From NCBI RefSeq assembly GCF_029983095.1, contig NZ_CP120467.1, forward strand, positions 310,001 through 374,000: a stretch of DNA of 64,000 nt, in the 5' to 3' direction. Numbering within the stretch: position 1 is the stretch's first letter; each line of letters opens with the position of its first letter. A program made the translations under genes and the position numbers. The notes under the pieces are model-generated. The model did no database searches. It saw only the letters and a list, made by a program, of their open reading frames with translations, and was not told the origin of the DNA. The DNA is from Enterococcus montenegrensis (GTDB taxonomy: Bacteria > Bacillota > Bacilli > Lactobacillales > Enterococcaceae). Positions 1 to 64,000 of the stretch are shown one piece after another.

Positions 1-272
1 CTAAAGAAGTTCGTTCAACTGCTGAAAAAATGATCACTTTAGGTAAACGCGGCGATTTGCATGCCCGTCGTCAAGCTGCTGCTTTCGTACGTAACGAAGT
101 AGCAAGTGTACGGGAAGAAAACGAAGAAATCGTTATTGAATCAGCTTTACAAAAGCTATTTAACGATATCGCTCCTCGTTACGCAGAACGCCAAGGTGGC
201 TACACTCGCATCTTGAAGACAGAACCAAGACGCGGCGATGCAGCACCAATGGTTATCCTAGAACTTGTTTAA
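1..272 (+). CDS. rplQ: 50S ribosomal protein L17, C-terminal part (5' end outside window)
   Basis: This is the end of the large-subunit ribosomal protein L17, which binds 23S rRNA near the peptide exit tunnel. The reading frame is open from the window edge (first complete codon at base 3) to a TAA ending at 272, giving about 90 residues of a protein that is usually about 127 long. The stretch [19 protein letters not shown] and the end MVILELV are typical of Firmicute L17. An internal ATG at 30 is not the start, because homologous sequence continues upstream of it. In this group the gene normally follows rpoA as the last gene of the ribosomal protein operon, and the strong terminator just downstream agrees with that. 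Confidence 0.96.
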
Positions 273-352
273 TATCACACTTTTCATCACTTTATCGATG
301 TCCTTTAGAGTGTTATGATGTTGGAAGTAAATTCCGAGTCTAGCTCAGCGCC

Positions 353-405
353 GCCCCTTAGTTTTACTAAGGGGCAGGCACTCATCATAAAGTGCTTTTT
401 TTTTT
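353..405 (+). terminator. Tandem hairpin terminator after rplQ
   Basis: A 9-bp stem (353-361 with 367-375, loop of five) is followed at once by a second stem, GCACT/AGTGC (378-382 with 391-395), and an 11-T run. The second hairpin has the classical intrinsic terminator form and should end the ribosomal protein operon. Confidence 0.85.
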
Positions 406-627
406 ACCCAAAATTTACTGTCAAGACAGTTTTAAAACAGAATGCCTCCTAAATTATTTTTTAACAGTTAAAAAAATGAAAGATTGTTTAGGAGACATTC
501 AGTGATAACAATTTGTATTTGCCCTTATTTTCTGCTAAATTTAGTAGGAAAAGCTTTCAAATCAGCTTTTTTACCAGTAAATGTTCATTTTGTGAACAAG
601 ACTAAGGATTAAAGGACAGGAGTCGGC
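406..627 (+). promoter_or_regulatory. Leader/promoter region of the ecf operon with a nested inverted repeat
   Basis: No gene is seen here. A 14-base inverted repeat (440-453 with 487-500, one mismatch) encloses a second palindrome of the form TTTTTTAAC-A-GTTAAAAAA near 457-475. Downstream, TTGTAT (513-518) and TAAATT (536-541), 17 bases apart, form a weak promoter candidate for ecfA1. A purine-rich ribosome binding site (GGACAGGAG) lies just before the ATG at 628. The role of the nested repeat is unknown. Confidence 0.4.
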
Positions 628-1467
628 ATGGAAGATATTATTGAACTTGTAGATATTAAATTCAGCTACGATCCAGAAGCTGAAAGAAATGCACTAGATG
701 GTGTTAGCTTTAGTATCAAAAAAGGCGAGTGGGTTGCAATCGTGGGCCATAACGGTTCTGGTAAATCTACTTTGGCTAAAACAATTAACGGCTTGCTGTT
801 GCCACAACAAGGAAGCGTTACAGTCGGTAAGAATTTATTAAATGAAGAGAACGTTTGGGACATTCGCCGTATGGTAGGAATGGTTTTTCAAAACCCTGAT
901 AATCAATTTGTTGGCTCAACGGTTGAAGACGATGTCGCCTTTGGGCTGGAAAATCAAGGAATTCCTCGTGAAGAGATGTTATTACGGGTGACAGATGCGC
1001 TAGAGCAGGTCCGTATGAGCGACTTCAAACAAAGAGAACCCGCACGTTTATCCGGAGGCCAAAAGCAACGGGTAGCCATTGCTGGTGTGGTAGCACTGCG
1101 TCCAGATATTATCATTTTAGATGAAGCGACCAGCATGCTAGATCCAGAAGGTAGAGAAGAAGTTATTGCGACCATCAAAAAAATTAAAGATCAAAATAAT
1201 TTGACGGTTTTATCCATTACCCATGATATTGACGAAGCGGCCAACGCAAACCGAATTTTAGTAATGCAAGCAGGAAAATTGGCAAAAGAAGGAAGTCCGG
1301 CTGAAATTTTTTCTGCTGGCGAAAAATTAATTGAACTAGGTTTAGATTTACCTTTCCCTGAAAAATTAAAAGCGGCCTTAAAAGAGCGGGGCGTTGCTGT
1401 ACCTGCTGAATACTTGACTGAAGAAGGGATGGTGGAGTGGTTATGGACATCCGTTTTGAACAAGTAG
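628..1467 (+). CDS. ecfA1: Energy-coupling factor transporter ATPase EcfA1
   Basis: This is one of the two ATPases of the energy-coupling factor (ECF) module, which powers uptake of vitamins and other micronutrients through interchangeable S-components. The 279-residue protein has Walker [10 protein letters not shown] at residues 40-48, a Q-loop at VFQNPDNQF (about 86-94), the ABC signature LSGGQKQR (141-148) and Walker B IIILDE (161-166), all intact. The ATG at 628 has a good ribosome binding site. Its end overlaps the start of ecfA2, so the three ecf genes are probably translationally coupled. No S-component gene is nearby, as is normal for a shared (group II) ECF module. Confidence 0.95.
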
Positions 1468-2300
1468 GCTTTACCTATCAACCGGGGACACCATTTGAAC
1501 AACGTGCTTTGTATGATATTGATTTAGAAATTGCCACAGGATCGTATACTGCCATTGTTGGTCATACCGGGAGCGGTAAATCAACTTTATTGCAGCATTT
1601 AAATGCCTTATTAAAGCCCACTAGCGGCGCAGTTACAATTGGAGACCGTAAAATTATCGCTACGACAGATAATAAAAATTTAAAACCAATTCGCAAAAAA
1701 GTAGGTATAGTTTTTCAATTTCCCGAAGCACAACTCTTTGAAGAAACAGTCGCCAAAGATATTGCTTTTGGGCCGAAAAATTTTGGTGTCTCAGAAGAAG
1801 CCGCGAAAGCTTTGGCTGAAGAATACCTCGATTTAGTTGGCTTAGACGCCTCTTACATGGAGCGCTCACCATTTGACCTATCCGGTGGTCAAATGCGGCG
1901 GGTGGCGATTGCAGGGGTCTTAGCGATGGAACCAGAAGTCTTAGTCTTAGATGAACCAACTGCAGGGCTTGATCCCAAAGGGCGTAAAGATATGATGGAG
2001 ATGTTTTTGCGACTACACCAAGAAAAAAATATTGCAATTGTTCTAGTTACCCACTTGATGGATGATGTCGCAAATTTTGCTGATTACGTATATGTATTGG
2101 AAAAAGGTGCCTTAGTAAAATCAGGTCGGCCTGTAGATGTTTTTCAAGATGTTAAATGGGTACAAGAAAAACAAATTGGCGTGCCGATGGCGACAGATTT
2201 TGCTTTGCGTTTACAAGAAAAAGGGATGCATTTTGATCGTTTGCCAATTACTGCTGAAGAGTTAGCAGATATGCTATTGGCAGGAGGTGGCAAAAAATGA
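1443..2300 (+). CDS. ecfA2: Energy-coupling factor transporter ATPase EcfA2
   Basis: This is the second ATPase subunit of the ECF module and forms the EcfA1-EcfA2 heterodimer that drives transport. The protein (285 residues from ATG 1443) carries GHTGSGKST (Walker A, about 40-48), a Q-loop [10 protein letters not shown], a slightly divergent signature LSGGQMRR and Walker [12 protein letters not shown] chose ATG 1443 because GGAG lies five bases before it; GTG at 1437 in the same frame is the alternative. The gene starts inside ecfA1 (25-base overlap), and its stop overlaps the ecfT start as ATGA. The differing signature and Q-loop from EcfA1 are usual for paired ECF ATPases. Confidence 0.95.
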
Positions 2301-3094
2301 TGAATAAACTGATTTTTGGTCGCTATATCCCAGGAGATTCTTTGATTCATCGTTTAGATCCGCGGGCGAAACTAATTGCTAGTTTTTACTTTATCGCAGT
2401 TATTTTCTTTGCTAATAATTGGCAGAGCTATGCCTTTTTGGCACTGTTTACCTTAGGCTGTGTTGCGCTTTCCAAAGTTAAGCTTTCCTTTTTTATTCGC
2501 GGTGTGAAACCTTTAATTTGGTTGATTTTATTTACTGTCTTGTTGCAAGTCCTATTTACCACGGGTGGGAATGTCTTGTGGCATTGGTGGGTCTTTACGG
2601 TGACCGATTACGGATTGCTAAATGGTGCTTTCATTTTCTGCCGTTTTATTTTGATCATTTTTATGTCGACCTTATTGACGTTAACGACAGCGCCGTTGGA
2701 GTTATCCGATGCCATTGAATATATTTTGCGCCCTTTAAATGTTGTGCATTTTCCTGTTCATGAAGTTAGTTTAATGCTTTCAATTGCGTTGCGTTTTGTA
2801 CCAACGTTAATGGACGAGACGGAGAAAATTATGAATGCACAGCGGGCTCGTGGTGTTGATTTTGGCGAAGGCAACTTAGTTCAAAAGATGAAAGCTATTA
2901 TCCCGCTTTTAATCCCATTGTTTGTTTCTAGTTTTAACCGTGCGGAAGATCTAGCAACTGCCATGGAAGCACGAGGCTACTCTGGGGGCGAAGGTCGGAC
3001 AAAATATCGGAAATTAGATTGGCATTTGCGCGATACCATGGTGGTAGTCGTCTTTGCAGCAGTTACAGTCTTGTTGATTTTGATTCGGAATTGA
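2297..3094 (+). CDS. ecfT: Energy-coupling factor transmembrane protein EcfT
   Basis: EcfT is the membrane scaffold that links the two ECF ATPases to substrate-binding S-components. The 265-residue protein has the family opening [12 protein letters not shown], several hydrophobic segments, and the two Ala-Arg-Gly coupling motifs (RARGVDFG and EARGYSGG, about residues 180-230) that dock onto the ATPases. GGAGGTGG sits just before the start. The ATG at 2297 overlaps the ecfA2 stop by four bases; a second ATG follows immediately at 2300. It is the third gene of an ecfA1-ecfA2-ecfT-truA run, a common Firmicute order. Confidence 0.95.
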
Positions 3095-3104
3095 GGAAAT
3101 AAAT

Positions 3105-3848
3105 TTGCGCTATAAAGCTATCATTGCTTATGACGGTACAAACTTTCACGGCTTTCAACGGCAAGTGTCAGGGCGGACTGTCCAAGCAGAATTAGAAAAA
3201 ACGTTAACGAAAATAAATAACGGCAATTTTGTCGAAGTTCAAGGCTCCGGTCGCACAGATGCTGGAGTACACGCCTTAGGACAAGTCATTCATTTTGACT
3301 TTCCCAAAGAGCGGCCTTTAGAAAAAATGCGCTTTGCACTAGATACGCAGTCACCAGCGGATATCGCTTGTAAAAGTGTTGAAATTGTTCCAGACGATTT
3401 TCATGTTCGTTATTTAGTTAAGGAGAAAACATATCAATTTAAAGTGGATATCGGTAAACCCCGCAGTCCATTTCGTCGCTTTTATGCCAGCTACTATCCT
3501 TATCCACTTGATTTGGCAAAAATTGAAGCAGCGCTACCGGCATTTTTGGGCACCCATGATTTTACTTCTTTTTGTGCTTCTGGTAGTTCAGTGGAAGATA
3601 AAGTTCGCACCATCCGGGTTGCAAAAATGGCCGTCAATGATAGTGGCGATGAATTGACGTTCACTTTTACTGGGGATGGCTTCTTATACAAAATGATTCG
3701 GATCATGGTGGGGACGTTATTAAAGATTGGCAATGGCCACATAAAAGCAGATGCTATTCCCGCCATCATTAAAGCTAAAGATCGTAATTTAGCAGGACCA
3801 ACAGCTCATCCAGAAGGTTTGTATTTGGTTGAAGTGAAATATGACTAA
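3105..3848 (+). CDS. truA: tRNA pseudouridine synthase A
   Basis: TruA converts uridines 38-40 in the anticodon stem of many tRNAs to pseudouridine. The 247-residue protein contains the catalytic aspartate motif GSGRTDAGVHALGQ (Asp52) and the C-terminal motif DGFLYKMIRIMVGTLL. Translation starts at TTG 3105, placed by GAGGAAAT just upstream and by the conserved start of the family (RYKAIIAYDG). It follows ecfT by ten bases and is probably cotranscribed with the ecf genes. A 23-bp hairpin begins at the stop codon and closes the operon. Confidence 0.96.
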   Translation: MRYKAIIAYDGTNFHGFQRQVSGRTVQAELEKTLTKINNGNFVEVQGSGRTDAGVHALGQVIHFDFPKERPLEKMRFALDTQSPADIACKSVEIVPDDFHVRYLVKEKTYQFKVDIGKPRSPFRRFYASYYPYPLDLAKIEAALPAFLGTHDFTSFCASGSSVEDKVRTIRVAKMAVNDSGDELTFTFTGDGFLYKMIRIMVGTLLKIGNGHIKADAIPAIIKAKDRNLAGPTAHPEGLYLVEVKYD

Positions 3849-3897
3849 AAAAGCGTTGTTGCGCTGTCTGAATACAGACAGCGCAACAACGCTTTTT
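3848..3897. terminator. Perfect 23-bp bidirectional terminator between truA and the YfhO-type gene
   Basis: Bases 3848-3870 and 3875-3897 are exact reverse complements around an AATA loop. A-runs and T-runs at the two ends make it usable on both strands, as fits two convergent genes. Confidence 0.92.
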
Positions 3898-3957
3898 ATA
3901 ATGGCCACGTAGCTAAAATTCCACAAAATTTGAAGAACAATTTAGTAGAATTAAATC

Positions 3958-6576
3958 TTAATGCTCGTGGACTGAGCGAGTTTGTTCCGCTTTTCTTTGA
4001 TAAAAGCGGTCAAAGAAGTAAAAGAGGATAAGACAAGTGATAAACAGAACAACACCAAGGATAAAACCTGGTGGTAAGTAGCTTAATGTAATGGTGTGAC
4101 TTCCTTGTTTTACTTTGACGCTGACAAAAGCATCTTGAAAGGCAGTAACTGGGACTTTCTTGCCATCGATTTTGACTTGCCAGCCTTTATCAAAGGGAAT
4201 CGTCGTCACGAGTAATTGGTCAGAGGTAGCTGTAAAGTTACCGGTGGCACTGCGATTTCCGGTTTTTAGTGGCACGCCATTAGCTTGCAATTGTTTCATG
4301 GCCGTTGTATAAGCAGTCGTATCTAATGTGACAACTTGTGGGTTTTGTAACCCGATGGATTTAGTCCCATAAAAACTAGCAGTAAAGGTGATCGTGGTCT
4401 CTTTGTCGTAATAGCCAAGATCATAATATTGACCGCTAATATTAATTTGCGTTTTGCGCTTTTGCCCGTTGATTAAAATCGTGACAGTCGAGCTTTCTAA
4501 TTCAGCGAAGTCTTCTGGATAAAGACTTAGGTAAGCTTGCTGGTGGGCTGGTATGGTCACGCTCCAAGTAATATCTTTTGCTAAATTGGCTTTTTGCTCT
4601 GTTAGGCGTAAAAAGTTTCCATTATCTGTTACAGTCGCGTTATCGGTTTTGACTAAAGATAAGGGGAGAAAGTCAAAATAACGGAGATTTTCGCCGCTTA
4701 ATTTATTCACTAAGTTTGTTTGACTTGTCAAATTATCATTGGGCGGTTGGACGATTTTTGCGGCAGTGTTATCCGTTAAAAAGGCTAAAGGTAAGGCATA
4801 ATCGTTTTCATATAATTGATAGTCAGCATTTTTGGCCTTTTCTTTAAAACCAAACTTATTTAACGGTGTTTTCGTTAAGTTGTATTTGATCCCCGTCAAG
4901 CCATCCATTAATAAGGTATTATTCGTATAGCGGATATTTAGGTTGGTACCACGCGAACGAAAACCCAATTGATCCAAGTAGCTGGAGGAATGACGATTCC
5001 GAATGGAAGAAAACATGCTGATCCCACTGTAACCATAATTAAAGCTGTCGTTACTAGAAACAGGATCAAGATTTTCTAAGCGATAAAATGTCTTGTTTGC
5101 GGCTTTGGTTTGATCTACAAGATTTTTAATCGCTGGATAAGGTTCAGTATAAAGACTGCGGGAAGCGTAATTCCAATCGTTTAAAATGCCGTGTACCATG
5201 CCGTTGGTATTAATCGCCGCTTCGCTGCAAACAACTGCCAACAGTAAAATGCGCGCGGTCTTTTTCGTGAAACTATTTTTAGCAGTAAAAGTAAAAACTA
5301 AAATATATAAAAGTAAAAAGCAAATCGTTAAGACAAAAGAACCAAATTTTACATAAGTGTATTCATGATCGCCTCTAAGCCCCATGGCTAAACAGAATAC
5401 AAGCATCAAACCAATCATGATTGCTACTAGTTTGGGCCAGTGTTGGACCTTGAATTGTTCCCAGCCATAACCGGCTAACATAATCACTAAAAAAGAAAAT
5501 AAGTAGGCATAACGGAATAAAAACATATTCGGTGCATGCATTCCTTGCCAGAATAAGTTCAATGGGACTAGATAAAAACTGGCAATTAAAATGGCAAATA
5601 AAGCAGCAAAAAGAATTTTTTCCTTGCGGCCAACCGCTTTGGTAACAAAATAAAACAAACAAAAGGCTAAAGGCAATAAACCAATGTAAATAAAAGGAAT
5701 ACTCCCGTATTTGGTAGTATCGTAGACCCCAATCATATTTTTCATGATAATATCTAAAAAACTAGTGGCTTCAGTTTTTAATTGGGTAATCTGGGTAAGT
5801 TCCTCACCGTTGGTCCGCAAATCCAAAACAGCCGGTAGAATAATAATCATGGCAGCTCCGCCAGCTAATAAAGAAGTTATGCCATAAGGTAGAATTGCAT
5901 TTTTGTTCTTTTTGAAATTGCCAATAAGGCGTACAAGAAAATAAAGAACAGAAAAAATACCGATCATAAAACCCATGTAAAAGCTGGAAATAAATAAGAG
6001 CAGATAACTAAAAAATAAAAGACGCGGTTTCTTCAATAATATGAGTCGATCGATACCCCAAATAATTAAAGGCAGGTATACTAAGGCGTCAATCCACATG
6101 ATAATTTCAGAATGGGCAACGATAAAAGACATTAAGGCATATGTTGTCGCTAAGGCGACATGAGCCCATTTATCAAGCTTAAAAGTATGTTTGGCATAAA
6201 ACCAAAAGGCCAAACCGGCACTGCCGACTTTTAATAAAGTTAGAAAGTAGAGGGCGTCTGGCATCAACTGATTTGGAAAAAATAGCACTAAGGGTGTAAA
6301 AATTCCACCTAAATAATAGGAGATTAACGAAAGATAATTTAGCCCCAAAGAAGTATGCCACGAATACAAAAAGCTCTGTTTGCCGAGCATTGCGTTGCGG
6401 AAGCTCGCATGAAAGTTAGAAAACTGAGAAAAAGCATCACTGGCTAAAATACTCCGGCTGCTACCGGGATAAATCCCGATGGTTAAATAAATAAAGGCCA
6501 AAATAAAAAAAGGCAGGCCAAAACTCGCCAACATTAAAAGGCGATTTTCTTTTAGAAAAGACTTCACTTGCTGCAT
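3958..6576 (-). CDS. YfhO-family polytopic membrane protein (probable lipid-linked sugar transferase)
   Basis: This is a large membrane protein of the bacterial YfhO family. Members in Bacillus and Listeria act as GT-C-like enzymes that decorate lipoteichoic or wall teichoic acid with sugars at the outer membrane face; the exact substrate here is not known. The 872 residues (family members are about 860) begin with a short basic segment and then a hydrophobic helix, followed by roughly a dozen transmembrane helices to about residue 440, a long extracellular domain, and a last helix near residues 842-862 before a charged tail. It is transcribed alone on the minus strand and ends at the shared terminator with truA. 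The start ATG 6576 has only a weak ribosome binding site. Confidence 0.82.
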   Translation of the reverse strand: MQQVKSFLKENRLLMLASFGLPFFILAFIYLTIGIYPGSSRSILASDAFSQFSNFHASFRNAMLGKQSFLYSWHTSLGLNYLSLISYYLGGIFTPLVLFFPNQLMPDALYFLTLLKVGSAGLAFWFYAKHTFKLDKWAHVALATTYALMSFIVAHSEIIMWIDALVYLPLIIWGIDRLILLKKPRLLFFSYLLLFISSFYMGFMIGIFSVLYFLVRLIGNFKKNKNAILPYGITSLLAGGAAMIIILPAVLDLRTNGEELTQITQLKTEATSFLDIIMKNMIGVYDTTKYGSIPFIYIGLLPLAFCLFYFVTKAVGRKEKILFAALFAILIASFYLVPLNLFWQGMHAPNMFLFRYAYLFSFLVIMLAGYGWEQFKVQHWPKLVAIMIGLMLVFCLAMGLRGDHEYTYVKFGSFVLTICFLLLYILVFTFTAKNSFTKKTARILLLAVVCSEAAINTNGMVHGILNDWNYASRSLYTEPYPAIKNLVDQTKAANKTFYRLENLDPVSSNDSFNYGYSGISMFSSIRNRHSSSYLDQLGFRSRGTNLNIRYTNNTLLMDGLTGIKYNLTKTPLNKFGFKEKAKNADYQLYENDYALPLAFLTDNTAAKIVQPPNDNLTSQTNLVNKLSGENLRYFDFLPLSLVKTDNATVTDNGNFLRLTEQKANLAKDITWSVTIPAHQQAYLSLYPEDFAELESSTVTILINGQKRKTQINISGQYYDLGYYDKETTITFTASFYGTKSIGLQNPQVVTLDTTAYTTAMKQLQANGVPLKTGNRSATGNFTATSDQLLVTTIPFDKGWQVKIDGKKVPVTAFQDAFVSVKVKQGSHTITLSYLPPGFILGVVLFITCLILFYFFDRFYQRKAEQTRSVHEH

Positions 6577-6785
6577 TAGGTCACCAAATTTCTCTAGATT
6601 AAAATTAAAACTCGTCTATATTTTATCACAACTCTGTGTCGCTGAAAGCTTTGGTAAAAAAAGAAAAAACTCTTTTAAAATTTGAAGAAGGAATAGGGGC
6701 AGAAAAAGTGAAATAGTCAAATAAATCAGCAAGAAAAAAGCGAATATGCGAATTGGTATATTCTCATTTTGGGGGGTGAAGCGTC
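6577..6785. other. Gene-free stretch upstream of the YfhO-type gene
   Basis: AT-rich sequence with no convincing coding frame. It must hold the promoter of the minus-strand YfhO-type gene, but I cannot place one with confidence. Confidence 0.4.
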
Positions 6786-6814
6786 TTGACACTTTACAAA
6801 AAATGCAGTATTTT
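6786..6814 (+). promoter_or_regulatory. Strong sigma-A-type promoter candidate with no gene downstream
   Basis: TTGACA (6786-6791) is a perfect -35 box, followed after exactly 17 bases by TATTTT (6809-6814). The predicted start is near 6821. No plus-strand gene follows before a terminator at 6877-6907. Confidence 0.55.
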
Positions 6815-6820
6815 TAGGGT

Positions 6821-6907
6821 ATTAAAAAAACATATTTCGTCTCAATATTACACGGTTAATATTGGCACATATCTATAAAAAAGACTGGCTTTGTGTCAGT
6901 CTTTTTT
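6821..6907 (+). ncRNA. Candidate small RNA (about 85 nt)
   Basis: Between the promoter at 6786-6814 and an intrinsic terminator lie a perfect 8-bp hairpin (CAATATTA 6843-6850 with TAATATTG 6857-6864) and then the terminator stem (6877-6887 with 6897-6907) ending in a T-run. No open reading frame with a ribosome binding site is present. The layout is typical of a small regulatory RNA, but both flanking genes are on the minus strand, so the terminator could instead serve rpmB read-through. The RNA is inferred from structure only. Confidence 0.4.
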
Positions 6908-7025
6908 TGCGTTTTTGTAGGTTGTGATGTTTTTGTTAGTGGGTTTCAAATTTATTTTTATAATAACGTTCTTTTTCTATTGGTCACTTTTTGTAAAAAA
7001 ATTAGGATTTTACGCAAAAAGATAC

Positions 7026-7055
7026 AAAAAAACCGTCTGAGTTTCCTCAGACGGT
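7026..7055 (-). terminator. Terminator of rpmB
   Basis: Perfect 10-bp stem (7032-7041 with 7046-7055) around a 4-base loop. On the minus strand it is followed by a T-run (the A-run at 7026-7031), directly after the rpmB stop. Confidence 0.9.
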
Positions 7056-7075
7056 GTATTGTAGTCTAGTGTCAA

Positions 7076-7264
7076 TTAAACGCGCTCAACTTTTCCTGAT
7101 TTCAAAGCACGAGCTGATACCCAAACTTTTTTAGGTTTACCATCGATTAAAACGCGAACTTTTTGTAAGTTAGGTTTAACTGTACGTTTTGTAGCGTTCA
7201 TCGCATGGGAGCGGTTATTTGCACTTGATGTTTTACGACCTGTAAAATAGCAAACTTTTGCCAT
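7076..7264 (-). CDS. rpmB: 50S ribosomal protein L28
   Basis: L28 is a small basic protein of the large ribosomal subunit. The 62 residues match the Firmicute family throughout, with [13 protein letters not shown] and the end [20 protein letters not shown] lies upstream of ATG 7264. The zinc-binding cysteines of some L28 paralogs are absent (only one Cys, residue 5), so this is the zinc-free form. It is a single-gene unit, divergent from the Asp23-like gene, as in other enterococci and bacilli. Confidence 0.97.
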
Positions 7265-7583
7265 GTGACTAGTTCCTCCTTTGACTTGCTATGGAGCGCA
7301 TATTAGGGCTCATACTAACTGAATTTACCACAAACGATACAATTATGCAAGCTAAATTTGCCGGCAAATATTGACTTTTATCTTTAAACCATGTAAATTA
7401 AACAACGTTGCAGGCTTTATCAAAGTTTTTACTGCCGTTAGCTCTTTCTTTTATTTAAAGGGTAGCTATGATAAAATACTATAGAAGAAAATGGGGGAAT
7501 TTGTGCCCCTCTTTTGTTATATTCAATTGAAGAAATTCAAGGGAACAAATTTTGTAAAGCTTAAATTAAGGGGGCTTATTTTT
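7265..7583. promoter_or_regulatory. Divergent promoter region between rpmB and the Asp23-like gene
   Basis: No gene is supported here; a frame open from 7491 is only an upstream extension of the Asp23-like gene. TTGACT (near 7374) with TAAATT 17 bases on is a weak plus-strand promoter candidate, and a -10-like TATGAT lies near 7468. The first of these would leave a long untranslated leader. Confidence 0.3.
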
Positions 7584-7946
7584 ATGGCTGTAAAAATTAA
7601 TACTGCATCTGGCACAATCGAAATTACAAACGAAGTGATTGCCACAGTGGTCGGTGGCGCTGCTACTGACGTATTTGGCATTGTCGGCATGGCCAGCAAG
7701 AGTCAAATCAAAGATAATATCAATGAAATTTTACGTAAAGAAAATTATTCCCGTGGCGTTATCGTGCGACAAGAAGAAAACGGCGTTGCGGTGGATGTTT
7801 ACACCATCGTCAGCTACGGAACGAAAATCTCGGAAGTTTCTCGTAATGTACAAGAAAAAGTGAAGTACAATTTGGAAAGTATGTTAGGTGTAACGGCTAA
7901 TTCCGTTAATGTTTTCGTTCAAGGTGTACGTGTACTGCCAGATTAG
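7584..7946 (+). CDS. Asp23/Gls24-family protein (YloU type)
   Basis: Small protein of the Asp23/Gls24 (alkaline shock / general stress) family, of the YloU type that is coupled to the fatty acid kinase gene in most Firmicutes. Its molecular job is not settled; related proteins are envelope-associated. From ATG 7584 it has 120 residues, with the family features ITNEVIATVVGGAA near the start and GVRVLPD at the end. I chose ATG 7584 because AAGGGGG lies just upstream and homologs start MAVKI; an in-frame upstream ATG at 7491 would add 31 unsupported residues. It precedes fakA by 45 bases and is probably cotranscribed with it. Confidence 0.9.
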   Translation: MAVKINTASGTIEITNEVIATVVGGAATDVFGIVGMASKSQIKDNINEILRKENYSRGVIVRQEENGVAVDVYTIVSYGTKISEVSRNVQEKVKYNLESMLGVTANSVNVFVQGVRVLPD

Positions 7947-7991
7947 GCAGGAGATCAGCTTTTGAGGGATCGATTCTAAGGAGGATTATCA

Positions 7992-9680
7992 GTGAAAGTA
8001 ACGGAAATAAGCGCAAGTCAATTCCAGGAAATGGTCCAGGCTGGTGCTAGTCGTCTGCAAGTCAATGCAGAATATGTCAACTCGTTGAATGTTTTCCCGG
8101 TGCCAGATGGCGATACCGGAACCAACATGAATATGTCCATGACCAGTGGCGCTAAAGCTGTTTTAGATTCTGCATCAGAAAATGTTGGGGAATTAGCCAA
8201 TGTTTTAGCTAAAGGATTGTTAATGGGAGCCCGAGGAAATTCCGGTGTTATCTTATCGCAATTGTTCCGCGGTTTTTCAAAACAAATTCCAGATGTGGCC
8301 ACATTAAATGCCACAGATTTAGCCAAAGCATTTACCCATGGTGTGGAAACGGCGTATAAAGCAGTAATGAAGCCAGTTGAAGGAACCATTTTAACTGTGG
8401 CTCGCGTTGCGGCAGAATACGGCGAGAAAAAAGCAGCTGAAACAGATGACTGTGTAGAAGTTTTAAAAGCAGTTGTAAAAGGCGGAAAACGCGCCTTAGC
8501 CAAAACACCAGATTTATTGCCAGTCTTAAAAGAAGTTGGCGTAGTGGATAGTGGTGGTCAAGGTTTACTTTATGTTTATGAAGGCTTTTTATCTGCATTA
8601 ACTGGAGAATATCAAGCGGATGAAACATTTGAACCAACCCCTGCTGCCATGGATGAAATGGTCAATGCCGAACATCACCGTAGCGTGCAAGGGCAATTAG
8701 CTACAGCAGATATTAAATTTGGTTATTGTACTGAAATTATGGTAAATATCGGTGAAGGACCAACTGTTGACAGTGAGTTTGACTATGAAACTTTCCGTAA
8801 TTACCTAGATGGTTTAGGCGATTCATTATTAGTTGTCAATGACGATGAAATCATCAAAGTCCATGTGCATACAGAACATCCTGGTGAAGTCATGAATTAT
8901 GGTCAAAAATTTGGGGCATTAGTTAAAGTTAAAGTAGACAATATGCGCTTGCAACACGAAACCATTTTAGAACATGACCATCAAGTTGAAGAATTTGCCA
9001 CTGAACCAGCTAACTTACCACGGGTTCCTTATGCTGTAATCGCTATTGCAGCAGGTGAAGGAGTAGCAGAATTATTCCGGAGCTTAGGAGCAAATTATGT
9101 GATTTCAGGCGGTCAAACGATGAACCCAAGCACACAAGATATTTTAGATGCAATAAAAAAAGTCAATGCCGATAAAGTAATTGTGTTGCCAAACAATAAA
9201 AACATCTTCATGGCTGCTGATCAAGCAGCAGAAGTTGCAGAAATTCCAGTAGCAGTAATTGCTTCTAAAACTATTCCACAAGGTATGACTGCGATGTTGA
9301 GCTTTAACGAACAAGCAGACCTTGAGACTAACAAACAAGCGATGACAGATTCCTTAAAAGATGTTATCTCAGGCTCAGTGACGCATGCAATTCGCGATAC
9401 CAACATCGATGGGATTGAAATTCATGAAGGCGACTTTTTAGGAATGGTCGACGGTGCAATTGTTATTTCAAATCCAGATCAAATGCAGACAGCTTTGACG
9501 ACTTTGGAAAAAATGATCACACCAGAGACTGAAATTATTACCATTATTTTTGGTGATGAAGCCAAAGAAAAGGATGCAAAAAAACTGTCCGAAGCATTAC
9601 TTGCAAAACATGGTGATTTAGAAGTCGAAATTCACGAAGGCAATCAACCGGTATATCCATACCTGTTTGCAGCAGAATAG
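7992..9680 (+). CDS. fakA: Fatty acid kinase catalytic subunit FakA (DAK/YloV family)
   Basis: FakA phosphorylates exogenous fatty acids held by FakB (DegV-type) proteins, making acyl-phosphates that PlsX/PlsY can use for phospholipid synthesis. The 562-residue protein has an N-terminal DhaL-like ATP domain with the Mg-ATP motif PVPDGDTGTNM (about 36-46, with Asp39 and Asp41), a middle domain, and a C-terminal domain resembling DegV/FakB. The GTG at 7992 follows AAGGAGG. It lies downstream of the Asp23-like gene and upstream of recG and plsX, a conserved order; plsX fits the same lipid pathway. A terminator follows. Confidence 0.93.
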   Translation: MKVTEISASQFQEMVQAGASRLQVNAEYVNSLNVFPVPDGDTGTNMNMSMTSGAKAVLDSASENVGELANVLAKGLLMGARGNSGVILSQLFRGFSKQIPDVATLNATDLAKAFTHGVETAYKAVMKPVEGTILTVARVAAEYGEKKAAETDDCVEVLKAVVKGGKRALAKTPDLLPVLKEVGVVDSGGQGLLYVYEGFLSALTGEYQADETFEPTPAAMDEMVNAEHHRSVQGQLATADIKFGYCTEIMVNIGEGPTVDSEFDYETFRNYLDGLGDSLLVVNDDEIIKVHVHTEHPGEVMNYGQKFGALVKVKVDNMRLQHETILEHDHQVEEFATEPANLPRVPYAVIAIAAGEGVAELFRSLGANYVISGGQTMNPSTQDILDAIKKVNADKVIVLPNNKNIFMAADQAAEVAEIPVAVIASKTIPQGMTAMLSFNEQADLETNKQAMTDSLKDVISGSVTHAIRDTNIDGIEIHEGDFLGMVDGAIVISNPDQMQTALTTLEKMITPETEIITIIFGDEAKEKDAKKLSEALLAKHGDLEVEIHEGNQPVYPYLFAAE

Positions 9681-9703
9681 AAAATAAAATTGACAAATTG
9701 CAG

Positions 9704-9747
9704 GTGAAACCAGCTACTTCCAAAAGATGAGCCTGGTTTCACTTTTT
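9704..9747 (+). terminator. Terminator after fakA
   Basis: GTGAAACCAG (9704-9713) pairs perfectly with CTGGTTTCAC (9733-9742) and is followed by five Ts. The remaining 160 bases up to recG are AT-rich with no further feature seen. Confidence 0.8.
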
Positions 9748-9908
9748 GTTTTCTATAAGGAAAGAATAAAATTTCCAGACAGATAACGCAGCAGATCTTA
9801 CGAGTGAAAGCCAACACATTTTTTTAAGTCTTTATTTTGGTTTATTGCTAAAAAGTTGCCCAAGTTATTTTGACTTTTTTTATTTTTTACGAAAATTGAG
9901 GTGAACAG

Positions 9909-11945
9909 ATGACTGCAGGACTAAAAACAGAAGTTGCTTATTTAAAAGGTGTGGGACCAAAAAGAGCGCAGGATTTAGCTAGCCTTGGGATTGTGACGGT
10001 AGAAGATTTACTAAGCTACTACCCTTTTCGCTATGACGATATTAAAGAACGTGACTTAACCGAGCTTTCTGATCAAGAAAAAGTTACCTTAAAAGGTGTC
10101 GTAGTGGCGCCGGCTGTGGTGAACCGCTTTGGGTACAAAAAATCAATGTTGAAATTTCGCATGATGCAAGATCATGTGGTTTTTAATGTCTCTTTTTTTA
10201 ATCAGCCCTATTTAAAAGACAAAGTTGTTTTAGGCGAAGAATTGGCAGTTTATGGCAAGTGGGATGCCAAGCGAAAAGCAATGACGGGTATGAAAATTTT
10301 GGGCTCTGGCACAGATGATGATTTCGCCCCAATTTATCACGTCAATAAAAGTTTGAAACAAAAAACGTTAATCGATTTAATTCGCCAAGCTTTTGAACTT
10401 TATCAAAATCAAATTGACGAGAATCTGCCTGTATCCTTAAAAGAAAAATATCGCTTAATCGATCGTGACAAAGCGATGTATGCCATGCATTTTCCACGGG
10501 ATAAAGAAGAAAGTCATCAAGCTAAGCGGCGCGTTGTTTTTGAAGAATTTTTCTTGTTCCAAATGAAGTTGCAGGCCCTAAAGCAAGCAGAAAAAGCTGC
10601 AATCAATGGTTTGGCGATTCAATATGATGTCAAGCGGTTGAAAACTTTTATTGATAGCCTGCCCTTTGAATTGACAGGTGCGCAAAAAAAAGTAACCAAT
10701 GAGATTTGTGCCGACTTAAAGAGTCCCCAACATATGCAACGCTTATTGCAAGGGGATGTCGGTAGCGGGAAAACGGTCGTGGCGGCGATTGCTCTATATG
10801 CTACAATGACAGCTGGCTTTCAAGGAGCATTGATGGTACCAACAGAAATCTTGGCTCAGCAGCACATGGAAAGTCTAAACCAATTGTTTGATCCGTTGGA
10901 AGTTTCTACGGCTCTTTTGACAGGATCCACCAAGGCCAAAGAACGCCGGCTTATTTTAGCGCAATTGGAAAATGGTGAAATTGACGTCATTGTTGGGACC
11001 CATGCGCTAATCCAAGAAGATGTGACGTTTTCAAATTTAGGCTTAGTGATTACCGATGAACAACACCGTTTCGGGGTAAACCAACGTCGTGTATTACGGG
11101 AAAAAGGCTTGCGCCCAGATGTCTTATTTATGACAGCTACGCCAATTCCGCGAACCTTAGCGATTACGGCTTACGGGGAAATGGATGTTTCTGTTATCGA
11201 TGAACTGCCAGCTGGTCGGATTCCGATTGAAACACGCTGGGTGCGACCGAGTCAGTTAGATGCTATTTTGGATTGGTCTTATCGCGAGTTAAAAAAAGGA
11301 CATCAAATGTATGTTATTTGCCCATTAATTGAGGAGTCAGAAACATTGGATGTTAAAAACGCGACGGAGATTTATGAACATCTACAAGCTTTTTACGGGG
11401 ATGATTATGCAGTGGGGATGCTTCACGGCAAAATGAAAAACCAAGAAAAAGAAGCGATTATGACTGACTTCAAGGACAATAAAATGCAAGTGCTAGTATC
11501 CACGACTGTCATTGAAGTTGGTGTTAATGTGCCCAATGCAACTGTGATGCTGATTATTGATGCCGAACGTTTTGGTTTAGCACAACTCCACCAATTGCGG
11601 GGCCGAGTGGGGCGAGGCGCAGAGGCTTCTTATTGTATTTTAGTTGCAGATCCTAAAAATGAAACGGGAGCTGCACGGATGAAAATTATGACAGAAACAA
11701 ATAATGGCTTCATTTTAAGTGAAGAAGACTTGAAACTACGCGGCCCAGGAGAAGTATTTGGTTTCCGGCAATCAGGGATTCCGCAATTTATAGCCGGTGA
11801 TTTAGTCGCAGATGCCAATATTTTGGAAGTAGCCCAAAGTGAAGCAAAAAATGTTTGGCGAATGAAAAACTGGCAAGTATTACCGGAATATCACGGATTG
11901 GCTGCAGCAATAAAAAATCAGACCAGTGCGCAATTCTTTGATTGA
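9909..11945 (+). CDS. recG: ATP-dependent DNA helicase RecG
   Basis: RecG is a superfamily 2 helicase that regresses stalled replication forks and processes branched recombination intermediates. The 678-residue protein is full length. It has an N-terminal wedge/OB domain (to about 250), Walker A GDVGSGKT (282-289), the family's DEQHRFG box (about 380-386), TATPIPRTL (motif III), and the C-terminal helicase domain with QLRGRVGRG. ATG 9909 follows GAGGTGAAC. Its stop lies 82 bases before plsX with no terminator between them, but an extended -10 element there suggests plsX also has its own start. Confidence 0.97.
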   Translation: MTAGLKTEVAYLKGVGPKRAQDLASLGIVTVEDLLSYYPFRYDDIKERDLTELSDQEKVTLKGVVVAPAVVNRFGYKKSMLKFRMMQDHVVFNVSFFNQPYLKDKVVLGEELAVYGKWDAKRKAMTGMKILGSGTDDDFAPIYHVNKSLKQKTLIDLIRQAFELYQNQIDENLPVSLKEKYRLIDRDKAMYAMHFPRDKEESHQAKRRVVFEEFFLFQMKLQALKQAEKAAINGLAIQYDVKRLKTFIDSLPFELTGAQKKVTNEICADLKSPQHMQRLLQGDVGSGKTVVAAIALYATMTAGFQGALMVPTEILAQQHMESLNQLFDPLEVSTALLTGSTKAKERRLILAQLENGEIDVIVGTHALIQEDVTFSNLGLVITDEQHRFGVNQRRVLREKGLRPDVLFMTATPIPRTLAITAYGEMDVSVIDELPAGRIPIETRWVRPSQLDAILDWSYRELKKGHQMYVICPLIEESETLDVKNATEIYEHLQAFYGDDYAVGMLHGKMKNQEKEAIMTDFKDNKMQVLVSTTVIEVGVNVPNATVMLIIDAERFGLAQLHQLRGRVGRGAEASYCILVADPKNETGAARMKIMTETNNGFILSEEDLKLRGPGEVFGFRQSGIPQFIAGDLVADANILEVAQSEAKNVWRMKNWQVLPEYHGLAAAIKNQTSAQFFD

Positions 11946-11948
11946 TTA

Positions 11949-11957
11949 TGCTATACT
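11949..11957 (+). promoter_or_regulatory. Extended -10 promoter candidate for plsX
   Basis: TGCTATACT is an extended -10 (TGn followed by TATACT) just after the recG stop. It overlaps a 7-bp inverted repeat TATGCTA/TAGCATA (11947-11953 with 11961-11967). No good -35 box is seen. Confidence 0.4.
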
Positions 11958-12027
11958 TTGTAGCATATGAAAAGCTTATAACCAGCTTATAGGCTGTAGT
12001 TAATGGTTTACAGGAGGTAATAACGAA

Positions 12028-13041
12028 ATGATGAAAATCGCAGTCGATGCGATGGGCGGCGATAATGCACCCAAAGCAATTGTCGAAGGTGTCATGTTGG
12101 CAAAAAAAGATTTTCCTGATATTGAATTTCAATTATATGGTAAAGAAGCAGAAATTAAAAAATTCGTAACCGATGAAACAAACGTTAAAATTATTCACAC
12201 GGATGAAAAAATTAATAGTGATGACGAACCGGTTAAAGCAATTCGTCGTAAAAAACAAGCTTCGATGGTCTTAGCAGCACAAGCAGTGAAAAATGGCACA
12301 GCAGATGCTATTTTTTCTGCGGGGAATACAGGGGCATTATTGGCAGCCGGCTTGTTTATCGTTGGGCGGATTAAAGGAATCGAACGTCCTGGTCTAATGT
12401 CTACGTTACCAGTAATTGGTAAAGAGGGCGGTTTTGATATGTTAGACCTTGGAGCAAATGCCGACAATAAACCAGAACATTTATTGCAATATGGCATTTT
12501 AGGCTCTTTTTATGCCCAACATGTCAGAGGGATCACAAATCCTCGCGTTGGTTTGTTAAATAATGGGACCGAAGAAACCAAAGGCAGCGAATTAACGAAA
12601 AAAGCTTTTGAACTCTTAAAATCAGAAAAAAGCATTAACTTCATTGGTAATGTGGAAGCAAGAGAACTTTTAAACGGCGCAGCAGATGTTGTCGTGACCG
12701 ATGGCTTTACCGGCAATGCCGTTTTAAAAACAATTGAAGGAACAGCGCTAAACATGATGGCTCTTTTAAAAGAATCTATTTTAGCAGAAGGCTTCAAAGG
12801 GAAAATGGGCGCATTGCTGTTAAAAGATGGTTTGCGTAATTTGAAAAATGAAATGGATTACGCCAAATATGGTGGTGCTGTTTTATTTGGCTTAAAAGCA
12901 CCAGTAATTAAAACCCATGGTGCTACAGGACCAGAGGCGGTCAGCTATACAATTCGTCAAATTCATACCATGTTGCAAGCAGATATGGTCCCGCAATTAG
13001 TCGCACAATTTGAGGCGCGGGAAGATGAAAAGGCGAATTAA
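12028..13041 (+). CDS. plsX: Phosphate acyltransferase PlsX
   Basis: PlsX makes acyl-phosphate from acyl-ACP, the donor that PlsY uses to acylate glycerol-3-phosphate in the first step of phospholipid synthesis. The 337 residues show the family start [12 protein letters not shown], the core [11 protein letters not shown] and [18 protein letters not shown] precedes ATG 12028; a second ATG follows directly. It is followed by acpP (112 bases away), the acyl carrier for the same pathway. No FabT-type palindrome was recognised upstream. Confidence 0.96.
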
Positions 13042-13153
13042 AAAGCTTTTAAAACGACAATTACTTAAAAAAGGCTAGACAAAGTATTTAGAAACCCTTA
13101 AAATGTTTGGTAGCTATCTTTTGATATTGTCATAAACGTGGAGGTGAATACAT

Positions 13154-13396
13154 TTGACGCGTGAAGAAGTATTTAAAAAAGTAGCAGCCGTGATTGCAAA
13201 CCACTTTAACGTGGATGCCGATCAAGTTACTGATACTATGAGCATCAAAGACGACCTGAATGCAGATTCCATTAGCGTGATGGAATTTGTCTTGGAATTA
13301 GAAGATGAATTTGGTACCGAAATTTCTGATGAAGATGCCGAACAAATCGAAACAGTAGGTAGTGCAGTAGATTATATTGCCAGCCACTTGTCATAA
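13154..13396 (+). CDS. acpP: Acyl carrier protein
   Basis: Small acidic carrier that holds growing acyl chains on a phosphopantetheine arm. The 80-residue protein has the attachment motif ADSIS with Ser39 as the modified residue (the common form is DSLD). The start is TTG 13154 behind a strong GGAGGTGA. Next to plsX it is more likely the carrier serving phospholipid synthesis than the one inside a fab cluster, because no fab gene follows. A terminator ends the unit. Confidence 0.93.
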   Translation: MTREEVFKKVAAVIANHFNVDADQVTDTMSIKDDLNADSISVMEFVLELEDEFGTEISDEDAEQIETVGSAVDYIASHLS

Positions 13397-13427
13397 GAAA
13401 CCAGTTAAAACTGAATCTTTTGTCACT

Positions 13428-13472
13428 AAAAGAGTAAAGAAAGTTTACCTAAAATTTTCTTTACTCTTTTTT
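13428..13472 (+). terminator. Terminator after acpP
   Basis: AAAGAGTAAAGAAA (13428-13441) pairs with TTTCTTTACTCTTT (about 13456-13469) and is followed by a T-rich run. Confidence 0.88.
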
Positions 13473-13803
13473 CTTTTAAAAAAAAACAAAATCATTTTGG
13501 CATTTTTGCGCATTATTTGTTGTTTAAATGCTTTTTTATGGTAGGATAAAAATACATAAAAATAAATATTTTTGTATGGAATTTCACTGGTAAGTTTACG
13601 TGAAAGTGCTTTTTTAGCGAGGAAATTAATCTTTAAAGTTATTTGTTGAGGGAATCTTTGTGAAATTGCATGAATTGTAGCTGAAATTTACGCTTTAATT
13701 TTTATAAAAGATTAGCTTAATAGCAAGTTTTTCTTCAAATTTACGAGAAATCAAAATTAATTTTGGGAGTTTTCTGAAAATTCTGCTTTCACAGCTCTTT
13801 AAC
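13473..13803. other. AT-rich intergenic stretch without a gene
   Basis: About 330 bases between the acpP terminator and the opp promoter. It contains an AAAAATAAATATTTTT palindrome near 13558-13575 but no coding frame or recognisable element. Confidence 0.4.
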
Positions 13804-13832
13804 TTGCATTATGATACACCTTTCTATATAAT
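13804..13832 (+). promoter_or_regulatory. Promoter of the opp operon
   Basis: TTGCAT (13804-13809), 17 bases, then a perfect TATAAT (13827-13832). Transcription should start near 13839, giving a leader of about 107 bases before oppD. Confidence 0.6.
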
Positions 13833-13865
13833 TATTAAGAAATATTAGCGGGAGTAATTGGAGAC

Positions 13866-13898
13866 TGGGAGAAGACAGCATCTCTCCCATGCTTTTTT
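13866..13898 (+). terminator. Leader terminator (possible attenuator) of the opp operon
   Basis: TGGGAGA (13866-13872) pairs with TCTCCCA (13883-13889) and is followed by TGC and a T-run. It lies between the opp promoter and oppD, so it would cut most transcripts unless read-through or antitermination occurs. No T-box or known riboswitch sequence was recognised. Confidence 0.6.
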
Positions 13899-13946
13899 AC
13901 ATTTTCCGGCAAAAAATCTCCGCATTAGCGAAAGAGGGGTATTGGA

Positions 13947-14951
13947 TTGTCACAAGATAATCAATTATTAGAAGTTCAAGATCTGCACACGGGCTTTCGT
14001 ATTAAAGATGAATACTACGATGCTGTTGACGGTGTGTCATTTACTTTAGAACGTAACGAAATTTTAGCGATTGTTGGTGAGTCAGGTTGTGGAAAGAGTA
14101 CACTTGCAACGACCATTATGGGATTGCATGATCCAAAAAACACCCGTATCACTGGTGAGATGCTTTATAAAGATTTGGACTTAGCCAATTTAAATGAAAC
14201 TTTATATAACAAAATTCGCGGAAATGATATTGGGATGATCTTCCAAGATCCATTGTCAGCCTTAAATCCTTTGATGCGAATTGAAGACCAGATTAAAGAA
14301 GGTTTGGTTTATCACACCAATATGACCGCAGAGCAACGGCAAGCACGGGCGATGGAATTACTAGATCAAGTTGGAATTCCAAATCCCAAACGAGTAGGGC
14401 GCCAGTATCCCCATGAATTATCTGGTGGGATGCGTCAGCGGGTTATTATCGCGATTGCGATTGCAGCAAAGCCACCGATTTTGATTGCCGATGAACCAAC
14501 TACTGCATTGGACGTAACCATCCAAGCGCAAATTTTAGATTTGTTAAAAGATTTACAAGAAGAAACGGAATCTGGCATTATTTTGATTACCCATGACCTG
14601 GGTGTCGTAGCTGAAATGGCTGACCGAGTAGCGGTAATGTATGCTGGTCAATTTGTTGAAGTGGCACCAGTAGAAGAGTTGTTTAACAACCCACAACATC
14701 CGTATACCCGTTCACTTTTAAACTCAATTCCGCAAGAAGACAATCACGATAATGAACTTCATGTAATTGAAGGGATTGTACCGACCTTGGTGAAAATGCC
14801 ACGGACAGGTTGCCGTTTTGCACCACGGATTCCTTGGATTCCAGAAAGTGATCACGAGGAAAATCCAACCTTACACGAAGTTGGAAAAGATCACTTGGTG
14901 CGTTGTACTTGCTACAAGCACTTCCATTTTAAAGACGAAGGAGAAGTGTAA
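13947..14951 (+). CDS. oppD: Oligopeptide ABC transporter ATP-binding protein OppD
   Basis: One of two ATPases energising oligopeptide uptake through OppBC. The 334 residues carry Walker A GESGCGKST (44-52), the Q-loop MIFQDPLSALNP, the signature LSGGMRQR (about 157-164), Walker B ILIADEPTTALD and the OppD/DppD C-terminal region with GCRFAPR and later cysteines. The start TTG 13947 follows GAGGGGT; another in-frame start is not better placed. It is the first gene of the order D-F-B-C-A, with the next gene starting one base after its stop. Confidence 0.94.
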   Translation: MSQDNQLLEVQDLHTGFRIKDEYYDAVDGVSFTLERNEILAIVGESGCGKSTLATTIMGLHDPKNTRITGEMLYKDLDLANLNETLYNKIRGNDIGMIFQDPLSALNPLMRIEDQIKEGLVYHTNMTAEQRQARAMELLDQVGIPNPKRVGRQYPHELSGGMRQRVIIAIAIAAKPPILIADEPTTALDVTIQAQILDLLKDLQEETESGIILITHDLGVVAEMADRVAVMYAGQFVEVAPVEELFNNPQHPYTRSLLNSIPQEDNHDNELHVIEGIVPTLVKMPRTGCRFAPRIPWIPESDHEENPTLHEVGKDHLVRCTCYKHFHFKDEGEV

Positions 14952-15896
14952 ATGTCAGAATTAATTACGATTAAAGATCTGAAAATCCACTATCCAATTC
15001 GCAGCGGTTTCTTTAACCGCGTGACAGACCATGTCTATGCCGTTGATGGTGTTGATTTTGTCATCGAAAAAGGTAAAACATACGGTCTTGTAGGGGAATC
15101 AGGTTCAGGCAAATCTACAACCGGTAAAGCGATTTTAGGATTAGAAAAAGTTACCGGCGGAGAAATTATTTATAACGGACAGGATGTCACAAAACGCAAT
15201 GTCCGGAAAAAAATGAATTACAACAAAGACGTTCAAATGATCTTCCAAGATTCTATGTCCTCTTTGAACCCGAAAAAACGCGTATTAGATATTATTGCAG
15301 AACCGTTACGCAACTTTGAACGTTTAAGCGATCAAGAAGAAAAAAATCGTGTAAAAGAATTATTGGATATCGTCGGGATGCCAGAAGATGCCTTATACAA
15401 ATATCCCCATGAGTTCTCTGGTGGTCAAAGACAGCGTTTAGGTGTTGCCCGTGCAGTTGCAACAAATCCAAAACTAATTGTAGCCGATGAACCTGTATCT
15501 GCTTTGGACTTATCCGTTCAAGCACAAGTGTTGAATTTCATGAAACGCATCCAGCAGCAATATGATTTGAGTTATTTATTTATTTCCCATGACTTGGGTG
15601 TAGTCAAACACATGTGTGACAATATCGCTATTATGTATAAAGGCCGATTTGTTGAAATTGGCAGTCGGGAAGATATCTACAATGATCCACGTCACATTTA
15701 TACAAAACGCTTATTATCTGCCATTCCTCGAATTGATGTACCAAATCGTGAGGCGCATAAAGAAAATCGCCGTCATGTGGAAGAAGAATACATCAAGCAT
15801 CAAAAAGATTATTACGACAATGCGGGGCGCGTTTATGATTTACGCAAGATTACAGATACCCATTCTGTCGCATTATTAAACGAGGGGGCTAAATAA
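14952..15896 (+). CDS. oppF: Oligopeptide ABC transporter ATP-binding protein OppF
   Basis: Second ATPase of the oligopeptide transporter. The 314-residue protein has Walker [10 protein letters not shown] (49-57), Q-loop [12 protein letters not shown], signature FSGGQRQR, Walker [13 protein letters not shown] and the H-loop [11 protein letters not shown] 14952 follows GAAGGAGAAGTG inside the end of oppD. Its unusual length is normal for OppF (about 310). It sits between oppD and oppB with nearly no gaps, so the subunits are produced together. Confidence 0.94.
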
Positions 15897-15897
15897 A

Positions 15898-16860
15898 ATG
15901 TGGAAAACAATTTTACGACGTGTACTTTTAATGATCCCTCAAGTTATTATTTTGAGTATTTTAATCTTTATGTTAGCCAAAATGATGCCTGGGGATCCAT
16001 TTACCGGGTTGATCAGTCCTACGACTTCACCGTCACGGATTGCAGAACTAAGAGAACAAGCTGGTTTAAATGATCCATGGCCGCAACAATATGTTCGTTG
16101 GGTTGGTAACGCCTTAAAAGGTGACTTTGGTATTAGTTATAACTACAAATATGCCGTTACGACAGTTATCGGACAACGGATCGGCAATACGGTTCGTTTG
16201 GCGATTGTTACAGTTATTTTGACTTATTTGATTGCTATTCCAATGGGGTTATTTGCCGGCAGATATCAAAACTCTTGGTTTGATAAATTTGTTGTTGCAT
16301 ATAACTTCATCAGCTTTGCGATTCCAGTATTCGTATTAGCTTTGATTATGTTGTTAATTTTTGGTTACCGTCTAGATTGGTTCCCTACCACGGGGAGTGT
16401 CTCGATTAACTCCAGTGCTGGGTCCTTTAAGTACTTCTTAGATGAGTTGTACCACGTCGCGTTGCCGGCAATTGTTCAAGCGTTACTGGGAACAGCTGTA
16501 ACCATCCAATACTTACGTAGTGAAGTTGTCGATGCAAAACAAATGGATTATGTGCGGACTGCCCGTTCTAAAGGGGTACCAACCAACCGCGTGTTTACCC
16601 GCCATATTTTCCGAAACGCATCATTACCAATCGCTTCACAATTGGGGTATGAAATTGTCGCATTGATTTCTGGTTCAGTGGTTATCGAGCGTATCTTTAA
16701 CTATCCTGGGATTGGGAACTTGTTCATTTCAAGTATCCAACAACGGGATTATGCTATCATCACTGCTTTGACGTTGATTTTCGGGATTGCTACTTTGATC
16801 GGGACATTGGTGTCTGATATCGTGATGAGTATCGTTGATCCGCGGATCCGCATTCAGTAG
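15898..16860 (+). CDS. oppB: Oligopeptide ABC transporter permease OppB
   Basis: First membrane subunit of the oligopeptide channel. The 320-residue protein has about six transmembrane helices and the coupling-helix (EAA-type) region DYVRTARSKGVP near residue 220, which contacts the ATPases. The N-terminal part MMPGDPF and the central GLNDPWPQQYVRW are typical of the OppB/DppB family. ATG 15898 lies one base after the oppF stop, with GAGGGGG a few bases upstream. Confidence 0.94.
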   Translation: MWKTILRRVLLMIPQVIILSILIFMLAKMMPGDPFTGLISPTTSPSRIAELREQAGLNDPWPQQYVRWVGNALKGDFGISYNYKYAVTTVIGQRIGNTVRLAIVTVILTYLIAIPMGLFAGRYQNSWFDKFVVAYNFISFAIPVFVLALIMLLIFGYRLDWFPTTGSVSINSSAGSFKYFLDELYHVALPAIVQALLGTAVTIQYLRSEVVDAKQMDYVRTARSKGVPTNRVFTRHIFRNASLPIASQLGYEIVALISGSVVIERIFNYPGIGNLFISSIQQRDYAIITALTLIFGIATLIGTLVSDIVMSIVDPRIRIQ

Positions 16861-16875
16861 TAGGGGGATAGTAGA

Positions 16876-17805
16876 ATGTCTGAAAAAAATACAACAGAAA
16901 AAACGGCTCCAGTTGAAAAAGTATCGGTTCCACCAATGGGAATTCGAATGATTGCCCGCGAATTTGTTAAAGATCGTTTGGCACTTTTTTCACTGATAGT
17001 CTTAGTTTTATTATTACTTTTTGCTTTTGTGGGGGCGTTGTTCTTTGACCAGAGTTTGGTCAATACCGTTAACCCAATTGACCGCTATTTGGAACCAGGA
17101 TCAATTTCCATGGAAGGTCATAAATTACTTTTAGGTTCTGATGATGGTGGTCGTGATGTTTTAGGCTTGCTTGTAATCGGCGCACGTAACTCAATTTTTA
17201 TTGGTTTTGCAATTACGATTGCGACATCGATTATCGGTGTGGGTATCGGAATTATGTCGGGTTACTTTGGTGGCATTTTCGATATGATCGTGATGCGTAT
17301 AGTCGATTTCGTTATGATTTTACCCATCCAATTAATCATCATTGTGTTAGTAACCATTATTCCACGCTATACAGCACTAAGTTTGGTTATCATCATGAGT
17401 GCGTTTTATTGGACGGCTAAAGCACGGCTGTTTCGTGCTAAAACATTGTCTGAAGTTCGACGGGATTACGTTTCCGCTTCAAAAACATTGGGGACAAATG
17501 ATTTTAAAATTATGTTTAGAGAAATCATGCCTAACTTAAGTTCATTAATTATTACCAACTTGACGATGAACTTTGCTGGTAATATCGGGATTGAAACAAC
17601 ATTGACTTTCTTAGGTTTTGGTTTACCAAACGAAACACCAAGTTTGGGGACACTGATTTCATTTGCAACCGATTCTGATGTCTTGGTAAACAAACAATGG
17701 GTTTGGGTACCAGCTTCAATTCTAATTTTAGTTTTAATGTTAGCCATCAACTACGTAGGACAAGCATTCAAACGTTCAGCAGATGCGCGTCAACGTCTAG
17801 GTTAA
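16876..17805 (+). CDS. oppC: Oligopeptide ABC transporter permease OppC
   Basis: Second membrane subunit of the oligopeptide channel. The 309 residues start with a cytoplasmic segment, then a helix near 35-57, and the DppC/OppC core with LGSDDGGRDVLG before the main membrane domain and the coupling region RRDYVSASKTLGT. ATG 16876 is preceded by AGGGGGATAG. It is followed by a 71-base gap before oppA, longer than the other junctions and containing a good ribosome binding site for oppA. Confidence 0.93.
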   Translation: MSEKNTTEKTAPVEKVSVPPMGIRMIAREFVKDRLALFSLIVLVLLLLFAFVGALFFDQSLVNTVNPIDRYLEPGSISMEGHKLLLGSDDGGRDVLGLLVIGARNSIFIGFAITIATSIIGVGIGIMSGYFGGIFDMIVMRIVDFVMILPIQLIIIVLVTIIPRYTALSLVIIMSAFYWTAKARLFRAKTLSEVRRDYVSASKTLGTNDFKIMFREIMPNLSSLIITNLTMNFAGNIGIETTLTFLGFGLPNETPSLGTLISFATDSDVLVNKQWVWVPASILILVLMLAINYVGQAFKRSADARQRLG

Positions 17806-17876
17806 TTGCGGTATAACCATCTCTTACAGATGTTTGTATAAAAAAAGTTTTTAGTAAATGTATGGGAGGAACGGAA

Positions 17877-19664
17877 ATGAAGAAAAAAATCATGGGTATG
17901 GTATCATTGTTCAGTATTTTTGCATTAGCTGCCTGCGGTTCTGGCGGTTCAGACAACAGCAAAAATAATGACAGTGGTTCAGGTGACAAAGCAGCAAACA
18001 CATCTTTTGAAATGGCAACAAAAAATGATAAAAAGGCAATTGACGGCGGCACTTTAGAAGTAGCAGTCGTATCAGATACTGACTTTACTGGTATTTTTAG
18101 TCCTGCCTTTAGCCAAATCACATTGGATGACTACTTTAGTGAACCAGCACAAGAAACATTGATTTCTGTTGATAAAGATTTGAAAATCAAAGAAGACAAT
18201 CCAGCCTCAACAGTTAAAATGGATCCAGATAGTAAAACAGTTACCATGACGATTAAAGACGGCGTAAAATGGAGTGACGGCAAAGACGTTACAGCCGACG
18301 ACATGATCTTCCCGTATGAAGTAATCGGACACAAAGACTACGCAGGTGTACGTTACAGTGATGCCCTACAACAAATCGAAGGTATGGTAGAATACCATGA
18401 TGGCAAAGCAGACTCAATCAGTGGGATTGAAAAAGTTAACGACAAAGAAATCAAAATCAAATTCAAAAAATTCCTACCTTCAATTTTACAAGGTGGTAAT
18501 GACCCAATCTTAGGTTATGCTATGCCAAAACATGCTTTTGAAGGCATTGCGATTAAAGATATGGAAGGTTCTGATCCAGTTCGTAAAAATCCTGTTACAA
18601 TGGGACCTTATAAAATTAACAAAATCGTTGCCGGACAATCTGTTGAGTTTGTTCCAAACGAACATTACTATGGTGAAAAACCAAAATTAGATAAAGTTGT
18701 CATGACAAAAGTTGGTACAGCTGCAGCAGCTGAAGCTATGAAGTCTAAAAAATATGACATGTTCTATGAAATGCCAACAAACACGTATGATTCATGGAAA
18801 GACAACAAAGGTTACCAAATGTTAGGTCAATTAGACAATGCCTATGACTACATCGGCTTCAAGATGGGTAAATGGGATGCTGATAAAGGTAAAGTTGTAA
18901 TGGATCAAAATGCTAAAATGGCAGATAAAAACTTACGTCAAGCAATGGGTTATGCCCTAGATAATAAAATTATCGGCGACCGTTTCTTTGCTGGTTTAAG
19001 AACGCCTGCTAACTCATTAATCGTGCCTCCATTTGGCGAATTATATGACAAAGATCTTAAAGGCTACACACAAGATGTAGATAAAGCGAAAAAACTATTA
19101 GACGATGCTGGCTTTAAAGATACTGATGGCGATGGTTTACGTGAAGACAAAGACGGTAAGAAATTAACAATCAACTTTGCTTTCCGTGACAACTCTGGTG
19201 TAGCAAAATCAATTGCAGATTACTATATCCAATCATGGAAAAAAATTGGTTTAGATGTTAAATTATCTGGCGGCCGTTTGATGGAGGTAAACAGCTTCTA
19301 CGACAAATTAGGTGCTGACGATCCTGAAATCGACGTTTACCAAGCTGGTTGGTCAACTGGTTTTGATCCAAATCCAAGTGGTTTGTACGGAACAGTTGCA
19401 CAATTTAACTTTACTCGTTTTGAATCTGAAGAAAATACGAAGTTGTTAGAAGAAATGTCTTCTGAAGATGCATTAGATTCTGCAAAACAAGTAGAAATGT
19501 ATAAAGAATGGCAAGAATATGCTTTTGATCAAGCATTTGCAATTCCAACAATGTATATGTACACACTACGTCCTGTAAGTGATCGTGTCGTAGATTTCTC
19601 TATTCAACGTCAATACGATGCTTATCCATGGGCTACAATCGGTGTAAGTTCTGAAGAACGTTAA
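17877..19664 (+). CDS. oppA: Oligopeptide-binding lipoprotein OppA
   Basis: Extracellular lipoprotein that captures peptides and hands them to OppBC. From ATG 17877 it has 595 residues: a signal peptide with lipobox LAAC (Cys20), a Ser/Asn/Gly-rich linker, then the family 5 solute-binding fold with SDGKDVTADDMIF and YTLRPVSDRV. I chose ATG 17877 because GGGAGG precedes it; an in-frame ATG at 17862 lies on the ribosome binding site itself. The binding protein is last in the operon, an order known for opp loci of lactic acid bacteria. Peptide specificity cannot be told from sequence. Confidence 0.93.
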   Translation: MKKKIMGMVSLFSIFALAACGSGGSDNSKNNDSGSGDKAANTSFEMATKNDKKAIDGGTLEVAVVSDTDFTGIFSPAFSQITLDDYFSEPAQETLISVDKDLKIKEDNPASTVKMDPDSKTVTMTIKDGVKWSDGKDVTADDMIFPYEVIGHKDYAGVRYSDALQQIEGMVEYHDGKADSISGIEKVNDKEIKIKFKKFLPSILQGGNDPILGYAMPKHAFEGIAIKDMEGSDPVRKNPVTMGPYKINKIVAGQSVEFVPNEHYYGEKPKLDKVVMTKVGTAAAAEAMKSKKYDMFYEMPTNTYDSWKDNKGYQMLGQLDNAYDYIGFKMGKWDADKGKVVMDQNAKMADKNLRQAMGYALDNKIIGDRFFAGLRTPANSLIVPPFGELYDKDLKGYTQDVDKAKKLLDDAGFKDTDGDGLREDKDGKKLTINFAFRDNSGVAKSIADYYIQSWKKIGLDVKLSGGRLMEVNSFYDKLGADDPEIDVYQAGWSTGFDPNPSGLYGTVAQFNFTRFESEENTKLLEEMSSEDALDSAKQVEMYKEWQEYAFDQAFAIPTMYMYTLRPVSDRVVDFSIQRQYDAYPWATIGVSSEER

Positions 19665-19675
19665 TAATTGATAAG

Positions 19676-19707
19676 AAATGACCACGAATTTTCGTGGTCA
19701 TTTTTTT
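19676..19707 (+). terminator. Terminator of the opp operon
   Basis: AAATGACCACG and CGTGGTCATTT (about 19676-19686 with 19693-19703) form a strong stem followed by a T-run. Confidence 0.9.
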
Positions 19708-19885
19708 ATGGGAAAAACGTCTGTTTAAAAAATAGCGCGTTTTTTATTTTTTGCAGGTGAAATAGTTAAAAGTTCGTTGTAAATCAACGGAGATATCGTG
19801 AATAACATTTCCTAATCGCTAGAAAATCAGTATAATAGGAAGGTGAGTATTGAAACAAAATCCAACCTAAAAAGGACTGTCAATA

Positions 19886-20575
19886 ATGGATAATCAATTA
19901 CAAACTATGTTAAAAGAAAAATTTGGGATTGTTTTTAAAAACGTATCGTTATTAGAACAAGCATTTACCCATTCATCTTATGTCAATGAGCATCGCAATT
20001 TGAATTTAGCCGACAACGAACGTCTGGAATTTCTCGGGGATGCCGTTTTGGAATTATTGGTTTCTCGTTACTTGTATCGCCAATATCCCGATTTACCTGA
20101 AGGAAAGCTAACGAAAATGCGGGCGTCTATTGTGCGGGAGGAAAGTTTAGCTGCTTTTGCTAAAGAATGTGATTTTGACAAAGCAATAAAGTTAGGTAAA
20201 GGGGAAGAAAACTCTGGTGGCAGAACTCGTCCTTCACTTTTATGTGATCTTTTTGAAGCTTTCTTAGGAGCGTTATATTTGGATCAAGATTTAGAAACAG
20301 TTAAAGCTTTTATTCAAAAAGTGATTTTCCCTAAAGTTGCTGCGGGTGCTTTTTCACATGAGATGGATTACAAAACACGTCTGCAAGAAGTCTTGCAAAA
20401 AGGTGGCGACGTGCAGATTGATTATCGCCTGGTCAAAGAAGAAGGTCCGGCTCATGAACGGATTTTTTGGACAGAAGTGTATTGCGATGATCGTTTGATT
20501 GGTAAAGGCCAAGGAAAATCAAAAAAATTAGCCGAGCAAGCGGCGGCCAATAACGCCTTAGAAAAACTTGCATAG
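19886..20575 (+). CDS. rnc: Ribonuclease III
   Basis: RNase III cuts double-stranded RNA in rRNA precursors and mRNA. The 229-residue protein has the signature [14 protein letters not shown] (about 44-57, catalytic Glu48 and Asp52), the second metal site [13 protein letters not shown] (Asp121, Glu124) and a C-terminal double-stranded RNA binding domain from about 157. ATG 19886 follows AAAAGGACTG. A TATAAT at about 19832 may be the -10 of its promoter. It heads the rnc-smc-HAD-ftsY run, a conserved order in Firmicutes. Confidence 0.96.
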
Positions 20576-20604
20576 TAGAGATCAGAAGGGAGCCCGGAGC
20601 TTTC

Positions 20605-23600
20605 GTGTATTTAAAGAAAATTGAAATCGCAGGCTTCAAGTCTTTTGCAGATCGAACTGTAATCGACTTTGAAAATGGCGTAACGGCTGTTGTAGGGCCA
20701 AACGGTAGTGGTAAAAGTAATATCACCGAAGCAATTCGCTGGGTTTTAGGCGAGCAATCAGCCAAAAGTTTGCGCGGTGGCAAAATGCCCGATATTATTT
20801 TTGCCGGTTCTGATTCCCGCAAGCCATTAAATATCGCAGAAGTCACAGTGGTACTGGATAATAGTGATCATTACCTGCCACTTGACTATAGTGAAATCAG
20901 TGTGACACGCCGCTTACGACGCAGTGGTGAAAGTGATTTTTATATTAACAAGCAAATCTGTCGCTTAAAAGATATACAAGATTTGTTTATGGACTCAGGC
21001 CTTGGCAAAGAGTCCTTTTCTATCATTTCTCAAGGTAAAGTTGAGGCGATTTTTGCCAGTAAACCAGAAGATCGCCGCGGGATTTTTGAAGAAGCCGCGG
21101 GAGTTTTAAAGTATAAACAACGGAAGAAAAAAGCAGAGCAAAAATTATTTGAAACAGAAGACAACTTAAGCCGTGTCCAAGACATCGTCTATGAGTTAGA
21201 AGATCAACTGACTCCCCTCAAAGAACAAAGTCGCACTGCAAAAGAATTCTTGCGGCTGAAAGAAGAATTAAAGCGCATTGACGTGGCCCATACAGTCACA
21301 GAGATCAAAACAACGAAAGCTACTTGGGACAAAGCAGAAGAAAGTTTACAACAGTTAAATCAAGACCTAAAAGCTATAACGAATAAACTGACAACAGCAG
21401 AAAATCAATTGCAAAATAAGCGCCAAAAGCGACAAGAATTGGATCAGTGGTTAGAAAATGCCAATCAACAATTACTTTTTCTAACTGAAAGCTTAAAACA
21501 AGCAGAAGGTCAGCAAGAAGTCTTGTTGGAGCGCTCGAAACATACGCAACGTAGTTTTTCTGAATACGAAGAAAATTTAGCAGAGAATAAAGAAAAAATT
21601 GAACAGCTAGAAAATGCGAAACAAGAAATTATTCATGAACTTTCAGCTAAAAATGGGGCAGTACAAAACTTAGAAACAAGCGTTGCAGCATTAAAAGACG
21701 AATTAACGCGGCTACAAAAATCCACCAAAGAGCTCTTAGAAGAATTGCGGGGGCAATATGTGGAAAAAATGCAGGAGCACGCAAATATTGGAAATGATTT
21801 AAAATATTTAGAACGTCAATATTTACAAGAAAATGCTAAAAACCAGAAAACAATGACCAAACAAGGGGAGTTGCATAACCAAATCGCCACGCTCTCTGTG
21901 CAAAAAACAACACTAGCAGAAAAATTAACAGCAGCTGAAGAAAATTTGGTAGAACAGCGTAAAAATTACATTTTGGTCCAACAGCAAGCCCAAAAGTTAC
22001 AACAAGAGTTTGAAATGGAACAAAAGAAAATGTATAGCTTGATGCAACAAGTGCAACAAGTAAGAGCAAAGCAAAAAAGTTTGCAAGATATTCAAGACAA
22101 TTACACTGGTTTTTATCAAGGGGTCAAAATTGTTTTACAAAACAAAGAGCAGCTGACAGGAATTGTAGGCGCTGTGGCAGAGCTTATTCAAGTGCCAACT
22201 GAATACACCTTAGCAATTGAAACAGCTCTAGGAGGAGCCGCGCAACACGTTGTCGTGGAAAATGAAGGCGATGCAAGACAGGCGATCACGTTTTTAAAAG
22301 AACGTCGCGCTGGCCGTGCAACTTTCTTGCCTTTGACGACAATTAAAGGTCGCCATTTAAGTGAAGCGGTCATTAATATGGCAAGTAAAAATAAGGGCTT
22401 TTTAGGCGTAGCCAGTGAATTAGTTAAAGTTGCAGAAAAATTGCAGCCGATTTGTGACAACTTATTAGGCAGCACCTTAATTGCCCAAGAATTAAAGAGT
22501 GCCAATGAAATTGCCCGCGATGTGCAATTTCGTTACCGTGTTGTTTCATTAGAAGGCGATGTTATGAACGCTGGTGGCTCCATGACCGGGGGGGCGACTA
22601 AAAGAGGCAATCAAGGGAGTCTTTTTAGTCAAACCAATGAATTGCAAAACTTAACAACGGAACTTCAGACACTGGATACGCGCTTACTAGCAACTGAAAA
22701 ACAAGTTCAGCGCATCGAAGAACGGGTAAAAGAAAAGACAGCTCAATTGGAGCAACTACGCAATAGTGGCGAAAGCGCCCGCTTAACAGAGCAAGAATTA
22801 ACCAATCAAGTCAAAAATGTGACCCAAGAATTACAGCGCTTGGAAAAAGAGCAAAAAGTATTCGCTTATGAAAATCGAGAAGTGCAGCAATTTTTAACCG
22901 AATATGAAGAACAAAAAGCAGAGTTAACCGCAAAACAAGCACAAGTCGACCGCAAACGAGAAAGCATCAACAAAGAGATTCAACAATTGACCCAACAAGA
23001 AGATGTGATTGAAGAGAAAAGACAAGTGGCTAGTGCTGCTTTAGCAACAAAACAAGCAGAATTAGCAGTAGCGGTTGAAAAAGTCAGCAATTTAAAACAA
23101 ACGCTTGAAAGAAATGACGCCGCGTTACAAGAAGCAAATAGGCGCCATGAAAGTTTAACTAATCAAATGGCTGCTTTAAACTCCAACTCAAGTGATCATG
23201 AACTGTCTGAAGAAGCCCTGCAAAAAAAAGTTGCAGATCTTCGGCAGAAAAAAGCCGATTTAGAGGGAGAATTGGCAGCAAACCGACAAGAGCGCAGTGT
23301 GTTGCAACAAGTTATTACCGCTGCAGATGAAGAAATGACGCAGTTGAATTTGGAACAAAAAACATTTTTATCGCAAAAAACCAAAGAAGAAGTAGCCAAA
23401 AACCGCGCTGATATTCACTTGGACAATCTTTTGGCTTATCTGCAAGAAGAGTATAGTATCACCTTTGAATTAGCTGTTAGAGAATATGACATAGTTTCAG
23501 ATAGCCAACAAGCTAAAAATGAGATTCAACGCTACAAACGTGAAATTGAACGTTTAGGGCCAGTCAATCTAAACGCCATTGAGCAATATGAGCAGGTGCT

Positions 23601-24183
23601 AGAACGCTATACCTTCCTAACAAGTCAACGAGATGACTTGCTAGCAGCCAAAGATCAATTATTTAAAACAATGGATGAAATGGACGAAGAAGTGAAAGTT
23701 CGTTTTGGTGAAATTTTTGAAGCAATTCGTTTGCGCTTTAAAGAAGTCTTTCCACAAATGTTTGGTGGTGGTCGTGCAGAGTTGACGCTAACAGATCCGA
23801 CAGATTTATTAAATACAGGGATTGAAATTGAAGCCCAACCACCTGGTAAAAAATTGCAAAACTTAAGTTTACTTTCTGGTGGCGAACGTGCGTTAACGGC
23901 CATTGCATTGCTGTTTTCAATTATTCAAGTACGTCCGGTACCGTTTTGTGTGTTAGATGAAGTAGAGGCTGCTTTAGATGAAGCTAACGTTACCCGCTTT
24001 GGGCACTATTTAAGTCGTTTCCAAGATGATACGCAATTTATCGTAGTGACCCACCGCAAAGGAACGATGGAAGCCGCTGACGTGCTCTATGGGGTGACCA
24101 TGCAAGAATCTGGCGTTTCTAAAATTGTTTCTGTCCGTTTAGAAGACGTCGCTGAAGGCGGTAAGATTAAAACAGAAGTGTAA
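20605..24183 (+). CDS. smc: Chromosome segregation protein SMC
   Basis: SMC is the ring-forming ATPase of the bacterial condensin, working with ScpA and ScpB to compact and segregate chromosomes. The 1192 residues are full length: Walker [10 protein letters not shown] (31-39), a long coiled coil, the hinge at about 510-680 with [16 protein letters not shown], a second coiled coil, the signature [10 protein letters not shown] (about 1092-1101) and Walker [16 protein letters not shown]. Start GTG 20605 fits the family start [14 protein letters not shown]; its ribosome binding site (GGGAGCCCGGAG) is ordinary. It lies 29 bases after rnc. Confidence 0.97.
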
Positions 24184-24233
24184 GAAAAACTTTCTGAACA
24201 ATGACAAAAGCTTTTAGAAAGGAGTTTATTTGA

Positions 24234-25043
24234 TTGATTAAGATGATCGCTATTGATCTTGATGGTACGTTACTAGATCAAGAAAAGAAAATTAGTCAAC
24301 GTAATAAAGAAGCTTTGGCAAAGGCTAAAGCACAAGGGGTAAAAATTGTTTTATGTACAGGACGACCTTTACGGGCAATCAGACCTTATTTGGAGGAATT
24401 GGAGTTAAAAGAGGCTGGAGATTACAGTATCACGTTTAACGGTGGGCTCGTGCAAAAAAACGATACTGGTGAAGTAATGGCGAAATCTGTTTTAAGCTAT
24501 GATAATGTACAAGAATTGGTAAAATTAGCGCATGATTTGGCGTTACCATTAGATATTGTTTCCGATGAAGTCGTTTATATTCTGCCTACAGCTCCAAATC
24601 ACCAATCTATTTATTCCAAGTTAAATCCATTATTACACTTCCAACCCTTTTCACAAGCAGAATTAACGGAAGAATTGTTATACAACAAAGCAGTGGTTGC
24701 TTTTGAACAAGAATACTTGGATCAACAGTTGGCAAAAATCCCAGCTGAGTTCAAAGAACGTTATGAAATTATCAAAACACGCGATGTTTTACTGGAATTC
24801 ATGCCAAAAGGTGTAACCAAAGCGTATGGCTGTAAATTGTTAGCAGAGCATCTTGGCATTACAGCTGCGGAAGTCATGGCGATTGGTGATGAAGAAAATG
24901 ATCTACCGATGATTGAATACGCGGGAATGGGCGTGGCAATGGATAATGCGGTAGCGATGGTCAAAGAAGCTGCGGACGTTATCACTGCTAGTAATGTCGC
25001 AGACGGCGTAGCACAAGTAGTCGAAAAATACGTGTTACAATAA
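24234..25043 (+). CDS. Cof-type HAD hydrolase (sugar phosphatase family)
   Basis: A haloacid dehalogenase-superfamily phosphatase of the Cof/YidA class, which typically removes phosphate from sugar phosphates or other small molecules. The 269-residue protein has motif I DLDGTLLD (Asp8, Asp10), a C2-type cap domain, and motif IV GDEENDLPMI. The start is TTG 24234 behind AAGGAG; an ATG three codons later is possible. It sits between smc and ftsY, as in other enterococci and streptococci, without a known functional link. The true substrate is unknown. Confidence 0.88.
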   Translation: MIKMIAIDLDGTLLDQEKKISQRNKEALAKAKAQGVKIVLCTGRPLRAIRPYLEELELKEAGDYSITFNGGLVQKNDTGEVMAKSVLSYDNVQELVKLAHDLALPLDIVSDEVVYILPTAPNHQSIYSKLNPLLHFQPFSQAELTEELLYNKAVVAFEQEYLDQQLAKIPAEFKERYEIIKTRDVLLEFMPKGVTKAYGCKLLAEHLGITAAEVMAIGDEENDLPMIEYAGMGVAMDNAVAMVKEAADVITASNVADGVAQVVEKYVLQ

Positions 25044-25075
25044 ATGAAAGCAAAATTACGATAAGGAGGTTCAAT

Positions 25076-26515
25076 ATGGGCTTTTTCGATAAGATTAAAA
25101 AGGCTTTAATGGGGGAAGCTGAACCAAAAACTCCCGAAGAAACACAAGTGCCACCCGTAGAAACAAAGGAAAATCTGTCTGATGACAGACCGCAATCAAA
25201 CCCGGATACGCCAGCTGAAAGTGCAGAAAGTATAGAAGGCACAGAAAGTACAGAAAATGCTGCGGATATACCGGCTGCTGCTGAAAAAGTAGCCCAAATA
25301 CCTGCTACTACACAAGTTGAAATCCCAGCAGAAATCTCAGAAGAACAAAATATTACCGATTCCAAGGTCGAAAAGAAAGAAGATCCTGCAGAAGATAGTG
25401 CTGCTTTTGTTGTCACTGAACCAGCTGAGACTGTAAAAAAATCAACGGTTGAAGCAAATGCCAATCAGTCAGAAACTGTTGATTTCACACCACCTGTCAG
25501 TGAAGCTGCTACTTTTGTTTCCAAAGAAGAACAAGTAGAAGAAATTAAAGAACAAAAAGAGCCAATTGCTTCAGAAAATGTACAGGAAAAATATGACAAA
25601 GGGTTAAAAAAATCACGAAAAACTTTTGGGCAACGCTTAAATGAATTGTTTGCCAACTTCCGTAGTGTAGATGAAGCGTTTTTTGAAGAAGTAGAAGAAA
25701 CCTTGATTGGTGCGGATGTTGGTTTTGAAGCAGCAATGAAAATTGCCGACGACTTACGCCAAGAAGTAAAATTACAGAACGTGAAAAAGCCAGCTGAAGT
25801 ACAAAATGTTATGATTGAAAAATTGGTTGATTTGTATGATGAAGCCGGTAGCGATGAGGTCAATACGTTAAATATTCAACCTAATGGTTTAACAGTTATG
25901 CTTTTTGTTGGGGTAAATGGTGTCGGTAAAACGACAAGCATTGGTAAATTGGCTTATGAGTATAAACAAGCCGGAAAAAAAGTACTCTTAGCTGCAGCGG
26001 ATACATTTCGTGCGGGTGCGATTGACCAATTAGTGGTTTGGGGTCAGCGCGCTGGTGTAGAAGTGGTTCGTGGCAATGCCGGGGGGGATCCGGCTGCGGT
26101 AGTTTATGATGCCATGGAAAAAGCGAAGGCACAAAATGCGGATATTTTATTAGTTGATACCGCGGGACGATTGCAAAATAAAGTCAACTTAATGAATGAA
26201 TTGGAAAAAATTAAGCGTGTTATCAAGCGGGAAGCACCTGATGCTCCTCATGAAGTCCTATTGGTTTTAGATGCCACCACTGGACAAAATGCGATGGTTC
26301 AAGCTAAGCAATTTAAGGAAACGACGGATGTGACGGGGCTGATTTTAACAAAATTAGACGGAACTGCTAAAGGTGGGATTGTTTTAGCCATTCGAAATGA
26401 ATTGCATCTACCGGTTAAATTAGTTGGCTTAGGAGAAGGTATCGATGACTTGGAACCTTTTGATCCTAATGAATTTATTGTCGGCTTGTTTAAAGGCTTA
26501 ATAAAGGATGTATAA
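25076..26515 (+). CDS. ftsY: Signal recognition particle receptor FtsY
   Basis: FtsY is the membrane-associated GTPase that receives the signal recognition particle with ribosomes making membrane proteins. The 479 residues have a long acidic, low-complexity A domain (to about 175, rich in Glu, Ala, Thr and Pro), then the NG domain with G1 GVNGVGKTTS (about 279-288), DTAGR (about 361) and TKLDG (about 424). AAGGAGG precedes ATG 25076. The acidic N-terminal extension is variable in this family and normal for enterococci. It ends the rnc-smc-HAD-ftsY run. Confidence 0.96.
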   Translation: MGFFDKIKKALMGEAEPKTPEETQVPPVETKENLSDDRPQSNPDTPAESAESIEGTESTENAADIPAAAEKVAQIPATTQVEIPAEISEEQNITDSKVEKKEDPAEDSAAFVVTEPAETVKKSTVEANANQSETVDFTPPVSEAATFVSKEEQVEEIKEQKEPIASENVQEKYDKGLKKSRKTFGQRLNELFANFRSVDEAFFEEVEETLIGADVGFEAAMKIADDLRQEVKLQNVKKPAEVQNVMIEKLVDLYDEAGSDEVNTLNIQPNGLTVMLFVGVNGVGKTTSIGKLAYEYKQAGKKVLLAAADTFRAGAIDQLVVWGQRAGVEVVRGNAGGDPAAVVYDAMEKAKAQNADILLVDTAGRLQNKVNLMNELEKIKRVIKREAPDAPHEVLLVLDATTGQNAMVQAKQFKETTDVTGLILTKLDGTAKGGIVLAIRNELHLPVKLVGLGEGIDDLEPFDPNEFIVGLFKGLIKDV

Positions 26516-26561
26516 AAAAAGCCTGATGACTAGCATCTTTTAAAAGGTATTTTAAAACAGC

Positions 26562-26602
26562 AAGGTGAAGTTTTACTCGCTATCTGGGTGAAATTTCACC
26601 TT
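26562..26602 (+). terminator. Hairpin after ftsY (probable terminator)
   Basis: A 12-bp stem (26562-26573 with 26591-26602, one G-U pair) followed by a weak T-rich tail (TGTCTTT). It lies between ftsY and the CPBP gene. Confidence 0.55.
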
Positions 26603-26638
26603 TGTCTTTAACTTTGAATAAAAACCTGGAGGAATGGT

Positions 26639-27295
26639 ATGACACAAACAAGTTTATTAAAACGTTTAATCTTTTATTGTGGTTTTATTCTATTACAAAA
26701 TCTTGTTTCAACGGTGGTCTTTTTGCCGAAAATTAGCGATGTGTTGCTCGCTTTAATTAGTGTGTTAGTCGCTGGCGGGTTTATTTATTTTTTAACAACG
26801 CGCTACCAAAAGCAGTTGCTGGTCTATAACCCCCGCGCAATTGGTCAAAAAAAAGTCGTAGGAAAATGGAAGTATGTGCTTTTAGGTGTCTTGGCGATGT
26901 TTGCTGCTAATATTGTGCTAGCAAATTTTTTGCCAGAAACAACGGAAAATCAAGCCGGGATCAATCAAAGCTTTTTGGTAAATCCCATCACCCTGACTGT
27001 CTATGGTGTGATTTTAGCCCCGATAATTGAAGAATTGCTGTTTCGCGGGATCTTTATGAATTACTTTTGGAATAAAGATACTGCCCGTGCAAAAGTTTTA
27101 GCCGTACTCACTTCGGCATTGTTATTTGGTCTAATGCATGAACCCCGCATTTCAATGGCATTACTTTTATATATGACTTTAGGAATTGTGTTGGCAAGTG
27201 TGTATCAAAAAACAGAAGATTTACGTTGCTCAATGCTAGTGCATATGCTCTATAACGGTTTAGGCTTTGTCGGTATGTTTTTAACATTGCAATAA
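26639..27295 (+). CDS. CPBP-family intramembrane glutamic endopeptidase
   Basis: Membrane protein of the CPBP (CAAX protease and bacteriocin-processing, Abi) family. Lactic acid bacterial members are linked to bacteriocin processing or self-immunity, but the substrate here is unknown. The 218 residues contain about six hydrophobic helices and the catalytic motifs: EELLFRG (about 131-137, Glu-Glu...Arg), a histidine in LMHEPR (about 166) and HMLYNG near the end. ATG 26639 follows GGAGGAATGGT. No bacteriocin gene lies close by. Its last codon and stop (CAATAA) are the first bases of a 124-bp tandem repeat array, so the repeat supplies the gene's 3' end. Confidence 0.85.
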   Translation: MTQTSLLKRLIFYCGFILLQNLVSTVVFLPKISDVLLALISVLVAGGFIYFLTTRYQKQLLVYNPRAIGQKKVVGKWKYVLLGVLAMFAANIVLANFLPETTENQAGINQSFLVNPITLTVYGVILAPIIEELLFRGIFMNYFWNKDTARAKVLAVLTSALLFGLMHEPRISMALLLYMTLGIVLASVYQKTEDLRCSMLVHMLYNGLGFVGMFLTLQ

Positions 27296-27659
27296 GAAAA
27301 GCTGAACAAACTTGCTCAGACTGCAAAAAATAAGGATGGAATTTTCGAAAATTGCTCTTTAAATTTTTGGGAATTTCAACTTATTTCTTGGCAGGCTAGT
27401 ATGTGAAGCTAGCCAATAAGAAAAGCTGAACAAACTTGTCCAGACTGCAAAAAATAAGGCTGGGATTTTCGAAAATTGCTTCTTAAATTTTTGAAAATTT
27501 CAACTTATTTCTTGGCAGGCTAGTATGTGAAGCCAGCCAATAAGAAAAGCTGAACAAACTTGTCCAGACTGCAAAAAATAAGGATGGGATTTTTGAAAAT
27601 TGCTCTTTAAATTTTTGAAAATTTCAACTTAAAGCCAAAGAAAGCTAGTATGAAAAGCT
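27290..27659. repeat. Three tandem copies of a 124-bp repeat
   Basis: Unit 1 is 27290-27413 and unit 2 is 27414-27537, both 124 bases and about 93% identical. Unit 3 starts at 27538, matches for about 93 bases and then diverges, keeping a CTAGTATG...AAGC remnant up to about 27659. Each starts CAATAAGAAAAGCTGAAC. Each full unit holds a GGCTAG/CTAGCC hairpin, and CTTATT before it pairs with AATAAG at the start of the next unit, so a longer imperfect hairpin spans each junction. No coding frame with a ribosome binding site runs through it. There are no spacers, so it is not a CRISPR array. Confidence 0.9.
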
Positions 27660-27682
27660 GGGTAGGGATACTCCTACTAGTA

Positions 27683-27731
27683 AAAAAGATCGGAAAATGC
27701 AGCGTGAGATGCGACATTTTCCGGTCTTTTT
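27683..27731. terminator. Bidirectional terminator between the repeat array and the histidine kinase gene
   Basis: 17-base arms (27683-27699 with 27715-27731, one G-U pair) with A- and T-runs at the outer ends. It serves the minus-strand kinase gene and anything read from the CPBP side. Confidence 0.88.
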
Positions 27732-27742
27732 GCAGTTTAAAA

Positions 27743-29542
27743 CTATGATTCTTTACTACTGATAGGAATGATCAAACTGAAGGTAGTGCCTTCTTTTGAA
27801 CTTGTGACCTCCATTAGCCAGCTGTTGCGTTTGACGATGGAAGAGACAATGAAAAGACCAAGTCCGGTTCCCCCTTCTTCTTTTCTAGTAGTTAGAAATG
27901 GTGTGAAAATCTGATCTTTAATACTTTTATCAATACCAGGACCATTATCTGAAACTTGAATCAGTGCTAATTTTTTATTTTGATAAATAAACGCGCCTTC
28001 TGTAATTTTTGCCTGCATCACAGCAGAAGGTGTGGTCAGTGAAACAGTAATAGTCGCGTCCGATTTCGCTTGATAGGCATTGGTGATTAAGTTATAGAGT
28101 AAAACTTGAACATCGTCTTGTTGGAATAAGGCATCGGCTAAAAGGTCGATTTCTTTTATAATGGTAACAGATTTTGGAATTAGAATTTTCATCGTTGTAA
28201 CAGCTTCTTCGATTGCTTGATTTAAAGACTGTACTTTTTTCGTTTGATCTTTTTCTTTTGAAAAATGCAAAATTCGTTGCGAAAGTTGTTGTCCTTTTTT
28301 AGCGGCATAGTGCATATCTTCTAAATCTGCGATAAGTTCTGGATCATCTGTGTGTTCTGTCATTAATAGCTCAATATTACCAATTAAAGGCGTTAAAAAA
28401 TTGTTCATATCATGTACGATTCCGGTTGTAACAAGACCGATTGTTTCCATTTTTGACTCTTGTAGGAGACTTTTTTCCAATTGGTGTTTTTCAGCTTCTA
28501 ATTGCCGTTTTTCTTTTAAGCGTTGGTTTTCATTAGTTGTGTGCTGTTGTTTGGCAAGCAGGCGGACCATCAAAACTAAAAGCGATGCAACCATTAACAA
28601 AATTACAACAAGCCCTAAATTAATCAGTAGATCGTGCAAAATCCAACCGTTATCTTGGTAAAAGTCTGCTGTATTGGCAATGACAAAGCGCTCTTCGCCA
28701 ATTTTTACCCATTGAAAGGCATTGAGTTTTAAAACAGAAGTTAAATCCGACTCATTCCACCAATAAGAATGATAACTTAGGCTGCCTTTTTCGTGCTTTT
28801 TTTGGTAGACATCGAGTTTTTCTAAATCAGTATAATTTAGGTTAGGAAACCGTTTTTTACGGCCAGTTATAATATTTAATCCTATTTGTTCTCGGGCCGG
28901 ATGCATGACGACTTCCATTTTTTCATTTTTCATTAGAGGGTAACGTTGTTCTGTATCCGTTGGTTGAATTTTATCTAAGAATAATTGCTCTAAATTTAAC
29001 GGTACGACAACTAACCCTTGTAGCTCTTTTTTTGTATTGTAAATTGGATGGTAGAGATTAAAAAAAGAGTTTTGCTGAATAAAATAGACTTTCCCATTTT
29101 GGTTGACTTGTCCTTTTAGTGCTTTTTGAAAGAAAGGATCTGTAGTCATTTTTTTACTTAAGATACTATTGGTCACCTGATTTTTAGCAGAATAATGACT
29201 TTCTAATGGTTGCCCCTCTTTATCAAAAAGAAAGATACCAGAAAAAGAGTGATTGCGCATAAAAAATTGCGTAATAAGATTATTTTGCTGTGGTAGTTGT
29301 AAGGCGGTATCCGTATTAATTGTATCCGTTACAAAACTGTCCAAGTCGCTGGCACTACTTGTAATTTCAGCTACAATTAATTTGGTACTTACCTCATTGA
29401 CCTGTTCTAATTGTGTTTTTCCCATTTTTAAAGCTTCTTGTTGTATGTTATGATAGCCTAAAGCCGTGATGAGAATACCTGTTAAAGTTATCGCCATCAC
29501 CGTGATAAAAAGTGCATTCATTTTTTTAGTTAACTTTTTCAT
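27743..29542 (-). CDS. Membrane sensor histidine kinase
   Basis: Transmembrane sensor kinase of a two-component system. The 599 residues contain helix 1 (about 10-30), a large extracellular sensor of about 270 residues resembling a double Cache fold, helix 2 (about 303-330), a coiled linker, the phospho-acceptor region GIVHDMNNFLTPLIGNIE with His377, and a catalytic ATPase domain with NLITNAYQAK (N box), DNGPGID (G1) and GGTGLGLFIV (G2). The HDMNNF form of the H box is like NtrB-type and fused kinases rather than the usual HELRTP. It is divergent from its likely partner regulator, whose start lies 40 bases away. The ligand is unknown; the citrate genes on the other side of the regulator make a carboxylic acid one possibility. 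Confidence 0.85.
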   Translation of the reverse strand: MKKLTKKMNALFITVMAITLTGILITALGYHNIQQEALKMGKTQLEQVNEVSTKLIVAEITSSASDLDSFVTDTINTDTALQLPQQNNLITQFFMRNHSFSGIFLFDKEGQPLESHYSAKNQVTNSILSKKMTTDPFFQKALKGQVNQNGKVYFIQQNSFFNLYHPIYNTKKELQGLVVVPLNLEQLFLDKIQPTDTEQRYPLMKNEKMEVVMHPAREQIGLNIITGRKKRFPNLNYTDLEKLDVYQKKHEKGSLSYHSYWWNESDLTSVLKLNAFQWVKIGEERFVIANTADFYQDNGWILHDLLINLGLVVILLMVASLLVLMVRLLAKQQHTTNENQRLKEKRQLEAEKHQLEKSLLQESKMETIGLVTTGIVHDMNNFLTPLIGNIELLMTEHTDDPELIADLEDMHYAAKKGQQLSQRILHFSKEKDQTKKVQSLNQAIEEAVTTMKILIPKSVTIIKEIDLLADALFQQDDVQVLLYNLITNAYQAKSDATITVSLTTPSAVMQAKITEGAFIYQNKKLALIQVSDNGPGIDKSIKDQIFTPFLTTRKEEGGTGLGLFIVSSIVKRNSWLMEVTSSKEGTTFSLIIPISSKES

Positions 29543-29582
29543 TTTTTGGTAAGCCTTTCATTTTAACTTGGAGGAATTTGCG

Positions 29583-30296
29583 ATGCGCAATGAAAAAATC
29601 TTAGTAGTTGACGATGATCCAGCGATTCGCCGCTTAATTTGGAAATCACTGCAATCGACTGGGATCCTGATTTATCAAAGTGATTCAATTGAAAAAACGA
29701 TTGATATTATGAGTCGGGTGGAATTTGATTTATTTTTATTAGATATTAGTTTGGAATATGAAAATGACGGGTATCACTTAGCACAAATGATTCGCAATGA
29801 AAACAGCGTCGTACCCATTATTTTTTTAAGTGGTAAAACACAAGATCAAGATATCGTTACCGGCCTTGAAACAGGGGCGGACTTATATTTGACCAAGCCA
29901 TTTTCGCCTGCTATTTTAAAGGCGCAAGTCTTGGCTTCTTTAGATCGTAGTTTGGTGTTAAAAAAGCATAATGGTCAACAAATTAAAACCAGCAATGTCT
30001 TAAAACTTGGTGAATTTACGTATGATAAAAAACGCTACCAGCTTTATAAAAACGATGTAGCACTTAAACTATCTTCCAAAGAAACACAACTTATGCAGTT
30101 TTTTATGGAAAATCCCAACCAAGTTTTTTCAAAGGAACAGATTTACCAAAGTGTTTGGGACGAAGAAAAAACCGATGCCAACACTATTATGGTCTTTATC
30201 AATCATTTACGCAATAAGATTGAAGATGATCCGAAAAATGCAAAATATTTGCAAACAGTGTGGGGAATCGGTTATACATTTGTCGCAACTATTTAA
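29583..30296 (+). CDS. OmpR-family response regulator
   Basis: DNA-binding response regulator with an N-terminal receiver domain and a C-terminal winged helix. From ATG 29583 the protein has 237 residues; the acidic pocket is VVDDDP (about 8-13), the phosphorylated residue is Asp54 in LLDIS, the conserved Lys lies in LTKPFSP, and the output domain ends with VWGIGYTF. I chose ATG 29583 because TTGGAGG sits eight bases upstream; a TTG at 29568 would overlap that site. It is divergent from the histidine kinase gene, an uncommon layout, and its last four bases overlap the end of the convergent citG gene. Target genes are unknown. Confidence 0.88.
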   Translation: MRNEKILVVDDDPAIRRLIWKSLQSTGILIYQSDSIEKTIDIMSRVEFDLFLLDISLEYENDGYHLAQMIRNENSVVPIIFLSGKTQDQDIVTGLETGADLYLTKPFSPAILKAQVLASLDRSLVLKKHNGQQIKTSNVLKLGEFTYDKKRYQLYKNDVALKLSSKETQLMQFFMENPNQVFSKEQIYQSVWDEEKTDANTIMVFINHLRNKIEDDPKNAKYLQTVWGIGYTFVATI

Positions 30297-31150
30297 AATA
30301 GTCCTTCTAAAAGGGCAAAGTAGATGCCAAGGGATAATAAATCGGCGGCACCCCCAGGACTCCAATTGCGAGAAATTAAAATTTCATCATAGTGGATGAG
30401 CGCTCTTATTAGTTCTGCGTTGGTTAACCCTTTTGCATGGAGTTGCTGCATTTCTGCCTTTAGCGTAATAAGGGCTGTTGCTCCGCCGCGATGTAAGACG
30501 TTACTGTCTTCTAATTCACTCATTAAAAAGACCAATGCTCGTAATAATAATTCTTCACGGGGCAAATTACGATTTGCCCGCAGATAAGGAAGTAAAACTT
30601 CTCCTAAAGCCGGATAACCTGCTGCGGCTTGACCACGAATGCCTGTCGCTCCTTTAGCTAGGTAAAGCTTTTCACCGTGTGTCAGTTCTTTTTTTGATGC
30701 AACATTTTTAAAGTCGGTTTTTAATAAGTCTTTGGTAATGGCTTGACTTAATTTTAAAATATTTTCAGAGTCAGTTGCAGTCAAAGGCAACTGGCTTTTT
30801 TGTAGATGTAGTCCTGTCGCACCTAATAAAACCGCAAAAGAAAAATTGGCACCTTTATGGGTGTTGATTCCATTTGTCGCAGCAAACATGGCCGCTTCAG
30901 CTTGTTGGCCTAGTTGGCGTAAAGTATAAAACAGTTCAGCCGGAGTTCCCTGGTGTTGTAGTCCGGCTTTTAAATATTGAGAAAAATAAGGGGATAGCGC
31001 CAAGATGCTATCAATGAATAAATAAAAATCCATGTCTTTGTGAGCGCCGTTAGTTAGACGGTCCACTAGCCCTGGTTTTGGTGAAAGGGCAACTTCGTAA
31101 AAAAGCCCCTTTTTAGCTGCGACAACGACGGTGTGGTATTGGTTATTCAA
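30293..31150 (-). CDS. citG: Triphosphoribosyl-dephospho-CoA synthase CitG
   Basis: CitG makes the precursor of the citrate lyase prosthetic group from ATP and dephospho-CoA; CitX then transfers it to CitD. The 285-residue protein has the family motif LSPKPGLVDRLTNGAHKDMD (about residues 22-41) and the glycine-rich GATGIRGQAAAGYP. The start is TTG 31150 behind GGAG; the reading frame overlaps the end of citO by eight bases, so the two are translated together. In the described E. faecalis locus citG lies at the far end of the lyase operon; here it has moved to the regulator side. Confidence 0.93.
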   Translation of the reverse strand: MNNQYHTVVVAAKKGLFYEVALSPKPGLVDRLTNGAHKDMDFYLFIDSILALSPYFSQYLKAGLQHQGTPAELFYTLRQLGQQAEAAMFAATNGINTHKGANFSFAVLLGATGLHLQKSQLPLTATDSENILKLSQAITKDLLKTDFKNVASKKELTHGEKLYLAKGATGIRGQAAAGYPALGEVLLPYLRANRNLPREELLLRALVFLMSELEDSNVLHRGGATALITLKAEMQQLHAKGLTNAELIRALIHYDEILISRNWSPGGAADLLSLGIYFALLEGLF

Positions 31151-31847
31151 TTTGATGTGACTCCATTTCTTGTAAAATAAATTGTAAGGAGTGGTTTAAA
31201 TGTTCATGGGTAATTAGCGTTACTTGGGTAATATCGTTTGTCACCATACCGCGATAAAGTAGCCAATGCTCCTCTAGTGCGCGATAACGCCGTTCAGATG
31301 AGCGAATGGCAATATCACGAAAATAAACGAGGTAGGCTTGTAGATCTGTCACAATAGTTTTCAAACGTTTCATCTGACTCTTTTCATAAATAAACGAATT
31401 GAAGTCAGAGAAGTTTTGTAAAACTTCATCGACTTTATCTTCTTGATTGAGGCGGTCGCCTTCTTCTAATAAAGCCCGCAAATCATCGAAATCTTTTGGG
31501 GTCATAAGCTGCATGGCCTTAATTGTCGCAAGTGTATCCAGCGACTTGCGAATATCATAAATTTCGTGGGCGTCTTTTATACTAATTCCTTTAACTACGA
31601 TACCAACGCGGGGAACATGTTCGACTAATTGTTCTTCTACTAATTGGTGCAAAGCAAAGCGAATCGGGGTCCGGCTGATATTTAGCGTTTCTGAGAATTC
31701 TTTTTCGTTGATTCTCTCACCAGCAGGAATTTGACCTAAAATAATACTTTTTCGAAATGCTTCGTAAATAGAAAGTTTTAAGGGTTGATTTTGAGATAAG
31801 TCTAAATTATTTTTAACGGCTGCAATGGTTGCGTTCATTTTTATCAA
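31143..31847 (-). CDS. citO: GntR-family transcriptional regulator of citrate genes (CitO-like)
   Basis: GntR-type regulator of the FadR/FCD class. In E. faecalis CitO activates both citrate operons when citrate is present. The 234 residues have an N-terminal winged helix with SIYEAFRKSIILGQIPAGERIN-type family sequence (about 25-50), INEKEFSETLNISRTPIRFA following it, and a C-terminal helical ligand domain from about 95. The start is uncertain: TTG 31847 (ribosome binding site close by) or ATG 31838. Its place between citH and citG, and divergent from the oad-cit operon, supports the CitO assignment. Confidence 0.88.
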   Translation of the reverse strand: MIKMNATIAAVKNNLDLSQNQPLKLSIYEAFRKSIILGQIPAGERINEKEFSETLNISRTPIRFALHQLVEEQLVEHVPRVGIVVKGISIKDAHEIYDIRKSLDTLATIKAMQLMTPKDFDDLRALLEEGDRLNQEDKVDEVLQNFSDFNSFIYEKSQMKRLKTIVTDLQAYLVYFRDIAIRSSERRYRALEEHWLLYRGMVTNDITQVTLITHEHLNHSLQFILQEMESHQIE

Positions 31848-31970
31848 TCATCCTTTTATGGAAGTCTTTTTAAGTGAATTGGGACTTGATTTCTCGCCTC
31901 ATCATATTTTCTATCTTGTTATTTGTCAACAAGCGTTTTTTCTTTTAGATAATGGTGGGTAATAAAAAGA

Positions 31971-32004
31971 AAAAAACCGGGTCGAAAGTGGCCCGGTTTT
32001 TTTT
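31971..32004 (-). terminator. Terminator between citH and citO
   Basis: ACCGGG (31976-31981) pairs with CCCGGT (31992-31997) and is flanked by A- and T-runs on both sides. It lies just after the citH stop, so citO/citG would be read mainly by read-through or from a promoter near 31848-31960. Confidence 0.85.
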
Positions 32005-32010
32005 GTAACT

Positions 32011-33405
32011 TTATTTTTGTGGGATATAAAACGGTAAGTGACCGAATAACATAATCGTTACCACGAAGATGACGAAGATACAAGCGGCCCATTTCCCAGC
32101 TTCTCGTTGCCATTGTCCCATATCTAGTTTTGTTAAACGTAGTAGTAAGTAGATAAATGCTACTAATGGTGACAATAAGTGGAATGCTTGTCCCATTAAT
32201 GAAGCAAGTGCCATTTGCATATTGGTAAAACCATAAGCACGACCTGCTTCAGCTAAGACTGGCATAACACCAAAGTAGAAACCATCATTTGAGATGAAGA
32301 ATGTACCTGGTGCTGAAATTAATGCAATTACAATACCCCAGAAACCAGCAAGTTGTTTTGGAATAATGTAAGTGAAACTTGTTGCCAATGCTTCAGCTAA
32401 ACCTGAACCTTGGAAAATACCCATGAAGACACCAGCAGCAAAAACTAGAATAACTACTTGAACAGCATCGCCACCGTTAGCGCCGATACGAGCTGACTGA
32501 TCTTTTAAGACAGGGTAGTTTACGATTAACGCAATACAAGTACCTAATAAGAACAAGAACAATGGTGGTTGTGCAAACCAACCAGGTAAACCAATTTGAT
32601 CTGCAAATGAACTCAATACTAACCAAGCAATTAAAACAATAGTCATGATTCCATTAAAAGCAAAAAGTTTTGGACGACGAATTGCCATTGTTTCTGGGTC
32701 TGTAACAGCAGTCATTTCTTCAATTTCTGCATCTGATAATTCTTTAATCCCTAAGCGTTTTCTTTCCTGACGTCCCATGTGAGGTGCTACTATAAAGATA
32801 ACGAATAAAACAGAAAGAATCATACCTGGCATTAGGTAAGCTAGAATTTCAGCACCAACATCTAACACGGCCATTGCCCGTGCTGTTGGTCCGCCCCATG
32901 GCAATAAGTTCATGATTGTGTTTTGCAAAATAACCAAAACACCTAGGTTCATTAATTTCATATCTAATTTTTTATAGATTGGAATAAAAGCAGAACAGCA
33001 GATTAATGTTGTTGTTGTACCGTCACCGTTTAAAGAAACAGCGGCAGCTACAACTGCTGTGGCAATCAAAACTTTCATTGGATCGCCTTTAGCAAAATGG
33101 ATCATTTTTTTAGTGATTGGATCAAAAAGACCAGCATCTAACATGATAGAGAAGTAAAGGATGGCAAATAATAACATAATCCCTGTGTTAGAGGTTGTTT
33201 TGATACCTTCCATAACCCAATCGCCGATATTGTTGCTACCGGCTACACCGTCAACGACAGGTGGTGCGGTTACACCAGCAGCCAGTGCGATTAAAGCAAA
33301 TACTAAAGGAATAATAACTAATGACGTAAGTGGAGATAATTTCTTTTTCATGATAACGAACATGAAGACGATAATCATGAGGTAAGACAAAATAGTAAGT
33401 AACAT
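32011..33405 (-). CDS. citH: Citrate transporter, CitMHS family
   Basis: Secondary transporter that brings in citrate, usually as a metal-citrate complex with protons. The 464-residue protein has about twelve hydrophobic helices and the family segments VSLNGDGTTTTLI (near residue 103) and a conserved GTFFISNDGFYFGVMP late in the protein. AGAAGGAA precedes ATG 33405. It is the first gene of the minus-strand arm (citH-citO-citG), divergent from oadH. Its promoter carries a full-consensus cre site, pointing to repression by CcpA when better sugars are present. Confidence 0.9.
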   Translation of the reverse strand: MLLTILSYLMIIVFMFVIMKKKLSPLTSLVIIPLVFALIALAAGVTAPPVVDGVAGSNNIGDWVMEGIKTTSNTGIMLLFAILYFSIMLDAGLFDPITKKMIHFAKGDPMKVLIATAVVAAAVSLNGDGTTTTLICCSAFIPIYKKLDMKLMNLGVLVILQNTIMNLLPWGGPTARAMAVLDVGAEILAYLMPGMILSVLFVIFIVAPHMGRQERKRLGIKELSDAEIEEMTAVTDPETMAIRRPKLFAFNGIMTIVLIAWLVLSSFADQIGLPGWFAQPPLFLFLLGTCIALIVNYPVLKDQSARIGANGGDAVQVVILVFAAGVFMGIFQGSGLAEALATSFTYIIPKQLAGFWGIVIALISAPGTFFISNDGFYFGVMPVLAEAGRAYGFTNMQMALASLMGQAFHLLSPLVAFIYLLLRLTKLDMGQWQREAGKWAACIFVIFVVTIMLFGHLPFYIPQK

Positions 33406-33835
33406 TTCCTTCTTCCTTTCAAAAACAGTTTTTTTGTGCTAGCGCCAAAATGTGATGTAAAAGCTGGCTAACAAATGCATTTTTTCACAATTCTTCTGCT
33501 AACGCTTACATCATACGTAAGAATTTTCTAAAAAAAAACAAGCTTTTTAAAAAGGAACACGAAAAAAACAATTTGAGACAACAAATCTTATTTAGTCCTT
33601 AAAAAGTTATTAATAAAATCTTAACGGAGTGAAAATGTCGTTAAATCAACGTTTTGAAGCGTTTTTAGTAAAATGTGTGATTTTGAAACAGTAAAAGAAC
33701 AATTTAATCAGAAAGCAAATCTTCTCAATAAAGTAAATCATTCTATAATGAGGATGTTGTAAGACAGTAACACCAAATTTTGAAATTATCTGTAGCCGAC
33801 AAGGTTTAAGAAGATGAAAAGAAAGGAGTGAGTCG
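33406..33835. promoter_or_regulatory. Divergent control region of the two citrate operons
   Basis: About 430 AT-rich bases with no gene. For citH (minus strand) a TATGAT -10 lies at 33510-33515. For oadH (plus strand) a perfect TATAAT lies at 33744-33749. Neither has a good -35 box, as expected for promoters that need an activator such as CitO. CGTT/AACG inverted repeats near 33639-33660 are possible protein sites. A weaker cre-like site (TGCTAGCGCCAAAA, 33437-33450) lies in the citH leader. Confidence 0.6.
33497..33510 (-). promoter_or_regulatory. cre site (CcpA operator) at the citH promoter
   Basis: On the minus strand TGTAAGCGTTAGCA matches all 14 positions of the cre consensus TGWAARCGYTWNCW. 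It touches the -10 box of citH and covers the predicted transcription start, a position that gives repression. Confidence 0.82.
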
Positions 33836-34153
33836 ATGGGATTATGGGATTTTTTCCGTCAAAAGAAAACCGAAGAAGCGCAACCTATCTCACCTTCTGC
33901 AGTAGAGAAACAACCTACATCACCATGGCAGGAAGTACCCGCTTATATTGAAACAGATCCAAAAAATTATGAACTTGTTAGCGTTATTGCCTCCGCAATT
34001 ATGGCCGGTGAACAGTCAGATAGCCAGTTTGTCGTGAAACGAATCTTAGAACGCAATCCTGAGGCCAAGCTCGTATCCATTATCTCAGCGAGTATTGCTG
34101 CAGGTGAACAAGAAGACAGTCAATTGACGGTCAAGAAAATCATGAAAAAATAA
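33836..34153 (+). CDS. oadH: Oxaloacetate decarboxylase accessory subunit OadH
   Basis: First gene of the oad-cit operon, equivalent in position to oadH of E. faecalis, where it is a small component of the membrane oxaloacetate decarboxylase complex. The 105 residues start with the amphipathic segment MGLWDFFRQKK, continue through a Pro/Ser/Thr linker, and end with two copies of a repeat of about 27 residues: LVSVIASAIMAGEQSDSQF and LVSIISASIAAGEQEDSQL. AAAGGAGTGAG precedes ATG 33836. There is no true transmembrane helix, so it is likely to associate through partners. Its exact role is not clear. Confidence 0.75.
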   Translation: MGLWDFFRQKKTEEAQPISPSAVEKQPTSPWQEVPAYIETDPKNYELVSVIASAIMAGEQSDSQFVVKRILERNPEAKLVSIISASIAAGEQEDSQLTVKKIMKK

Positions 34154-34180
34154 AACTATCTATGAAAGAGGAGAATGATT

Positions 34181-34579
34181 ATGTTACGTAAATTCAAAAT
34201 TGCAATTGATGGAACAGAGTATTTAGTAGAAATGGAAGAAATTGGCGGCGTTCCACAGCCGGCAGCAGCACCAGCACCACAAGCAGCTGCACCAGTTCAA
34301 ACAGCTCCTGCAGCAGCGCCAAAAGAAGAAGCGCCACAAGCAACTGCCGCTACAACACCAGCAAGTGCAGATGCAATGACAGCTCCAATGCCAGGAACAA
34401 TTTTGAAAATTTTAGTAAACGTTGGCGATGAAGTCAAAGAAAATCAACCAGTTATGATTTTAGAAGCGATGAAAATGGAAAATGAAGTTGTTGCACCAAA
34501 AGCTGGTACAGTAACAGGAATTCATGTGACACAAGGCCAAATGGTTAACCCTGGTGAAGCGTTAATTACAATTGGTTAA
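34181..34579 (+). CDS. oadD: Oxaloacetate decarboxylase biotin carrier subunit OadD
   Basis: Carries biotin that accepts the carboxyl group from OadA and delivers it to OadB. The 132-residue protein (from ATG 34181) has a short N-terminal domain, an Ala/Pro-rich flexible linker (about 24-62), and a C-terminal biotinyl domain with EAMKMEN, where Lys98 is the biotinylation site. I chose ATG 34181 because AGAGGAG lies seven bases upstream; the in-frame ATG at 34175 is too close to it. The carrier is a separate gene here, unlike the fused alpha subunit of Klebsiella. Confidence 0.92.
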   Translation: MLRKFKIAIDGTEYLVEMEEIGGVPQPAAAPAPQAAAPVQTAPAAAPKEEAPQATAATTPASADAMTAPMPGTILKILVNVGDEVKENQPVMILEAMKMENEVVAPKAGTVTGIHVTQGQMVNPGEALITIG

Positions 34580-34623
34580 TTTGATCGATTAGAAATGAAA
34601 ATTTGATATAGGAAGTGAATTAA

Positions 34624-35739
34624 GTGGAAACTCTTTTAGAAGGAATTATCGGTATGGGACAAGAGCCGGGAAGAATTGTCATGATGCTAATCGGCGGCTT
34701 GTTGATGTACCTAGGGATTAAAAAAGAATACGAACCAACATTATTGGTGCCAATGGGTCTGGGAACAATTTTAGTGAACTTCCCAAATTCAGGTGTTTTA
34801 CAAGCCGGTGGCGAAGCTGGTCCTTTCCAAGTATTATTTGATGCCGGAATCAGTACAGAATTATTCCCACTACTATTATTTATCGGGATTGGTGCCATGA
34901 TCGATTTTGGGCCATTATTACAAAATCCGTTCTTGCTATTATTCGGTGCAGCTGCCCAATTTGGTATTTTCTTTACTGTTATCGTAGCCGTTTTACTTGG
35001 CTTTGATATTAATGATGCTGCTTCAATCGGGATTATCGGTGCCGCAGACGGTCCGACTTCAATCTTTGTGGCGAACACATTGAACTCAAAATATATGGGG
35101 GCAATTATGGTAGCGGCTTACTCATACATGGCCTTGGTACCAATTATCCAACCAGTAGCCATTAAAGCTGTTACAACGAAAAAAGAACGTCAAATCCGCA
35201 TGACCTATCATGCTGGGGCGGTATCACAAACAGCAAAAATTTTATTCCCAATCGTTATTACGATCGTAGCAGGTTTGATTGCGCCAGTGTCATTGCCATT
35301 AGTAGGTTTCTTAATGTTTGGTAACTTGTTAAGAGAATGTGGTGTTTTAGATCGTTTGTCAGTTTCCGCACAAAACGAATTGGTTAACTTGGTAAGTATC
35401 TTACTTGGTTTAACAATTTCAGTAAAAATGCAAGCCAACGATTTCTTAAAAGTAGATACATTAATCGTTATCGGGTTAGGTTTAGTCGCATTTGTGATGG
35501 ACTCTGTCGGTGGTGTGTTGTTTGCCAAAGTGTTGAACTTGTTTAGAAAAGAAAAAGTAAACCCTATGATTGGTGCTGCTGGTATTTCTGCATTCCCAAT
35601 GTCAAGTCGTGTTATTCAAAAAATGGCGACAGAAGAAGATCCGCAAAACTTTATTTTGATGCATGCAGCTGGTGCCAACGTTTCAGGTCAGATTGCTTCT
35701 GTTATCGCAGGCGGCCTGTTATTAGCGCTATTAACATAA
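34624..35739 (+). CDS. oadB: Sodium ion-translocating decarboxylase beta subunit OadB
   Basis: Membrane subunit that releases CO2 from carboxybiotin and couples this to export of sodium ions. The 371 residues include about nine to eleven hydrophobic segments and the conserved GAADGPTSIFVANTL region with its essential Asp (about residue 143), and the later VFAKVLNLF-type and MIGAAGISAFPMSSR segments near the C-terminus. GTG 34624 follows GGAAGTG. It follows oadD by 44 bases in the operon. Confidence 0.93.
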   Translation: METLLEGIIGMGQEPGRIVMMLIGGLLMYLGIKKEYEPTLLVPMGLGTILVNFPNSGVLQAGGEAGPFQVLFDAGISTELFPLLLFIGIGAMIDFGPLLQNPFLLLFGAAAQFGIFFTVIVAVLLGFDINDAASIGIIGAADGPTSIFVANTLNSKYMGAIMVAAYSYMALVPIIQPVAIKAVTTKKERQIRMTYHAGAVSQTAKILFPIVITIVAGLIAPVSLPLVGFLMFGNLLRECGVLDRLSVSAQNELVNLVSILLGLTISVKMQANDFLKVDTLIVIGLGLVAFVMDSVGGVLFAKVLNLFRKEKVNPMIGAAGISAFPMSSRVIQKMATEEDPQNFILMHAAGANVSGQIASVIAGGLLLALLT

Positions 35740-35781
35740 TAATTACAGGTTGAATAGCTTGATAACAAAAGGAGGATAACC

Positions 35782-35904
35782 ATGTTTGAAGATTTAAAAA
35801 TTGCGTTTGAACTATTAGGTTTTGGTTGGGGCGGCGTTTTTGTCGTAATCTTAATCATTTACGCAGCCTCACAATTATTGGCGAAATTATTTCCGCCAAA
35901 ATAA
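35782..35904 (+). CDS. 40-residue single-pass membrane peptide in the oad operon (possible gamma-like subunit)
   Basis: A short gene with a textbook ribosome binding site (AAAGGAGG, 7 bases before ATG 35782) sits between oadB and citC. The product is 40 residues: a short charged start (MFEDLKIAFELL), one hydrophobic helix at about 14-32 (GFGWGGVFVVILIIYAAS) and a basic-aromatic end (KLFPPK). In Klebsiella-type oxaloacetate decarboxylases a small single-helix gamma subunit (OadG) stabilises the complex; position and shape suggest a similar role here, but there is no sequence proof. Spacing to citC is 22 bases. Confidence 0.78.
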   Translation: MFEDLKIAFELLGFGWGGVFVVILIIYAASQLLAKLFPPK

Positions 35905-35926
35905 AAAAATAATCGGGTGAGAAAAG

Positions 35927-36922
35927 ATGTTAACACTAAAAAGGCTCTGGTTGATCCAAGATGTAAAAGACCATAATCAGTGGAGTGAATTTTTACAAGC
36001 CGGTGGGCTGCACCCTGCTGAAGATGCGACGTATACTGTAGGAATTTATGATGGTGAAGAATTAATAGCGACCGGATCTCTGTCAGACAATATCATTAAG
36101 TATTTATTAGTATGCAAAAGATATCAATCTGAAAACTTGTTGACACAAATTATTGTTCATTTAATTGAACGCTTGCATGAAGAGGATATTTTTCACTACT
36201 TTGTTTACACTGCACCGGATAAAGAAGTTATTTTTCGTTCTTTAGGATTCAAAAAAATCATGAATACTAAAGAAGTATTGTTTATGGAACAAGGAGAACC
36301 TAGTTTTGACGACTATTTAAATTATATTGCTCGTTTTGATCATCCAGGTGAAAACGGTAGTATCGTGATGAATGCTAATCCGTTTACCTTAGGCCATAAA
36401 TACTTGGTGGAACAAGCACGTAAAGTTTGTGATCATGTCTATGTTTTTGTTGTCTCAGAAGAAAAATCAGAATTTTCCAGTCCTGAACGCTTCGCTTTAG
36501 TTAAAAACGGCTTAAAAGAGTTTGAAGATGTGACGGTTTTACCGGCCAGAGATTATATGGTGTCATCTTTAACATTCCCAGCCTATTTCTTAAAAGATCG
36601 TGCCGAGTTAAATGTTGCTAGCGTTCAAGCCCGTTTAGATGCAACCCTTTTTAAAGAACGTATCGCACCTGTATTGCATATTAAAAAGCGCTTTGTTGGA
36701 GAGGAACCTTATTCAAAAGTAACCAATGTTTACAATGAAGCGATGAAAGAAGTATTTCGTCCGGATCTGTCACTGACTATCTTGCCTCGTTTGGCAATTG
36801 AAGGTGAAATCGTCAGCGCAACCAAAGTACGACAAGCACTCCAAGATCACAATGAGCCACTTGTCCAATCCTTCGTTCCGGACACTGTTTTAGCTTACTT
36901 GAAAGAGAAAAATAAAATTTGA
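35927..36922 (+). CDS. citC: Citrate lyase ligase CitC
   Basis: Acetylates the thiol of the citrate lyase prosthetic group using acetate and ATP, which activates the enzyme. The 331-residue protein has an N-terminal GNAT-like part (about 1-125) and a nucleotidyltransferase domain with [16 protein letters not shown] (about 149-164) and [10 protein letters not shown] near residue 295. The start ATG 35927 follows GGGTGAGAAAAG. It belongs to the oad-cit operon between the small membrane peptide gene and citD. Confidence 0.94.
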
Positions 36923-36932
36923 GGTGAAAATT

Positions 36933-37241
36933 GTGGAAATCAAAAAAAGTGCAGTAGCTGGTACTGTGGAGTCAAGTGACATTATGGTTACTGTCGCTCC
37001 AAACCAAGAAGAAAAAATTGCAATTGCGTTAGATAGTAGTGTTGAGAAACAATATGGACAAGAAATTCGTGATTTGATTGAAAACACATTAAAACGCTTG
37101 GATGTAACAGCTGCTAAGATAACAGCAGTCGACAAAGGTGCATTGGATTGTACCATTCAAGCGCGGACATTGACCGCGGTTTACCGTGCGAGTGAAGTCG
37201 CAGAATACGACTGGAAGGAGATCGACTCATGGAACGCTTAA
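36933..37241 (+). CDS. citD: Citrate lyase acyl carrier protein (gamma subunit) CitD
   Basis: Carries the phosphoribosyl-dephospho-CoA prosthetic group on which acetyl and citryl groups move. The 102-residue protein has the attachment motif GTVESSD with Ser14 in the position known from Klebsiella CitD. I chose GTG 36933, since GAGGTG lies about seven bases upstream and the family starts MEIKKSA; the GTG at 36924 is part of that binding site. Its end overlaps citE by 13 bases, which couples their translation. Confidence 0.93.
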
Positions 37242-38116
37242 GAAGAACGATGATGTTTGTACCTGGTGCTAATGCCGCAATGTTGAGAGATGCGCCTTTA
37301 TATGGTGCTGATTCAATTATGTTTGACTTAGAAGATGCTGTTTCTTTAAAAGAAAAAGACTCAGCTCGGACTTTGGTTCACTTTGCTTTAAAAACATTTG
37401 ATTACAGCGGTGTGGAAACCGTAGTCCGAATTAACAGTTTGGATACAGTAGGTGCACAAGATATTGCTGCAATGGTCTTAGCTGGCGTCAATGTTATCCG
37501 TTTGCCAAAAACTGAAACAGCACAAGATATTGTGGATGTGGATGTTGAAATTACAAAAGTAGAAGAAGCAAATGGAATTGTCGTTGGGACTACTAAAATG
37601 ATGGCAGCGATTGAATCAGCTGAAGGCGTCTTAAATGCCCGGGAAATTGCGAAAGCATCTACTCGCTTAATCGGGATTGCCCTTGGTGCAGAAGACTATG
37701 TAACCAACATGAAGACGCGCCGCTATCCAGATGGACAAGAATTGTTCTTTGCCCGTAGTTTCATTCTTCATTCTGCAAGAGCAGCCGGCATTGCCGCAAT
37801 CGATACAGTTTATTCAGATGTCGATAATGAAGCAGGTTTCTTAAAAGAAGTTGAAATGATTAAACAACTTGGTTTTGATGGAAAATCAGTGATTAATCCG
37901 CGCCAAATTCCACTTGTCAATAAAGTATATGCACCGACTGAAAAAGAAATTCAAAACGCAAAAGAAGTAATTTGGGGAATCAGAGAAGCCGAAGCCAAAG
38001 GATCTGGCGTTATTTCAGTTAACGGAAAAATGGTAGATAAACCTATCGTGGAACGGGCAGAACGTGTCATTGCTTTAGCAAAAGCTGCCAAGTTGATTTC
38101 CGAGGAGGATATTTAA
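37229..38116 (+). CDS. citE: Citrate lyase beta subunit CitE (citryl-ACP lyase)
   Basis: Splits citryl-ACP into oxaloacetate and acetyl-ACP. The 295 residues form the HpcH/HpaI aldolase TIM barrel, with MFVPGAN at the start, DLEDAV (metal/acid site) near residue 34, an arginine-bearing VVRINSLDT and IALGAEDY near 150. GGAAGGAGA precedes ATG 37229. It is followed by citF after one base. Confidence 0.95.
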
Positions 38117-38117
38117 A

Positions 38118-39650
38118 ATGACAACAAATAAATTAGGTCGCGAAATTCCAACACAATTTGCTGAACAATATGGTGTTTTTGAAGGTGAATTAGCAAATAT
38201 CAAAGAATACCAAGAATCAAGTCGTAAGATTAAACCTGTTAAACCAAGAGACACGAAACTATTAGGGAGTATTCGTGAAGCGATTGAAAAAACGGGCTTA
38301 AAAGACGGCATGACAATTTCATTCCACCATCATTTCCGTGAAGGTGACTTTGTTATGAATATGGTTTTAGAAGAAATTGCTAAAATGGGGATTAAAAATT
38401 TATCCATTGCACCAAGTTCTATTGCCAATGTTCATGCACCATTAATTGATCATATTAAAAACGGCGTGGTCACCAATATTACGTCAAGTGGTTTGCGGGA
38501 CAAAGTCGGCGCAGCCATCTCAGAAGGAATTATGGAAAACCCGGTTGTGATTCGTTCCCACGGTGGGCGTGCCCGGGCGATTGCCACAGGAGATGTCCAC
38601 ATTGACGTTGCCTTTTTAGGCGCGCCAAGTTCAGATGAATACGGCAATGCCAATGGTACGGTTGGTAAAGCAACGTGTGGTTCTTTAGGCTATGCTATGA
38701 TTGATGCTAAATATGCTGATCAAGTCGTTATCATTACCGATACTTTAATGCCTTATCCAAATACACCAATCAGCATTCCTCAAACAGATGTTGATTATGT
38801 AGTAGAAGTAGACGCCATTGGCGATCCAAACGGAATTGCAAAAGGTGCAACCCGTTTTACTAAAAATCCAAAAGAATTATTAATTGCCGAATATGCAGCA
38901 AAAGTGATTACAAATTCACCTTATTACAAAGAAGGTTTTTCTTTCCAAACAGGTACAGGTGGCGCAGCTTTAGCGGTTTCACGTTTTATGCGCGAAGCAA
39001 TGATTAAAGATGGTATTAAAGCCAGCTTTGCTTTAGGTGGAATCACCAATGCGATGGTGGAACTATTAGAAGAAGGACTTGTGGAAAAAATTATCGATGT
39101 GCAAGATTTTGATCATCCTTCTGCTATTTCATTAGGCAAAAATGCAAATCACTATGAAATTGATGCTAATATGTATGCTTCACCATTAAGTAAAGGTGCT
39201 GTGATTAATCAACTTGATACAGCAATTTTATCTGCTTTAGAAATTGATACAAACTTTAATGTAAATGTTATTACAGGTTCTGATGGGGTTATCCGTGGCG
39301 CTTCAGGGGGACACTCAGATACTTCAATGGCTTGCAAAATGAGCTTGGTTATTGCACCGATTATTCGTGGTCGGATTGCAACAATTGTCGATCAAGTAAA
39401 TACGGTTGTTACGCCAGGTTCAAGTATTGATGTCGTGGTAACAGAAGTTGGGATTGCTATCAATCCAGCGCGCCAAGACTTGATTGAACACTTCAAAAAA
39501 CTAGATGTACCACAATTTACGATTGAAGAATTAAAAGAAAAAGCATATAGCATCGTAGGAGAACCGCAACCAATTCAATACGGCGATAAAGTCGTAGCTT
39601 TAATTGAATACCGCGATGGCTCAATCATCGATGTGGTCAAAAATGTCTAA
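38118..39650 (+). CDS. citF: Citrate lyase alpha subunit CitF (citrate CoA-transferase)
   Basis: Exchanges acetyl for citryl on the CitD carrier. The 510-residue protein is full length, with family segments [17 protein letters not shown] (near residue 60), [14 protein letters not shown] (about 143-156) and [15 protein letters not shown] (about 394-408). CGAGGAGG lies upstream of ATG 38118 at the end of citE. Its 3' end overlaps the start of citX by eight bases. Confidence 0.95.
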
Positions 39651-40179
39651 TTATTTTCAAGGTGAAACTGTTGCGCTATCCGAAATGTTAGCTGCTCGTG
39701 AACAAAGAGTTGCATTACAACATGAACTTTTAAAAAAATGTGCTAACGCAAGCTTGCTTTCAGCAACAATGAATATTCCAGGGCCGGTTAAAAATACGCC
39801 GGCTTTGGAAAAAACATTTATCACTTTGGTCGAGACAGTTCGCAAAGAATTAAAAGATTTCTTTATCATTGAAACAAATTATTTTTCCCGTAAAACTGGT
39901 TTGGAGTTTTTACTTTTAGCAGAGATATCCCCGGAGCTGTTAAAACGAAAAATGATTGAAATCGAAGAAAAACACCCACAAGGCCGCTTGGTTGATTTAG
40001 ATGTTTTGTGGCTAAAAGATGGTAAAATGCAGTCAATTAGTCGGCAAGATTTAGGCTTTCCTGCTAGAAAATGCCTCATTTGCAATAAAGACGCCAAGGT
40101 TTGTGGTCGGGCTAGAACGCATACAATTGAAGAAATGCAAGCAAAAATTGCAAGTATAATAGAAGATAGAAAGGAGTAG
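39643..40179 (+). CDS. citX: Holo-citrate lyase synthase CitX
   Basis: Transfers the prosthetic group precursor made by CitG onto apo-CitD. From ATG 39643 it has 178 residues, with the family start region [13 protein letters not shown] (about 15-27) and the C-terminal Cys/His pattern [18 protein letters not shown] followed by HTIEEM. I chose ATG 39643 because it overlaps the citF stop and fits homolog length; the frame extends upstream to 39604 but inside citF. The ribosome binding site is weak, so coupling to citF is likely. Confidence 0.9.
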
Positions 40180-40183
40180 GGAG

Positions 40184-41578
40184 ATGACCAAACAAATTCG
40201 CTTTATGGAAACAGTTTTGCGAGACGGCCAACAAAGTCAAATCGCAACGCGGATGTCCACTGAAGATATGTTACCAATCATCAAAACGATGGATGAAGCT
40301 GGCTTTCATTCATTGGAGATGTGGGGAGGCGCAACATTTGATTCTTGTCTACGGTTTTTAAATGAAGACCCGTGGGAAAGATTGCGCAAAATCCGCCAAG
40401 AAGTCAAAAATACGAAATTACAAATGCTATTACGTGGTCAAAATCTACTCGGCTACAAAAATTATGCAGATGACGTTGTACGTGAATTCGTCATGAAATC
40501 TGTTGAAAATGGAATCGATATCGTGCGGGTTTTTGACGCTTTAAATGATACCCGTAATTTACGAACTTCAATTGAAGCATGTAAAGAAGCTGGCGGTCAT
40601 TGTCAAACAGCGATTTCTTACACAACTAGCGATTTTCATACCGTCGATTATTTTGTTTCTTTAGCCAAAGAAATGGCAGAACTAGGTGCAGATTCAATCT
40701 GTATTAAAGATATGGCAGGAGTTTTAACTCCTGCGACTGGTTTTGAATTGGTGAGCCGCATTAAAGATAGTATTGCTTTACCATTGGAAGTTCATACCCA
40801 TGCAACCAGTGGAATCTCAGAAATGACCTACTTAAAGGTAGCAGAAGCTGGAGCGGATATTATCGATACTGCAATTTCATCATTTTCAGGTGGGACGAGC
40901 CAACCGGCGACAGAATCTGTTGCTATCGCTTTATCAGGTCTTGGTTTTGATACCGGTCTTAAAATGGATAAATTGGAAGAAATCGCAAATTATTTCAATC
41001 CAATTCGCGATCACTTCCGCAATGAAGGAATACTAAATCCTAAAGTAAAAGATACAGAGCCAAAAACTTTAATTTATCAAGTTCCCGGTGGTATGTTATC
41101 TAACTTATTAAGTCAATTGACTGAACAAGGCAATGCAGATAAGTATGATGAAGTTTTAGCTGAAGTGCCAAAAGTGCGGGCAGATTTAGGTTTCCCACCA
41201 CTTGTAACACCACTATCACAAATGGTCGGTACGCAAGCATTAATGAATATTTTGGCTGGTGAACGCTACAAAATGGTACCAAACGAAATCAAAGATTATG
41301 TTCGTGGCCTATACGGTAAACCACCAGTTGCTATTAAAGAAGATATCAAAGAAAAAATTATCGGGGATGAACCAGTTATCACAAAACGTCCTGCAGATTT
41401 ACTAGCACCACAATTACCAGGTTTTGAAGAAGAAATCAAAGAGTACGCAAAATCAATCGAAGACGTGTTAAGTTACGCTGTCTTCCCACAACAAGCAAAA
41501 GATTTCTTAGGACGCCGTGAAGATCCATTTTATGACGTACCACTTCAAACTGTAAACGTAAAGATTGACGTACAATAA
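40184..41578 (+). CDS. oadA: Oxaloacetate decarboxylase alpha subunit OadA (carboxyltransferase domain)
   Basis: Removes the carboxyl group of oxaloacetate and passes it to biotin on OadD. The 464 residues comprise the carboxyltransferase TIM barrel with FMETVLRDGQQS at the start, the carboxylated-lysine site IKDMAG (Lys175) and the metal-binding VHTHATSG, plus a helical C-terminal part. It ends without the biotinyl domain found in fused alpha subunits; OadD supplies it. GAAAGGAGTAGGG precedes ATG 40184. This is the last gene of the operon: no malic enzyme gene (citM of E. faecalis) follows. Confidence 0.95.
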   Translation: MTKQIRFMETVLRDGQQSQIATRMSTEDMLPIIKTMDEAGFHSLEMWGGATFDSCLRFLNEDPWERLRKIRQEVKNTKLQMLLRGQNLLGYKNYADDVVREFVMKSVENGIDIVRVFDALNDTRNLRTSIEACKEAGGHCQTAISYTTSDFHTVDYFVSLAKEMAELGADSICIKDMAGVLTPATGFELVSRIKDSIALPLEVHTHATSGISEMTYLKVAEAGADIIDTAISSFSGGTSQPATESVAIALSGLGFDTGLKMDKLEEIANYFNPIRDHFRNEGILNPKVKDTEPKTLIYQVPGGMLSNLLSQLTEQGNADKYDEVLAEVPKVRADLGFPPLVTPLSQMVGTQALMNILAGERYKMVPNEIKDYVRGLYGKPPVAIKEDIKEKIIGDEPVITKRPADLLAPQLPGFEEEIKEYAKSIEDVLSYAVFPQQAKDFLGRREDPFYDVPLQTVNVKIDVQ

Positions 41579-41627
41579 GAAAAAAAGTTAATGACTCTTT
41601 TAAAGTTCAATTTTTAATCGAAGTAGT

Positions 41628-41668
41628 AAAAGCTGTAAAAATCAGTAATGATTTTTACAGCTTTTTTT
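41628..41668 (+). terminator. Terminator of the oad-cit operon
   Basis: Perfect 17-bp stem (41628-41644 with 41649-41665) around GTAA, ending in a T-run. Confidence 0.93.
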
Positions 41669-41704
41669 GTGATGAGATTGGAGTCCAATCACCAAAAAAT
41701 GATT

Positions 41705-41746
41705 TTATCATCAAAATTTATGATTGAATGCAAATTTTGATGATAA
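41705..41746. promoter_or_regulatory. 14-bp perfect inverted repeat upstream of the mannoside locus
   Basis: TTATCATCAAAATT (41705-41718) and AATTTTGATGATAA (41733-41746) are exact reverse complements with a 14-base gap. It lies about 130 bases before the binding protein gene and has no T-run, so a protein site (for example for the AraC-type regulator downstream) is more likely than a terminator. Confidence 0.5.
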
Positions 41747-41788
41747 TTATTTTTTTAAATGATTGAGCTTTTTGAATACTTAAGTAAT

Positions 41789-41806
41789 ATTGTAAGTGCT
41801 TACAAT
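41789..41806. promoter_or_regulatory. Palindromic operator, cre-like, before the sugar transporter genes
   Basis: ATTGTAAG-TG-CTTACAAT has perfect 8-base arms. The central 14 bases match the cre consensus at 13 of 14 positions (T for C at the centre), so CcpA or another LacI-family protein could bind. It overlaps a possible -10 box TACAAT (41801-41806). Confidence 0.6.
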
Positions 41807-41874
41807 TGATTGCGGCCGGAATTAATTGTTTAGTGATGGATTAGTTAAATAATAGCTGAAGTGAGGTTAGGAAA

Positions 41875-43251
41875 TTGAAAAACTCAAAAATGAAAAAAAT
41901 CGCTTTGTTTACTTCTTTATTAGTAGTTCCGTTTTTAGTTGTTGGATGTGGAAATGATGCAAAGGAAAGTTCTGCCAGTAAAGATGGAAAAACAGAAATT
42001 AAAATTACTTGGCGCAATACCGGGGATCATGATAAGATGCAGAAATTTTTAGAAGAAGAATTTATTCCGAAATTTGAAAAAGATAATCCAGATATTAAAG
42101 TGACGCCATCTTCTATTACTGCAAGTGAGGGTGATTATTTTTCTAAAGTTGCTTTATCGATGCAATCAGAGAGTACTGCTCCAGATATTGTTGCAGAGGA
42201 TTCTTTCATGCTAAACTCGGATGCCAATGCCGGCTATTTGACAGCTTTAGATGACTACGTAGCAAAATGGGACGATTGGAGTAATTATACTGAGAATTTG
42301 AAAGCAGGATCTATTGCTCAAGATGGTAAATTATATGCTATTCCAGGAACATCAGACTCCAGAGGAATTTGGTTTAATAAAAATGTATTTAAAAAAGCGG
42401 GTTTACCTGAAGACTGGCAACCAAAAACATGGGAAGATATTGTAGCTGCAGCAGAAAAAGTGAAAGAGACGCAACCAAAAGTAATTCCTTTTGGTATGGG
42501 AGTAGCAAAAGCAAACGGTGAGTCTGTTTCTATGCAAACTTTTGAAATGTTGTTATATGGAACAAAAGACCAATTATTTGATTCAGAAACCCGAAAATGG
42601 GACGTGAATAGCCAAGGTATTTTGGACTCATTAAACTTTATTGATGAAATTTATAATCAGAAAAAATTAGGACCATCCTTATCAATTGCTATTAATAGTA
42701 ACTACGGTTCAGTAATGTTCCAAGAAAAATTTCCTAAAGATGAGGTAGCTATGCTTTTGGATGGATTCTGGAGTCAGGGAAATTGGACTGAATCAGGAGC
42801 AACTCCAGTTGAAAACATGACCGAGCGTTTTGGATTTGCTGCTATGCCAACCCAAAATGGCGATGCACCAGGAACTACTACAATGTCTGGTGGTTGGACA
42901 TGGGCAATTCCTGCAAAAGCTAAAAATAAAGAAGCATCATGGAAAGTTATACAAGCATTAGGTGGTAAAGAAGAACAAGCCAAGCGTGCAATTGCAGAAG
43001 GGAATTTAACAGTACGTGATGATTCCGCTGAATTACCAGAATACAAAGATCAACCGTTCATTGCTGAAGCTACTAGTTTCTTAAAGAATGCGCATTTCCG
43101 TCCAGCTGACGATAAGTATCCAAACGTATCTGTCGAAATTCAAAACATGGTGGAATCTGTGGCGACAGGTTCAAAAACGCCAGAACAAGCAGCAAAAGAC
43201 TATGCAACCAATGTGACACGGATTGTAGGAGAAGAGAATATTAAAAAATAA
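41875..43251 (+). CDS. Sugar ABC transporter substrate-binding lipoprotein (CUT1 type)
   Basis: Extracellular family 1 solute-binding protein that delivers an oligosaccharide to the two permeases downstream. The 458-residue protein has a signal peptide with lipobox VVGC (Cys25), then the two-lobed binding fold with an aromatic-rich stretch MSGGWTWAIP late in the protein. Start TTG 41875 follows GAGGTTAGG; ATG 41890 is an alternative that keeps the signal peptide. The GH38 enzyme in the same operon suggests a mannose-containing ligand, an inference only. Confidence 0.88.
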   Translation: MKNSKMKKIALFTSLLVVPFLVVGCGNDAKESSASKDGKTEIKITWRNTGDHDKMQKFLEEEFIPKFEKDNPDIKVTPSSITASEGDYFSKVALSMQSESTAPDIVAEDSFMLNSDANAGYLTALDDYVAKWDDWSNYTENLKAGSIAQDGKLYAIPGTSDSRGIWFNKNVFKKAGLPEDWQPKTWEDIVAAAEKVKETQPKVIPFGMGVAKANGESVSMQTFEMLLYGTKDQLFDSETRKWDVNSQGILDSLNFIDEIYNQKKLGPSLSIAINSNYGSVMFQEKFPKDEVAMLLDGFWSQGNWTESGATPVENMTERFGFAAMPTQNGDAPGTTTMSGGWTWAIPAKAKNKEASWKVIQALGGKEEQAKRAIAEGNLTVRDDSAELPEYKDQPFIAEATSFLKNAHFRPADDKYPNVSVEIQNMVESVATGSKTPEQAAKDYATNVTRIVGEENIKK

Positions 43252-43257
43252 TATATG

Positions 43258-43280
43258 GGCGGCTTTACAGCCGCCTTTTA
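43258..43280 (+). terminator. Intercistronic hairpin after the binding protein gene
   Basis: GGCGGC (43258-43263) pairs with GCCGCC (43270-43275) and is followed by TTTTA. A short T-run and its place between binding protein and permease suggest partial termination or 3'-end protection that keeps the binding protein in excess. Confidence 0.6.
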
Positions 43281-43298
43281 CTTAAGTAGGTGAAAAAT

Positions 43299-44213
43299 AT
43301 GGAAAACGGATTAATTGAACCATCAAAACATGAAAATAAAAGAAAACCACTATCTGATAACTTGAAGTCAATTTTCTTTTTATTACCAAGTTGGGTTTTG
43401 TTGTTAATCTTCTTTATTGGTCCGATGATTTTAACTTTTATTTTTTCTTTTACAAATCTAGCGTTAACAGGTGCTGAAGCAAGTCAATTGCAATTTATTG
43501 GTTTTGAAAACTTTACACGCATGTTTCAAGATCCAGAGTTTCGAACTAGTGTCTGGAATACAATCATTTTTGTATTTTTTTCAGCAGTATTAGGCCAATG
43601 CTTTTTAGGATTTCTGATTGCCTTTTTAATGCGAGAAAAAAATAAAACGTTTCGAAGAGTAATTGGTTTGATTATTATTGCTGCTTGGGTCACGCCAGAG
43701 GTTGTTGTCTCATTTTGTTGGGTGGCATTTCTTAGTGAAAGTGGCACAGCCAATTGGGTATTGGGATTATTAAATATCGAGCCAATAGCATGGTTGTTCA
43801 CTTTTCCGATGGCTAGTGTAATTATTGCAAATATTTGGCGAGGCACTGCTTTTTCAATGATGGTCTTTCAATCGGCGTTAGATGATATTCCAAAAGAAGT
43901 AGAAGAAGCAGCTATTATGGATGGTGCTTCACGCTGGAAAATTGTGACCAAAATTACAATTCCAATGGTAAAAGGTACAATTGCAACAAACTTGATGTTG
44001 GTAACCTTACAGACTTTAGGCGTATTTACCTTGATTTATACAATGACTGGTGGTGGCCCTGGGGTAAGCACGGCTACTTTGCCTGTATTTATGTATAAAC
44101 AAGCATTTGTGAGTTATCAATTAGGATATGGAACGGCTATTTCCTTAGTTCTCTTAGTAATTGGAGCAATAGCAAGTCTTATTTACATGAAAACTTTGAA
44201 AGTGAAAGTGTAG
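43299..44213 (+). CDS. Sugar ABC transporter permease, MalF-like
   Basis: First membrane subunit of the CUT1 sugar importer. From ATG 43299 the protein has 304 residues, with about six helices and the coupling region EEAAIMDGASRWKIVTKIT (about residues 206-224), the typical EAA loop. I chose ATG 43299 because AGGTGA lies six bases upstream; the GTG at 43290 overlaps that site. It is followed by the second permease. No ATPase gene is present in the locus, so a shared MsmK/MalK-type ATPase encoded elsewhere is expected. Confidence 0.9.
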   Translation: MENGLIEPSKHENKRKPLSDNLKSIFFLLPSWVLLLIFFIGPMILTFIFSFTNLALTGAEASQLQFIGFENFTRMFQDPEFRTSVWNTIIFVFFSAVLGQCFLGFLIAFLMREKNKTFRRVIGLIIIAAWVTPEVVVSFCWVAFLSESGTANWVLGLLNIEPIAWLFTFPMASVIIANIWRGTAFSMMVFQSALDDIPKEVEEAAIMDGASRWKIVTKITIPMVKGTIATNLMLVTLQTLGVFTLIYTMTGGGPGVSTATLPVFMYKQAFVSYQLGYGTAISLVLLVIGAIASLIYMKTLKVKV

Positions 44214-44222
44214 GTGAATGAA

Positions 44223-45053
44223 ATGGTTAAAAGAAGTTATCAAATTGAAACGGCAATCCATTATATCATTCTAACTTTATTAGGAATTTTATTTTTACTT
44301 CCGTTATTATGGATGCTTTTTGCATCTGTGGATACAGGTGCAATTCAGGCATTGAAGATGCCTAAAAGTTTTACCTTAGAAAATTTTATTTCAATTATTA
44401 CTGATGGCGGATTAGTTCGTTCTTTTGGCATTGGTCTATTGATTTCAGGCTGCCAAGCATTATTGGTAGTGGGGCTTTGTGTATTGGCTGCCTATCCACT
44501 TTCGCGTTATAAGCTTCGCTATAAAAAATCATTTATGATGACGATTTTATTTATGACGTCTTTGCCAATGACAGCGGTTATTGTACCGGTTTTTCAAATG
44601 TTCTTATACTTAAAATTTCAAGATTCACTAATAGCACTTACGTTCTTTCTAACGGCTTCATCACTGCCATATGGAATTTGGATGATGAAAAATTTTATGG
44701 ACTCAGTCCCGCTAGATCTGGAGGAATCGGCATGGATTGACGGTGCGTCTACTTGGCAAGGAATAAAAAAAGTTGTTGCACCACTGATGTTACCTGGAAT
44801 TTTTACAGTTGGGATATTTACTTTTTCTGGAAGTTGGGGGAACTTTTTTGTACCGTATATTCTAATCCAGTCTCCAGATAAAATGCCTGCGTCAGTTTCA
44901 ATTTTTCAATTTTTTGGTAACTTTGGCATGGTTAATTATGGCCGACTGGCGGCCTTTTCAGTTTTATATTCTTTACCAGTTGTAATTTTATATGCTATTT
45001 CACAGAACTTCATGTCTAAAGGATTTAGTATGGGAGGAGCAACAAAAGGATGA
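44223..45053 (+). CDS. Sugar ABC transporter permease, MalG-like
   Basis: Second membrane subunit of the CUT1 importer. The 276 residues (from ATG 44223) have about six helices and the EAA loop LEESAWIDGASTWQGIKKVV (about residues 165-184). AGGTGA precedes the start; the GTG at 44214 lies on that site. Its stop overlaps the start of the mannosidase gene, so transport and cleavage are coupled at the translation level. Confidence 0.9.
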   Translation: MVKRSYQIETAIHYIILTLLGILFLLPLLWMLFASVDTGAIQALKMPKSFTLENFISIITDGGLVRSFGIGLLISGCQALLVVGLCVLAAYPLSRYKLRYKKSFMMTILFMTSLPMTAVIVPVFQMFLYLKFQDSLIALTFFLTASSLPYGIWMMKNFMDSVPLDLEESAWIDGASTWQGIKKVVAPLMLPGIFTVGIFTFSGSWGNFFVPYILIQSPDKMPASVSIFQFFGNFGMVNYGRLAAFSVLYSLPVVILYAISQNFMSKGFSMGGATKG

Positions 45054-48000
45054 TGAATTTTACATTTGTAGAAGAAAAGCTGCGTAACCGAATTGATAGT
45101 TTAAAAGAGCTCCGCTATCAGAGCAAGGTAGAGATTACGAATTGGTTTATTAAAGAAGATGTCACAAAAGAAGAAAAATATCCACCAGTAGATTTTAATG
45201 ATTGGCAAACGTTCAAATTAGGAGATCAGTGGAGTGGGCGAGATTTTTATCTATGGATTCAGCAAGTGGTGAAGATTCCTGATGGTGGACGATTACTGTT
45301 TCTTTTTGATTTTGGCCGAACAGGCGGTGGGTATAATTCTGGGTTTGAGTCGCTTCTTTTTATCAATGGCAAACCTTACCAAGGTGTAGATAGTAATCAT
45401 CAAGAGGTTTTTTTAGATGAGGCGTTATACGGAAAAGAAGTCACAGTATCCTTGCGGTTGTGGTCTGGTCTTGAAGGTGGCGGACCAGAAAAAATTCAAC
45501 GGCATGAATTCAAAAAAGCGGAGTTAGTAGTGTTAGACGAACAAACAGATGGATTATACTATCTGTCAGATGTTGTCTTGAATACTATTTTGGAATTAAG
45601 TGATAATGACCCAATCAGATATCAATTATTAGATGTGTTAAATCGAGCATTTACGAAGGTTGATTGGTCTTACCCTGGTAGTAATGCATTTTATACTTCA
45701 ATTGAACAAGCGGAAACTTATCTATCTGAAAAAATTGATGAAATTGAGAAAGATGATAATGTTGAGATTACGGCGATTGGCCATACTCACATTGATGTAG
45801 CCTGGTTGTGGCGGTTAAAGCATACACGAGAAAAAGCAGCTCGAAGCTTTTCTACCGTGTTACGCTTAATGGAGAAATATCCAGACTATATTTTTTTACA
45901 AACTCAGCCTCAACTATATAAGTATATGAAAAATGATTATCCTGAGATATATCAGAAAATTAAGGAACGTGTTGCAGAGGGTCGTTGGGAAGTTGACGGA
46001 GCGATGTGGTTAGAATCAGATTGTAATATTCCCAGTGGTGAATCATTGACGCGACAAATTTTACACGGTTCAAAATTTATTAAAGAAGAATTTGGTCAAG
46101 AAGTGAACTATTTATGGTTGCCAGATGTTTTTGGTTACTCATGGGCGTTGCCACAGATTTTAAAGAAAAGTGGCATTGATACTTTTATGACTACAAAAAT
46201 TAGCTGGAATCAATTTAATCGGATGCCTCACGATACTTTTATTTGGAAGGGAATGGATGGTAGTGAGATCTTAACGCACTTTATTACAACACCAGAGCCC
46301 AAACCGCATGCCAGTTGGGCATCTGAATGGTTTTATACGTATAATGGCCTTCTAGAGCCAGAAACAGTTTTGGGAGCTTACAGAGGATACAGGGATAAAG
46401 ACATTAATTCTAGTCTTTTGATTTCTTATGGACATGGAGATGGTGGCGGTGGTGTTACGCGAGACATGTTGGAAAAACGTAGACAAATGGATCGAGTGGC
46501 AGGCCTGCCAAAAGTTAAAACAGGAAGAGCAAAAGAATTCTTTGAAGAATTACAAAAAACTTTTAGTGAGACAGATCATTATGTTCATAAATGGGATGGA
46601 GAACTATATTTAGAATACCATCGCGGAACATATACTTCGCAAGGTTACGTGAAAAAAATGAATCGAAAAACAGAGCTTGCATTACGCGAATTGGAAATTT
46701 TGTACACATTCGCAGAGTCTAAAGGCTATGATTATCCTAAAGAAAAACTTTTTGAACTCTGGGAGATTTTATTGCGAAATCAATTTCACGATATCATTCC
46801 TGGCTCCTCCATTAAAGAAGTTTACCAAGATCATAAAGAAGAATTTATTATGGTCAAAAAGAAAATTCAGAATTTATATCAGCAATTAAACAAGAAAACA
46901 GATAAATTACTGCTCGTTAACACTGCTGCTTGGTTAAGAGATACACTTGTTTGTATTCCATTGCAAAGCGCAGATAGCTACCAAGATGAACAAGGAAATA
47001 TTTTTTCTACAGTCAAAACAAAGGATAAAAAGTATATTTATGTTCCAGACTTACCAGCGCTTTCTGATAGACTTTTAACACCAATTGATGAGGTAGTCGC
47101 AACAGAGCACGTAACTGGAGTCGTGAAAGAAAATTATGTTGAAACTCCCCATTATGTTTTGAAATGGAATGAGGATGGTCACTTTACAAGTCTCTATGAT
47201 AAAGATTTTGAGCGTGAAGTATTAAAAGGAAAAGGCAATCAGTTGCAAATTTTTGAAGATAAGCCTAAGGACTTTGACGCGTGGGATATTGATATTTTTT
47301 ATCAAGAAAAGATGATGGAGATACCGTTTACAAGTTTTGAGTTGACTGAAAATAACGAGTTTTTTGTAGAAATTACTTTTGATGCAAAAATTGGTAAATC
47401 TGAACTTACTCAAAAAGTACGTCTTTATGCGAATTCAAGACGAATAGATTTTATTACAGATGTGGATTGGGTGGAGCGACAACGGCTATTGAAAGTAGCG
47501 TTTGAAGTAGATGTACGTGCTGTAGAAGCAACCTATGATATTCAATATGGAAATGTTAAGCGACCTACCCATTGGAATACCAGTTGGGATATGGCTAAAT
47601 TTGAAACAGTTGGGCACCAGTGGGCGGATTTATCTGAAAGAAATTATGGTGTCAGCTTAATGAATGATTGTAAATATGGTTATGATATTAAAGGGAATAT
47701 AATGCGATTATCTCTATTAAAAGGTGGTATATATCCTGATCCAGAAGCTGATCAGGGGCATCATCGTTTCACTTACAGTATTTTTCCTCATAGTGGGGAT
47801 TGTATTTCAGGAGGAACGGTTAGAGAGGCGTGGGAAATCAACAATCCTATTACCGTCTTAAATCAAGATGATCATTTGCTACCAGCACTACAGTTATCTG
47901 TTGAAGGTGGCGTTGCAATTGATGCAATAAAAAAAGCTGAAAATGGAAAAGGCTTTATTTTACGAGTACATGATTATTCTGGCGGTCGTAGTAAATTTGA

Positions 48001-48130
48001 AATTTTGGGAATGAAGGATGTTAATTGGAATCCGACGAATTTATTAGAACTAGATGAATCTGATTGTAGTAAAGGGCATGTAGCTTTTGAAATATCACCA
48101 TATGAAGTAAAAACAACTCGAATATACTGA
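45050..48130 (+). CDS. Alpha-mannosidase, glycoside hydrolase family 38
   Basis: Retaining, zinc-dependent alpha-mannosidase of GH38, which removes alpha-linked mannose from oligosaccharides such as N-glycan fragments. The 1026-residue protein has an N-terminal beta domain, the catalytic barrel starting IGHTHIDVAWLW (metal ligands His247 and Asp249), the nucleophile Asp359 in WLPDVFGYSWALPQ, further metal-site histidine in SYGHGDGGGG (about 461-470), then C-terminal beta-sandwich domains. There is no signal peptide, so it acts in the cytoplasm on imported sugar. It starts at ATG 45050, overlapping the permease stop, and a second ATG follows at once. Confidence 0.93.
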   Translation: MMNFTFVEEKLRNRIDSLKELRYQSKVEITNWFIKEDVTKEEKYPPVDFNDWQTFKLGDQWSGRDFYLWIQQVVKIPDGGRLLFLFDFGRTGGGYNSGFESLLFINGKPYQGVDSNHQEVFLDEALYGKEVTVSLRLWSGLEGGGPEKIQRHEFKKAELVVLDEQTDGLYYLSDVVLNTILELSDNDPIRYQLLDVLNRAFTKVDWSYPGSNAFYTSIEQAETYLSEKIDEIEKDDNVEITAIGHTHIDVAWLWRLKHTREKAARSFSTVLRLMEKYPDYIFLQTQPQLYKYMKNDYPEIYQKIKERVAEGRWEVDGAMWLESDCNIPSGESLTRQILHGSKFIKEEFGQEVNYLWLPDVFGYSWALPQILKKSGIDTFMTTKISWNQFNRMPHDTFIWKGMDGSEILTHFITTPEPKPHASWASEWFYTYNGLLEPETVLGAYRGYRDKDINSSLLISYGHGDGGGGVTRDMLEKRRQMDRVAGLPKVKTGRAKEFFEELQKTFSETDHYVHKWDGELYLEYHRGTYTSQGYVKKMNRKTELALRELEILYTFAESKGYDYPKEKLFELWEILLRNQFHDIIPGSSIKEVYQDHKEEFIMVKKKIQNLYQQLNKKTDKLLLVNTAAWLRDTLVCIPLQSADSYQDEQGNIFSTVKTKDKKYIYVPDLPALSDRLLTPIDEVVATEHVTGVVKENYVETPHYVLKWNEDGHFTSLYDKDFEREVLKGKGNQLQIFEDKPKDFDAWDIDIFYQEKMMEIPFTSFELTENNEFFVEITFDAKIGKSELTQKVRLYANSRRIDFITDVDWVERQRLLKVAFEVDVRAVEATYDIQYGNVKRPTHWNTSWDMAKFETVGHQWADLSERNYGVSLMNDCKYGYDIKGNIMRLSLLKGGIYPDPEADQGHHRFTYSIFPHSGDCISGGTVREAWEINNPITVLNQDDHLLPALQLSVEGGVAIDAIKKAENGKGFILRVHDYSGGRSKFEILGMKDVNWNPTNLLELDESDCSKGHVAFEISPYEVKTTRIY

Positions 48131-48136
48131 TAAAGT

Positions 48137-48216
48137 GACAACGGTATAAAAATGAATCGAAAAATAAATTTATTATTTAATTTTTGATGAATGATTTATG
48201 AAACCGTTGTCTTTTT
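48137..48216 (+). terminator. Terminator after the mannosidase gene
   Basis: GACAACGGT (48137-48145) pairs with ACCGTTGTC (48203-48211), with a long AT-rich loop, followed by five Ts. The long loop makes it less certain than others in the window. Confidence 0.6.
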
Positions 48217-48264
48217 GTCTTTTTTTAGCATAAAAACTGTGCCATAATTCAATGGGGGTGTCAA

Positions 48265-50463
48265 ATGAGGAATACAATATACAAAAAGATTTTTTTCTCT
48301 TTTTCCATCATTATTGTTTTATATACAGTTTTATTACTTTTTGTTTTTATTTCCAAAGAATTGAGCCGTCAGCGTTATGAGTCTGCCGTTGAGGTAGAGT
48401 TCTATTTGGAAAGAGAAGGTGCACGGATTGATTCACAGATTGAGACGGCAATTGATTCAACACAAATGTTAGCCGACAATAAAAAGATCCAAGAATTAGC
48501 CAATGTAAAACAAAATAATTATGCATTATTTTCAGATATCTTCGACCAAATGAAAGATAATCTTTTTTCAGGCTATCAGTTAGGTTATAATCTCGGAATC
48601 ACACAAGGGATAAATCAAAAAGTTGTAGGATTGAATGGTTATTTTGATTTTGATGATTATTTAAGTTTTATTGGGATACCCAAGGACAATCCTGAAATTC
48701 AAGAATTTTTTAATGATGATGATCGGTATAGAATTCGTATTATTACCGTAAATCAAAGTATTTATCTACTAAGAAAAATTTATCAAGCAGATAATCCCGC
48801 TTCGTTATATTTTATTGTAAATTGGGATAAGCAGCGCCTTCACGCACAAGAAAATATTAATGAGTTAGGAAAGTTATATTTTCAAGATTCAGAGGCGAGC
48901 CAAAAGAACCTTGGAGATGGGATTAGTATATTATCTTCTTTAGTTCCGATAAAGCCACAAAAATCGAATCTAATTGGACATAAAGTAGAGTCAGATAATT
49001 CTATTTTTTGGAAGTTTTCCAACATCGTTCCTTCGTTGGCTTATGTCTATATTGTGCCGCAAAAGAACTTAAGTCGTTTACCCTTAGATACTGTGTGGGT
49101 TATTGTCGCTGTTCTAGTTGCCTCTTTGTTGTTGGGTTCATTACTGACGCTATATTTTAGTCGAACAAATTATCGTCCTTATCGCAAAATAATCTCAGAA
49201 ATTCAACATGATGATAGCGGTAGTGTAAACGTGGAAATTCTCTTGAAAAAAATTGAAGATTTAAAAACGGGTCGTGCGGACTATGATCGCTTTCAAGCAT
49301 CAAATATTGAAGACATTAGAGAAATGTTTTTCAAAAATGTTTTACTGGGGAAATATCCACCTAATGATCTTCAAAGAATCGCTTCTAGTGTGGGGTTAGA
49401 GTCACTAAAATCAGGTGGTTTAATTGCAATTTTAACGATTAAGGGACGTTCAACAGATGAAGAGAACTTAAAAGAAAGAGAGCTGCTAAAAGCACGACAA
49501 AGGATTATTGAATATGGGACAGATACGAAAAATATTAAGTTATACGTCCAACCGATTGATTCCGGACGATTTGCTTTAATTTATTCTACGAAAGAACAAG
49601 CGGGGGTCTTAAGGAGAATTGAAGATTTACGTAACCTCTTGGCAAATAATCTTCATTTAGAAAGTCAGTTTTTCCTATCAGTTCCATTTGATACGATTAC
49701 AGATTTTGCATCGGTTTTTAGAGACGTTTTTAGTTTAAATACAGACAGCTTATTTAAACCTGAACAAATTATTATTAATCGTTCTCTAGATAAAGGCAAT
49801 GACTTTGTTTACTCTGTTGAAGCTGAGCAGAGACTTGTTCATCTTGTTAAAGCGCGAAAAATTGAGGAAGCACGTAATCTGGTTGAGAATATTTTACGAA
49901 CAAATTACATTGAAAAAAGACTTACGACCCACGCGTTAGAAGATTTAAAGCAGTCTTTAATTAATACAATAAAACGAATTACGCAATTGTTGGGTGTAGA
50001 TTTTGCTGATTTCTATACGAATAATCAAACACTATTTGAACAGCTAATTAGTACAGATTCCAAAGAGCTCTATAGAGTGTTTTTGACATTATTCCAAGAA
50101 GTATTTACTGCTGCCAAAGAGAGCGAAGAAGAGGCGCAAGATATTATAAAACGTGTGCTGGAATATATTGATATAAATTATAAAGAGGATCTATCTCTAT
50201 CTGATTTAGCTGAAAACTTTAAATTAACAGAATCCTATTTGTCTCGTCTAATTAAAGAAGGAACAGGGATTACATTCAAGAGTTATTTGAATCAATTGAA
50301 AGTAAATTATGCGAAAAAATTATTAATGGAGAAAAAAATGAAAGTTAATGAAGTTGCTGAGTCTGTAGGAGTCAAAAATGTCAACACATTCATTCGCATG
50401 TTTAAGCAATATGAAGGTGTCACACCAGGCAAATATCAAACTTATGGCAATGAAGAAAAATAA
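48265..50463 (+). CDS. Membrane-anchored AraC-family transcriptional regulator
   Basis: One-component sensor-regulator resembling the AraC-family proteins that accompany carbohydrate ABC transporters in Firmicutes. The 732 residues show a first helix (about 10-29), an extracellular sensing region (about 30-272), a second helix (about 277-299), a cytoplasmic linker region, and a C-terminal AraC double helix-turn-helix (about 634-728) ending with NTFIRMFKQYEGVTPGKY. ATG 48265 follows GGGGGTG. Its place right after the transporter-mannosidase operon makes that operon the likely target. The ligand is unknown. Confidence 0.88.
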   Translation: MRNTIYKKIFFSFSIIIVLYTVLLLFVFISKELSRQRYESAVEVEFYLEREGARIDSQIETAIDSTQMLADNKKIQELANVKQNNYALFSDIFDQMKDNLFSGYQLGYNLGITQGINQKVVGLNGYFDFDDYLSFIGIPKDNPEIQEFFNDDDRYRIRIITVNQSIYLLRKIYQADNPASLYFIVNWDKQRLHAQENINELGKLYFQDSEASQKNLGDGISILSSLVPIKPQKSNLIGHKVESDNSIFWKFSNIVPSLAYVYIVPQKNLSRLPLDTVWVIVAVLVASLLLGSLLTLYFSRTNYRPYRKIISEIQHDDSGSVNVEILLKKIEDLKTGRADYDRFQASNIEDIREMFFKNVLLGKYPPNDLQRIASSVGLESLKSGGLIAILTIKGRSTDEENLKERELLKARQRIIEYGTDTKNIKLYVQPIDSGRFALIYSTKEQAGVLRRIEDLRNLLANNLHLESQFFLSVPFDTITDFASVFRDVFSLNTDSLFKPEQIIINRSLDKGNDFVYSVEAEQRLVHLVKARKIEEARNLVENILRTNYIEKRLTTHALEDLKQSLINTIKRITQLLGVDFADFYTNNQTLFEQLISTDSKELYRVFLTLFQEVFTAAKESEEEAQDIIKRVLEYIDINYKEDLSLSDLAENFKLTESYLSRLIKEGTGITFKSYLNQLKVNYAKKLLMEKKMKVNEVAESVGVKNVNTFIRMFKQYEGVTPGKYQTYGNEEK

Positions 50464-50570
50464 AAGTAAATATCACTGTGTCGTAAAAAAATATTATTTG
50501 TAGAAAGAAATTCTTTGATTTTGTTACCGATCGATAGAAAGTAACGAGAATTAAAAATAGGAGCGTAAGT

Positions 50571-51026
50571 ATGGAAATAAGTGAATTTAATAGTATTACA
50601 GAGCAGCATTTAACCTTGTTATTAGAGGCTGATCCGGCAGAAAAAATAGTGAGAGACTATACAAAACGAGGGACAGCTTTTGAATTGCGACAAGAAGGGA
50701 AATTGGCAGGGGTTATCGTGTTATTGCCGACACGGCCGGAAACCGTTGAAATCATGAACGTAGCAGTTGCCAAACCATTTCGTAGACAAAAATTAGCACA
50801 AACGCTGTTAGGCCATGCTCTTTGGTGGAGTAAGAAAAATGGTTTTCGAACAGTTGAAATTGGTACCGGATCAACTGGGATGGAACAACTTTATCTGTAT
50901 CAAAAATGTGGCTTTCGGATGACCCATATTGAGCGTGACTTTTTTGTGCGCCATTATCCTGAAGAAATTATTGAAAATGGTCTGGTATTAAAAGATATGG
51001 TCCGTCTGGCCCAAGATATAGAGTAA
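50571..51026 (+). CDS. GNAT-family N-acetyltransferase
   Basis: Acetyl-CoA-dependent N-acetyltransferase fold of unknown substrate. The 151-residue protein has the acetyl-CoA site in the region MNVAVAKPFRRQKLAQTLLG (about 62-81; the usual R/Q-x-x-G/A loop appears as RRQKLA) and YLYQKCGF near residue 112, a common GNAT ending. Ribosome binding site AGGAGCG precedes ATG 50571. It is followed after 15 bases by a second GNAT gene, so the two probably form one unit. Confidence 0.85.
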   Translation: MEISEFNSITEQHLTLLLEADPAEKIVRDYTKRGTAFELRQEGKLAGVIVLLPTRPETVEIMNVAVAKPFRRQKLAQTLLGHALWWSKKNGFRTVEIGTGSTGMEQLYLYQKCGFRMTHIERDFFVRHYPEEIIENGLVLKDMVRLAQDIE

Positions 51027-51041
51027 AAGGAGAGTTTAGTA

Positions 51042-51614
51042 TTGTTAGATAAATCAATTCCTTATAAAGAAGTTTGGATGAAACGTAAACTGACGCTGCC
51101 GATTTTAGCGGTAGCTTTGCCAAAGGGATTTTCATTTCAATTTTATCAAGTTGGTGATGAAAAAACGTGGAGTGAAATTGAAACGAGTGTTTTAGAATTT
51201 GAAAATACAACCGAAGCAATGCGCTATTTCAAACGTACCTTTGCACCCTACAAAGAAAAATTAGCGCAGCAGATGTTGTTTGTGGTCGATCCCAATGGTA
51301 AAAAAGTTGCAACCTGTACGGCGTGGCAAAAAGAAATTCAAGGGCGAAGTTATCCTTTATTTCATTGGTTGGCAGTTGATCCTAATTATCAAGGACTAGG
51401 ACTGGCAAAAGCGTTGGTGGCACGGATATTGCAAGTTTTTCAAACCATGATGCCAGAAGAAGCGACAATTTATCTGCATACACAAACATGGAGTCACGAT
51501 GCTATTGGCTTGTATGAAAAATTTGCCTTTTCCTTAATGGCAGAAAATCTTGATGGCACAGTTAATGATGATTACCCAGCGGTTATAGAAATATTAAATC
51601 GTTTAAGAAAATAG
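51042..51614 (+). CDS. GNAT-family N-acetyltransferase
   Basis: Second acetyltransferase, 190 residues, not closely similar to its neighbour. The acetyl-CoA motif is WLAVDPNYQGLGLAKALVAR (about 108-127), with the classical QGLGLA loop, and LYEKFAF follows near residue 157. The start is TTG 51042 behind AAAGGAGAG. Both GNAT genes point the same way and are 15 bases apart; no partner enzyme gives a clue to the substrate. Confidence 0.85.
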   Translation: MLDKSIPYKEVWMKRKLTLPILAVALPKGFSFQFYQVGDEKTWSEIETSVLEFENTTEAMRYFKRTFAPYKEKLAQQMLFVVDPNGKKVATCTAWQKEIQGRSYPLFHWLAVDPNYQGLGLAKALVARILQVFQTMMPEEATIYLHTQTWSHDAIGLYEKFAFSLMAENLDGTVNDDYPAVIEILNRLRK

Positions 51615-51681
51615 ACGTTTTCGTTTTTTATATAGAAATTTTAAGCTACAAAAAAAGAAGAACAGGTAAGGAGGAAAGAAA

Positions 51682-52185
51682 ATGAGGGAATTGACGTTTG
51701 TTAAAAGTGCTGAAGAGGACAAAGTATGCCGAGTTTTAGAAAATAAAAAGGAAGTTTATTTTTTGTCAGAGGTTTTGACCTTGCCTACACGTAAAAGATA
51801 CCGACTGTATAACACTGATGGGCAAGAATTAGGGGAAATAAAGCGCAAACGCTATAGCATGGGGTATGTCGACTTACCACGGCTGTTTTTGAAACTAAGA
51901 GCCTATAATGAAATTAGTATCGTCAAGGATATGAAAAATTTCCGTACGAGTTATGAAATTAAAGGAGAAAGTTTAGCACTTACGGGAACATTTTTAGGAG
52001 ATAGCTTTGCTATCATTAAAGGTGTAGAAAAAATTGCAACAGTGCAAGTTGGCAAAGAAAAAGAAGCCTATACTTTTACAGTTCAAGTGTTAAAAGAGAA
52101 CTTTGAAACCTTGATTGTCGGTTTTGTAACCCTCTTAATCTTTGTATATGACCATGAGAATGTTAAATTAGAGCAAAGGGAGTAA
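51682..52185 (+). CDS. LURP-one-like (tubby C-terminal fold) protein
   Basis: Protein of 167 residues resembling the LURP-one/YxjI family, a tubby-like beta-barrel group whose bacterial role is unknown. Visible features are the repeated short beta-strands with RYRLYNTDGQELGEIKRKR (about 39-57) and a hydrophobic stretch VGFVTLLIFVYDH near the end that fits the buried central helix of the fold. GGAGGAAAG precedes ATG 51682. It stands alone, ending before a strong terminator at 52278-52321. Confidence 0.65.
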   Translation: MRELTFVKSAEEDKVCRVLENKKEVYFLSEVLTLPTRKRYRLYNTDGQELGEIKRKRYSMGYVDLPRLFLKLRAYNEISIVKDMKNFRTSYEIKGESLALTGTFLGDSFAIIKGVEKIATVQVGKEKEAYTFTVQVLKENFETLIVGFVTLLIFVYDHENVKLEQRE

Positions 52186-52321
52186 CATGCATTAGCGACA
52201 TATGATTTAGCAGTGGCAGAAAAAAGCATTTTGTTGCATTTTTTTTCTGCAATAAAAGATAAACTGCCACACAAAAAAACAGGAACTGCCTACTTTTTGT
52301 AAGGCAGTTCCTGTTTTTTTC
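52186..52321 (+). terminator. Nested hairpins and terminator after the LURP-one-like gene
   Basis: A perfect 14-bp stem (52278-52291 with 52302-52315) ending in a T-run is the terminator. Before it lie GCAGAAAAAAGCA/TGCATTTTTTTCTGC and an outer GTGGCAG/CTGCCAC pair (about 52213-52270), which add a second, less regular hairpin. Confidence 0.8.
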
Positions 52322-52480
52322 TGACGCAATAGTTAGGGGGCTAGTGCGTACTTTTGAAATGTTTCATTTCAAATACCAGCTCTTTAAAAAAATGCAAGAA
52401 TCAGTCTCTGATAAAGAGCATCAAAATACAAATTTCTGAGATTTTGCAAAAGAGCTAATCGGTATTTTCTGCATTTATAA
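52322..52480. other. Intergenic stretch, possible minus-strand terminator
   Basis: AGCTCTTT near 52379 and AAAGAGCT near 52450 are complementary, and TGCAAGAATC/GATTTTGCA lie inside them. Read on the minus strand this ends with a T-run and may terminate the small gene at 52481-52645. No gene is seen. Confidence 0.35.
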
Positions 52481-52645
52481 TTATCTACTCAAGGCATGAC
52501 GAAGTACTTGTTTTTGCCAAGCATTTTCGTAATGAGCCAATTGTTCATGGTAGCTGCGACTTCCTTTTTGAATCCGGACTTGCATGAATTTGATCAAGAG
52601 TAAAAATGCGGTGATGATACTAAATAAAATAATAAATTGTAACAT
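52481..52645 (-). CDS. 54-residue membrane protein, unknown function
   Basis: A short minus-strand gene with an excellent ribosome binding site (AGGAGGTGAGG before ATG 52645). The product has one hydrophobic helix (about residues 2-20, MLQFIILFSIITAFLLLIKF) and a basic, aromatic tail (VRIQKGSRSYHEQLAHYENA). It lies divergent from the Crp/Fnr regulator gene, and a palindrome that may bind that regulator sits between them at 52696-52707. No family was recognised. Confidence 0.65.
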   Translation of the reverse strand: MLQFIILFSIITAFLLLIKFMQVRIQKGSRSYHEQLAHYENAWQKQVLRHALSR

Positions 52646-52695
52646 CTTCCTCACCTCCTGAAACTAGTTTAGCGTCTTTTAGTTTTATCCAGATA

Positions 52696-52707
52696 GGACA
52701 TATGTCA
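52696..52707. promoter_or_regulatory. Palindrome GGACATATGTCA before the Crp/Fnr gene
   Basis: GGACATATGTC plus one mismatched base, immediately before a CATAAT -10-like box (52706-52711) of the regulator gene. The same palindrome in perfect form recurs at 53397-53408. Overlap with the promoter would give self-repression. Confidence 0.55.
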
Positions 52708-52734
52708 TAATGAAAGTGATTGGAGGCGGATACA

Positions 52735-53394
52735 TTGCAAAAAAAGTCGCTAAATGTTAAACAAGAACAAATTTTGGCAGAATGGAATTTAGCAAAAGAC
52801 CATTTACGAGGGTGTGAGTTGTGGCAATTTGAACAAAGAGAAACCATCATTACCCAAGGTGCGTTGTTGGATCGCTTGCTTTTTGTTTTATCCGGCAAAG
52901 CGAAAGTTTGTACCTTAGCTGATAATGGCAAAAATTTGGTTTTAGCCTACTATATTTCTGAAGGTATTATTGGCGATATGGAGTTTGCTATGAGAAAAGA
53001 TGAGGCGGAAACGACAATGGTGGCATTGTCTGATTTTCAGTGTATTGCCCTGCCGATTTTGCCCAATGAAGCTTACTTGCGACAGAATAGTCTTTTTATG
53101 AACACAATGGCACAAGGCTTGGCCGAAAAACTACAGCTTAGTTCGGAAAATTTTTTATCGGCGGCTTTTTATCCAGGAAAACAGCGTCTATGTGATTATA
53201 TCCTGCAATCGGCATATAAAAATTTCTTTAGCGATAATCTAACCGATGTGGCGGCGACAATTGGAATGAGCTACCGTCATATGTTTCGTTTGCTAAATGA
53301 TTTAATAACAACTGGCGTTTTGACAAAGGTTGGCAATGGCTATGAAATTTTACAGCCGGACCAATTGCAGCGTTTTGCGAAAGGATATTTATAG
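52735..53394 (+). CDS. Crp/Fnr-family transcriptional regulator
   Basis: Regulator with an N-terminal cyclic-nucleotide-binding-type beta roll (about 20-130) and a C-terminal winged helix with LTDVAATIGMSYRHMFRLLN (about 168-187). From TTG 52735 it has 219 residues. I chose that start because GGAGG lies eight bases upstream; the TTG at 52720 would overlap the binding site. Four cysteines are spread through the protein, but not in an Fnr-like N-terminal cluster, so an oxygen-sensing iron-sulfur centre is not evident. The signal is unknown. Two copies of a 12-bp palindrome flank the gene. Confidence 0.85.
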   Translation: MQKKSLNVKQEQILAEWNLAKDHLRGCELWQFEQRETIITQGALLDRLLFVLSGKAKVCTLADNGKNLVLAYYISEGIIGDMEFAMRKDEAETTMVALSDFQCIALPILPNEAYLRQNSLFMNTMAQGLAEKLQLSSENFLSAAFYPGKQRLCDYILQSAYKNFFSDNLTDVAATIGMSYRHMFRLLNDLITTGVLTKVGNGYEILQPDQLQRFAKGYL

Positions 53395-53396
53395 TG

Positions 53397-53408
53397 GGAC
53401 ATATGTCC
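53397..53408. promoter_or_regulatory. Perfect palindrome GGACATATGTCC after the Crp/Fnr gene
   Basis: Perfect 12-bp palindrome two bases after the regulator stop and upstream of a promoter candidate TTGTCC (53451-53456), 17 bases, TAAAAT (53474-53479) for the next gene. It lies about 80 bases before that predicted start, a distance compatible with activation. Confidence 0.55.
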
Positions 53409-53510
53409 TAGTGATAGAAAAATTTTAGCGAGCTTTTAAAAGCGCATTGATTGTCCTCAAGTTACATTCCAGCTAAAATAAAAGCAAAGAAAAAAGATGG
53501 AGGCGTTAGG

Positions 53511-54281
53511 ATGGACTTGGAATTAGCGGTAAAACTTACAGAGGATTTAAGAGAAATCTATTGGGAAAAATGGCAAAGCCACTTGTATTTTGTACCAACA
53601 AAGAAGATTTTGCCTAAAGTGGAGCGGGGAATTTATATAACGACAGAAGAAAGACAGGTTAAGACAATAGAACTTACGGCTCCAAAGTCAGTTACCCAGC
53701 CAACTATTGTCATTGAGGTGCCTTGGGAAATCGAGCCAGTGCTTTTATTGCAACATTTAGTAAATGTTTGGAAAGAAAATGGCTTAGAAGTCATCACGAA
53801 AGCCCCGACTGAAAAAATTCCAAGTAATCAATATGATAACCTTGCAACATTTCAGTTGGATCTTTTTTCTGTCTTTAATTTTTTAGGCTATCCAATGGCC
53901 AAAGTGAAGAAAAAACCGGCCAAAGCACAACACCGCTGGAATAAAAAAGTCAGTGACATCACGTTTCACATTAACCATGAAGGCGCTACAGGAGAGGCAA
54001 TTTGGCGTAAGCGTAATGAATTAGTCTTATTAAAAGGAGCGAAATTAAAAGCCGAAGCACCTTTGAATAAAGATGGTAGCGTAGGCTTTGCGGTACGATT
54101 TGCCAATCAATTACGGGATGAAAATGCGGATAAGGTGAAAGACTTTACGACGATTGCAGATATTGTTTTTAAAAGTGTGAATGAGTTGGGCAATTTTTTA
54201 TATTTTGCCGGTACCAATAGTTGGTTGGTGCTAAAAGATGATGAGGGCAACACCATTGATAGCTATACAGTGGTGAAATAG
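53511..54281 (+). CDS. DUF4357-like domain protein, unknown function
   Basis: Protein of 256 residues with no clear enzyme motif. The C-terminal part (about 160-256), with [13 protein letters not shown], then [10 protein letters not shown] and ending [12 protein letters not shown], resembles the DUF4357 domain often found beside nucleases, but I did not see nuclease residues in the rest. The N-terminal half is of unknown fold. From ATG 53511 (AGGCG site upstream; in-frame TTG at 53451 rejected) it is followed by the DUF2200 gene after 16 bases. A promoter candidate and the Crp/Fnr palindrome lie upstream. Confidence 0.55.
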
Positions 54282-54297
54282 CTCAGAAAGGACAGTT

Positions 54298-54648
54298 ATG
54301 TCAGAAAAAATTTTTACCATGCCTGTTGCTAAAGTATATCCCTTATATGTAAAAAAAGCAGAGCGCAAAGGCCGCAGTAAAGCTGAAGTGGATGAAATTA
54401 TCATGTGGCTGACGGGCTTTGACAAAGAACAATTAGCTAGGGAGATACAAAATGATACCGATTTTGAAAACTTCTTTTTAAAAGCGCCACAACTTAATCC
54501 AGCAGCAACTTCCATTAAAGGTGTGGTTTGTGGCGTACGGGTGGAAGAAATAAAAGACCCTTTGATGCAAAAAATTCGCTATTTAGATAAGTTAGTTGAT
54601 GAGCTGGCAAAAGGTAAAGCGATGGATAAAATTTTACGTAGCAATTGA
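54298..54648 (+). CDS. DUF2200 family protein
   Basis: The 116-residue protein matches the DUF2200 family, with [20 protein letters not shown] near the start, IMWLTGFD in the middle and [20 protein letters not shown] towards the end. These proteins are widespread small cytoplasmic proteins of unknown function. AAAGGACAG precedes ATG 54298. It follows the DUF4357-like gene by 16 bases and is probably cotranscribed. Confidence 0.85.
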
Positions 54649-54718
54649 GGAAAGCAAACCTTTTTAACCAGATAACTATTTATATCCAATGTATTGTGTT
54701 AAATTTCATGCAGTAAAC

Positions 54719-54829
54719 ATAGTCTGGGACATAACTTTTTGAGTTATGTCCCAGACTATTCGTATCTGAATAAACGGTGGAATCAGCAGCAACTCCTCGG
54801 AGTTAGACGCTTCTGTTCCAACCTCTTTT
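54719..54829 (+). repeat. Double hairpin element, probable terminator/intergenic repeat
   Basis: A perfect 18-bp stem (54719-54736 with 54742-54759) is followed by a branched structure at about 54775-54820: TGGAA/TTCCA outer arms, partial CAG/CTG pairing and an inner AACTCC/GGAGTT stem, then a T-run (54824-54832). I take the second part as a terminator for the DUF2200 unit; AGTCTGGGACATAAC is a type of sequence I associate with repeated intergenic elements in this group, which I cannot check here. Confidence 0.6.
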
Positions 54830-54833
54830 TTTG

Positions 54834-54841
54834 CTATACTA
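54834..54841 (+). promoter_or_regulatory. Extended -10 promoter candidate for the FlaR-like gene
   Basis: TTGCTATACT contains the TGn extension and TATACT, about 32 bases before the ATG. A clear -35 box is missing. Confidence 0.4.
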
Positions 54842-54872
54842 AAAAAATACTTTAGTCTAAGGCGGGGATAGG

Positions 54873-55388
54873 ATGAAAATTGCAATTTTAGGTTATTCTG
54901 GTAGCGGTAAGTCGACTTTAGCCGCCTATTTAGGCAAGCAGTATGGTATTAGTTACCTGCATTTAGATCAAGTGCAGTTCACTGACAACTGGCAAACGCG
55001 TCCAGAAACTGTTGCCAAAGAGATTGTCGAAGATTTTATGGGAAAACCAGATTGGATTATTGACGGCAATTATACCCGTTATTATCAAGCAGAACGTTTG
55101 AAACAGGCAGACCAAATTGTACTCTTATTATTTCCCTGTTATGCCGCTCTTTGGCGGATATTTAAACGAACAGTGCGTTATCATGGTAAATCTAGACCGG
55201 ATATGGCAGCTAACTCTCCAGAACATTTTAGTTGGGAATTTTTCTGGTGGATTATCTGGAAAGGACGAACTTCGAATGTGAGAAAGCACTATCAAACCAT
55301 TCAAAACCAATACCCACAAAAGGTTATCGTTATTAAAAATCAGCAGCAATTAAATGCTTTTTATCGCCGGCCAGAAAATAGTGACTGA
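54873..55388 (+). CDS. FlaR-like P-loop kinase-fold protein
   Basis: Small ATP-binding protein of the adenylate-kinase-like group annotated as topology modulation protein / FlaR. The substrate is unknown. The 171 residues have Walker A GYSGSGKST (7-15), HLDQVQF (about 32-38), a WIIDGNYTR segment (about 62-70) and a conserved WRIFKRTVRYHGKSRPD stretch (about 91-107) with arginines suited to a lid. AAGGCGGGGAT precedes ATG 54873. It stands alone between the double hairpin element and the anti-sigma gene. Confidence 0.75.
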   Translation: MKIAILGYSGSGKSTLAAYLGKQYGISYLHLDQVQFTDNWQTRPETVAKEIVEDFMGKPDWIIDGNYTRYYQAERLKQADQIVLLLFPCYAALWRIFKRTVRYHGKSRPDMAANSPEHFSWEFFWWIIWKGRTSNVRKHYQTIQNQYPQKVIVIKNQQQLNAFYRRPENSD

Positions 55389-55441
55389 CAATCATAGTTT
55401 GAATGTAATCGTCTAGAGTTAATTCAAACTATGATTTGTCA
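55386..55441. terminator. Long hairpin between convergent genes
   Basis: Arms of about 19 bases (55386-55404 with 55422-55441, one bulged base) begin at the stop of the FlaR-like gene. The T-run is weak, but the stem is long and lies between convergent genes. Confidence 0.75.
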
Positions 55442-55454
55442 CGATTTCAATGAT

Positions 55455-56549
55455 TTATTTTTCTGGTGGATAAGTAAATCCGGGCAGCTGCCCACTTTGA
55501 CTGGTGAGGGGAAAGACATCTACTTTAGTTACAGTGGCGCTTTTTACCGCGTCATCTGTTAAAATCTTTTCTAATTCAAAGGCGGGTAAATATAGGGTTA
55601 CGCCATATATTTTGAGGCCATTTTTGTTCACATCTGCTAAAACATTTTTTAACGTCGCAGCTTGAATTTTACTAGGGTCTTGTGCTAGAAAGCTCTCGTT
55701 TTTGATTAAGTATTGCAGTAATGATTTAAAATGGGTGGTTTGGCGTTTTTCTTCTGACCATTGATTTTGCTTTGTGTCAGCTAGGTGGCTAACCAATAAG
55801 GGAAAATCATCATTTAATTGCTTTTCATTTTTAATGCCGACGCCAATACCCGAAAAGCCGCCAGCAGGATTAAACCCTACGACAACAGGGTTATTCGTGT
55901 CATCAATTGTCTTTTGTGAAGGGCGCACAGCCTGCCACAATGTATTCACGTTATTAGTATTGAGTTTTAGCCACTCTTGGTAGGCGCTAATACTTTTATC
56001 TGCTTTAAAAACAAGATTGACATTTACATAGGTGCTTTTTGGCAGAGGCTTGATATTTTCTCTCAGATTGCTTTTTGCAAGAGCGGTATCAGCTTTGACA
56101 ACTTTTGTGTCAGCTAGTTGGTTTGAAGGGAGCATTTCTTGGCTAAATGTGGGCGTGAAATAATGAAAGTCAGAATTATTCAAGTAAAGTTTATTCCGCT
56201 TAATTTCAAATGTCTTAGTACCGATTGTTTGGTTGCTGTATTTAGAGCGATAGGTTTCGTTGATTTGATAAGTTCCAATTCCTGTTTGTTCCATCGTCAA
56301 ATCCGTCATGTCATAATCTGGGATTGTCAATTCATTATAAATTTGGCGATCGAAAATATACTGGTTACCTTCTACATAGGCGTTTTGACCAGTTGGATTA
56401 TAAAAGAATTGATTCAAAACTTTGGGTACTGCTAAAAATAGTAGGATCGTCACAAGAACCGCACTAAAAACAAGCAGTATTCCCCGACGATGATTTTTTT
56501 GTTGTATTTTTTTTTGCACTTTTTCAAAATCAAAATTTTGTTGGGTCAT
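55455..56549 (-). CDS. Anti-sigma factor (sigma factor regulator N- and C-terminal domains)
   Basis: Membrane protein that likely binds the ECF sigma factor encoded just upstream. The 364-residue protein has a cytoplasmic N-terminus, one helix (about 23-41), and a long outside part with the sigma-regulator N domain followed by the C domain from about 160. AAAGGAGATG precedes ATG 56549, which overlaps the sigma gene by 20 bases, so the two are translated together. Anti-sigma factors of this group keep the sigma factor inactive until an envelope signal arrives; this is inference from family and context. Confidence 0.8.
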   Translation of the reverse strand: MTQQNFDFEKVQKKIQQKNHRRGILLVFSAVLVTILLFLAVPKVLNQFFYNPTGQNAYVEGNQYIFDRQIYNELTIPDYDMTDLTMEQTGIGTYQINETYRSKYSNQTIGTKTFEIKRNKLYLNNSDFHYFTPTFSQEMLPSNQLADTKVVKADTALAKSNLRENIKPLPKSTYVNVNLVFKADKSISAYQEWLKLNTNNVNTLWQAVRPSQKTIDDTNNPVVVGFNPAGGFSGIGVGIKNEKQLNDDFPLLVSHLADTKQNQWSEEKRQTTHFKSLLQYLIKNESFLAQDPSKIQAATLKNVLADVNKNGLKIYGVTLYLPAFELEKILTDDAVKSATVTKVDVFPLTSQSGQLPGFTYPPEK

Positions 56550-57039
56550 CTTGTAACATCTCCTTTAATTGCTTGCGACTGCGATACAGACGGGTCTTTA
56601 CTTGTCCAAGGGATAAATTTGTAAGTGCAGCAATTTCTTTTATTGGCCAATCGAGAAAGTAAAATAAATAGAGCAGCTCTTGTTGGTCTTGCGGCAAGGT
56701 ATCTAGTGCGTGATAGAGCTGTATTTTTTCCTCAGTTTGTAACAGCTGCTCCAAAGGTGAAAAATCAGAATCAGAAATTGTCTGTGCCGTCGTTTTTGTT
56801 AAGGGGATAATGTGCCAACGCTTTTTCTTACGGGTAATATCGATATAATGATTTTTGATCACACGTAACAACCAAAATTTTACCCTTTCTTCTGGTAAAG
56901 TAGCAAAAGCGTCTAAAAGTTTAAAAAAAGCATCACTTACTAAATCTTCTGCGAGCGTTACATCTTTTGTCAGGCTCAAACTATAAAGCCAGCATTCTTT
57001 GGCGTAGCGCTCATATAAAATTGCCAATTCTGACTTCAT
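56530..57039 (-). CDS. ECF-type RNA polymerase sigma factor
   Basis: Extracytoplasmic-function sigma factor, 169 residues from ATG 57039. Region 2 includes AEDLVSDAFFKLLDAF (about 29-44) and region 4 is LTNLSLGQVKTRLYRSRKQL (about 143-162), giving the two-domain ECF form without region 3. I chose ATG 57039 because AAGGGGTG lies just upstream; the GTG at 57048 lies inside that binding site. A TGTAAC-16-CGTATT promoter typical of ECF sigma factors sits directly before it, suggesting self-regulation. The partner anti-sigma gene follows with a 20-base overlap. Confidence 0.87.
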   Translation of the reverse strand: MKSELAILYERYAKECWLYSLSLTKDVTLAEDLVSDAFFKLLDAFATLPEERVKFWLLRVIKNHYIDITRKKKRWHIIPLTKTTAQTISDSDFSPLEQLLQTEEKIQLYHALDTLPQDQQELLYLFYFLDWPIKEIAALTNLSLGQVKTRLYRSRKQLKEMLQDDPTKF

Positions 57040-57060
57040 CTTTTTCACCCCTTCATTATA

Positions 57061-57088
57061 AATACGTTTTTTCTTAGCTTTGGTTACA
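57061..57088 (-). promoter_or_regulatory. Probable self-regulated ECF sigma promoter
   Basis: On the minus strand TGTAAC (57088-57083), 16 bases, then CGTATT (57066-57061) closely resembles ECF promoters (TGAAAC, N16, CGTA). The start would fall near 57054, giving a leader of about 15 bases that still holds the ribosome binding site. A TATAAT at 57060-57055 without a -35 box is the alternative reading. Confidence 0.6.
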
Positions 57089-57234
57089 GTTTTTCTTTAA
57101 TTTTAACATTTCTATTAACTTTTATTGAAAGTGCTTTTTTGAAGAGGGAATAAAGGTATAAAAATGGGATGTTTGTTACACTTATTTAAGTAGCAACCTT
57201 AAAATAAGTTTTTTTTGTGAAGGGGCGAGTAAGT

Positions 57235-58260
57235 ATGACGGGAAAAATTGCGGCAGTAGGATTTTATGAAGGATTACCACTAAGTGATCCCAATAGTTTT
57301 CAAGATATAATGGTGCCACGTCCCCAGCCGTTAGCCAATGATCTATTAGTTGCAGTTAGGGCGGTTTCTGTGAATCCAGTCGATACCAAATTGCGACAAA
57401 ATGCTCAAAAGACGTTAACGCCACAAATTTTAGGCTTTGATGCAGTTGGAGAGGTAGTGGCGACAGGGGCAAATGTCCACGATCTTCAAGTGGGCGACAG
57501 AGTGTATTATGCAGGGACAAAAAAGCGTGCTGGTAGTAATCAAGCATTGCAATTGGTTGATCGCCGTATTTGTGCCTTAGCTCCTAAAACATTGACTGAA
57601 GCAAAGGCTGCCGCCATGCCGTTAACAACGTTGACTGCCTATGAACTATTATTTGAAAAATTTGGTTTAGTGGCAGAAAAAAATGCTAATGAGGGTAAGA
57701 AGATTTTAATTATTAATAGCGCAGGCGGGGTGGGTTCAATTATGAGTCAACTGGCGCACTGGGCCGGCTTAAGTGTTTATGGTACGAGCAGTCCGCATAA
57801 TTTTGAATGGCTGCGCTATAATTACGTCGATTATCCGATTGATTATCACGGTGATCTGGAACAAAATTTACAAGCGACTGGCACAAATAAGTTTGATTAT
57901 ATCGCCGTACTCTACGCCATTACCCCTTATTTTGAAGCCGTTAGTAGCTTAATTGCGCCCTTAGGACATGTTGGCGCCATTGTAGAGGTGAAAGAGGCAC
58001 TGCCATTAGTTGCATGGAAAAATTTATCGGTTAGTTTTGATTGGGAATACATGTTTACTAAAACGGATTTCAACCAAGAAATTGAAAGTCAAGGGAAAAT
58101 TTTAGCTCACGTGGCGCAATTGATTGATGAAGGAGAGCTTCACACAACGTTAACCAAAACAATTTCTGGCGGAATTAATGCAAAAAATTTGAAAAAAGCG
58201 ACTGCGTTAGTTGAAAAAGGACATATGATAGGTAAAGTCGTCGTAACGGGACCTTTTTAG
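57235..58260 (+). CDS. Zinc-type alcohol dehydrogenase-like oxidoreductase (MDR family)
   Basis: Medium-chain dehydrogenase/reductase of the zinc-type alcohol dehydrogenase-like (quinone oxidoreductase) group; it probably reduces a carbonyl or quinone with NAD(P)H. From ATG 57235 it has 341 residues: GroES-like N-domain with VSVNPVDTK (about 43-51), the nucleotide-binding motif NSAGGVGSIMSQLAHWAG (about 161-178), and no full set of zinc ligands. AGGGGCG precedes the ATG; the GTG at 57217 is rejected because it lies on that site. Transcribed alone, divergent from the sigma gene. Confidence 0.85.
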   Translation: MTGKIAAVGFYEGLPLSDPNSFQDIMVPRPQPLANDLLVAVRAVSVNPVDTKLRQNAQKTLTPQILGFDAVGEVVATGANVHDLQVGDRVYYAGTKKRAGSNQALQLVDRRICALAPKTLTEAKAAAMPLTTLTAYELLFEKFGLVAEKNANEGKKILIINSAGGVGSIMSQLAHWAGLSVYGTSSPHNFEWLRYNYVDYPIDYHGDLEQNLQATGTNKFDYIAVLYAITPYFEAVSSLIAPLGHVGAIVEVKEALPLVAWKNLSVSFDWEYMFTKTDFNQEIESQGKILAHVAQLIDEGELHTTLTKTISGGINAKNLKKATALVEKGHMIGKVVVTGPF

Positions 58261-58506
58261 AACGTTATTTTAAATTCTTTAAAATAGGAATTCGCATTTT
58301 TTAAAATTTGTCTTCTTGTTTTATAATATTAGTGTCTTAGTAATAAATGTAATGGGTTACATTTTTTAAGACAGTTTTTTTTAGTTTGCTTTTAGTAAAT
58401 TTGAAAATATTCAGATATGAAACTGTTGTTATAATTTGAAGATGATATGGTGGATGCTATTAGAATTTTTTTTAGGTTGCGTGGGGTTAAAAACGGAGGA
58501 TACATC
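58261..58506. other. Intergenic stretch before two small membrane protein genes
   Basis: AT-rich. A perfect TATAAT near 58430-58435 is a promoter candidate for the small genes downstream, with no good -35 box. A short ATTTTAAA-type inverted repeat near 58266-58306 may end the preceding gene. Confidence 0.35.
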
Positions 58507-58617
58507 ATGGAACAAAGAAAAATAATTGGAAAGATTCTCCAAGTTGTGGTCGCGATTATTTTGGGCTTTGTTGCCTATTGGGTGTTAATAGTATTAACAG
58601 GAGGAACGACACTTTAA
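58507..58617 (+). CDS. 36-residue membrane peptide, unknown function
   Basis: Short gene with ACGGAGGA seven bases before ATG 58507. The product has a basic start (MEQRKIIGKI) and one hydrophobic helix (about 11-30, LQVVVAIILGFVAYWVLIVL) and ends TGGTTL. It is followed after 23 bases by a second small membrane protein gene; the two may act together. No family was recognised. Confidence 0.6.
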   Translation: MEQRKIIGKILQVVVAIILGFVAYWVLIVLTGGTTL

Positions 58618-58640
58618 AAGCGTGAAGTGAGGGATTAAAA

Positions 58641-58805
58641 ATGGGGAAAGTACAGCGGTATTTTGGATTAACGTTACTCGGTTTTTTACTCGTGTATTTT
58701 TTTGATTTTCATGATTGGCGTCTTTTTTTATTTTTGGGACTTCCGGCTACGTTGACGGGATATTATTTGGCGGCCTATCATCAGCGAGAATTTGCTAAGC
58801 AGTGA
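58641..58805 (+). CDS. 54-residue membrane protein, unknown function
   Basis: Short gene starting at ATG 58641, with a weaker ribosome binding site (GTGAGGG, 58626-58632). The product has two likely helices (about 8-20 and 27-44) linked by FDFHDWR and ends with a charged tail. It follows the 36-residue gene in the same direction, and a strong terminator closes the unit. No family was recognised. Confidence 0.55.
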   Translation: MGKVQRYFGLTLLGFLLVYFFDFHDWRLFLFLGLPATLTGYYLAAYHQREFAKQ

Positions 58806-58856
58806 GAATAGATACGACAGCTTCGTTTTTTAACGCTAGCGTGGCTACGCAAAAAT

Positions 58857-58927
58857 AAAAAATGGAATGGTGAAAAGTTAAGGTAAAATGGGATTTTCCT
58901 TAACTTTGAGCAATTCCATTTTTTTTA
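58857..58927 (+). terminator. Terminator after the small membrane protein genes
   Basis: Two stacked stems, AAAATGGAAT/ATTCCATTTT (outer) and AAAGTTAAGG/CCTTAACTTT (inner), with a small internal loop, followed by a T-run. Confidence 0.88.
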
Positions 58928-58978
58928 TGCTGTCTTTCCCATATAATGAGCATGAAACTAACTAAAAGGAAGCTGCTT

Positions 58979-61240
58979 ATGAAAACATTTAAAGAATTAT
59001 TGCATCAAGAAGCGGTACAACCCTATCTTTGGCAAGCCCGCTATGGTGTCGAAAAAGAAAGTCAACGGATTACAGCAGAGGGCACCTTGGCCAAAACAGA
59101 TCATCCCTCAGTCTTAGGTAATCGTGCGTATCACCCGTATATTCAAACTGATTTTTCCGAAACCCAATTGGAATTAGTCACACCTGTAGCTGAAACAGCA
59201 AGTGAATTGATGCGATGGTTAGCGGCTATTCACGACGTTACCTATCGTTCAATGTCGCAGGCAGAATTTATGTGGCCAATGAGCATGCCACCTCGTTTAC
59301 CGGCAAAAGATGAAGACATCATTATTGCGAAATTAGACACTTTTGAAGATATTTTATACCGTCGTTATTTGGCTAAAGCTTATGGTAAAAGAAAACAAAT
59401 GGTCTCAGGCATTCATTTCAACTTCGAATTTGGCGCAGATTTGTTACAAAATTTATTTGCAAGTCAAAGTGAATACCCAGATTTTACTGACTTTAAAACG
59501 GCAGTCTACTTGAAAGTTACGCGTAATTATTTGCGTTATCGCTGGTTTTTAACCTATTTATTTGGTGCTACACCAACGAGTAACGAAGGCTATTTTGTGG
59601 CAGAAGATGCACCAAATGAACCTGTGCGTAGTATCCGCAACAGTCGCTTTGGTTATACCAATCACAATGATGTGCATGTTTCTTATGAAAGTTTAGCAAA
59701 ATATTTAGCCGATATTGCACAGATGGTGGAAAGCGGTAAACTTTCAGAAGAAAAAGAGTTTTATGCGCCAGTGCGCCTGCGGGGTGGGCAAAAAGTTTCA
59801 GACTTAGCGCAAACTGGTATTCGTTATATTGAACTACGCAATATTGACTTAAATCCCTTTACGCCCTTTGGCATTAGCCAAGAGCAAGTGGAATTTTTCC
59901 ATGCCTTTATGTTGTATATGCTTTATTTACCCGAAGAGGCAGCCGCGGATGAATGGGTAGCAAAAGGAGATGAAATTAATAATTTTGTGGCCTTGGAGCG
60001 ACCTGATCGCGTGACCGATTATGTCGAAGAAGGAATGGACTTGGTGGCCGGACTTAAGGCTATGGTGAAAAAATTGCAGCTACCATTACCAACGGACTTT
60101 TTTACTTTTGTTGAAAATGCTTTTGTAGATCCTAGCGAAACTTTTGCGGCACGTTTGTATGCAGCTACAAAAGAAAATCCTATAAACTGGGGACGCGAGA
60201 TCGCCAAAGAAAACCAAGCAAAAGCGTGGGCGAAACCCTATCAATTGGCTGGTTTTGCTGATATGGAATTATCAACCCAAATCATGATGTTTGATGCAAT
60301 TCAAAAAGGTGTCCAAGTTACTGTTTTGGACGAGCAGGATCAGTTTTTACAATTACGTTTTGCTGGGCGCACCGAATATGTCAAAAATGCGAATATGACC
60401 AGTAAAGATAGTTATGTTGTACCGTTAATGATGGCCAATAAGACGGTGACAAAAAAAGTTTTAGCTAAAGCGGGCTTTCGCGTACCGCAAGGAATGGAGT
60501 TTATGGATATCGATGCGGCACTGCTTGCTTATCCGAAATTTGCTAAAAGTGGCTTTGTGGTCAAACCGAAATCTACCAATTATGGTTTGGGAATATCCAT
60601 TTTTAAAAACGGTGCCAGTCTAGAAGATTTCAAAGAAGCCTTAACAATTGCCTTTGCTGAGGACACAGCTGTTTTAGTAGAGGAATTTATGGCAGGAACT
60701 GAATATCGTTTCTTTGTTTTAGACGGTGAGGTTAAAGCCATCATGTTGCGAGTACCTGCAAATATTGTCGGTGATGGAAAGCATACCATTGCCCAATTAG
60801 TGGCTGCAAAAAATCAAGATCCGCTGAGAGGAACACAGCATCGTTCGCCGCTAGAATTAATCCAGTTAGGCGAGCTTGAAAAATTAATGCTAAAAGAACA
60901 AGGCTACACAACCAACAGCGTTCCAGGAGTTGGTGTAACGGTTTATTTGCGGGAAAATTCTAACGTTAGCACAGGTGGGGATTCTATCGATGTGACCGAT
61001 GACTTTGCAGCAGATTATAAAAAAGTTGCAGCAGATGCGGTAACAGCCTTGGGTGCTAAAATTTCCGGGATTGATTTAATTATTCCGGACAAAGAAAAAC
61101 CCGCCAATAAAGAAAAAGCCTATGGCATTATAGAAGCCAATTTTAATCCCGCCATGCACATGCATGTCTATCCCTTTGGCGGAAAAAGCCGGCGTTTGAC
61201 CATGGACGTGTTGCGATTTTTATATCCTGAGATCAATTAA
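58979..61240 (+). CDS. gshF: Bifunctional glutamate-cysteine ligase / glutathione synthetase GshF
   Basis: Makes glutathione from glutamate, cysteine and glycine in one protein. From ATG 58979 it has 753 residues, the usual GshF length: the gamma-glutamylcysteine ligase part (about 1-430; GVEKESQRI near the start, and later VSYESLAKYLADIAQM) and a C-terminal ATP-grasp part with VVKPKSTNYGLGISIF (about 521-536), VLVEEFMAGTEYRFFVLDG and IIEANFNPAMHMH. AAAAGGAAG precedes ATG 58979; an ATG at 58946 overlaps a TATAAT box that is the likely -10 of its promoter. Transcribed alone. Confidence 0.95.
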   Translation: MKTFKELLHQEAVQPYLWQARYGVEKESQRITAEGTLAKTDHPSVLGNRAYHPYIQTDFSETQLELVTPVAETASELMRWLAAIHDVTYRSMSQAEFMWPMSMPPRLPAKDEDIIIAKLDTFEDILYRRYLAKAYGKRKQMVSGIHFNFEFGADLLQNLFASQSEYPDFTDFKTAVYLKVTRNYLRYRWFLTYLFGATPTSNEGYFVAEDAPNEPVRSIRNSRFGYTNHNDVHVSYESLAKYLADIAQMVESGKLSEEKEFYAPVRLRGGQKVSDLAQTGIRYIELRNIDLNPFTPFGISQEQVEFFHAFMLYMLYLPEEAAADEWVAKGDEINNFVALERPDRVTDYVEEGMDLVAGLKAMVKKLQLPLPTDFFTFVENAFVDPSETFAARLYAATKENPINWGREIAKENQAKAWAKPYQLAGFADMELSTQIMMFDAIQKGVQVTVLDEQDQFLQLRFAGRTEYVKNANMTSKDSYVVPLMMANKTVTKKVLAKAGFRVPQGMEFMDIDAALLAYPKFAKSGFVVKPKSTNYGLGISIFKNGASLEDFKEALTIAFAEDTAVLVEEFMAGTEYRFFVLDGEVKAIMLRVPANIVGDGKHTIAQLVAAKNQDPLRGTQHRSPLELIQLGELEKLMLKEQGYTTNSVPGVGVTVYLRENSNVSTGGDSIDVTDDFAADYKKVAADAVTALGAKISGIDLIIPDKEKPANKEKAYGIIEANFNPAMHMHVYPFGGKSRRLTMDVLRFLYPEIN

Positions 61241-61245
61241 ATTAA

Positions 61246-61293
61246 AAAAGTCAGATACGCTGCGTAATTTTAGCGACAGCGTATCTGACTTTT
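61246..61293. terminator. Bidirectional terminator after gshF
   Basis: 17-base perfect arms (61246-61262 with 61277-61293) with A- and T-rich ends, between convergent genes. Confidence 0.92.
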
Positions 61294-61299
61294 TATTTT

Positions 61300-61713
61300 T
61301 TAATATTCAAAACTTTTAATTTCAATGGTTTGCTTGGTTTCTTCCACTTTTAAGCCAGTCGTAGCTTCCCACCAGTTTTTCATTTCTTTCTCGTAAGTTG
61401 TAGGAAAAGCATCGACAATTTCTAGTAAGCTTTTATTATTGATTTTGGCATAAGGAAAATTCAAGGTTAAATTGTACTTCAGCTCCGTTAACAAACTGTA
61501 ATATTGGAACATTAGGTAATTCATTTCATCTGGATCATCACAAGATAAAACTTTTGGTGCACGGTCCAGCATAAAGCCGAAACTGCGCATCATAAACATA
61601 ATTCCATCCAAATGATCAGGTTGAATATAAGAAGCATCCTTCAAAATATCAATATGCGTATCAAGGGCTTCTAGTAATTCCGTTTTTAAAGCAGTGTACT
61701 CTGGTTGTGTCAT
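61300..61713 (-). CDS. Protein of unknown function, 137 residues
   Basis: Acidic cytoplasmic protein without transmembrane segments or recognised motifs; predicted to be largely helical, with FMMRSFGFMLDRAP (about 40-53) and NYLMFQYYSLLTELKYNL (about 65-82) as its more hydrophobic parts. AGGAGGGA precedes ATG 61713, so it is surely expressed. It runs the same way as the YueI-family gene upstream, with a 106-base gap holding a hairpin. I do not recognise the family. Confidence 0.75.
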   Translation of the reverse strand: MTQPEYTALKTELLEALDTHIDILKDASYIQPDHLDGIMFMMRSFGFMLDRAPKVLSCDDPDEMNYLMFQYYSLLTELKYNLTLNFPYAKINNKSLLEIVDAFPTTYEKEMKNWWEATTGLKVEETKQTIEIKSFEY

Positions 61714-61735
61714 AGCAATCCCTCCTAATTAAGCT

Positions 61736-61770
61736 GTTTTAAATGATTGAGTTATCAAATCATTTAAAAC
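61736..61770. repeat. 13-bp inverted repeat between two minus-strand genes
   Basis: GTTTTAAATGATT (61736-61748) and AATCATTTAAAAC (61758-61770) are exact reverse complements with a 9-base loop. On the minus strand no T-run follows directly, so it may be an operator or a weak terminator. Confidence 0.6.
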
Positions 61771-61819
61771 TCATTTTTGTCAGCAGATCATCAGCTGTCT
61801 CATCGCTTTAATTTTGATT

Positions 61820-62269
61820 TTAATGAAATAAGCGCTCAAAAAAGCCGGTTTTTTTCTCCGGTTTTTGTTCTGTTTTTTCTTCATTTTCTTCAGGATATTT
61901 TTTTTCCACATCAATTACCGGCTCGTTGACGGCTTCTTTAGCAACTAATAGCAAACCAAAGCTGTCGGGATTAGCATCTACAAAATCATTCACGACTGTA
62001 AATTTTGCATTGTTTTTAGTGGCCAGTTGAATATATTCGCCTTGTAGACTTTCTGGCATTTGGCCATTTAAAAGAATCGTGGCATCTTCATGTTTTTTTA
62101 ATTCAGTTAAAAAACTGTCTTTATCAGTGGGATTTTTCATTTGCGCAATGGTCATGCTTAAGTAGCAGCGTTCACGAAATGTTCCCATATATTTATGTTG
62201 TTCATCAGGATTAACTAACGGCGTACCATAGCGCCCCTTATCCAAGTGCTGTTGTAATTCGTCTGTCAT
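61820..62269 (-). CDS. YueI family protein (DUF1694)
   Basis: The 149-residue protein matches the DUF1694/YueI family: start LDKGRYGTPLVNPDEQHKYM (about 9-28) with GTFRERCYLSMTI following, then FTVVNDFVDANPDSFGLLLV (about 90-109). The last 35 residues are a charged tail (VEKKYPEENEEKTEQKPEKK) ending GFFERLFH, which may be a protein-binding peptide. Members are small cytoplasmic proteins of unknown function. GGGGGAG precedes ATG 62269. Confidence 0.85.
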   Translation of the reverse strand: MTDELQQHLDKGRYGTPLVNPDEQHKYMGTFRERCYLSMTIAQMKNPTDKDSFLTELKKHEDATILLNGQMPESLQGEYIQLATKNNAKFTVVNDFVDANPDSFGLLLVAKEAVNEPVIDVEKKYPEENEEKTEQKPEKKTGFFERLFH

Positions 62270-62406
62270 CTCGTCTCCCCCAATAATTCTGATAAGCTAA
62301 TTATAGCATGTTTGAAAGAAAAGGTAAGAAAATGCTTGCATTCTGATTATTTGCAGGATTTCATTGGAAATCGCCTTTTTTTCTGAAAATGAAAGGGGTA
62401 TACTAA

Positions 62407-62619
62407 TTGTTAGTAGATGAACAACAAAGAAGAAAGAAGGCGACTGTTTTGGAAAACTTAGGGGAAAAAATGCTGTTACCGTTGATTATTTTATTTTTAT
62501 TGGTTAGTACATATATCGACAGCCTTTCTCTTTTTCAAATCATTGGGGGAATTTTGCTGGTGATTTTAATACCAGCTGGCTTGAAATTTTTAAAAGTGCG
62601 CCAGATGGAGCGTTCATAA
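62407..62619 (+). CDS. Small membrane protein, 70 residues (start uncertain)
   Basis: Two hydrophobic helices at about 23-39 and 44-62 (numbered from TTG 62407), and a basic end KFLKVRQMERS. The start is open: TTG 62407 follows AAAGGGGT; TTG 62449 follows GAAGGCG; ATG 62470 follows AGGGGA and would give 49 residues that still hold both helices. Only the last is a standard ATG. No family was recognised. A long rod-shaped terminator follows. Confidence 0.55.
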   Translation: MLVDEQQRRKKATVLENLGEKMLLPLIILFLLVSTYIDSLSLFQIIGGILLVILIPAGLKFLKVRQMERS

Positions 62620-62623
62620 TTAC

Positions 62624-62707
62624 AAAAAAGCACGTCACCAATCTGAAGCTTGGGGGTTGTTTACACCAGTTCTCCTAAGCCTATTTAGATTTGTGACGTG
62701 TTTTTTA
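62624..62707 (+). terminator. Long rod-shaped terminator
   Basis: CACGTCAC/GTGACGTG (62631-62638 with 62693-62700) closes the base; AATCT/AGATT and GCTTGGGGG/CTCCTAAGC (with two G-U pairs) continue the rod; a T-run follows. Confidence 0.85.
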
Positions 62708-62796
62708 TTTGCTTGTAGTTTATGGTCTATGCTTATTTCAGTTGTCGATTTGGAGGTAGCGTTGGTATTTTTACTATTTTAAAGCTTTTTTTGTAC

Positions 62797-62802
62797 TATA
62801 AT
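62797..62802 (+). promoter_or_regulatory. -10 box candidate for the amidohydrolase gene
   Basis: TATAAT 35 bases before the GTG start; no clear -35 box. Confidence 0.35.
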
Positions 62803-62831
62803 AAAAAGAAAAGGACGAAGAAGGGATTTTT

Positions 62832-64000
62832 GTGAAACGAATTTTAATAAATGGTAAAATTTTTACCGGTGAAAAATTTGTCTCTGCCATGGAGATAACA
62901 GATGAGACAATTAGTTGGCTTGGGGATAGTCAAACCGCACGCAAACGTGCTGCTGATGAAGTAGTGGATTTAAAAGGGCGGTTGACCTTACCGAGTTTTT
63001 GGGATGTCCATACTCATCCGTTGTGGATTTCAGAAACATTAGGTAGTGTTGCTTGTACGCCACCAAATGTTTTCAGTATTGAAGAGATGATTGCAGCTTT
63101 AAGAAATTCCCCTCAAGTAGGCAAAAAAGATGCGTGGATTGAAGGTTGGGGGTATGATGAATCAAAACTTGCAGAATCCCGCACGCCAACACGTCACGAT
63201 TTAGACAAGGTATCCACTACCCAACCCGTTTATGTCTTGCGTTCAGATTGTCATTCTTGTGCAGTTAACTCTGTGGCGCTAAAATTAGCCGGCATTACAA
63301 AAGAGACTCCCGATCCTTTTGGGGGCATGATTGGACATTTTGAAAATGGTGAACCCAATGGCGTAATGTTGGAAAATGGCGCCAGTAAATTAATTAAAGC
63401 AGTCAAAGAAAAGGACACCTTTGAAAATGTCGTCAAACGCACCTTGAAATTGGCCGCACATTATCGTAGTCGTGGTATCGGTGTGATTAGTGACATGATT
63501 AGTTTGGTTGCGCCATTTGATTATGCTGAAATTTATTCAGAAGCAGCTCGTCGCACCTTGGAACAAGAAGTCTATTTGTATTACTCCATTGATGAAATTA
63601 AACGCTTCAATTTGACTAAATTACCGCAACCTACCCATCCCCACGTGCATGTTGCAGGAATTAAATTGTTTATGGATGGGACGATTTCCAATCGAACTGC
63701 CAGAGTTAAAAAACCTTATAAAAATGCGACTACCACCGGATTTTCCATTAATACTGCTAAAGACTTACAACTGGCATATAAATTTGCAAAAGAAAATAAC
63801 TGTCAAATTGCGATCCATGCGATGGGGGATGCCGCAATTCAGCTGATTTTGGATACTTATGGTGATTTACAACCGTGGTTATCTGATCGTCCTTCGGTCA
63901 GAATTGAACACGCAACATTACTAGATGATAAAATATTAAAACAATTTCGGGATGCAAAAATGAATTTTGCCTTTGTTACACAAATTATTTTCTTGTACGC
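62832..64000 (+). CDS. YtcJ-type amidohydrolase (3' end outside window)
   Basis: Metal-dependent hydrolase of the amidohydrolase superfamily, YtcJ branch. The frame is open from GTG 62832 (AAGAAGGGA upstream) to the window end, 389 codons; family members are usually about 520-560 residues. Visible motifs are LPSFWDVHTHP (HxH metal ligands, about 58-68), IEGWGYDES, RSDCHSCAVNS, GIKLFMDGTISNRTA (family loop, about 275-289) and IAIHAMGDAA with a metal-binding His (about 325-334). The natural substrate of this branch is mostly unknown. Confidence 0.88.
   Translation, partial: MKRILINGKIFTGEKFVSAMEITDETISWLGDSQTARKRAADEVVDLKGRLTLPSFWDVHTHPLWISETLGSVACTPPNVFSIEEMIAALRNSPQVGKKDAWIEGWGYDESKLAESRTPTRHDLDKVSTTQPVYVLRSDCHSCAVNSVALKLAGITKETPDPFGGMIGHFENGEPNGVMLENGASKLIKAVKEKDTFENVVKRTLKLAAHYRSRGIGVISDMISLVAPFDYAEIYSEAARRTLEQEVYLYYSIDEIKRFNLTKLPQPTHPHVHVAGIKLFMDGTISNRTARVKKPYKNATTTGFSINTAKDLQLAYKFAKENNCQIAIHAMGDAAIQLILDTYGDLQPWLSDRPSVRIEHATLLDDKILKQFRDAKMNFAFVTQIIFLY

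Follow-up and report, generated by a model that had tools for sequence, protein, structure and literature searches.

CRP/FNR proteins acting as class II activators occupy a position at about -41.5, where a palindrome with a 4-bp centre replaces the -35 box. In Enterococcus, Ers, a PrfA-like regulator of E. faecalis, is a better-known member of the Crp/Fnr superfamily. Equally, YeiL of E. coli (b2163) is a Crp/Fnr-type protein with an SYRH recognition helix. In E. coli K-12, the palindrome ATGAGAAATCTCAT (L111:2289-2302) is seen about 43 nt ahead of yeiL, precedes a possible -10 (TAAGAT) of the divergent rihB by 23 nt, and is predicted to be a YeiL operator; a literature search on YeiL targets and motif returned nothing relevant and no description of such an operator.

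Here, a window of 64,000 nt (G000:C1:310001-374000) from the 2.83-Mb genome of an Enterococcus of the dispar/canintestini group has been analysed, with Enterococcus sp. MJM12, E. dispar and E. canintestini as the nearest named relatives. A preliminary description had pointed to a Crp/Fnr regulator flanked by two palindromes and to a divergent 54-residue gene, all of which are real as judged by the window sequence and Pfam (Table 1). The window regulator shares with E. coli YeiL the Crp/Fnr type, the SYRH recognition helix and a palindrome placed upstream and before the possible -10 of a divergent gene. However, its half-site is GAC rather than GAG, the CRP-185 position is occupied by R rather than Y, the neighbour encodes a tiny membrane protein rather than a nucleoside hydrolase, and the match to the YeiL model NF007707 (116 bits, E 1.8e-33) lies below the curated NCBI cut-off of 180 bits, which leaves the protein outside the strict YeiL subfamily. 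The promoter resembles that of CRP/FNR class II activators in the palindrome at about -41.5, while its half-site KGAC differs from TTGAT or TGTGA. For other YeiL-like regulators of Bacilli (L175-L188, L213), an operator is likewise found, mostly 34-49 nt ahead of the regulator start and in the class II position of a divergent membrane-protein gene, although their targets are MFS or YdcZ-type transporters and not a one-pass protein of ~54 aa.

Table 1. Features of the regulator locus in window coordinates
Feature	Position	Strand	Remarks
Tiny gene, 54 aa from ATG	52484..52645 (stop 52481-52483)	-	Open reading frame with GGAGGTG ribosome-binding site; homologues in precisely the 23 family genomes with the regulator
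-10 hexamer TAAACT of tiny gene	52666..52671	-	23 nt after 14-mer; TANNNT pattern in relatives
Predicted operator, copy 1	52695..52708		AGGACATATGTCAT; conserved beside regulators merely 40-50% identical
Candidate -10 CATAAT of regulator promoter	52706..52711	+	Overlaps copy 1; inference
YeiL-like Crp/Fnr-family regulator, 219 aa	52735..53394 (stop 53392-53394)	+	Pfam, NF007707, Foldseek
Predicted operator, copy 2	53396..53409		GGGACATATGTCCT; begins just 3' of regulator stop
Promoter TTGTCC-17-TAAAAT of downstream two-gene unit	53451..53479	+	Conserved in 4 related species
256-aa protein	53511..54281 (coding 53511-54278)	+	No Pfam match to DUF4357; probably outside circuit
DUF2200 protein	54298..54648	+	PF09966 2.7e-53; probably outside circuit

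The regulator and its sensor features

The regulator starts with TTG after GGAGG and carries the recognition helix SYRHMFRLLN. Pfam matches to cNMP_binding (PF00027, 6.3e-12) and HTH_Crp_2 (PF13545, 1.4e-6) place it in the Crp/Fnr superfamily, and Foldseek recovered the CRP fold with CRP, GlxR and NtcA among the matches. Having the SYRH recognition helix and, close to its gene, a GAS-N4-STC palindrome, it belongs to a broad YeiL-like group, a grouping defined in this analysis and not a curated family. In the alignment, the equivalent of CRP Arg82, the residue for the cAMP phosphate, is not Arg in the window regulator or its clade, unlike in cAMP-responsive CRP, and the window regulator lacks the N-terminal cysteine cluster of FNR-type Fe-S sensors, its cysteines being C27, C59, C103 and C153 with only C59 near-invariant in the clade. 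Thus, cAMP and an FNR-type cluster are both unlikely as its signal.

The tiny membrane protein and its co-occurrence with the regulator

The product of the divergent gene matches nothing in Pfam or NCBIfam and represents a previously unnamed family. It consists of one hydrophobic segment (~residues 2-20) and, C-terminal to this, a charged helix, and an AlphaFold2 model shows a single continuous helix from residue 2 to 53 (pLDDT 84). Between species dN is smaller than dS, and Glu40 (window numbering) is invariant among 17 homologues. As the charges come after the hydrophobic stretch, a cytoplasmic location of the C-terminus is suggested. Judged by the predicted topology, the likeliest outputs would be docking onto a second membrane protein or feedback to the regulator.

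In a profile search (E below 1e-11) over 106 genomes of the family, 26 copies of the tiny protein were found, present in 23/23 genomes that encode a close full-length regulator but in 0/83 genomes without one; G025, with a regulator fragment only, has no tiny gene. As the 23 genomes are related, these are not 23 independent events. A phylum-wide search with a single-protein query revealed nothing beyond one distant relative. Regulator homologues of merely 40-50% identity from other genera of the family are accompanied by AGGACATATGTCAY or a near variant, and at all those loci except L059 this palindrome lies 48-53 nt upstream of the start of a gene whose 54-101-aa product has a hydrophobic segment at the N-terminus and a charged tail. 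In the group of the window and several other groups, regulator and tiny gene diverge; many loci of the large sister genus g3 have the tiny gene downstream on the opposite strand, which places the operator away from the promoter of the regulator there. The remaining neighbour genes vary between regulator loci. Regulator loci without a tiny gene (L049, L051, L054, L056) show no palindrome, and their genomes have a tiny gene with operator elsewhere. At L059 (G008:C3, an 83-kb contig), a regulator copy is accompanied by an operator ahead of a galE-like gene and no tiny gene is present there; as ParA-like and resolvase-like genes are nearby, this copy may sit on a mobile element.

Operator position in the promoter of the tiny gene

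The palindrome precedes all 26 copies of the tiny gene, for which 25 promoters were scored, the window's own being nearly identical to that of L040. In 25/25 of these the 14-mer is followed, at an offset of 22 or 23 nt, by a TANNNT hexamer, the T, A and last T of which are found throughout; at these offsets the mean match to a -10 is 4.68 of 6 versus about 2 at most other offsets. The operator is consequently centred at -41.5 (22-nt spacer) or -42.5 (23-nt spacer, as for copy 1 of the window), and, judged by spacing, a -10 and no -35 accompany it as in class II promoters. Across 398 genomes of the order, the combination of operator, -10 and GGAG was found only at these loci and at one terminator-like site. 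Five tiny genes unlinked to a regulator (G010:C2, G011:C2, G016:C19, G013:C76, G017:C59) keep operator and spacing, which identifies the tiny gene as the likely conserved target. Control of the divergent gene, as previously suggested, is therefore strongly supported by the conserved operator, the fixed class II spacing and the perfect co-occurrence, all of them features read from genomes.

In the window, GGACATATGTC occurs at 52696 and 53397, whereby the former copy reads GGACATATGTCA, with one mismatch to the 12-mer palindrome, and the latter is the perfect GGACATATGTCC. With up to two mismatches, three palindromes, a number reached by 11/100 shuffles, are found in the window versus 1.2 expected; the count alone is thus not beyond chance, and the palindromes gain their significance from conservation in relatives. 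Genome-wide, the perfect 12-mer has a single occurrence, within copy 2, and one mismatch yields five further sites, four of them outside the window locus. A random genome-wide spread, which would have refuted the preliminary reading, is excluded. By location, those four are not convincing as operators: two lie within a lacB-like and a pyruvate:ferredoxin oxidoreductase-like gene, one beside a sugar-hydrolase-like gene and one at the rpsA start (G000:C1:1672890). In those species of the genus that have the regulator, the rpsA palindrome covers the start codon together with the ribosome-binding site; as several regulator-less congeners have TTAGGAGGACATGAGTCATG, it is most likely a by-product of this conserved region and not a third genomic operator. 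Equally dismissed were most matches in genus g4, which lie inside one thiolase-like coding sequence, and those at L074, L092 and L100, which are terminator-like or beside gene ends.

Proposed circuit and alternative readings

We propose, with a probability of about 0.78, a two-gene activator-effector module in which the YeiL-like regulator activates the gene of a tiny one-pass membrane protein through a class II operator. On some signal, the regulator dimer would bind KGACATATGTCM centred at about -41.5 in the tiny-gene promoter, where the operator takes the place of the -35 box, and, as the promoter anatomy suggests, activate transcription by class II contact with RNA polymerase. At divergent loci, the bound regulator would probably limit its own expression through the overlapped -10. 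The product is predicted to span the membrane once with the N-terminus out and the C-terminus in, and its conserved cytoplasmic helix most likely docks on another membrane protein.

An alternative output, unlikely but deserving consideration, keeps the activation step and has little else in the regulon: the cytoplasmic helix would hold the regulator at the membrane or inhibit it, which makes the tiny protein the feedback part of a self-limiting switch. In these genomes no other partner is consistently linked and hardly any other gene bears the operator, which speaks for such a switch, although the unlinked extra copies fit an effector as easily as an anti-activator. Far less probable is that the operator exists mainly for the regulator to control itself, with the tiny gene being incidental. 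Self-control as such, suggested early on, is plausible for the divergent loci, in most of which CATAAT or CATACT is found at the position of the candidate -10; because the operator overlaps it, the control there would be negative. The claim does not extend to most g3 operators, which lie upstream of the tiny gene only. Operators are often found upstream of YeiL-like genes, yet in many relatives the operator is ahead of the tiny gene only, ~250-300 nt past the end of the regulator, and unlinked tiny genes retain it.

Conservation does not in itself prove that the window regulator binds the predicted operator rather than a YeiL-like paralogue with a similar helix (G000:C1:2296188). We consider it very improbable that this or another regulator reads the palindrome: in favour of the paralogue are its SYRHLLR helix and a GAC-N4-GTC site within the promoter region of its own gene, but operator and tiny gene track the window-type regulator in the 106 genomes, and genomes of genus g5 have the paralogue type and no tiny gene.

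Copy 2 had been thought to extend control to a 'DUF4357'-DUF2200 pair. Of the two labels, DUF2200 is confirmed by Pfam and DUF4357 is not, the 256-aa protein having no Pfam match to it. Copy 2 is kept in G043, G044 and G040 and degenerate in G038 (AAGACATATGTCCT), and its position is tied to the end of the regulator in the four related species. This persistence of a perfect or near-perfect site, while the neighbouring intergenic sequence diverged, is what favours a role for it, either by bringing the DUF2200 operon into the regulon or by looping the DNA over the regulator gene together with copy 1. We nevertheless regard such a role as improbable, as the palindrome is missing outside this clade, the distance to the operon promoter varies (about 83, 95 and 131 nt) and this promoter has its own -35 and -10 (consensus TTGTYC-17-TAAAAT among relatives, with TTGTTT as the -35 in G038). 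Because of the separate promoter and the variable distance, both proteins are left outside the activator-effector module, and control of the pair is not supported.

With the proposed module, an unannotated 54-residue frame becomes a gene that belongs to a family and has a likely regulator and a directly testable promoter. A predicted operator is also gained for the YeiL-like regulators, which have been poorly studied, E. coli YeiL among them. Tentatively, at somewhat less than even odds, the locus might stand for an undescribed enterococcal signalling module of regulator and small membrane protein, in which a Crp/Fnr activator controls almost solely a one-pass protein that feeds back or tunes a transporter or enzyme, within a wider YeiL-like family that pairs a GAC or GAG half-site with Arg or Tyr/His at one position of the recognition helix.

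Half-sites and neighbours in the YeiL-like family

In relatives across Bacilli and at E. coli yeiL, the operator is of the kind GACAWATGTC or GAGAWATCTC. Regulators of Bacilli with SYRHxxY or SYRHxxH have [RK]-GAGAWWTCTC upstream in 17/19 sampled cases; SYRHxxR regulators have GAC half-sites wherever a site was found, and many R-type proteins, mainly SYRHxNR, showed no site within the searched stretch. The association of residue 185 with the half-site base (Fisher test, p 2e-6, 60%-non-redundant set) does not count as independent evidence, since the tree shows a single change, and the pairing is offered as a hypothesis for this reason. The operator is often found 22-23 nt before the -10 of a neighbour, such as genes for MFS/YdcZ transporters or a phosphonate-binding lipoprotein and possibly rihB in E. 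coli, so that the window circuit can be viewed as a YeiL-like neighbour-activation circuit with a tiny one-pass protein as target.

Operators ahead of inosine-uridine nucleoside hydrolase genes, TGACAAATGTCCT at L203:1968 (G013) and GGGACAAGTGTCCT at L259 (G019), lie 22 nt before a -10 and resemble the E. coli yeiL-rihB arrangement. The hydrolase was rejected as a general regulon member, being restricted to G013 and G019, as no close homologue is found elsewhere in the family; G019 has a similar hydrolase operator but no close regulator. A second type of YeiL-like regulator, SYRHLLRT, is encoded in genus g5 (L205-L210) and by the window genome (L217, the paralogue at G000:C1:2296188), divergent from a phosphonate-binding lipoprotein gene, the promoter of which shows GGACATRTGTCAC (GTGACACAGGTCAT in L217) with TATGAT or TATTAT 22 nt further on.
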